A stretch of 29,615 bases of DNA from Nitrospirota bacterium (GTDB taxonomy: Bacteria > UBA2233), in contig WOZJ01000022.1 in NCBI GenBank assembly GCA_011620345.1, forward strand, positions 1-29,615, in the 5' to 3' direction. A program made the translations under genes and the position numbers. Under the pieces are notes generated by a model. That model worked only from the letters and a program-made list of their open reading frames with translations, was not told where the DNA came from and made no database searches. This document shows positions 1 to 29,615 of this stretch, piece after piece; position 1 is the first letter of the stretch; each line of letters starts with the position of its first letter.

Positions 1-46
1 AAAAATAGCCAAAGCTGCCGAGTCCAATCACGCAATACTGCCCCAT
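1..46 (-). CDS. ktrA: KtrA/TrkA-family K+ channel regulatory subunit (5' end only)
   Basis: Only the first 15 codons lie in the window; the gene runs off the left edge. The translation MGQYCVIGLGSFGYF is the start of a Rossmann (RCK/TrkA-N) domain: a short beta strand, then the GxGxFG nucleotide-binding loop at residues 8-13. KtrA proteins form cytoplasmic rings that bind nucleotides and gate a KtrB/TrkH-type K+ channel. The ATG at 46-44 has a purine-rich GGAAGGGTGGGG upstream. Its start touches the stop codon of a ktrB-like remnant, the usual ktrB-ktrA order. The family call is solid for so short a piece; whether it is KtrA or another single-RCK TrkA cannot be told. Confidence 0.6.
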   Translation of the reverse strand, partial: MGQYCVIGLGSFGYF

Positions 47-314
47 TACCCCACCCTTCCTACAAACATGGCTACTATTATTATACCCTTTGCTAAAGGA
101 TGGAGCCACCGCGTGATCTCGAGCGAGAACTGGGCGGTACCAACCGCCGAAACCAGATCGAATAAGTACGCGACGGACAGGCCAAGATGGCCCAAAGAAG
201 CATGCCCCCAAGAACACCCGCGCCACGATGCATACAGCAAAGACTCTCTTTAGGGTAAGGCTTGGAATGGCCAGGCGAAAGAGCGTGAAGGGGGCCTTCT
301 TGATGGGTGGAACG
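46..314 (-). pseudogene. ktrB: ktrB remnant (C-terminal end of K+ channel subunit, frameshifted)
   Basis: Reading leftwards from about 314, one frame gives VPPIKKAPFTLF, which resembles the GGIKTTTF region of KtrB/TrkH channels but has lost the glycine pair. It continues as a hydrophobic helix to about position 195. There the reading must shift by one base to continue as LFDLVSAVGTAQFSLEITRW and then IIIVAMFVGRVG, very like the last pore loop and helix of KtrB (FEAVSAFGT...GRVG). A TAA stop follows GRVG, before the short basic tail normal for the family. An in-frame stop lies just upstream near 330, and the remaining three quarters of the gene are absent because lptF starts at 361. I read this as a decayed gene left next to ktrA. 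An alternative is an assembly junction. Confidence 0.6.
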
Positions 315-360
315 CAAAATGGGTAAGCTTAAAAGACCTCCCCCCTGTTTAAACATTAGG

Positions 361-1542
361 ATGCCAACATTGAAGACGCTCTACGGCTACATCGCGCGAA
401 AAATTGTCCTCACGTTCATCGTTTTCTTTGCGATACTGACGCTGTGCATCCTGTCGGGTTACGCCATCCGCATTACCGAGCTCGTCGTCGAGAACGGGTT
501 TTCTCTCGCTTCCGTGCTAAAGATGCTCGCTTTTCTTGTCCCTACATTCCTTGCGCTAAGCATGCCCATCGCGCTTTTGATGAGCACGGCCTACGCGTTC
601 ATGGATTTCAAGACGACCAAAGAAGCCTATGCCATGGCATCGCACGGCGTTTCACCAAAAAGGCTCTACATCCCAGTCGGAATCCTCGGAATTATCGGAA
701 TTATCGCATGCGCGTGGACCAACGGCTGGCTTATGCCCTTAAGCCAGCTTCGCATGGAACATTATGCGTTTTCGTTGGCGTCCCAAAAGGTCACGCTCGG
801 CATCAAAGAGGCGACTTTCATCAAACTCTTCCCCAACTTTACCATCTACATCACTCGGCTCTCCCCCGCAAGGGAGCGCTTTGAGGGCGTATACATTCAT
901 TCTGTCCAGCAGGGCAAGCCCTTCCACATCTTCGCCAAACGAGGAATCATTCTTTCTAACCCCAAGAAGGCAACGCTTACACTTAGGCTGCTCGATGGAA
1001 CAATCCAGTATGCCTACGGGGAGAGCATCAGGCAGGAGGGGTCGCGCTTCGGCATACAAGACATCGACCTCAAGGCACTCGCCTCGCTCAAGTCGCCTTT
1101 GGCCAGCAAGACCGACAAGCGTACGGCTACGATAACCGAGCTCCTTTGGCCAGCATATACGGATTCCAAGGACGGGGGGCTGGCTGTTAGGGTCGAGCTG
1201 AACAAACGCTTGGCTATGTCACTTTCTCCCTTGCTTGTAGCACTGTTTGGGGCATATTTGGGGCTCCTCCAACCCCCTAGGCCGAGATGGGTTAGCCTGA
1301 TTTTCGCAAGCCTCGTTGTTTTGTTCAACTATATGGGGCTTACGCTCGGAGAGTCCCTAGCCTTGCGACAGGTTTTGCCCGCATGGGTAGGGCTCGAAAT
1401 GGTAAATGGTCTTTTGTTTGTAGGATGGCTTACGGGCCTTCTTCGTAATGAAGGCCATTTTCTTCGAATCGAACCCTTCTGGAACGAACGGGGTTCTAGG
1501 TTTCGTAGGTCATCGCTGAAAGCTCGGGAGAAAAGCGCATGA
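361..1542 (+). CDS. lptF: LPS export permease LptF
   Basis: A 393-residue YjgP/YjgQ-family inner-membrane protein. With LptG and the LptB ATPase it forms the ABC transporter that extracts lipopolysaccharide from the inner membrane and feeds it to the Lpt bridge. The sequence shows the family layout: N-terminal helices (residues about 10-120, with LYGYIARK before the first), a periplasmic beta-jellyroll (about 150-290), and C-terminal helices. The start is uncertain. ATG 361 places the first helix where homologues have it but has no good Shine-Dalgarno spacing. ATG 319 (with GGGTGG upstream) would add 14 residues. The 3' end overlaps lptG by four bases (ATGA), so the two are translationally coupled. 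LptB is not in this window. Confidence 0.88.
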   Translation: MPTLKTLYGYIARKIVLTFIVFFAILTLCILSGYAIRITELVVENGFSLASVLKMLAFLVPTFLALSMPIALLMSTAYAFMDFKTTKEAYAMASHGVSPKRLYIPVGILGIIGIIACAWTNGWLMPLSQLRMEHYAFSLASQKVTLGIKEATFIKLFPNFTIYITRLSPARERFEGVYIHSVQQGKPFHIFAKRGIILSNPKKATLTLRLLDGTIQYAYGESIRQEGSRFGIQDIDLKALASLKSPLASKTDKRTATITELLWPAYTDSKDGGLAVRVELNKRLAMSLSPLLVALFGAYLGLLQPPRPRWVSLIFASLVVLFNYMGLTLGESLALRQVLPAWVGLEMVNGLLFVGWLTGLLRNEGHFLRIEPFWNERGSRFRRSSLKAREKSA

Positions 1543-2612
1543 GGGTCGTTGATCGCTACTTCTTCAAAGAGTACCTGAAGCTTCTTGTCGTCACCGAGCT
1601 CGCAAGCGTAAGCATCTACCTGCTTGTAGATACACTCTCCAGAGTCGGGAATTTTCAGGGCATTCAGGGTGGAAGCATGCTGGCGTTGGAGTATTTTCTA
1701 TACAAACTTCCTCTAATGGCATCGCAAACCCTCCCCTTGAGCTCTCTTTTGGCCGCCCTTGGCGTTTCAGGCCAATTGGTTCGTCATAATGAGATTCTGG
1801 CCCTAGAGACGGCTGGCGTATCCCCTAGACGCCTCCTGATTCCTTTCTTAATGGGAGGTCTACTTATGACGCTTGCGTTGTTTGTCCTCTCTGAAGCGCT
1901 CATCCCTATTAGCTACGGCAAGGCAGGCCTCCTAAAGCAAGAGCTCAAGGTCAAGAAGGGAAAGACCATGCTGAAGGAAGGTTTTGTGTTCAAGCCTTCC
2001 AAAGATTCCTTCTGCTTTGCCAACCTGTTTGACGTAAGGAAGGCCATTCTTTATGGCGTTACACTGGTTAAGCTCGATAAAGACTTTAACCTAAAACAAC
2101 GCATCGATGCCGATCGCGTACTGTACACCAAAAAAGGCTGGATTGCCAAGAATGCTATGCGGACTGCTTTCGAGGCCACAGCGCTCTTCGGCAAAAAAGA
2201 AATATTGCCAAAGATAGCGCTTCCGATCCCTTTCGAGCCTAGAGAGCTAACTGACCAAAGCTTGGAACCCGAAGAGATGAACGTGCTTCGGTTAAAACGA
2301 TATATCCAAGACCAGCGGCAGCTTGGGAGAGACCCCGCCAGCTTGGAGATGGATTTTCATCTAAGGTTGGCGTTGCCCCTGGCCTGCCCTATCCTCATCC
2401 TTGTCGCCTTTCCAGTGGCGACGCGGTCCGCTAGGCCCTCCTTTGCGGGAACGCTTGCCTTTAGCCTTCCTTTGGGGTTCGGATACTGGTTACTGACATC
2501 GTTCGCCAGCTCTATGGGCCAAGCACACATCCTACCCATGGGCCTTGCTGCTTGGATTAGCAACCTCTTGTTCTTGGGGGCCGGGCTAGCGCTGGTTTTA
2601 AGGCGCACATAG
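1539..2612 (+). CDS. lptG: LPS export permease LptG
   Basis: A 357-residue partner of LptF in the same YjgP/YjgQ family, with the characteristic N-terminus (RYFFKEYLK followed by a membrane helix), a central periplasmic domain (residues about 130-245) and three helices at the C-terminus (about 270-355). It would form the LptF-LptG heterodimer with lateral gates for LPS. The ATG overlaps the lptF stop as ATGA. F and G are assigned from gene order, as the two paralogues are hard to separate by eye. A remnant of a dehydrogenase gene with an intact ribosome-binding site follows 28 bases later, so the operon probably once had a third gene. Confidence 0.87.
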   Translation: MRVVDRYFFKEYLKLLVVTELASVSIYLLVDTLSRVGNFQGIQGGSMLALEYFLYKLPLMASQTLPLSSLLAALGVSGQLVRHNEILALETAGVSPRRLLIPFLMGGLLMTLALFVLSEALIPISYGKAGLLKQELKVKKGKTMLKEGFVFKPSKDSFCFANLFDVRKAILYGVTLVKLDKDFNLKQRIDADRVLYTKKGWIAKNAMRTAFEATALFGKKEILPKIALPIPFEPRELTDQSLEPEEMNVLRLKRYIQDQRQLGRDPASLEMDFHLRLALPLACPILILVAFPVATRSARPSFAGTLAFSLPLGFGYWLLTSFASSMGQAHILPMGLAAWISNLLFLGAGLALVLRRT

Positions 2613-2640
2613 TCGCTCCAAAATACTCGGGAGGAAAGAG

Positions 2641-3015
2641 GTGAACTTTCGTGTGTTCGTTTCCAAACCCATCCCAAAGGCATGGCTCGAGCCGCTTGTT
2701 GCATCGCTAAAAATCGACTTGAGTATACATGAAAGTACCGAGAGCCTTTCTCGAGAGGCGTAGGAGCTGGCTCTCGGGATAATCGACGAGCAGGCCCTAA
2801 TCGAGGCGCTCAACGTAAGAAAGATGCCGGGGTAGGCCTAGATGTTTACGAGCACGAACCTTTCATCCCCGAGGCGCTAAAAAACCTAAAAAAGTCGTCC
2901 TTACGCCCCACATCGGCTCCGCAGCTTTCGAGGCGCGCAGGCGTATGTGGCTTTTGGCAAGCCAAAACATTCTGGACGTCCTCCAAGGAGAGATTCCGGC
3001 ATTCTGCGTGAACCA
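2641..3015 (+). pseudogene. Decayed D-2-hydroxyacid dehydrogenase (glyoxylate/hydroxypyruvate reductase type)
   Basis: A good ribosome-binding site (GGGAGGAAAGAG) and a GTG start open about 40 codons like the N-terminus of GyaR/GhrB proteins (FRVFVSKPIPKAWLEPL). An in-frame TAG stands at 2761. Directly after it the sequence matches the far C-terminal part of the family: IIDEQALIEAL, then after a one-base loss near 2831 GLDVYEHEPFIPEAL, then after a second loss near 2890 VVLTPHIGSAAFEARRRM and a final LQGEIPAFCVN. About 190 residues are missing between the two pieces, including the Rossmann nucleotide-binding core and the catalytic Arg and Glu. This is a non-functional remnant. It occupies most of the gap between lptG and ahcY, and I see nothing else there. 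Confidence 0.8.
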
Positions 3016-3035
3016 TGCCGCGCTCTCGCTTAGGC

Positions 3036-4367
3036 TTACGTCCCTTGCTGCCAGTCGGCCAAGTAGCGTTGCTGGGCCTGGGTAAGGGAATCAATCCGAA
3101 CGCCCATCGAGCCAAGCTTCAACGTCGCGATGGATGCATCTAACGCCTCTGGTAAGGGATACACTTCTTGGCTAAGGCGGCCTCTCTCTTTTTTGAGCGT
3201 TTCCACGGCCAGGGCCTGGCCTGCAAAGCTCATGTCCATTACTTCCGCAGGATGGCCCTCGGCGCATGCAAGGTTGGCCAGCCTTCCGTCTGCGAGCACG
3301 AAGATAGTGTTTGCGTTTTCAAGGGTATAGCCCTTAATGAGCGGTTTGACTTGCTTGACTTCTTTTGCTAGCTCCTCGAGGGCCTCAATATCGATCTCGA
3401 CGTCGAAATGTCCAGCGTTGGCAAGGATGGCCCCGCTCTTCATCCGAAGGAAGTGCTCCTTGCGGATTACGTCGCGATCACCCGTAACCGTTACGAAAAT
3501 ATCGCCGATGCTTGCGGCCTCTTCCATGGGGCATACGACAAAACCATCCATCACGGCCTCAATCGCACGGACAGGGTCAACCTCCGTAATGATTACCTGG
3601 GAGCCCATGCCTTTGGCCCGCATCGCCACGCCTTTACCGCAATATCCGTACCCGCATACAACGAAACGCTTTCCTGCAAGTAGCTCGTTTGTCGCCCGCA
3701 GGATTCCGTCGATCGTACTTTGGCCCGTTCCGTAGCGGTTGTCGAACAAATGCTTCGTTTTGGCCTCGTTCACGGCGATTACCGGGAACGGGAGCACCTT
3801 AGAGGCAGCCATCGCCTTTAGCCGAACGACGCCCGTCGTCGTCTCCTCCGTTCCGCCCAAAAACCCCGCCTTCAGCCTAGCGATCCCATCTTTGCCAAAG
3901 TGCTCCTTCAAGGACTGCAACGCGGGGGGCAAGCGATCCCAAAAGCCTTGGAACAGCATCACGAGGGCGCTCGTCAAGTCCGCTCCGTCGTCCACAGTAA
4001 CGTGCGGCTCAAAGGCGATGGCCCTTCGAATATGCTCGTAGTATCGATCGGCACTCTCGCCCTTGACGGCGAACACGCCAATGCCGGAATCGGCCACAAG
4101 GCTTGCCGCCACGTCGTCTTGCGTGCTCAAAGGGTTCGACGCGCAGGCGATAACCTCGGCCCCCCCCGCCTTCAACGCCTTAAGGAGGTTTGCCGTCTCG
4201 CTCGTAATATGCAAGCAACAAGCTACCCTTAGTCCATCGAGCGTCCTTTCTTTGGCGTAGCGCTCGGCAATCGTTCGAACGACTGGCATCTTACGGCCAG
4301 CCCACGAAATCCGTTCGCCTCCCCTAGAATGAAACGATAGGTCTGTCACGTCATGGGCAACGCCCAT
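3036..4367 (-). CDS. ahcY: S-adenosylhomocysteine hydrolase (adenosylhomocysteinase)
   Basis: A 443-residue NAD-dependent enzyme that reversibly splits S-adenosylhomocysteine into adenosine and homocysteine, clearing the product inhibitor of SAM-dependent methyltransferases. Visible family features are the substrate region CLHITSETANL (His53), VDDG (125-128), EETTTG (174-179), the NEAKTKHLFDNRYGTGQS block (Lys203, Asp209), and the NAD loop GYGYCGKG (239-246). The length, without the extra insert of the eukaryotic/proteobacterial form, and a tail ending YLADW point to the Thermotoga/archaeal type. The ATG is preceded by AAAGGAG at good spacing, and the N-terminus aligns with that class. It is last in a probable operon, 50 bases after the SPFH gene. 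The dehydrogenase remnant converges on it. Confidence 0.93.
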   Translation of the reverse strand: MGVAHDVTDLSFHSRGGERISWAGRKMPVVRTIAERYAKERTLDGLRVACCLHITSETANLLKALKAGGAEVIACASNPLSTQDDVAASLVADSGIGVFAVKGESADRYYEHIRRAIAFEPHVTVDDGADLTSALVMLFQGFWDRLPPALQSLKEHFGKDGIARLKAGFLGGTEETTTGVVRLKAMAASKVLPFPVIAVNEAKTKHLFDNRYGTGQSTIDGILRATNELLAGKRFVVCGYGYCGKGVAMRAKGMGSQVIITEVDPVRAIEAVMDGFVVCPMEEAASIGDIFVTVTGDRDVIRKEHFLRMKSGAILANAGHFDVEIDIEALEELAKEVKQVKPLIKGYTLENANTIFVLADGRLANLACAEGHPAEVMDMSFAGQALAVETLKKERGRLSQEVYPLPEALDASIATLKLGSMGVRIDSLTQAQQRYLADWQQGT

Positions 4368-4417
4368 AAAAACTCCTTTCGAACTATGAATAATTCGCCG
4401 GATTTGCGGTTTATTGC

Positions 4418-5242
4418 CTACTTTTCAGAAGGAATTTGGATCATTGGAACCAGGTCCTTGCTGAAAGGCATGATGAGCACGGTGTTGTTCGGTGAGTCGA
4501 TCAGCGCATGGAGCGCATCGATGTACTTCCACTGGAGGTAGCGGGGGTTAAGCGACCCTCCTATTATTTCCTGCGAAGCAGCAATTCCTTTGGCTTCGAG
4601 CTGTTTTCTTTCGGCCTCCTGGGATTCTTTTTGGAGAACGTAGCGCATCCGCTCGGCTTCCTGCATTGACTGGATTTTGGCCTCGATCGACTTGACGACG
4701 TTCTCAGGAAGCGCGATGTCCCGAATTAGAATCTCTCTGACCTCCACGCCCTCCTGGGCAACCTTATCGCGCACTCGTTCGTCCAAGGCCCGCTGAAACT
4801 CGCCGCGCTTTTGGTAGATGGCCGAGGCATCGAAAAGCGTGCCCACATCTCTCGCGATCGAGCGAACCAAGGGGACCACGAGCCTCTCGTCCCACACCTT
4901 CCCGTACTTAACGTACACTTCAGCCGCCTGGGTATCTTTGAGCTGATAGAGGACGGTCAGCTCAATCGTGACCTTCAGCCCGTCGTTGGTCAGCGCAGAT
5001 ATGATGTTCGCGCCGGTAAAGTCCGCACGCCTCACGCGGACCTCTAGCCTGTCAATGCTCGTTACGCCAGGAAGGAAGAAGTGCAACCCGGGATTAAGCT
5101 CTTTCGTATCCACCTTGCCGAGCGTTTTTTTGATTCCGACCTCCCCGCTTGGAACGGTCGTACAACCAAAGAACGAAAAAAGCATACTGAAAGCAAAGGC
5201 CCCAGCCGCAAGCTTACCAAGCCATTTCATGAGTGCATCCAC
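4418..5242 (-). CDS. SPFH/prohibitin-family membrane-anchored protein
   Basis: A 274-residue protein with a short N-terminal membrane segment (residues about 7-26) ending in FFGC. It may be a poor lipobox (Phe where Leu is usual), so the protein is either a lipoprotein or a simple signal-anchored one. Residues about 30-210 form an SPFH (band 7) domain: VPSGEVGIKKTLGKV, NPGLHFFLPG, LKVTIELTVLYQLKD and RDIALPENV are typical. A charged coiled-coil follows (about 190-240, rich in Glu, Lys and Arg). Such proteins build ring-like scaffolds in the membrane and often control the FtsH protease; the partner here is unknown. The start is GTG 5242, with AGAAGGGG at proper distance; ATG 5230 lacks one. 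It begins two bases after the OmpA-like gene stops. Confidence 0.8.
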   Translation of the reverse strand: MDALMKWLGKLAAGAFAFSMLFSFFGCTTVPSGEVGIKKTLGKVDTKELNPGLHFFLPGVTSIDRLEVRVRRADFTGANIISALTNDGLKVTIELTVLYQLKDTQAAEVYVKYGKVWDERLVVPLVRSIARDVGTLFDASAIYQKRGEFQRALDERVRDKVAQEGVEVREILIRDIALPENVVKSIEAKIQSMQEAERMRYVLQKESQEAERKQLEAKGIAASQEIIGGSLNPRYLQWKYIDALHALIDSPNNTVLIMPFSKDLVPMIQIPSEK

Positions 5243-5244
5243 TA

Positions 5245-5925
5245 CTACTTCACCCCTTCTTTTGGGACGATCACGATCTCGACCCGGCGATTCATCGCAC
5301 GGCCCTCCGGCGTGGCGTTGCTCGCAATCGACTGGCTTGAGCCAAAGCCCTGGATCACCATCCTGGAGCGGTCCACGCCGTTTGATGCGAGCAAGCTCGC
5401 GACAGACTCGGCCCGCCTTTCGGAAAGCGTTTGGTTGAAGGCCTCGGAGCCCGTCGAATCGGTATGCCCATGGATTCTTACGACTGTCTCAGGATACTTG
5501 TTCAGGATTTGCGCGATGTCGGCAATCGTAGCGTAGGCCCCAGGCTTTACCTCTGCCGAGCCTGTATCGAACACAAGCTGGTCTTTGACGCGCACCACGA
5601 GGTTCTGGCCTTGCTCTTCGACCTTGATTTGGTCGCTCTTTGCCTCTACGCGCTTCAGTTCTTCTTTTTGCTTGCCCATGTAATGGCCGAGCACCCCCCC
5701 GATTACGGCACCCGTACCGGCGCCCACGGCCGCACCCGTACCGGCATGCCCCCCTAGGCTGCCGAGCGCCGCACCCGTACCGGCGCCTAGAACCCCTCCA
5801 AGGCCTGCACCCTTACCCTCCGAAGAGGTCGCGGTTCTCTTGATCGTTTCGCACCCTGAAAGCCCAACGCACAGGCAGAACACGCAAGCGGCTGCCAACT
5901 TACCCTGAAAAGCACGTCCAATCAT
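5245..5925 (-). CDS. OmpA-family outer-membrane lipoprotein with glycine zipper
   Basis: A 226-residue lipoprotein. A signal peptide ends in the lipobox LSGC (Cys about residue 25). Next comes a Gly/Ala-rich glycine-zipper segment (about 38-80) that would sit in or on the membrane, then a short charged linker. An OmpA C-terminal domain (about 110-222) carries LVFDTGSAEVKPGA, the peptidoglycan-binding signature HGHTDSTGSEAFNQTLSERRA, and the closing NRRVEIVI. It resembles YiaD-type proteins that tether the outer membrane to the wall. ATG 5925 is chosen because GGGAGG lies seven bases before it; a further in-frame ATG upstream lacks this. It is the first gene of an OmpA-SPFH-ahcY transcription unit. 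Confidence 0.88.
   Translation of the reverse strand: MIGRAFQGKLAAACVFCLCVGLSGCETIKRTATSSEGKGAGLGGVLGAGTGAALGSLGGHAGTGAAVGAGTGAVIGGVLGHYMGKQKEELKRVEAKSDQIKVEEQGQNLVVRVKDQLVFDTGSAEVKPGAYATIADIAQILNKYPETVVRIHGHTDSTGSEAFNQTLSERRAESVASLLASNGVDRSRMVIQGFGSSQSIASNATPEGRAMNRRVEIVIVPKEGVK
5708..5784. repeat. Three copies of a 14-bp repeat coding the glycine zipper
   Basis: The 14-mer GCACCCGTACCGGC occurs exactly at 5708-5721, 5732-5745 and 5771-5784, inside the OmpA-like gene. Copies one and three match over 17 bases. On the coding strand they give the repeated GAGTGA/AGTGAA units of the glycine zipper. The repetition is likely to have grown by slippage or unequal exchange, and could let the zipper length vary between strains. 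Confidence 0.75.
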
Positions 5926-6017
5926 CTCGTTTCCTCCCTCTATGGCATCCAATGTCCGCTGTGTGACAAAATGTATACCTTAACATTCCGCCATGGTATG
6001 CTAACGTTCTAAGGTTT

Positions 6018-6046
6018 ATGCTAGCACGAGCTAAGATAGGGGTCAA
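6018..6046 (-). promoter_or_regulatory. Predicted sigma70-type promoter for the OmpA-SPFH-ahcY operon
   Basis: On the minus strand TTGACC (6046-6041) and TAGCAT (6023-6018) are separated by 17 bases, a good match to the -35/-10 consensus. Transcription would begin near 6010 and leave a leader of about 85 bases before the OmpA-like ATG. The -35 box lies close to the ribosome-binding site of the divergent malic-enzyme gene, so the two transcription units share this 140-base intergenic region. Confidence 0.5.
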
Positions 6047-6065
6047 CGAAAGGAGGAAAAAGCCT

Positions 6066-7421
6066 GTGCTGATCGAGAAAGGGGCGGACAAAATCATCAA
6101 GGTGTTGCGTGTACTCATCCCCGATAGGCCCGGCTCACTCGGACGCATTTTGTGCACGATAGGCGAACAGGGCGCCCATATTGGGGACATTTTACGGGTT
6201 CGTTTCGGGATTACGCACAACGTCAGGGACATAGAGGTGTACCTCGAGTCTGAAGATCACCTCGAACGAGTGCTTGCCGCAATCGGCACGCTCGAGGGCG
6301 TGATTATCGAAGAGATGTACGACCCGGTGCTTTCCATGCATAAGGGCGGCAAGATCAAGGTGATGAGCAAGATCGTCGTGGACGGCATCGCCAACCTGCG
6401 CAAGGTGTATACCCCTGGCGTGGCCAAAGTATGCAGAGAAATTGCCAGGGAACCGGACAACTTCGAGATCTACACGTGGACTCAGAACACCGTCGCAATC
6501 GTAACGAATGGTACGGCCGTCCTTGGGCTTGGCGACATCGGAGTTCGGGCCTCGTTACCGGTAATGGAGGGAAAAGCCGTCCTCTTGGAGCAGCTCGTGG
6601 GATTAAGCGGTATCCCCATCCTTATTCCTCACAAGGATCCGGATACGTTCGTAAACGCCGTCCTTGCCATCCACGAAAGCTTCGGGGCCATCAACCTTGA
6701 AGACATCGCGGCCCCTGCTTGTTTTGAGATCGAGGACAGGCTGATCGCTTCCGGCATTGAAAAGCCCGTAATGCACGACGACCAGCACGGGACGGGAGTC
6801 GTCGTTTTGGCAAGCCTTTTGAACGCGAGCAAGTACGCGGGCGTCTCGCTAAAGAACGAAACGATCGGGCTGATCGGACTCGGTGCGGCCGGGATGGGGA
6901 TCGCCAAGCTCTTGCATGCCTACGGCGTCAAGCGAATCATCGGATGCGACCTCTCTTCGCAGGCAATGGAGCTGTTCGAAAGGACCATTCAAGGTTCGAC
7001 GGCCAACCTCGAGGAGCTCATGCGCTCGGCCAAGATCATCATCTCAACGACAGGTCAGAAGGGGTTGATCAAGCCGGGGATGGTCCAGCCCGGTCAGGTC
7101 ATCCTGGCGCTGTCAAACCCCGACCCTGAAATCCGCCCCGAAGATGCGACGTCTGCTGGCGCAAGGTTTGCCGCAGACGGAAGGAGCGTAAACAACGCGG
7201 TAGCCTATCCGGCAATCTACAAAGGGGCACTCGCGGCGAGGGCTAGACGAATCGGAAACAGGATGAAGATCGAGGCCGCCAAGACGATCGCATCGTTCGC
7301 CGAGGAGGGCGAAATCCTCCCCTCCGTCCTCAACAAGGCCATGCACGAAGCGACCGCCAAGACGATCGAGCGAACGGCCTACGAATCCGGGCTTGCAAGG
7401 GTCATCAAAGAAGAGGGCTAG
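6066..7421 (+). CDS. NAD(P)-dependent malic enzyme with N-terminal ACT domain
   Basis: A 451-residue enzyme that oxidatively decarboxylates malate to pyruvate. Residues about 10-85 are an ACT domain (KVLRVLIPDRPGSLGRIL), a small-molecule sensing module common in prokaryotic malic enzymes. The catalytic part has KVYTPGVAKVC (Tyr115), the metal-binding region around NGTAVLGLGDIG and EGKAVLL (Lys170), AINLEDIAAPACFEIE, and DDQHGTG. The nucleotide loop is GLIGLGAAGMG, and the family closure SNPDPEI also appears. The start is GTG 6066, with AAAGGAGG at correct spacing; the longer frame from 6018 has none. The 3' end overlaps galU by four bases in the convergent direction. Coenzyme preference cannot be decided by eye. 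Confidence 0.92.
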   Translation: MLIEKGADKIIKVLRVLIPDRPGSLGRILCTIGEQGAHIGDILRVRFGITHNVRDIEVYLESEDHLERVLAAIGTLEGVIIEEMYDPVLSMHKGGKIKVMSKIVVDGIANLRKVYTPGVAKVCREIAREPDNFEIYTWTQNTVAIVTNGTAVLGLGDIGVRASLPVMEGKAVLLEQLVGLSGIPILIPHKDPDTFVNAVLAIHESFGAINLEDIAAPACFEIEDRLIASGIEKPVMHDDQHGTGVVVLASLLNASKYAGVSLKNETIGLIGLGAAGMGIAKLLHAYGVKRIIGCDLSSQAMELFERTIQGSTANLEELMRSAKIIISTTGQKGLIKPGMVQPGQVILALSNPDPEIRPEDATSAGARFAADGRSVNNAVAYPAIYKGALAARARRIGNRMKIEAAKTIASFAEEGEILPSVLNKAMHEATAKTIERTAYESGLARVIKEEG

Positions 7422-8281
7422 AGGTTCTTTAGCCGTTCCCTCAAGAACTCGATCAAGGGTTCGCCGATATCGGGCCGTTTGATAGCGTAGGCAAAAACAG
7501 CCTTCACGAACTCAAGCCTGTTGCCCGCGTCAAACCGCTCGCCCTCGATCAGGCAGCCTACTAGCCCGTTGGTGCGCGCTTCGATCTCAAGGGCGTCGGT
7601 AAGCTGAATTTCGCCGGTTGAACCGTGGGGCTCGAGATCTTTGAGGGCATGCATGACGCTTTGGTTTAGGACATACCGGCCGACGATGGCCAGATTCGAG
7701 GGCGCCTTCTCTGCAGACGGCTTTTCGACGACGCCTTTGATCTCTACGGCCGTCCCTTCACGGTTCCTTACGGAAACAATGCCAAATTTGTGGATATCCT
7801 CTCTCGGAACTTCCTTGAGCGCGACCACACTCTTGCCGGTACGTTTGTGAACCTCGATCAACTGCCCGATGGCGGACTTTTTTGCATCGACAAGGTCGTC
7901 GCCGAGGATCACGGCAAACGGCCCTTCCCCGACGACATGCCGGGCACAATACACGGCATGGCCAAGCCCTAAGGGCTTTTTCTGCCGGACGGCGATTGTC
8001 TCAACAAGGCCCGCGATACGTTGCACTTGCTCCAGAAGGTCTTTTTTGCCCTTGGAGCCTAGCTCGAACTCGAGCTCCGGGGCGTAGTCAAAGTAATCCT
8101 CGAGCGCGCTTTTGCCCCTGGCCGTGATGAACACAACCGACTGAATCCCGGCCTGGAGAGCCTCTTCGACGATCAAATGGATGACCGGCGTATCCACGAC
8201 CGGCAAGAGTTCTTTTGGGACGGCCTTGGTAAAGGGTAAGAAGCGGGTTCCCAGCCCTGCGCACGGGATAATGGCTTTCAT
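7418..8281 (-). CDS. galU: UTP--glucose-1-phosphate uridylyltransferase
   Basis: A 287-residue nucleotidyltransferase that makes UDP-glucose, a donor for LPS core, capsule and other envelope sugars. The N-terminal signature GLGTRFLPFTKAVPKELLP (residues about 9-27) is diagnostic of GalU. Other landmarks are LGLGHAVYCAR, the UTP/metal region VILGDD, VEKPS, and FDAGNRLEFVKA near the end. ATG 8281 is preceded by GAGGGG five bases away; the longer frame beginning at 8296 has no such site. It is transcribed on its own, back to back with the CDF transporter across 150 bases and convergent with malic enzyme. Length and motifs are complete. Confidence 0.93.
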   Translation of the reverse strand: MKAIIPCAGLGTRFLPFTKAVPKELLPVVDTPVIHLIVEEALQAGIQSVVFITARGKSALEDYFDYAPELEFELGSKGKKDLLEQVQRIAGLVETIAVRQKKPLGLGHAVYCARHVVGEGPFAVILGDDLVDAKKSAIGQLIEVHKRTGKSVVALKEVPREDIHKFGIVSVRNREGTAVEIKGVVEKPSAEKAPSNLAIVGRYVLNQSVMHALKDLEPHGSTGEIQLTDALEIEARTNGLVGCLIEGERFDAGNRLEFVKAVFAYAIKRPDIGEPLIEFLRERLKNL

Positions 8282-8323
8282 GGTTCCCCTCGCCATAACT
8301 TAGAATGTTACGTAGCACCTCTT

Positions 8324-8345
8324 CATAAAGTACGTGTTCTTTATG
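8324..8345. promoter_or_regulatory. Inverted repeat between galU and the CDF gene
   Basis: The sequence CATAAAG (8324-8330), an 8-base spacer and CTTTATG (8339-8345) form a perfect 7-bp inverted repeat in the divergent intergenic region. On the minus strand it overlaps a weak candidate -10 box (TACTTT) for galU. It could be an operator or a small hairpin in the galU leader; nothing in the sequence settles which. Confidence 0.3.
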
Positions 8346-8432
8346 GCGTAGCGCAACCCTTGCCCTTTTCAAGCCAGGAAGGATTGCGTATCGTAAGATA
8401 AAGAAAAAATCGAAACGGACTTGAAAAAAATT

Positions 8433-9383
8433 ATGGAACTTCTTTCGACACGGCTCGCCAAAAAGCTCGTCAGCGCCAAACAGGGCGATCCAGAAGCGCT
8501 GAGCCGTATCGCTGCCATCACGACCATTGTCGTAAATCTTGTTTTGTTCATAGCAAAGCTCTTTACGGGGATTGCCATCGCCAGTATGGCGCTAGTTGCG
8601 GACAGCCTGGATTCACTGTTCGACGTCCTTATCGCGGGTGTTATGTGGTTCGGCTTCCGGGTTGCCTTCAAGCCTGCGGATTCAGAACACCCTTTCGGCC
8701 ATGGCCGGTTCGAGCATGTGGCCACGCTTATCCTGGCAATGTTCCTTACCTTGACGGGCATCTCGATCGCTTATGCGAGCATTCAAAGGTTGAGCGGGGA
8801 ACCAAAAATCCAGCTTGCGGACTGGGCCTTGTTCGTTATCGTCATAAACGTTCTACTAAAGTTCTTTCTCGTTCGGTTCTCTATGAGGCTTAACCTTGAA
8901 ATCGAAAGTGGCACCATCGAGGCAAACGTATGGAACCTGTTCGGAGACGTATTGTCCTCTTTGGTCGTGCTCGTTTCCCTTCTGGTTTACCGCTTTACGG
9001 GCTTTCCTCACTTGGACGCCTGCGCAAGCCTCTTTATCTCCGCCATGATTTTGAGTGTTGCCGTGAAGTTCTTCAAGGAAGCCTCTTCTACCCTAATGGG
9101 AAAGGCTGTCCATACAGAAGACGCCGAACGTATCCAAAGAATCGCGGAAGGCATCGAAGGGGTGAAGGGCGTACATGGGATTGCATGGCACAGCTACGGT
9201 AGGAAGCACGTCGTATCGATGCACTTGGAGATCGATAAGAACCTTACGGTTGGGAAAGCTCACAGGATCACCCAGGAGGTTGAACGCAGCATCCTGGGCA
9301 CGCAGCGCCACATTCAAAGCCTCGTTATCCACGTGGACCCTGCCACGGAAGGAGGTTGCTCTAAAGGTACCGCCTCCTCCTGA
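8433..9383 (+). CDS. Cation diffusion facilitator (CDF) family divalent-metal exporter
   Basis: A 316-residue inner-membrane antiporter that exports Zn2+, Fe2+, Mn2+ or similar ions in exchange for protons. The sequence shows the six-helix core with the metal site ALVADSLDSLFDV in helix 2 and DVLSSLVVL in helix 5, then HPFGHGRFE after helix 2. A C-terminal cytoplasmic domain (about 210-310) contains GVKGVHGIAWHSYGRKHVVSMHLEID and ends IHVDP. The helix-2 DSLDS and helix-5 FGDVL, rather than the HxxxD of zinc transporters, point to the iron/manganese-type (FieF/MntE-like) group. ATG 8433 and TTG 8421 are both possible starts; neither has a clear ribosome-binding site. Its last 70 bases overlap the convergent kinase gene. 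Confidence 0.87.
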   Translation: MELLSTRLAKKLVSAKQGDPEALSRIAAITTIVVNLVLFIAKLFTGIAIASMALVADSLDSLFDVLIAGVMWFGFRVAFKPADSEHPFGHGRFEHVATLILAMFLTLTGISIAYASIQRLSGEPKIQLADWALFVIVINVLLKFFLVRFSMRLNLEIESGTIEANVWNLFGDVLSSLVVLVSLLVYRFTGFPHLDACASLFISAMILSVAVKFFKEASSTLMGKAVHTEDAERIQRIAEGIEGVKGVHGIAWHSYGRKHVVSMHLEIDKNLTVGKAHRITQEVERSILGTQRHIQSLVIHVDPATEGGCSKGTASS

Positions 9384-10312
9384 AGAAAAGGAGAAAGGCC
9401 GAGCGCTTCGAGCGCCAAGAAGGCCGCACCCATCTCGGGCGGGAAAAGAGGTTGCATCGGTTTTGCATCCGGAAACCTGCTCTTTATGGTTCCCAGGAAC
9501 ATCTCAAGAAACGCCTCGTTTCTAAAAAGGCCGCCTGCCGTCACGAAAGGAAACGCCTCTTGCAGTTGCAGCTTTCGAACGAGCGCTTCGAGCGCCCGCA
9601 GAAGATCTTGAGCCCCTTCCCGAACAATCATTTCTGCGACCATGTCGCCCTCGAACCCTAAAGAAAGGACCTCCGGGGCAAACCGTGCAATCACGTCAAC
9701 TCTCGAACGGCTCCGGTATACCAAAGGAAGAACGCCCGAGGGGTCCTCGATCCCGTAAAACGCCATGAGGGCTTGGGGCAGACGCGTTTCAGGCCCTGTC
9801 CCGTCGACACTTCGCAGTGCCGCTTGCATCCCCTTCCTTCCTAAGTCAAACCCGCTTCCTTCGTCGCCAAGAAGAAACCCGAAGCCTCCCGTCCGCCCGA
9901 CCTGCCCTTTGGCATTCCTCCCCAACACCACCGAACCCGTACCTGCTATGACGAGCACGCCAGGGTTTCCGGCGAGCGCCCCCAGAAGAGCAACGCTCGC
10001 ATCCGTATGGGTGAGTACGACAGGGGATCCCTCAAGGCCCCTACGGACGAGCGCCTCAAGTCTATGCTTCCTTCGGTCCGCCTCTAGACCTGCTACCCCA
10101 AGACAGACAGCGCGGATTACGGGACTAAAAGAAGCGAGAGGAGCAAGGGCTTCCGATAGTGCCCGGTTGAAGGCCAAAAGAACCCCCCTCAAGCCTACGC
10201 TGTTCGGGTTGGCGGGGCCCGCCAGCGATACGCTCAAGGGCCTTGCGTGCAGGTCGGCGACAACGCAGGCGGTTTTCGAGGCCCCCATGTCCAGCCCGGC
10301 TACGACGTCCAT
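9314..10312 (-). CDS. BadF/BadG-family amino-sugar kinase (GlcNAc kinase/MurK-like)
   Basis: A 332-residue ASKHA-fold ATPase. It opens with AGLDMGASKTACVV, the phosphate-1 loop of the BadF/BadG/BcrA family. Other family motifs are CLGVAGLE, THTDASVALLGAL, VIAGTGSVVLGR (phosphate-2), the GFLLGDEGSG block typical of N-acetylglucosamine kinases, and VTAGGLFRN (adenosine loop). Relatives phosphorylate GlcNAc; clostridial MurK acts on both GlcNAc and MurNAc. With mpl in the same operon and murQ later in the window, I infer a cell-wall recycling role, making MurNAc-6-P and/or GlcNAc-6-P. ATG 10312 begins seven bases after ppsR stops. It is the last gene of a seven-gene operon, and its 3' end overlaps the CDF gene. 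Confidence 0.8.
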   Translation of the reverse strand: MDVVAGLDMGASKTACVVADLHARPLSVSLAGPANPNSVGLRGVLLAFNRALSEALAPLASFSPVIRAVCLGVAGLEADRRKHRLEALVRRGLEGSPVVLTHTDASVALLGALAGNPGVLVIAGTGSVVLGRNAKGQVGRTGGFGFLLGDEGSGFDLGRKGMQAALRSVDGTGPETRLPQALMAFYGIEDPSGVLPLVYRSRSRVDVIARFAPEVLSLGFEGDMVAEMIVREGAQDLLRALEALVRKLQLQEAFPFVTAGGLFRNEAFLEMFLGTIKSRFPDAKPMQPLFPPEMGAAFLALEALGLSPFLQEEAVPLEQPPSVAGSTWITRL

Positions 10313-10319
10313 AGCCTGC

Positions 10320-11144
10320 TCAAACCCGGACGGAGCGCACCATCCCGAGCGCGCTACGGATCTCGAAGGCAAGCTCCTCGATGGATTTATGGGTTACATC
10401 GAGCATCCGCCACCTTCGATGGCGTCGGCATATTTCTTCAAACTCGCGGACCTCCGACGTCACACGCTCTGGGTCTACGTACTCGCGCGGCAACGTGTAG
10501 GCCCTGGCCATCACCCTGGCCTTCCTGCGCTCGATCAAGATCTCGACGGCGATCGTTAAGGCAAAAACTTTCTTTGGGTCGAGCGTAAGAAGCTTTTCAG
10601 AAAGCGGCACCTCCGGCACGTAGGGAACGTTCGCCGTCTTCATTCCCAGGCATGCGAGGTACATCGAAAGCGGGGTTTTCGAGGTTCGCGAAGGGCCCAC
10701 GAGTACTGCATCTGTTTCGTCGAGCGATTCAACCCCGGCTCCGTCATCATGCGCGATGGTAAACTCGATCGCGTTGATCCTATCGAAGTAGTGGTCGTCC
10801 ATACGGTACAAAAGCCCTGCCTTCTGCTCTGGCTCTTCATGGAGGTAGTCCCGAAGCGTAGACAGCATGGAGCCCATCAAGTCGGCATAAAGAATCGGCT
10901 TTCCCTTGGCCAACGTAACGAACGCCTCGCGAAGATTCTTTTGTACGAACGTAAACACCACGAGTCCCCGGACTTTGCTGGCCTCCTCAATAAGTCGTTG
11001 AACCTGCTCGAGCGTCCGCGTCCTTGGCACTCTGATCATATCGACCGCATGATCACCCAAATCAAACTGGACCAAGCAAGCCCTTAGGACTTTCTCGGCT
11101 GTATCTCCGGTGGCATCGGATACGAGGAACACGGGCTTTTTCAT
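10320..11144 (-). CDS. ppsR: PPSR-type pyruvate phosphate dikinase / PEP synthase regulatory protein
   Basis: A 274-residue bifunctional serine/threonine kinase and phosphorylase of the DUF299 family. It inactivates PEP synthase or pyruvate phosphate dikinase by ADP-dependent phosphorylation and reactivates them with phosphate. Diagnostic pieces are VFLVSDATGDTAEKV at the N-terminus, YRMDDHYFDRINAIEFTIAHDDG, and the P-loop GPSRTSKTPLSMYLA (residues about 150-165). The C-terminal TLPREYVDPERV is also family-like. The length is normal. Whether the target is PpsA or PpdK is not visible, because neither gene is here. It overlaps the mpl stop by four bases, so it is coupled to cell-wall recycling genes, an unusual neighbourhood. 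Confidence 0.9.
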   Translation of the reverse strand: MKKPVFLVSDATGDTAEKVLRACLVQFDLGDHAVDMIRVPRTRTLEQVQRLIEEASKVRGLVVFTFVQKNLREAFVTLAKGKPILYADLMGSMLSTLRDYLHEEPEQKAGLLYRMDDHYFDRINAIEFTIAHDDGAGVESLDETDAVLVGPSRTSKTPLSMYLACLGMKTANVPYVPEVPLSEKLLTLDPKKVFALTIAVEILIERRKARVMARAYTLPREYVDPERVTSEVREFEEICRRHRRWRMLDVTHKSIEELAFEIRSALGMVRSVRV

Positions 11145-12571
11145 GCTTTCTCCCTGGCAAACGCCTCCAAAATTCGCTCTTTGAACGCTTGGGTGTCCGC
11201 ATTCGACAAAAGGACAAGGACAAATGGGCTTCCTAGAAGCGTAAGCGTTTTTTCAACAAGCCGATCCGTATCCGGTTCGATGCAAGCCTTTACCCCACGG
11301 CTTTGGAGCGTTTGGACAACTTCTTGTGGGTCTATTCGCTCATCTTCCGGAACCGTATCCAGACGGTCTGGAGGACGAAGAAAGACCGCGTCGGCCAAGC
11401 ATAACGCATCTATCAGCGCTTCTTGAAGAACTCGCCTTCGCATCGTGTTGGACCTCGGCTCGAAAATAACCCGAAGCTCCCTGTTGGGATAAGAATCCCT
11501 GATTGCCGTCAATACGGCCCGAACTGCCGTAGGATGGTGGGCGAAATCCTCGATCACGCTCGCATGGCCTGTCTCTGCCAAAATTTCGACCCTCCGCCGA
11601 ACGCCATGAAAAGCTTGAAGGCTCTGGGCTGCGGACTGAACCTCCGCACCGAGGAGCAAGGATACCCCAAAGGCGGCCGTCAAGTTGCGGGCGTTGAACA
11701 TCCCTCTAAGCGGTGTCTCGATGGGCACCTCTTGTCCGAGGAGTCCGCAAACAATGCGAAAGTATGCACCGTCGCCGGTATGGCGAAAGTCGCGGATTGA
11801 AAACTCATCGTTTTGGTAATCCCCAAAGGTATACATCCTGCCTCGAAAGCCCTCCAATAGGCCGTGTAACCCTTGAATTTCCGAGGAGGCAAGCAAAAAC
11901 CCTTCGGGGGGAACAAGGCCTGCAAGGAATCGAAATGCGTCGCGAACGTGCCCCAAATCCCTGTAGATATCTGCATGGTCAAACTCGACATGCGTAAGCA
12001 CGAGCCCAAAGGGCGCGTAATGGAATGCCTTGGGATGCTTGTCAAAGCAAGCCGTATCGTACTCGTCGCCTTCAAGCACGCAAAACGGCCCCTGCCCTAT
12101 GCGATACCCTTGTTTTGTGTTGCGCGGGATCCCCCCGATGAAGTACGAAGGGTCAACGCCGGTGTCATAAAGGCTCCAGGCGATCGCCGAAGAAGTGGTC
12201 GTCTTTCCGTGGGTCCCCGCCACAACCACGGCTCGCTTGTCTTGAATGAGGAACATCCTGAGCACTTCGGGGAGCGAAAACACGGGGGCATTGGCCAGGA
12301 GCAGCGCTTCAAGCTCCTGGTTTCCGTAAGAAACGGCATTCCCTACGACAAAGAAGTCTGTCTTGCCTGTTTGAGATGCGACCTTCCCCGCGTCGTATCC
12401 GACTCTGTAAGGAATACCCTTCTCCTCCAGAAGGTCCCTTGCTGGAGGATACACGCCTTTGTCCGAGCCAGCCACCTCAAAGCCTAGATCTTTGAGCAGA
12501 CAAGCCAAGTTCGCCATGGCTATCCCCCCGATGCCCAAGATGTAACAGCGGCCGGGAGGTTTTAATCTCAT
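11141..12571 (-). CDS. mpl: UDP-N-acetylmuramate:L-Ala-gamma-D-Glu-meso-DAP ligase (murein tripeptide ligase)
   Basis: A 476-residue Mur ligase. It opens with YILGIGGIAMANLACLLKD (nucleotide fold), carries the ATP loop AGTHGKTTTSSAI (about residues 114-126), and has LEGDEYDTACFDKHPK and FEPRSNTMRRRVLQ. These last two separate Mpl from MurC. Mpl attaches recycled L-Ala-D-Glu-DAP tripeptide to UDP-MurNAc, returning cell-wall peptide to synthesis. The ATG at 12571 overlaps the upstream lipoprotein stop as ATGA, and it aligns with the first beta strand of the family. The longer frame reaching 12634 only runs inside the lipoprotein gene. MurC would be the alternative call, but the acidic DEYDTAxFDK block favours Mpl. 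Confidence 0.88.
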   Translation of the reverse strand: MRLKPPGRCYILGIGGIAMANLACLLKDLGFEVAGSDKGVYPPARDLLEEKGIPYRVGYDAGKVASQTGKTDFFVVGNAVSYGNQELEALLLANAPVFSLPEVLRMFLIQDKRAVVVAGTHGKTTTSSAIAWSLYDTGVDPSYFIGGIPRNTKQGYRIGQGPFCVLEGDEYDTACFDKHPKAFHYAPFGLVLTHVEFDHADIYRDLGHVRDAFRFLAGLVPPEGFLLASSEIQGLHGLLEGFRGRMYTFGDYQNDEFSIRDFRHTGDGAYFRIVCGLLGQEVPIETPLRGMFNARNLTAAFGVSLLLGAEVQSAAQSLQAFHGVRRRVEILAETGHASVIEDFAHHPTAVRAVLTAIRDSYPNRELRVIFEPRSNTMRRRVLQEALIDALCLADAVFLRPPDRLDTVPEDERIDPQEVVQTLQSRGVKACIEPDTDRLVEKTLTLLGSPFVLVLLSNADTQAFKERILEAFAREKA

Positions 12572-13068
12572 GGCGATAGCACCCCGAACCGCTCGACGCG
12601 AAGCGTATCCCCGACCACGCTTCCTGTAACCCATAGGGTAGCTCCGGGCTTTGGAAGGGTACCTTCCCTAAGGCCTCCAACATCCACCAGTTCAAGCGCT
12701 CGGCCTTCGCCGCTCTCAAGGAGAAACCTGCCGTCTTCTTCGCGAAGAACACCCACGAAAGGCCGCTTCCCCGAAATCGACAGGATCGTGTAGTTGCGCA
12801 CGTTGACTTCTGGGTATGGAACAGACGGACGAAGCTCCCCTTCTAACAAGACATGCGCGCCCGGAAGGCCAACGAGCCCCTTCTCCAACTTTCCGGAGAG
12901 CCTAACGTGCTTTCCGTCTTCGGTTCGAAGGAGGCAGATCGCCCTCCCTTTTTCCTCGATGGCGACGAGGGTTCCCGATGAGCGAAACACTCGCGAAGAC
13001 TCGCAGCCCAGGATCAGCAAAGCCATACAAGACAACAGTCCAAACACCCAAGCGAACCTATTGAACAC
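12568..13068 (-). CDS. Lipoprotein of unknown function with duplicated beta-rich unit
   Basis: A 166-residue protein. A signal sequence (residues 1-21) ends in LILGC, a good lipobox. I do not recognise the mature part. It reads as two related beta-rich units: residues about 32-95 (GTLVAIEEKGRAICLLRTE, then GAHVLLEGEL) and about 105-162 (VGVLREEDGRFLLESGEG, then GATLWVTGSVVGDTLRVERF). Each starts with a G-V-L strand pair and closes with a G-x-x-V-x-G strand, suggesting two small OB-like barrels. This is a visual impression and not a family match. The start is GTG 13068, overlapping the upstream protease stop by 11 bases, and its own stop overlaps mpl. It is thus translationally coupled on both sides and probably anchored in the outer membrane. 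Confidence 0.72.
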   Translation of the reverse strand: MFNRFAWVFGLLSCMALLILGCESSRVFRSSGTLVAIEEKGRAICLLRTEDGKHVRLSGKLEKGLVGLPGAHVLLEGELRPSVPYPEVNVRNYTILSISGKRPFVGVLREEDGRFLLESGEGRALELVDVGGLREGTLPKPGATLWVTGSVVGDTLRVERFGVLSP

Positions 13069-15157
13069 GAACGACCGTCACGCTTAAAGGATAGGGCGTT
13101 TCCGTGGAAAAGACTACGTTTCGTTCCTTTGGGCCGTTCGTCGAGACAAGCTCGAAAAACGACGCACCTGCCGGGGGAATCACGTTGGCTACGACTGGAA
13201 GCCTCAGGGGCAAGACCGACCCGAAAGGAACCCACGCGATCGGGTTGTCCCAGTCGAGGGTAGGAGTGCGAGCCGGGATGGATTCAAGCCTTTTGATGTA
13301 AGGCCCCGTAAAATATACCCGCCCAAACCCGCCAAAGTCTTCATTTCCCGTATCGTTCGGCCCGTAGATTCTGATGCCTACCTCCTGCCCGCTCAAGGGG
13401 TCTTTGACGGGCTCTTTGTAGCGGTAGGCTTCCCCCTTGAACCTTTGAACACCCTCCAGCACAAGCGTGGCGTACCAATCTTTCATTAGGTCCGCAAAAG
13501 GCCTGTTCGAGGCCCGCTCGATCGCCCGCATTTCCTTGTTTAGGCCAGAATAAGAGAACACCCGATAGAGCCAGGCTATCCCCCCGTTATCGTTGAGAGC
13601 TCCGCTCCTTGAAATGCTGGCGCCGCCAGCCCGGTCGAACAAGAAGCGTAAAAATAGATACCCCAACCCACGCCTGTAAGACGAGTCCCCTCCACCTTCA
13701 TCGCCAAGATCGTAGCTCACGAACACGTCCTTGCCCGTCAAGGAAAGGTTTGGAAAGGCCATCAGGGCGAACAACGCGAGCTGCTTGGGGCCGGAGGGCT
13801 CGGAGCCGTACCCGGAGAGATCCTCGGCCAGGTACGCCAAGGCTTCCGTAAACCAGGTTACGGGTGCGCTTGCAAGCTCCCTGCGCGCGCTCGGTTCGAC
13901 GATACGGTTGCCGAAATAGATGAGATGGGCAAGCTCGTGCGCCATCGTCGCCAGAAGAAGCCCGTTTTGATCAACATCCTCCGGGACGAACGCATAAAAC
14001 ACTTCCCCCTCATTGCTGAAAGGGTTGAGGCTTTCTTCCGGCGCGTCATGATCGGCCATATTGGGGAACAAATCGGTCATGATTGTAAACCCTGAGGCCT
14101 GCGTGCCGTTCAACACGGGCGTCAAGAACACGATGACCTTGCCGTTTCCGTCTACGTCCGTAGGCGCCCCGATAACCTGCATATCCCGCGGAACGATCGT
14201 CTCGTTGGCGACACGAACGAGCTTATCGAGTACATCGTCCGAAAATTCTTGGGCTTCGGCATCAAGATAGAGGTCTATATAGCTTCCTTGGGAGATACGC
14301 CTTGCCGGCCGCTCAAGTGCGCTACGCCCTCCTGACTGGATCACGCCGTTTTGCCATTTTTGGTCCAGGTCAAGCCCCGTAACGTCCACGTAGAACGTCC
14401 GCATGTCGCCATCTCGTGCCGAAGGCAACAAGGGCTCCTGAGAAGAGGATGTCTGCGTGGCTCCTTCCGATGGCTCCGTGCCCTTAATAGAGCCAACCTG
14501 GGGCAACGACCCATCAGGGGAGGTTGCTTGCTGCCCAGGCTCGGTTAGAGCAGGGGCCGTCTGCGGCGCAGACTGGGTAGGCGGCTTGGCGGCGGCCTGT
14601 GGGGCGACTGGAACCGGCACAGGGATCAAGATGGGGGGAACGGCTAAGCTCACGCGGGCCGCTGCAAGCGGTCCAATGCCCGCGTTCAACAACCGGGCGA
14701 GGGCCCCCTGCCTTGAACGGTCAAAAAGAATCCTCGCCGAGCCGGAGGCAATCGTTTCTTGCTGCGTTTCCAGGGCAAACGGGTTTACCGACATTGGGTT
14801 CTGCCAGTCGTGCACGCCCGAGGGACTCGACAAAAGAAAGCGGAAGCTGTGCCCTTGAAGCTTCAGCTGGTAGGTTGGATCGCCTAAATTGGCGTTGGCC
14901 GGGTTCGGTACGGGCATCACGTAGCTTGCAAGCCCTTGGGATTTGTCGATATCCGGAAAATACGGGTCGGCGTGCACGATAACCACGTAGGCCTCTTCCC
15001 CTTTTGACTCCGGAAAAACCAACGAGGCGGACCCGGAGGGCGTAGGGACGTGGTAGGACTCTCCCGCGCTTTGATTGATTCGGTAGGTCAACCCAAACAC
15101 ATGCATCGGGAAAAGGAGCAAAAGCCCAAGGAAACCCGTCAATCGAACCAAGGCCAT
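13058..15157 (-). CDS. Secreted HExxH metalloprotease, M30/hyicolysin-like (paralogue 2, long form)
   Basis: A 699-residue exported protein. A signal peptide (1-22) is followed by an N-terminal beta-rich region (about 25-165) and a Pro/Ala/Gln/Ser-rich linker (about 168-245). The catalytic part shares its landmarks with the next gene: TFYVDVTGL (254-262), IVPRD, a Ca-type loop DVDGNGK (334-340), the zinc site HELAH (407-411), and a downstream WFTEALAYLAED (third ligand Glu438). A conserved GYLFLRFLFDRAGG helix and a C-terminal beta domain follow. HExxH with a downstream Glu in W..E.L is a gluzincin arrangement; M30 peptidases and some InhA-like enzymes look similar. The substrate is unknown. 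ATG 15157 has TAGGAGG upstream, 17 bases after the paralogue ends. Confidence 0.75.
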   Translation of the reverse strand: MALVRLTGFLGLLLLFPMHVFGLTYRINQSAGESYHVPTPSGSASLVFPESKGEEAYVVIVHADPYFPDIDKSQGLASYVMPVPNPANANLGDPTYQLKLQGHSFRFLLSSPSGVHDWQNPMSVNPFALETQQETIASGSARILFDRSRQGALARLLNAGIGPLAAARVSLAVPPILIPVPVPVAPQAAAKPPTQSAPQTAPALTEPGQQATSPDGSLPQVGSIKGTEPSEGATQTSSSQEPLLPSARDGDMRTFYVDVTGLDLDQKWQNGVIQSGGRSALERPARRISQGSYIDLYLDAEAQEFSDDVLDKLVRVANETIVPRDMQVIGAPTDVDGNGKVIVFLTPVLNGTQASGFTIMTDLFPNMADHDAPEESLNPFSNEGEVFYAFVPEDVDQNGLLLATMAHELAHLIYFGNRIVEPSARRELASAPVTWFTEALAYLAEDLSGYGSEPSGPKQLALFALMAFPNLSLTGKDVFVSYDLGDEGGGDSSYRRGLGYLFLRFLFDRAGGASISRSGALNDNGGIAWLYRVFSYSGLNKEMRAIERASNRPFADLMKDWYATLVLEGVQRFKGEAYRYKEPVKDPLSGQEVGIRIYGPNDTGNEDFGGFGRVYFTGPYIKRLESIPARTPTLDWDNPIAWVPFGSVLPLRLPVVANVIPPAGASFFELVSTNGPKERNVVFSTETPYPLSVTVVRVQ

Positions 15158-15174
15158 ACGCTTCCTCCTAAGGG

Positions 15175-16722
15175 CTATGGGGCAAGGTAAACAGCAAGCA
15201 AGCCAGAGTCGCCTCGAAACGTAACGTCTACATAGGCCGGGGAAGAGGCAGTTGGATCAAAAAACCGCGCGCTGCCCCCTTGAACCGTCCAGCTTCCAGA
15301 CGGGTCCGACTCGGACGCTGGCCCATCGAGCGGAATCGTGACCCTGTTTCCTCTGCAGTTATCGCAGTTGACCGATCTATTCCCTCTAAGCGCAATCCCA
15401 ACGGTCTGGCCCGTGATGGCGTCTTTTTTGGGCGGGTCGTAACGGAACCCTTGCTCTTTAAGGCCAAGCATTCCGTCGGCCATGAGCGTGGCAACCCAGC
15501 TCACGAACGATTCTTTAAACGGCCTACCTGTTGCCTTCTCTAGGTTGGCCCTTCCCGCAAGCCCGCTTGAAATAAGTTTACGGGTAAAAGCTGCACCCCC
15601 TCGGTCCACAAGATTTCCCGTCGTGTCAAACCCGGCAGTCCCTCCTGCCTGCTCGAACAGGTAGCGAAGGAACAAATAGGCTGCCCCGCGCTGGGCAGCC
15701 GTATCGGTCTTTCCGTCAATATCCGGCCCTGTCAAGGAGGCATCGGGGGCAGATTGGAGGTATTCGAACGACATGGCGGGCGGTCCGTTACTATCATCGC
15801 CAAGCCCGCAGTTGTCCTCGGCCATGTAGGAAAGCCCCTCGTTAAGCCAGACTTCTTCCGGCACGGCATTCGGGATTTCATAAATACGTCTGGAGAAATT
15901 GATCAGATGCTGATATTCGTGCGCAATCGTGGCGTACAGCAAATTCCTAGAAACCCCCCCGGTAACAGGGGTCGCGTAGAGAATCTCCTGCTGGTTGCTG
16001 GAGGGGTTTGAAAAGATTCGCCTAGGAAAGAGGTCGGCCGCACTAAAGAACCCCACGGCACCGCTGTTTTTGAACCGATCGGTCAAAAGTACGCTGAAGT
16101 GAGCGTCCCCGTTGATGTCCGATTCCTGGCCAAATAGGAGCCTGTCCCTGGGTACGATGAGATCGTCTATCCTACGAACAAGCTCGGGCACAAGCCCGGG
16201 CTCTACAGAGATCCCCTCTTCTTGGTATACCTTGGCGTACTTGGTTTGCTCGATGAGCTTCGCTTGAATAACCATCACGCCCTTGCCCGGCACAAGGCCC
16301 GTTAGGTCGAGATAGAAAGAGTACGTGCCCGGGCTTGAGCCGGAAGCCATGGGCATGGCCTGGGTCTTGCGCTGCCTTTGGAATCGCTCGAGCCCTAGGG
16401 CTTGCCATTCCCGCTGCCTTAAAACGGATTCGAGCCCTCCCACCCTGGGGTCGCGAGGCAAATCAGCCGGAAAGGAAAGCCCGAGCGCCTTGATCAAGGG
16501 GCGCATGGCGGGAATTCCCGCGTTGAACACGGCCGCCCCGATACCATCGGGCGAGGCCACGGCGAAGGCCTTGGAAGCCGCCCCGGCAAGCGGCACCCGG
16601 ACCGTACCCTTGGCTTGGAGCGTCCTGAGCTCTAGCGCCCGCCCTGCCTCCGGGATTGCAAGCGTAAGCAGGCAGCAAGCCAAGAAAAAACGCTTGAGAA
16701 AGCCTATTTTTTGGGATTCCAC
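15175..16722 (-). CDS. Secreted HExxH metalloprotease, M30/hyicolysin-like (paralogue 1)
   Basis: A 515-residue exported protein. A signal peptide (about 1-29) is followed by a pro-like region (30-130). The catalytic domain has SFYLDLTGL (135-143), IVPRDRLLF, the Ca-type loop DINGD (202-206), GFFSAADLFP, the zinc site HEYQH (268-272), and WLNEGLSYMAED with Glu295 as likely third ligand. The helix AAYLFLRYLFEQAGG follows. After KDAITGQTVGI the C-terminal part contains a CDNC pair (453-456), possibly a disulfide or metal site. It is clearly a paralogue of the neighbouring gene but lacks that gene's Pro-rich linker. The start is GTG 16722, with GAAAGGA upstream, inside the end of the preceding small-protein gene (19-base overlap). 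The target protein is unknown. Confidence 0.77.
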   Translation of the reverse strand: MESQKIGFLKRFFLACCLLTLAIPEAGRALELRTLQAKGTVRVPLAGAASKAFAVASPDGIGAAVFNAGIPAMRPLIKALGLSFPADLPRDPRVGGLESVLRQREWQALGLERFQRQRKTQAMPMASGSSPGTYSFYLDLTGLVPGKGVMVIQAKLIEQTKYAKVYQEEGISVEPGLVPELVRRIDDLIVPRDRLLFGQESDINGDAHFSVLLTDRFKNSGAVGFFSAADLFPRRIFSNPSSNQQEILYATPVTGGVSRNLLYATIAHEYQHLINFSRRIYEIPNAVPEEVWLNEGLSYMAEDNCGLGDDSNGPPAMSFEYLQSAPDASLTGPDIDGKTDTAAQRGAAYLFLRYLFEQAGGTAGFDTTGNLVDRGGAAFTRKLISSGLAGRANLEKATGRPFKESFVSWVATLMADGMLGLKEQGFRYDPPKKDAITGQTVGIALRGNRSVNCDNCRGNRVTIPLDGPASESDPSGSWTVQGGSARFFDPTASSPAYVDVTFRGDSGLLAVYLAP

Positions 16723-17102
16723 GATCCTTTCCTTTCGACCGTAACCCGGATTATCGTCTCGTTTTCGCCGGCGGCGAGCGAAATGCTCCCCCGCGCCTTG
16801 AGTGGCAGGTTCGCTATAAGATAGGTAATCGTCGCGTCATCGATGTCCCTCCTTCCGATTTCCCAACCGGCCCTGGAAAGCTCTTTTTGATAAAAAGCAT
16901 CGACTTTGGCGAGGTCGTCCCCCGTTTTAAGGTCAGCAGAGAAAACCTCAAGCGTTTTCGCCTCTTGCGTCCGTACAACCTTTGCCTGAGGATACACAGG
17001 GATGGTGCTTGGATAGGCCTTTGGAAACGTAAGCCCCAAACACATTGCAAGCACCATCAACCCCGTACTGAGCGTTGCACATTGAACTGCTCGAAATTTC
17101 AT
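16704..17102 (-). CDS. Small exported protein of unknown function (first gene of protease/murein operon)
   Basis: A 132-residue protein with a signal peptide (about 1-30, hydrophobic LMVLAMCLGLTF) and no clear lipobox, so probably periplasmic or secreted. The mature part begins TIPVYPQAKVV, a Y-P-x-A-K opening seen in several uncharacterised exported proteins. It continues with DLAKVDAFYQKELSRAGWEIG (an amphipathic helix ending in a Gly-Trp turn) and finishes with two strands (ARGSISLAAGENETIIRVTVERK). It looks like a small alpha/beta fold; I assign no function. ATG 17102 has GGAGG seven bases upstream. It overlaps the protease gene by 19 bases, so it may be a chaperone, inhibitor or partner of the proteases. 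That is inference from position only. Confidence 0.7.
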   Translation of the reverse strand: MKFRAVQCATLSTGLMVLAMCLGLTFPKAYPSTIPVYPQAKVVRTQEAKTLEVFSADLKTGDDLAKVDAFYQKELSRAGWEIGRRDIDDATITYLIANLPLKARGSISLAAGENETIIRVTVERKGSWNPKK

Positions 17103-17134
17103 TGCCCTTCCTCCGTTTGGATAGGAAATAAAGA

Positions 17135-17163
17135 TTGCTGCCAACAAGACGTTCCCCTATAAT
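17135..17163 (+). promoter_or_regulatory. Predicted sigma70-type promoter for murJ
   Basis: TTGCTG (17135-17140) and a perfect TATAAT (17158-17163) are 17 bases apart. Transcription would begin near 17170, about 44 bases before the murJ ATG. It lies in the 111-base gap between murJ and the divergent protease/murein operon, so the two units may be co-regulated here. No equally good minus-strand promoter was found. Confidence 0.6.
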
Positions 17164-17213
17164 GGAAACCAAACATCGCATCGAACCCCAAACGAACCTT
17201 CAGAATTTAAAGC

Positions 17214-18746
17214 ATGCTTACCCAACGTTCGCTCGCAAGGCAGGCCCTTACCGTCTCGCTCATGACGTTCCTGAGCCGTATTTCAGGGGCCGCAAGGGAC
17301 ATGCTCACGGCCTACGCCTTCAGCCCCTGGGTTACAGACGCGTTTTTCCTGGCCTTTCGCATTCCCAACGTCTTTCGACAGCTATTGGCGGAAGGGGCCA
17401 TGAATGCCGGCTTTGTTCCCGTCCTGGCCCAGGAAAAGTCCAGGGGAACACCCGATCATTATGGAGCATTTCTACGGGCAAGTCTAGGCGCCCTTCTAGC
17501 ATTGCTTATCGCGACCTGCCTGATGGGCATTGTTTCTGCGCCATGGATTATCCGTCTGTTTGCACCCGGGTTTTCTAGCGACCCCTTGCAACTCCGGCTG
17601 GCTAGCAGGCTGCTTGCGCTTTGCTTCCCGTACCTTTTCCTGATTAGCCTATGCGCGTTCTTTGCCGGCATCCTCAATGTCGAGGGTTCGTTTTGGGGCC
17701 CAAGCTTTTCGCCCGTCGCCTTCAACGTTACGCTATGTTCGGTGATCTTTTTTTCGATGCACATTCGGCCTAACTGGGGCTACAGCCTAGGAGTGGGCGT
17801 CCTTTTAGGCGGGCTGGCCCAGCTCGTTTTTCACCTGATCCCACTCGAGGACCGATCAAGGCGCTTAAGGCCCTCCTGGAACCCTGCACACCCTGCCTTG
17901 AAACAGATGGCCTTTCTTATCCTTCCGTCCATTCCCTCTTTCGGCATGACACAGATCAACATTCTTGTCGATAGCCTATTCGCAACGCTTGTAGGCAAAG
18001 GGTCCGTGTCGGCCTTGTACTACGCCGCAAGATTGCTCGAATTTGCTATGGGAATCGTACCGATCGCGCTTGCCACCGTTACCCTTCCAAGGTTCGCGAC
18101 ACTGATCGCCAAGAACGACAAAAAGGCCCTCGAGATAGGCTTTCAAAAGACGCTCTTCTTGACGCTCTTCTTGACGCTCCCAGCGGCGGTTGGCCTTTGC
18201 ATTCTTGCTACGCCGATCGTCCGCCTCGTTTACGAACGCGGGAATTTTCTGCCCGAACTCACCCACTCGACATCCGCAGCGCTCGTTGGGTTCTCGATCG
18301 GGCTGGTCCCTTACGCGTTCATCCGGATCATGGTTAGCACCTTTTACGCGTTTCAGGACACAAAAACACCGTTGATTTGGTCCTTTGTGGGGATGTTAGC
18401 GAACGTCCTGGGAGATTATTTTTTTCTTGGGTTCGGAACGTTCGGCCTAGCGCTGGCCACTTCGCTCTCGGGCTGGATTCAGCTGATCGGGCTCAGCCGC
18501 TCACTGAGAGCCTACCATCAGCTTGATCTAGGGCTGCTTCTTTCCGGCCGGGCGCTTAAAGTCTATCTTGCCGGGGTTTCGATGGTCGCAGCCTGGTATT
18601 TCCTGGGAAAAGGTTGGCTTTTTGGGTTTTCCGGTGTTGTTGCGTTTTCCTTCGCCGTTCTCGGCGTCATCGCATTCCTGGCCTTGACATACTTCAGCGT
18701 CTACTTCGGCTTTGGCCTAATAAGCAAGCTACGCGAGCGTCTTTAG
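17214..18746 (+). CDS. murJ: Lipid II flippase MurJ (MviN)
   Basis: A 510-residue polytopic membrane protein of the MOP exporter superfamily that flips the peptidoglycan precursor lipid II across the inner membrane. The N-terminal block is classical: SLMTFLSRISGAARDMLTAYAF, then DAFFLAFRIPNVFRQLLAEGAMNAGFVPV, with the central-cavity Arg residues of the family. The periplasm-facing FAGILNVEG and LLEFAMGIVPIALATVTLPRFA, and RIMVSTFYAFQDTKTPL in the second half, are also conserved. About 14 membrane helices can be traced. ATG 17214 has only a weak ribosome-binding site, but the promoter upstream is strong. Its last 18 bases overlap ntrX tail to tail. Confidence 0.93.
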   Translation: MLTQRSLARQALTVSLMTFLSRISGAARDMLTAYAFSPWVTDAFFLAFRIPNVFRQLLAEGAMNAGFVPVLAQEKSRGTPDHYGAFLRASLGALLALLIATCLMGIVSAPWIIRLFAPGFSSDPLQLRLASRLLALCFPYLFLISLCAFFAGILNVEGSFWGPSFSPVAFNVTLCSVIFFSMHIRPNWGYSLGVGVLLGGLAQLVFHLIPLEDRSRRLRPSWNPAHPALKQMAFLILPSIPSFGMTQINILVDSLFATLVGKGSVSALYYAARLLEFAMGIVPIALATVTLPRFATLIAKNDKKALEIGFQKTLFLTLFLTLPAAVGLCILATPIVRLVYERGNFLPELTHSTSAALVGFSIGLVPYAFIRIMVSTFYAFQDTKTPLIWSFVGMLANVLGDYFFLGFGTFGLALATSLSGWIQLIGLSRSLRAYHQLDLGLLLSGRALKVYLAGVSMVAAWYFLGKGWLFGFSGVVAFSFAVLGVIAFLALTYFSVYFGFGLISKLRERL

Positions 18747-20084
18747 CCTTCGCGAAAGGTACTCTCTCGAAATACCTAAAGACCTGGCCGCTTTTGTAAT
18801 GTTCCCCTCGAACAACTCGAGACGATCCAAGATCAGCCGACTCTCGAAGCGCTTTTTGGCTTGTTCGAGCTTTTCGGCTACCTGCTCCCCGTCCGAGCGG
18901 TCCTCTGGAGAGTGTAGAGGTTTTGGGCGCTCGAATAAATCTAAACAAACCTGCTTCATCAATTCCGTACCGATTCGGCCGTCCTGGGAAAAGATCAAGA
19001 GTCTTTCCGTGATATTCTTGAGTTCCCTGACATTACCAGGCCAGGAGTATTCCCGAAGGACAGCGAAGATGTCCGGGTCGACCTGCCTGACCGGCTTGCC
19101 CATTTCCCCTATCGCCCTTTCTAGGAAATGCCAGAAAAGGAGTTCGACATCTCCTTTACGCTCCCTGAGCGGGGGGATCCACAACGGAACAACGTTGAGC
19201 CGAAAGTAAAGGTCCTCCCGAAACTTTCCCCGATTGACCTGCCCCCCGAGTTCCCGGTTCGTCGCCGTCACCACACGTACGTCAACCGTAAGCAGATCGT
19301 TGCCCCCTAAGCGGCTCAAGGTCTTCTCTTCGATTACCTTTAGCACCTTGGCTTGGGCCGCAAGGCTCAAGTCTGCAACCTCGTCCAAAAACAATATCCC
19401 ACCGTGGGCCATCTCGAACTTGCCCTTCTTTTGCTGGTAGGCGCCCGAAAAGGCCCCCCGCTCATACCCAAAGAGTTCGGCTTCCAAAAGGTCGTCCGGG
19501 ATCGCGGCGCAGTTCAACTCTACAAAGGGTCCTTCAACCCTATCGGAAAGCCTGTGGATCTCCCTGGCCAGCAACCCCTTGCCCGTCCCGCTTTCGCCAC
19601 AGATAAGGACCGTTACGTCTGCCTTGGCAACGAGAAGCACCTTACTTTTTAGGTTTTTGACCGCCTTCGTCTCTCCTACGAGCCCTTCGAGAATGCCCGG
19701 GGCTTCGCTTTCGAGATGTTGTCGCCTTCGCACCCTAAGGGCTTTCTTGACGGTACCAAGAAGTCTTTCCAGCGCGATGGGTTTTTCTAGGAAATCGTAA
19801 GCACCAAGCTTGATCGCCCGAACCGCGTCTTCGATCTGGCCATGGCCCGAAATGACGATGACAGGCGGACGTAACCCATCCTGTAGAGATTCCAGAAAAT
19901 CCAAGCCATCGCCGTCGGGCATTTTGATATCCAATAGAAGAAGGTCCGGGGTTTCTTCATCCAGCAGGGAGCGAGCCTTGTAGAGGCGATCGGCCGTTTG
20001 CACAGAATACCCCTCGTCCTCCAAGATGGTCTTGAGAATTTGGCAGATTCCCTCTTCGTCGTCAACTACAAAGATGCGCGCCAT
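18729..20084 (-). CDS. ntrX: NtrX-like sigma54-dependent response regulator
   Basis: A 451-residue NtrC-family activator. It has a receiver domain (1-120; acidic pocket Asp8/Asp9, phospho-acceptor Asp52 in LLLDIKMPDGDG, Lys101), an AAA+ domain (about 135-370; Walker A GESGTGKG at 163-170, Walker B ILFLDEV near 231-237, FREDLYFRLNV, SWPGNVRELKN) and a Fis-type helix-turn-helix (GNITKAARSLGISREYLSRRL). The sigma54-contact loop reads GAFSGA (210-215) rather than the usual GAFTGA; Thr to Ser keeps the hydroxyl, so activity is possible. ATG 20084 lies four bases after the ntrY stop; the long upstream extension of the frame lies inside ntrY. NtrX pairs with NtrY in control of nitrogen, redox or envelope genes. 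The targets here are unknown. Confidence 0.88.
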   Translation of the reverse strand: MARIFVVDDEEGICQILKTILEDEGYSVQTADRLYKARSLLDEETPDLLLLDIKMPDGDGLDFLESLQDGLRPPVIVISGHGQIEDAVRAIKLGAYDFLEKPIALERLLGTVKKALRVRRRQHLESEAPGILEGLVGETKAVKNLKSKVLLVAKADVTVLICGESGTGKGLLAREIHRLSDRVEGPFVELNCAAIPDDLLEAELFGYERGAFSGAYQQKKGKFEMAHGGILFLDEVADLSLAAQAKVLKVIEEKTLSRLGGNDLLTVDVRVVTATNRELGGQVNRGKFREDLYFRLNVVPLWIPPLRERKGDVELLFWHFLERAIGEMGKPVRQVDPDIFAVLREYSWPGNVRELKNITERLLIFSQDGRIGTELMKQVCLDLFERPKPLHSPEDRSDGEQVAEKLEQAKKRFESRLILDRLELFEGNITKAARSLGISREYLSRRLKTLA

Positions 20085-20088
20085 ACCC

Positions 20089-22155
20089 TTAAGTCCCTGA
20101 TGAGGGCTTTTTTGTTGGTAAGTAGACCTCGATGGTTGCCCCTCCCCAATCATTCGCGTGCAATCGAATCTCCCCACCGTGGGCCTCGACAATACCCCTG
20201 ACCAGCCCGAGGCCAATTCCTGAGCCTTGAGCCTTCGTCGAGAACGATAGATCCCCCAAGACGGGCAAGGCCTCCTTCGGTATCCCTTTACCGGAATCCT
20301 CGACAAACAGGCTTATCCCGCCTGAAGGCACGTAGCGGCTCCGAAGGCGCAAGATTTTGGAGGAAGCAGCGGCCTCTTCCATCGCCTCAAGGCCGTTCTT
20401 AATCAGGTTCACGAGTGCCCGGCGGACATAATCGGGGTCAAGCGATGAGTTAGGAACATGGGGGTCAAGCTCGAGCTTCCATAAAACATCCGGAAACACC
20501 GTACGGTAGCTCTGGACAAGCCCCGTGAGCAACTCGTTCACGTCAGTCATTGCAAGCCGCAAGCTTGGAAGCCTTGCATAGGCGCTAAAGTTATCGACGA
20601 GCAGAGTAAGCTCTCCTACCTCCCTCACGATAATCCCCGTACATTCTTTAAGAACTTCGCGCTCCTTTGTCGTGCGAGGCTTCAAGGCTTTCGAAAGCCT
20701 GTCTGCACTCAGCCTTATGGGCGTCAAAGGGTTTTTGATCTCATGGGCGACGTGCCTTGCCGCCTGCTGCCACACCTGCGTCTTTTGAGCCAGCACGAGC
20801 TCTGTTTGGTCTTCTACAACGACCAGAAAAAGTCCCCCTTCGGAGCGGTCTTTTGGCCGGATGGCCGAAAGAAACCATACGAGATACCTCTTATTGCCCC
20901 GGACATCCTTGACCTCTAACGGCGAGGTAAGGCTGGAACCTTGGGCATGGTTCATTCGCCTGAACAGTTCATGTCCCTTGAGAACGAACCAGGCCTCGAG
21001 CGCCCGCCAGTAGGCCATGCCCACGTACGCGGAATCACCGTTTTTCAGGAAGGCTTTTGCAGGTTCATTGATTGAAATAAGCTTACCCTTAAGGTCGATC
21101 CCGATGACTGCGGCCGTAATATGGTTGAGCAAGCCCTCGAGATAGCGATTCTTTTCCCAGAGTTCATCCTGAACCTTTTTTAGCTCTCCCACCATTTGGT
21201 TGAACGCTTCGACCAAAGCAGAAAACTCCCCATTGCCCTCTACATCGAGCGCATTCTCGTATTTACCGATCCGTACGGATGCAATGACCTCGGACAGCCG
21301 CCTTAGAGGCACCAGAAGCGCGTTGGCAAACTTGAAGGCGCCCCATGTCGCCACAAATAGCACGCAAAAAAAGATATTCGTGAACAAAAGAATATAGAGC
21401 GCCTTGATGGGGCTCTTGAGAACATCGGCCTTTTGGTAAGCGGCTTGAAGTTGCTCAAGCTGCCCTTTCCCTTCTTTCCACGCATCTGGAACCCGAAAGC
21501 GGACGACCCAAGGTGGCTCTACCCATACCCACTCTGGCTCATCCCTAGAAACTCTCTCTTGTGGAACGGGAAATGCGCCATCTCGCACGGCCCCCGCTAG
21601 TCGCTCCACCCTGACGCCTCCACCAAGAACCCGCTCCAGTTGCTTTTCAAGCGCTTGGGGTGTCAAAGCCCGTTCTTCCGAAAGGAGGACCTCGAGTACG
21701 CCGTTTATTTCTTTATAGCGGGCGTCCAGCAACTCATCTTGTAACGCTTTAACGCCCTGAAATGTGGATTGCACCTGGGAGCCAAACCAGCCGTTAATCA
21801 CCTGGATCACGATAAAAATGCTGGGAATGAACAAGCAAAGGGCGGGCAACAGCGAGGTAACCAGCGACACGAAGAGCATTTTCTTGACAAGCGAACTCCC
21901 CAACGGCCCGCGTCTTTGCTCGATTCCCAACTTCGTAATGTTTCGAACAAAAAGGAAAACGACGAGCGCGAGCAAGAAAATGTTGAAATTAAGAAACAAG
22001 AAAAAAGGGAGGTTCGTAACCAAGGGAAGCTTTTCGGCGTAGCGCGTCGCCGTAAGCTGCACGGCAAGGGCGACAAGGAAGGCTACAAGAGACACCCCTC
22101 CTACGATAAGCTCGATCTTGCGCTTTTTGTGCTCATCCATCCTGGCAGGCCGCAT
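20089..22155 (-). CDS. ntrY: NtrY-like membrane histidine kinase
   Basis: A 688-residue sensor kinase. There are three hydrophobic segments at about 14-36, 48-72 and 92-122, then an extracytoplasmic region (about 123-250) and a fourth helix (about 252-278). A HAMP domain (about 278-330), a PAS domain (about 340-445) and HisKA follow, the last with the H-box RHVAHEIKNPLTPIRLS (His471). The HATPase domain has NLIKNGLEAM, VEDSGKGIP and GSGIGLGLVRGIVEAHGG. This domain order and the H-box sequence fit NtrY. It would phosphorylate NtrX, encoded four bases downstream. The start could be ATG 22155 or ATG 22140; neither has a strong ribosome-binding site. The signal sensed cannot be read from the sequence. 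Confidence 0.88.
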   Translation of the reverse strand: MRPARMDEHKKRKIELIVGGVSLVAFLVALAVQLTATRYAEKLPLVTNLPFFLFLNFNIFLLALVVFLFVRNITKLGIEQRRGPLGSSLVKKMLFVSLVTSLLPALCLFIPSIFIVIQVINGWFGSQVQSTFQGVKALQDELLDARYKEINGVLEVLLSEERALTPQALEKQLERVLGGGVRVERLAGAVRDGAFPVPQERVSRDEPEWVWVEPPWVVRFRVPDAWKEGKGQLEQLQAAYQKADVLKSPIKALYILLFTNIFFCVLFVATWGAFKFANALLVPLRRLSEVIASVRIGKYENALDVEGNGEFSALVEAFNQMVGELKKVQDELWEKNRYLEGLLNHITAAVIGIDLKGKLISINEPAKAFLKNGDSAYVGMAYWRALEAWFVLKGHELFRRMNHAQGSSLTSPLEVKDVRGNKRYLVWFLSAIRPKDRSEGGLFLVVVEDQTELVLAQKTQVWQQAARHVAHEIKNPLTPIRLSADRLSKALKPRTTKEREVLKECTGIIVREVGELTLLVDNFSAYARLPSLRLAMTDVNELLTGLVQSYRTVFPDVLWKLELDPHVPNSSLDPDYVRRALVNLIKNGLEAMEEAAASSKILRLRSRYVPSGGISLFVEDSGKGIPKEALPVLGDLSFSTKAQGSGIGLGLVRGIVEAHGGEIRLHANDWGGATIEVYLPTKKPSSGT

Positions 22156-22191
22156 GCGTTTCAGGTACTTAGGCTTTGCGCCTACCCACCC

Positions 22192-22200
22192 ATTATGCCA
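22192..22200 (-). promoter_or_regulatory. Possible extended -10 promoter for ntrY-ntrX
   Basis: The minus strand carries TGGCATAAT (22200-22192), an extended -10 element (TGn followed by CATAAT), just downstream of the lpxC terminator and 37 bases before the ntrY ATG. No convincing -35 box accompanies it, as is common for extended -10 promoters. Because the terminator isolates ntrY from lpxC, some promoter is expected here. Confidence 0.35.
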
Positions 22201-22208
22201 TACGGCAC

Positions 22209-22246
22209 AAAAAAAGGCTCCCCCCAAGGGGAAGGAGCCTTTTTTG
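22209..22246. terminator. Bidirectional-looking rho-independent terminator after lpxC
   Basis: A GGCTCC stem arm (22216-22221) pairs with GGAGCC (22234-22239); an inner CCCC/GGGG pairing with an AA bulge strengthens it. Runs of A precede and runs of T follow, so it could work in both directions. On the minus strand it comes directly after the lpxC stop at 22264 and ends with a T-run, which fits termination of the lpxC transcript. Confidence 0.8.
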
Positions 22247-22263
22247 TCCTCGGACGTTTGATG

Positions 22264-23181
22264 CTAGCTTATTGCAGCGGCCAGAAGCGGGCTATCGGCC
22301 GAGGCGCGGAGTTGATCCTGGTCTTGGATAACAAAGGCGCCTTGGATGGTGCGAAGACGCTCGATCATCATGACGTTCAAGGCATGGCCAGGCTTAAACG
22401 CCACGTAGCGGCCAACGAGCGGGTAACCGACGAGCGATAGATCTCCTACGATATCGAGCGCCTTGTGACGAACGAACTCGTCCGGGAAGCGTAACCCTTC
22501 AGGGTTCAAGACGCCAGCGTCCGCATCCAATACAACGGCATTTGCAAGGCTTGCGCCCTTAATGAGCCCTTTGGAGCGCATCGCTTCGACATCCTCGAGG
22601 AAACCAAACGTCCTTGCAGGAGCAAGCTCCTGCCTGTAAATCCCTGGGGTTACATCAAGCTCGAGCGATTGCCTCCCGATTGCTGAATGGGCAAAGTCAA
22701 CTTCCACCTCAATTCGAAGCGTCCTGGGATCGTCCTCCACTCTTGGCCATAAACTCACCCAACGATCTCCTAGCGTGACAACGACCGGCTTCAACACCAC
22801 GGCCACCTGCTTTCTCGCAGGCTGCCGAACCAGGCCGGCACGCTCGAGTACCTCGAAAAAAGGAAGGGCGCTTCCGTCGAGAATGGGAATTTCCGGCCCT
22901 TGAACACGAACAGTAACGTTCGTCAGGCCTATTCCAAAGATGGCCGATAGGAGATGTTCTACTGTCTTTACTTCTTTCTTACCCTTGGCAATTCCCACGC
23001 ACAGCTCCGTGCTTCGTACCGTGGCCTCCCTCAGGGTAAAGCGCTCGGAACCCAAGGCAAAGGTGATCCCACTTCTAGGTGGAGCAGGCTCTAGGCTGAC
23101 GCCCACGCATGCTCCCGTATGCAGGCCTGTCCCCTTGATCGTTACCGGCCTTTTGAGGGTCGTTTCACTCGCGTATGCCAC
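22264..23181 (-). CDS. lpxC: UDP-3-O-acyl-N-acetylglucosamine deacetylase
   Basis: A 305-residue zinc enzyme that carries out the committed step of lipid A synthesis. The N-terminal KRPVTIKGTGLHTGACVGV is the family opening. TVEHLLSA (His76) and RHKALDIVGD (His239, Asp243) supply the zinc ligands, and PGHALN contains His266, the likely general acid. The hydrophobic-tunnel part PARTFGFLEDVE is also present. The start is GTG 23181, with GGAGGAAG upstream at good distance. A spacer of 184 bases with two tandem dyad elements separates it from DUF2905 upstream, and a strong terminator follows, so it may be its own transcription unit. Together with lptFG it shows that the host makes LPS. Confidence 0.94.
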   Translation of the reverse strand: MAYASETTLKRPVTIKGTGLHTGACVGVSLEPAPPRSGITFALGSERFTLREATVRSTELCVGIAKGKKEVKTVEHLLSAIFGIGLTNVTVRVQGPEIPILDGSALPFFEVLERAGLVRQPARKQVAVVLKPVVVTLGDRWVSLWPRVEDDPRTLRIEVEVDFAHSAIGRQSLELDVTPGIYRQELAPARTFGFLEDVEAMRSKGLIKGASLANAVVLDADAGVLNPEGLRFPDEFVRHKALDIVGDLSLVGYPLVGRYVAFKPGHALNVMMIERLRTIQGAFVIQDQDQLRASADSPLLAAAIS

Positions 23182-23316
23182 ATCTTCCTCCGTCCAGTGT
23201 TTTTCCGCGCATCCAAGCGGTCCGTGAGGCTCAACAAACGAATTGAATGAGCAATTGTCATGCCATCTAGAACGGGCCGTACGGACAAGGTCTTACAGAA
23301 AGCCGTGGATCGAAGC

Positions 23317-23356
23317 GTGACCTTTGGTTCACGCAAAAGTGTGACCAAAACATCAC
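23317..23356. promoter_or_regulatory. Two tandem GTGA-N8-TCAC dyads upstream of lpxC
   Basis: GTGACCTTTGGTTCAC (23317-23332) and GTGACCAAAACATCAC (23341-23356) both have GTGA and TCAC ends separated by eight bases and share the longer left half GTGACC. They start 24 bases apart. They resemble CRP/FNR-type palindromes, but with a spacer two bases longer than the usual N6. They lie just past the DUF2905 stop, about 135 bases before lpxC, and could be operators for lpxC. The regulator is unknown. Confidence 0.4.
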
Positions 23357-23365
23357 GCGGGGTGT

Positions 23366-23581
23366 CTACCTTCTTAGGAAGAGGTTTATCACGACCGTAA
23401 GGATAAGGCTAAGGATCAGACAAGAGGCAAGCGGAAGGAATACGTGGACGTTTTTAAATTGGAAGTGGAGGTCTCCTGGAAGCTTCCCAAAAAGCGGGAT
23501 ATGGGCAAACGCGAGCAACAGGAAGCCTGCCAGAATAATACAAACCCCTAGCGCGATCAGCACCCATGCAAAAGGCTGCAA
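23366..23581 (-). CDS. DUF2905 family small membrane protein
   Basis: A 71-residue protein with two hydrophobic helices (about 4-26 and 46-68) joined by a loop containing LFGKLPGDLHFQFKNVHVFLPL. The GKLPGD and F-x-F-P-L pattern is characteristic of DUF2905, a family of unknown function often found directly after ruvB or near queA. The start is TTG 23581, with GAGGG upstream; no in-frame ATG would keep the first helix complete. It begins 13 bases after the ruvB stop and is the last gene of that operon. Confidence 0.82.
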   Translation of the reverse strand: MQPFAWVLIALGVCIILAGFLLLAFAHIPLFGKLPGDLHFQFKNVHVFLPLASCLILSLILTVVINLFLRR

Positions 23582-23594
23582 CGCCGTTCACCCT

Positions 23595-24620
23595 CTATGA
23601 GTTATCGAATAGCCCTTTGCCTGTACGGGGTAAGGGCTTGGGGGGGCAAGCCATGACAGCGTACCCCTTTTCGGTCACTACGCGGCCTCGCTGCGTCTTA
23701 TGGATGATCCCCTCGCGCAGCAGATAGGGCTCATAGACATCCTCGATCGTGTCCTTTTCTTCCATGATGGCCGAAGCGAGCGTTTCGATCCCGACCGGAC
23801 CTCCGTGGAACTTCTCGATCATCACGGAAAGGATCTTACGGTCCATGCTTTCTAGGCCATTGCTATCGACGCCGTTCAATGCAAGCGCCGCCCCTACAAG
23901 CTCTTTATCGATCAGGCCCGCCTGGAATACCTGGGCATAGTCCCGTACCCTCTTAAGGAGCGACAACCCTACCCTGGGTGTACCCTTTGAGCATCCCGAA
24001 AGCTCTTGGAGTGCATCATGGGACATTGCGACCCCCCACTGCTTGGCATAAGCGGCAAGGATTCGCCCAAGATCTTCCGGTTCATAGAAGTCCAAATGAA
24101 AGCCCAACGCGAACCTGCTTCGAAGCGGAGCACTTAGAAGCCCCTGCCTTGTCGTGGCCCCTATCAGCGTAAACCGACTCAAAGGAAGCCTAACGGCCTT
24201 GGCCTTAGGGCCTTCTCCGATTATCACGTCTAACGCAAACTGCTCCATGGCGGTGTACAAGAGCTCTTCTAAGGGCTTTTTGAGCCGATGGATCTCGTCG
24301 ATAAATAAAACATCGCGCTCGTTTAAGTGCGTCAGAATAGCGGCAAGCTCGCCTTGCCTTTCGATAGCCGGGCCTGAAGTCACCCGCAACGCACAAGAAA
24401 GCTCTTTGGCAATCAGCCTCGCCAGCGTCGTTTTCCCGAGTCCAGGAGGGCCGCTCAAAAGAACGTGATCAAGGCACTCCGCGCGCTCCTTGCAGGCTTG
24501 AATCGCGAGCCGAAGCGAGGCAACGGGCTGCCTTTGGCCAATGAAGCCCTCTAGGCTTTCAGGGCCAGGAATGCCGAAGGGATCGTAGAGGCGTTGGCCA
24601 GAAGGGGTTTTATGGTCCAT
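23595..24620 (-). CDS. ruvB: Holliday junction branch-migration ATPase RuvB
   Basis: A 341-residue AAA+ motor that with RuvA drives branch migration of Holliday junctions. Motifs in order: LEGFIGQRQPVASLRLAI, Walker A GPPGLGKTT, Walker B VLFIDEIHRL, sensor 1 LIGATTRQGLLSAPLRSRF, then GTPRVGLSLLKRVRD (sensor 2). The winged-helix domain starts at about 255 with LESMDRKILSVMIEKFHGGPVGIETLASAI and ends with EPYLLREGIIHKTQRGR. Small changes from the common pattern (RQGLLSAPLRSRF for RAGLLTSPLRDRF) leave the key residues in place. Six bases separate it from ruvA and 13 from DUF2905. Confidence 0.95.
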   Translation of the reverse strand: MDHKTPSGQRLYDPFGIPGPESLEGFIGQRQPVASLRLAIQACKERAECLDHVLLSGPPGLGKTTLARLIAKELSCALRVTSGPAIERQGELAAILTHLNERDVLFIDEIHRLKKPLEELLYTAMEQFALDVIIGEGPKAKAVRLPLSRFTLIGATTRQGLLSAPLRSRFALGFHLDFYEPEDLGRILAAYAKQWGVAMSHDALQELSGCSKGTPRVGLSLLKRVRDYAQVFQAGLIDKELVGAALALNGVDSNGLESMDRKILSVMIEKFHGGPVGIETLASAIMEEKDTIEDVYEPYLLREGIIHKTQRGRVVTEKGYAVMACPPKPLPRTGKGLFDNS

Positions 24621-24626
24621 CGTGGA

Positions 24627-25217
24627 TCAATGCCTTAGGTGGCGCAACGCTCTTAGAATCCCCTCTTCAAGGGGGATGCTGGGTTGATCCCCTAATACCT
24701 CTCGGCACGCCTTCTGGGCCTCAGCGTGGGAAAACCCGAGCCCTTTGAGCGCCACGACTACTTCATGGAGAGTTTCATCCGGCAGACCGCCGGACATGGC
24801 CAGCTCTAGCTGCCCAACCAGCCCCTTTAATTCAAGGAGGATGCGTTCCGCCATCTTCCTGCCAATACCTGGCACCTCCATAAAAGCCTTAGGATCCATT
24901 GCAAGAATGGCATGGGCAGCCTGGGCGGGAGTTTTATGCGAAAGGATCGACAACGCAAGCTTAGGGCCTAGCCCGCTCACCTTCAGAAACAGCCGAAACA
25001 TGCGTCTTTCTGCCTGCTCGAGGAAGCCGAAAAGCTGGAAGGAGTCCTCCTTCAGCACCTCGTGAACGAAGAGCCGCACCTCGCTTCCCACCGGGGGCAA
25101 GACGGCCAGCGTCTGCCTGCTTACCCAAAGCTCCATCCCAACCTGTCCTTCAAAGAGAGCGAGGGTCAAGCAATTCTCCGAGACAGCCTCTAGGCGGCCT
25201 GACAGAAAGTCAATCAT
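24627..25217 (-). CDS. ruvA: Holliday junction DNA-binding protein RuvA
   Basis: A 196-residue protein that forms a tetramer on the four-way junction and loads RuvB. Domain I is an OB fold (about 1-63, MIDFLSGRLEAV to FQLFGFLEQAE). Domain II holds two helix-hairpin-helix units, VSGLGPKLALSIL (about 79-91) and VPGIGRKMAERILLELKG (about 114-131). A flexible linker leads to the RuvB-binding domain III (about 150-196, VVVALKGLGFSHAEAQKA). The length is normal. It lies between ruvC (12 bases) and ruvB (6 bases) in the standard order. Confidence 0.94.
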   Translation of the reverse strand: MIDFLSGRLEAVSENCLTLALFEGQVGMELWVSRQTLAVLPPVGSEVRLFVHEVLKEDSFQLFGFLEQAERRMFRLFLKVSGLGPKLALSILSHKTPAQAAHAILAMDPKAFMEVPGIGRKMAERILLELKGLVGQLELAMSGGLPDETLHEVVVALKGLGFSHAEAQKACREVLGDQPSIPLEEGILRALRHLRH

Positions 25218-25229
25218 CTAGGCTTGGTA

Positions 25230-25706
25230 TTAGAATAAAAAATAGCTCATCGCCACGGCAATCGCATCTGTATCGTCAAAAACCCCTTCTTTTTTCACAA
25301 CGTCTTTGGCTTCATCCACATATGCGCTAACCCATCGTTTCACTTGATCCTTGCTTGCTCCGCCGTACCCGATAAGAACGCTTCGGACTTTTTTTGGCGA
25401 GATTTCCAAAACCTCCAGTCTCTTTTGACCGGCAATGAGCTGGAACATGGCCGCAACCGCGCCAAGGCGCATGGCCGTTCTTGCGTTTTTATAAACAAAA
25501 GGCGCTTCGATGCACACAGCGTCAGGCTGGTATGATTCCGTTATGGCCGTAAAATACTCATAAATTAAAGCAAGCTTTTCGGAGAACCCAATTTTTCCCG
25601 GGAGCTTGAACACCCCCGCCTCCAAGGCCAAAAAGCTATCTCCTTGTCCATGGACAATGCCGTAGCCAAGCCGGTAGAGGCCTGGATCCACCCCCAAAAC
25701 AATCAT
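25230..25706 (-). CDS. ruvC: Holliday junction endonuclease RuvC
   Basis: A 158-residue RNase H-fold resolvase that cuts Holliday junctions symmetrically. The acidic active-site residues are visible: Asp7 in [14 protein letters not shown], Glu67 in CIEAPF, and Asp144/Asp147 in [10 protein letters not shown]. The stretch [13 protein letters not shown] and the DNA-binding [19 protein letters not shown] fit the family. The ATG overlaps the yebC stop by four bases (ATGA), so it is translated together with yebC, the usual arrangement. Confidence 0.94.
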
Positions 25707-26458
25707 GCAACGTACTTTTGAAGCTCCTGGGGGTCGATGTCAAAGTTGGCGTAAGCGTTTTGGACGTCGTCAAGCTCGTCGAGCGCATCCATAAGTTTCA
25801 ACATTTGCGCGGCATCTTTGCCCTCTAGACGAATGCTCGTCTTGGGAACGCCCGCTACTATTGCGCTTTCCACGCGAAAACCCGCCTCTTCGAGCTTGCG
25901 CCTTGCTTCCTCCAGCCGAAAGGGCTCTACGTGAACTTCCCAGGTTTCCTCCGAGGGGTTTTTCTGTGTATCGATGGCATCCGCAGCGAGAGCCGCCTCC
26001 ATCAGGAGGTCCTCGTCGACGTCCCCTCCTTCAAGGACAAGAATCCCTCGCTTTTCAAACAGCCAACCGACACTTCCCGTTTCGCCCAGTTTCCCGCCAT
26101 GCTTAGAAAAGGCCCTCCGGACTTCCGAGACGGTCCTGTTCTTGTTGTCGGTAACGCTTTCCACCACCACCGCAACCCCACATGGGCCGTAACCTTCGTA
26201 GATGATTTCTTCATAGGTTACCCCATCAAGCTCGCCCGTTCCTCGCTTGATCGCGCGTTCGATGTTGTCCTTGGGCATGTTTTGGGCTTTCGCCTCTTCC
26301 ACGGCCGCCCTCAGCCTTGGGTTGCCGCCGGGATCTCCGCCACCAAGGCGCGCAGAAACGGTGATTTCTTTAATGAGGCGCGTAAACACCTTACCTCTCT
26401 TTTCGTCCTGGAGGCCCTTTTTCCGTTTGATTTGGCTCCATTTCGAATGCCCTGACAT
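25703..26458 (-). CDS. yebC: YebC/TACO1-family protein
   Basis: A 251-residue protein of the YebC/PmpR/TACO1 family. Members have been described as transcription regulators and, more recently, as factors that help ribosomes through proline stretches. The N-terminus [27 protein letters not shown] is diagnostic, followed by [30 protein letters not shown] and the C-terminal [19 protein letters not shown] 26458 has AGGAGG upstream. It follows the inositol-phosphate synthase by eight bases and overlaps ruvC by four. Confidence 0.94.
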
Positions 26459-26466
26459 CGCTCCTC

Positions 26467-27597
26467 CTATTGGCACCCTTTTTCTTTTATTGACCCTTGC
26501 AAAAATGCTTCCAGCCCGACCCTAGCCTCTTTTTCATCCATTTGAACGGGCGGATGTTTCATGAAGTATGCACAGGCAGGGTACAACGGCCCGCTTAGCC
26601 CTTTCTCGCGCGCAAGCTTCAAGAAGCGGATCGCATCGACAACCACACCTCCGGAATTCGGGGAATCCTCCACGCTCAGACGGAGTTCCAGCTCGATCGG
26701 CGCCCCTAAGAATCCTTCCGCTTCGATCCTCAAAAAGCACACCTTATTGTCCTTTTGCCAAGGCACGTAATCCGAAGGTCCAATATGGACGTTTCTTGAC
26801 TCAATCTTTCCCTCTATCGTCGACACCACGGCTTCCGTCTTCGAGATTTTCTTGGATTTTAGGCGAGTTCGGTCTAGCATGTTCATAAAATCCGTATTTC
26901 CGCCAACGTTTAGCTGATAGGTCCGCCTGATCTTCGCACCTCGCTCCCGGAACAGGGTCGATAACGCCCGATGAACAATCGTCGCTCCCACCTGAGACTT
27001 CACATCGTCCCCGATGATCGGAATGCCAGCCTGATCAAAGCGATTATACCATTCTGGGTCCGAGGCAATGAACGAGGGGATGCAGTTGATTAAGCTCACG
27101 CCCGTTTTAAGGCATTGATCGGCATAGTACCTCGTGGCCTGGTCTGCACCGACAGGAAGGTAGGAAATGAGGATTTCTGCGCCCTTCTCTTGGAGGACCT
27201 TTCCCGCATCAACCGGCTCTAGGTCGGCGACCAAGAACCTCTCGTCTTCCGGATAGGCATCCATGAGCGGAGAATACCCATCCAATACAGGCCCCATGAA
27301 TACTTCCGCTTGACAGAACTCGAGGTCATCAAAAAACATGGTCGTACAATTTGGCTTTGCCTTGGCCGCTTCTCCTAGGGGTTTTCCGACCTTCCTGACG
27401 TCGACGTCAAAGGCGCAGACAACCTCGATATCTCCAGGCGTAAACCCGCCGATATTGTAATGCATAAGACCAACCTGGTTCCCGTGCGTCCCTTGAGCCC
27501 GGTAATAGGATATTCCTTGAAGAAGACTCAAGGCGCAATTTCCGACACCAGCGATGGCCACACGAACCTTCCTGCTTTCCAAGACCAAGTCCTCCAT
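26467..27597 (-). CDS. ino1: Inositol-3-phosphate synthase (mycobacterial/archaeal type)
   Basis: A 376-residue NAD-dependent enzyme that converts glucose-6-phosphate to 1L-myo-inositol-1(3)-phosphate. The nucleotide loop is [16 protein letters not shown] (about 13-28). Diagnostic stretches are [31 protein letters not shown] (catalytic lysines), [15 protein letters not shown], and [16 protein letters not shown]. They match the short prokaryotic class and not the longer eukaryotic enzyme. ATG 27597 has a weak ribosome-binding site, but a good promoter lies 48 bases upstream. It heads an operon with yebC and ruvCAB, an unusual partner. The product could feed inositol phospholipids or the compatible solute di-inositol phosphate; the downstream enzymes are not here. 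Confidence 0.92.
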
Positions 27598-27644
27598 TCG
27601 AACGGCAGAATAAAGACGGGCATCATTGCAATAAAAGTAAAGAC

Positions 27645-27674
27645 ATTATAGCGTAAAAGAAAGTGCATGGACAA
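27645..27674 (-). promoter_or_regulatory. Predicted sigma70-type promoter for ino1-yebC-ruvCAB
   Basis: On the minus strand TTGTCC (27674-27669) and a perfect TATAAT (27650-27645) are 18 bases apart. Transcription would start near 27638, giving a leader of about 40 bases before the ino1 ATG. No better promoter is seen between ino1 and DUF2905, where genes are at most 13 bases apart, so this one probably drives all six. Confidence 0.6.
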
Positions 27675-27699
27675 CCGAGTGCACCCCTTTTCATATTAC

Positions 27700-27726
27700 T
27701 GTATAACGTATTTTTGTTTTTATACA
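27700..27726. promoter_or_regulatory. AT-rich inverted repeat between ino1 and the exonuclease gene
   Basis: TGTATAA (27700-27706) and TTATACA (27720-27726) form a 7-bp inverted repeat around a 13-base T-rich spacer. It sits 42 bases before the exonuclease ATG and 26 bases behind the divergent ino1 -35 box. Both arms contain -10-like sequences, so it may be a repressor operator overlapping the exonuclease promoter. The evidence is sequence symmetry only. Confidence 0.35.
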
Positions 27727-27767
27727 ATAACCCTCCTTTGCAACAATGCCCAGCCGGAAGGAAAGTC

Positions 27768-28370
27768 ATGGTAGCAATCGCTGCCTTCCTTGATTTGGAA
27801 ACCACAGGGTTAAGCCCTTCTTGCTCCGTCCTTTCCGCCTCTTCAGTGCTCGTAGAGGTTTCTACCACAGGAGAGCTAACGAAAAATGGGGTTTTCAACC
27901 GCTATTACTATCCTGAAGAGGGGACGAACCGCGCCGTACAGATCAACGGGCTTAGCTTTGAAGAAATTTCCAAGCATCGCGACAAGGCGACTTATCCAGA
28001 ATATTTCAAAGACGATGCCGAATCTTTCCGAAACTTCCTAGAGGCTGCAGGGCTATTCATAGCCCACAACTTGCGTTTTGATGCTTCATTTTTGCCATTC
28101 AAGCTTAGTCCTGGGCTTTGTACCATGCGTTTTCACAACGATCTCACAAGAATTAATGGTAATCGTCGGTTTGGGCCTAGCCTAGAGAGGCTTGCCTGGC
28201 ATTACGGGGTCAAATTGGATCTTTCCAGGAGGCACACAAGCCTCTACGACGTAGAGCTGCTCGTTTGTATTTTTGAACGCATGCTAAAACTGCGAGAAAC
28301 AAAGTCTCGTTTGCGTCAGGCTTTCCAGGGGGCTTTTGGGCAAACATTCCAAGACGCCTTTGGCCCTTAG
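27768..28370 (+). CDS. DEDDh-family 3'-5' exonuclease (DnaQ-like)
   Basis: A 200-residue nuclease with the DEDDh acidic set: Asp and Glu in FLDLETTGL (about residues 7-15), Asp in IAHNLRFDASFL, and His/Asp in RRHTSLYDVELL. The segment FNRYYYPEEG...QINGLSFEEI resembles small stand-alone DnaQ-type exonucleases of bacteria and phages more than the replicative epsilon subunit. The last 20 residues are a Phe/Gln/Gly repeat (AFQGAFGQTFQDAFG) of no known function. ATG 27768 is chosen for GGAAGGAAAG upstream; the frame extends back to 27663 but that part is AT-rich leader. It is divergent from ino1 and 97 bases before murQ. A role in repair or RNA/DNA trimming is likely; the exact substrate is unknown. 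Confidence 0.82.
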   Translation: MVAIAAFLDLETTGLSPSCSVLSASSVLVEVSTTGELTKNGVFNRYYYPEEGTNRAVQINGLSFEEISKHRDKATYPEYFKDDAESFRNFLEAAGLFIAHNLRFDASFLPFKLSPGLCTMRFHNDLTRINGNRRFGPSLERLAWHYGVKLDLSRRHTSLYDVELLVCIFERMLKLRETKSRLRQAFQGAFGQTFQDAFGP

Positions 28371-28467
28371 AGTACGATTCTTAAGGTCCAAGGGCTTCAA
28401 AAGACTACAAAGCGCCCTCAAGATGGATTCTTTTCAAACTATTTCGCCTAGAACCAAAGGAGGCTCC

Positions 28468-29361
28468 ATGAAAAATTCCATACCCGTAACCGAACTAGCC
28501 ATAAAAGAACTCGCCGGGTTCGAAAGTTTCACGGTCCCCCAGATCATCGAACGGATTCACCAAGAAAACGCCTTAGCATGCGAGGCCGTTGGCCGTGCCC
28601 TCCCTGCGATCGCAAAAGCTCTCGAGGAGGCGTTCGTTCAGATGAAGGCAGGGGGAAGGCTCGTCTATGCCGGCGCGGGAACATCGGGCAGGCTTGGCGT
28701 AATGGATGCAGCAGAACTGCCCGTTACGTTCGGAATACCCGAGAATAGGGCTCGAGCCGTCCTGGCGGGGGGCCCTGAGGCGTTTTGCCGCGCCATCGAA
28801 GGCGCCGAGGACAACGAGGAGGCCGGTAGGCATGCCATTCTTCAAGAACAAATGGAGCCCCGCGATTTGGCCATAGGCATAAGCGCTTCGGGCAACACAC
28901 CATTTGTCATCGGAGCGATATATCAAGCAAAGGAGGCAGGAGCGAAAACGATTGGCCTTTGTTGCAACCCTTTAGGGAAGATTCTTACGCTCACGGACGT
29001 ACCGATCCTTCTTGAGACGGGCCCAGAAGTTTTGGCTGGGTCTACGCGGATGAAGGCGGCCACGGCACAAAAAATGGCCCTCACCATGTTCTCGACCACG
29101 TTGATGCTTAAATTAGGCTACGCATTTGGCCCCTACATGGTAGGGATGAGGACCCACAACGCAAAGTTAAAGATGAGGGCCGTACGAATTCTCTCCGAGG
29201 TTGCCGCTCTAAAAATGGCCAACGCCGAAGAGGTCTTGAAACAAGCAGGCTGGGATCTCAAAGTGGCCCTTGTGATGGCCAAGAAGGGCGTAAGCCACGA
29301 TGGTGCCAAGAGTATACTCGAAAGTACGCATGGGGACTTAACGGAAATTCTCGGAGGTTAA
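28468..29361 (+). CDS. murQ: N-acetylmuramic acid 6-phosphate etherase
   Basis: A 297-residue SIS-domain enzyme that removes the lactyl ether from MurNAc-6-phosphate, giving GlcNAc-6-phosphate and D-lactate, a key step of cell-wall recycling. The active-site region AGAGTSGRLGVMDAAELPVTFG (about residues 69-90, with the catalytic Glu), ISASGNTPFVIGAI, and GSTRMKAATAQKMALTMFSTT are diagnostic. THNAKLKMRA closes the SIS domain and a small helical UBA-like domain follows. ATG 28468 has AAAGGAGG at good spacing; the longer frame from 28336 belongs to the preceding gene. No permease or regulator gene sits beside it here. The BadF-type kinase at 9314-10312 could supply its substrate. Confidence 0.93.
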   Translation: MKNSIPVTELAIKELAGFESFTVPQIIERIHQENALACEAVGRALPAIAKALEEAFVQMKAGGRLVYAGAGTSGRLGVMDAAELPVTFGIPENRARAVLAGGPEAFCRAIEGAEDNEEAGRHAILQEQMEPRDLAIGISASGNTPFVIGAIYQAKEAGAKTIGLCCNPLGKILTLTDVPILLETGPEVLAGSTRMKAATAQKMALTMFSTTLMLKLGYAFGPYMVGMRTHNAKLKMRAVRILSEVAALKMANAEEVLKQAGWDLKVALVMAKKGVSHDGAKSILESTHGDLTEILGG

Positions 29362-29412
29362 GGCATCAACGACGAGGATGGAACAAGATGAACGCTTAGA
29401 CCTCAGAGGGGG

Positions 29413-29610
29413 TTGAGTGAGGATAAAATCAACCTACCAACGACCGAAAAGAGCGTACAGGGAACTCTCGAAATTTCAAACGTTCAAGCAACACAGCGGC
29501 TCGCACAAGGGACGGTAGAAGACGTTGCCCCTGCTGTACGGCATAAGGCAAACAAACCATCCTGCAGTCTTTTCTTTTCTGTTTTGCTTGTAGCCTGTTC
29601 TTTCCGATAA
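29413..29610 (+). other. Short unrecognised open frame at the right edge
   Basis: A TTG-started frame of 65 codons follows murQ by 51 bases. I recognise no family. The first 45 residues are polar; the last part is hydrophobic (SLFFSVLLVAC) and stops three residues after a Cys, as if a lipoprotein signal had been cut short. A purine run GAGGGGG abuts the start at poor spacing. It may be chance, a decayed gene, or the leader of a gene beyond the window. I see no terminator or RNA gene in 29362-29615. Confidence 0.15.
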
Positions 29611-29615
29611 AGCGA

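Follow-up and report, generated by a model that had tools for sequence, protein, structure and literature searches.

Why do genes for exported proteases, a lipoprotein, murein recycling and a regulator of phosphoenolpyruvate (PEP) supply lie in one tight run on the minus strand of a bacterial contig, and do their products share a task? The question arises from a 29,615-nucleotide stretch of DNA (contig WOZJ01000022.1; hereafter the window), in which a sequence-only reading had described seven coupled genes and proposed that the exported products release wall-associated or external material that the cytoplasmic enzymes then salvage. The host is a Gram-negative bacterium of the candidate phylum UBA2233/'Cutipiota', with a genome of 1.8 Mb that is 97% complete. 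The phylum has one other genome in our search set, that of Nitrospirae bacterium UBA2233 (contig DDYN01000013.1). A review describes the phylum as 'Candidatus Cutipiota' and lists two genomes (1.8-1.89 Mb, 55.75-56.11% GC), whose sources were a tailings pond and soil contaminated with oil (PMC11382960), while NCBI taxonomy still places UBA2233 in Nitrospirota. The analysis leads us to consider it likely that the cluster is a lineage-specific operon, one transcription unit of known enzymes, whose exported half shares transcription with the rest but not necessarily a task.

Organization of the seven-gene cluster

All seven minus-strand open reading frames were present at 9314-17102, and both the coordinates and the six junctions of the sequence-only reading were reproduced. 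With the upstream gene named first, the gene for a small exported protein overlapped that for protease A by 19 bases, proteases A and B were separated by 17 bases, protease B overlapped the lipoprotein gene by 11 bases, lipoprotein and mpl as well as mpl and ppsR overlapped by 4 bases each, and ppsR was followed by murK after 7 bases; these values assume internal starts at ATG 10312 for murK, ATG 12571 for mpl and ATG 17102 for the small protein. In the sister genome UBA2233 (G001), 6 of 6 junctions were identical to those of the window. The dN/dS values between the two genomes were 0.03-0.25 across the seven genes, indicating that all are real genes under purifying selection. The identities that had been read from the letters alone (two HExxH proteases, Mpl, the regulator and a BadF kinase) were borne out by profile and solved-structure matches.

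Such an arrangement might also arise by chance, if a compact 1.8 Mb genome simply packs neighbours that have internal promoters and no shared transcript. Tight packing alone is ordinary for this genome: in 398 kb of it, 50% of codirectional neighbours were separated by gaps of at most 20 bases, and the same 398 kb held one run of seven and one run of nine such genes. These figures come from a simple codon-model gene caller, and the run lengths are lower bounds because for two genes of the cluster the caller chose starts that lie too far downstream. The heterogeneous functions of the genes point the same way. However, neighbouring genes overlap at four of the six junctions and are only 7 and 17 bases apart at the remaining ones, and the overlaps at lipoprotein/mpl and mpl/ppsR are of the 4-base ATGA type, which usually reflects translational coupling. 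We therefore regard chance adjacency as unlikely. The seven genes are probably co-transcribed; a promoter inside the run could still divide them.

A promoter consensus scan gave promoter-like sites no more often than chance. Terminator-like sites numbered 18 against 11.8 ± 3.5 expected, with none convincingly positioned after murK, and the Rfam search gave no match. At the downstream end, murK and a CDF cation-efflux gene on the plus strand (8421-9383) converge, with 3' ends overlapping by 70 bases (9314-9383); an overlap of similar size is conserved in UBA2233.

The surroundings of the cluster aligned to UBA2233 without a break over 22.5 kb at 93.4% DNA identity. Conservation of the cluster in the sister genome is thus general synteny and is no test of function, and because the phylum consists of two genomes in the search set, conservation cannot be assessed over a useful distance. 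The two genomes differ between ruvA and ruvC, where UBA2233 carries a 20.6 kb respiratory-type block (G001:C58:71080-91732; L033/L034) that the window lacks at this place, the break lying at 25237-25242 in an A run. Named by eye, the open reading frames of the block include multihaem cytochromes c, cytochrome b/Rieske, ferredoxin-type, molybdopterin oxidoreductase-like and rhodanese-like proteins.

The cytoplasmic half and its probable role in murein recycling

The mpl gene (11141-12571, minus strand) encodes a candidate UDP-N-acetylmuramate:L-Ala-gamma-D-Glu-meso-DAP ligase. Its start at ATG 12571 was preferred over 12634, and UBA2233 has GTG at the matching place. The protein scored 302 bits against the Mpl profile TIGR01081 and 234 bits against murC; since 302 bits is below the TIGR01081 cut-off of 388.7, it is a divergent member. 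The best solved relatives were PDB 3hn7 and 3eag. We rejected the idea that this ligase is the only MurC of the genome, as a separate murC (452 bits) was found on another contig together with further Mur-ligase genes.

The last gene, murK (9314-10312, minus strand; ATG 10312 preferred over TTG 10372), encodes a putative amino-sugar kinase of the BadF/NAGK superfamily. Its best solved relative was the N-acetylmuramate/N-acetylglucosamine kinase 8zo3 (E 1.4e-42, residues 2-297), and the N-terminal D-x-G motif, the Asp in 'THTDASVAL' and GTGS were all aligned. The protein also matched the hexokinase 2e2n (E 6e-32), and its NCBIfam NagK equivalog score was below the cut-off. We surveyed related kinases at 32 loci in diverse genomes. 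In 10 of the 32, again from diverse bacteria, murQ lay within about 7 kb of the kinase relative and was mostly directly adjacent; BadF/MurK-like kinases stood beside murQ at L277, L284, L287, L290, L293, L295 and L297. At another of the ten (L302:7210-9033), kinase and MurQ etherase were fused in a single frame of 608 residues. Such fusion or adjacency is a useful marker for MurNAc kinases, and these loci support a MurNAc-related role. The suggestion of a BadF-type kinase such as MurK was thus strengthened by the 8zo3 match, the murQ neighbourhoods and the fusion.

MurQ, the MurNAc-6-phosphate etherase, is the pathway step directly after MurK. In the window its gene lies outside the operon (28468-29361, plus strand; PRK05441 337 bits, cut-off 168), and NagA is present elsewhere in the genome. 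Among known systems, the nearest for MurNAc-GlcNAc salvage by MurK and MurQ are MurK of Clostridium acetobutylicum (cited in PMC10465942) and the MurK route of Tannerella forsythia (PMC10465942, PMC5790795). The window resembles these salvage systems in its 8zo3-related kinase, whose relatives occur beside murQ, and in the possession of MurQ and NagA. It differs from them in that murK stands in a unit with mpl and ppsR, whereas murQ lies on the opposite strand at a distance of 18 kb.

Compared with recycling of the E. coli type (AmpG, NagZ, AnmK, MurQ, Mpl), the window genome has Mpl, MurQ, NagA and a NagZ-like GH3 protein. The gene for the latter, which has no obvious signal peptide, adjoins genes for an SLT-domain transglycosylase and an S13 carboxypeptidase. 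However, neither of the two genomes yielded AnmK or AmpG, at a completeness of 93-97% and with the proviso that divergent permeases could escape the search, and a MurK-type kinase is present instead. The NagZ-like GH3, MurQ, NagA, Mpl, the MurK-type kinase and the SLT transglycosylase that are present do not account for the fate of anhydroMurNAc. In the LysM-bearing SLT transglycosylase of the window genome (L213:6390-7853), a run of unknown bases (X) extends through the LysM region, reflecting an assembly gap or a masked stretch.

The recycling half of the unit is well supported by sequence, and its likely setting is murein and amino-sugar recycling. Mpl would couple murein tripeptide recovered by the cell to UDP-MurNAc, while free MurNAc and/or GlcNAc would be phosphorylated by MurK, the products passing through MurQ and NagA to glucosamine 6-phosphate. 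Judging by gene content, MurK, MurQ and NagA for non-anhydro sugars together with Mpl for the tripeptide would form a coherent scheme. The genes mpl and murK lie one gene apart. By a rough estimate, with about 7 recycling genes among about 1750, some pair would lie this close with a chance of about 5%. Their closeness is therefore mildly unexpected if placement is random, and part of the unit may have been functionally chosen.

Between them lies ppsR (10320-11144, minus strand), encoding a candidate regulatory kinase/pyrophosphorylase of pyruvate, phosphate dikinase (PPDK) or PEP synthase. The protein belongs with the PPDK/PEP-synthase regulatory proteins (PpsR, PDRP, DUF299), as its PF03618 match (270 bits) was full length and over the cut-off and its PRK05339 score (274 bits) exceeded the cut-off of 225; its dN/dS was 0.026 between the window and UBA2233. 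The genome encodes one PPDK_N-domain protein, an 894-aa pyruvate, phosphate dikinase (TIGR01828 1396 bits), so the regulator is likeliest of the PDRP kind. It most likely acts on this single PPDK, which the ppsR-type protein would switch; PEP synthase is the less likely target for the same reason. The earlier idea that the gene product tunes PEP supply was sharpened accordingly. Unlike the setting of E. coli PpsR, the window genome offers only PPDK as a target, and the neighbours of the gene are mpl and murK.

The predicted exported half

Upstream of mpl lie four genes whose products are predicted to be exported. Protease A (515 aa; 15175-16722, minus strand) is a predicted secreted metallopeptidase with HEYQH and a third-ligand region WLNEG; its paralogue, protease B (699 aa; 13058-15157, minus strand), is also predicted to be secreted and keeps HELAH. 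The HExxH motif and the downstream Glu-ligand motif were retained in both. Protease A matched lugdulysin 7bb8 with E 2.2e-14 in an alignment that spans HEYQH and the WLNE region, and protease B matched it weakly (E 0.011). The two were 38% identical over the catalytic part. Against Pfam Peptidase_M30, protease A scored 19.9 bits, below the gathering score of 25.8, and protease B gave no match; as both are below this cut-off, we call them M30-like rather than M30. With the M30 peptidases hyicolysin and lugdulysin they share the HExxH catalytic domain, the downstream WLNE region and predicted secretion. They differ from these enzymes in their sub-cut-off scores, in extra N- and C-terminal regions and in their tandem arrangement. 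A tree built from 56 catalytic domains placed the two proteases nearest to one another by path but gave no strong support to a joint clade, and tandem M30-like pairs were also seen at other loci, for example L148, L153 and L051. A search of the M30 literature gave unrelated papers only.

The unit opens with the gene for the small protein (132 aa; 16704-17102, minus strand), which has an N-terminal hydrophobic, signal-like stretch and a GGAGG-like site in front of ATG 17102. The protein was 98% identical in UBA2233 (dN/dS 0.08), matched no Pfam family at a threshold as loose as E 10, and had one weak relative among the 192 genomes searched. Between protease B and mpl lies the gene for a putative lipoprotein (166 aa; 12568-13068, minus strand) with the lipobox LILGC and a weak similarity to DUF5818 that is below the cut-off (E 0.0038). 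Signal peptides and lipobox were predicted by eye, and the structure predictions for the small protein (pLDDT 44) and the lipoprotein (pLDDT 47) were unusable. We infer export and substrates: the small protein, the tandem M30-like metallopeptidases and the lipoprotein would handle extracytoplasmic protein, sharing transcription with the cytoplasmic half.

Gene neighbourhoods outside the genus

We then asked whether the parts of the cluster are found together elsewhere. A sample of 386 genomes gave 85 strong mpl matches, and the mpl survey covered 60 neighbourhoods from among these, mostly about 14-16 kb long and shorter at contig ends; the M30-like survey covered about 60 loci, of which the GTDB genome collection supplied 48; and the kinase survey covered the 32 loci described above. 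In these 60, about 60 and 32 neighbourhoods, mpl, ppsR, the kinase and the M30-like proteases were never joined with each other. A conserved functional operon was therefore rejected, since the order is kept in the genus and is absent from all three surveys outside it. The gene order is not unique to one genome, as UBA2233 shares it, and it was found nowhere else.

These surveys bear on the proposal that the two halves are coupled in salvage. Under that proposal, the secreted M30-like proteases would cut back muropeptide stems as well as protein that is external or associated with the wall, with the lipoprotein and the small protein serving as their anchors or regulators. Mpl, MurK and the PPDK regulator would pass the products on to wall synthesis and carbon flow. 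The unit and its exact junctions are common to both known genomes, purifying selection acts on all seven genes, mpl and murK are two recycling genes in one operon, and AmpG and AnmK were found in neither genome, so that uptake would have to differ from the E. coli scheme. Nevertheless, a tie of the exported proteases to salvage did not hold up in the neighbourhood search, as mpl, the M30-like proteases and the kinase were not found beside one another in the loci surveyed outside the genus, the match in UBA2233 at 93% DNA identity is general synteny, and on the protease side the best solved relative is a neutral metalloprotease and not a murein endopeptidase. Coupling of proteases and recycling is a conjecture, and we consider coupled salvage unlikely. 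A further reading, in which a phylum-specific system has secreted M30-like proteases processing wall-bound or external peptide for an AmpG- and AnmK-free Mpl/MurK route with PPDK control included, appears to us improbable.

The reading that we favour remains the lineage-specific operon of known enzymes. Co-transcription and all functional links among its products are what we infer, and every enzyme type in the unit is already known. The arrangement itself was encountered in no genome beyond the two of the phylum in the search set. As it stands, the locus contributes a tandem pair of M30-like proteases and a divergent linkage of mpl, ppsR and murK to what is catalogued for this two-genome phylum. 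If the two halves were coupled, the cluster would show how an uncultured phylum of sites affected by oil and tailings recovers wall material by a route that dispenses with the customary permease and anhydro-sugar kinase.
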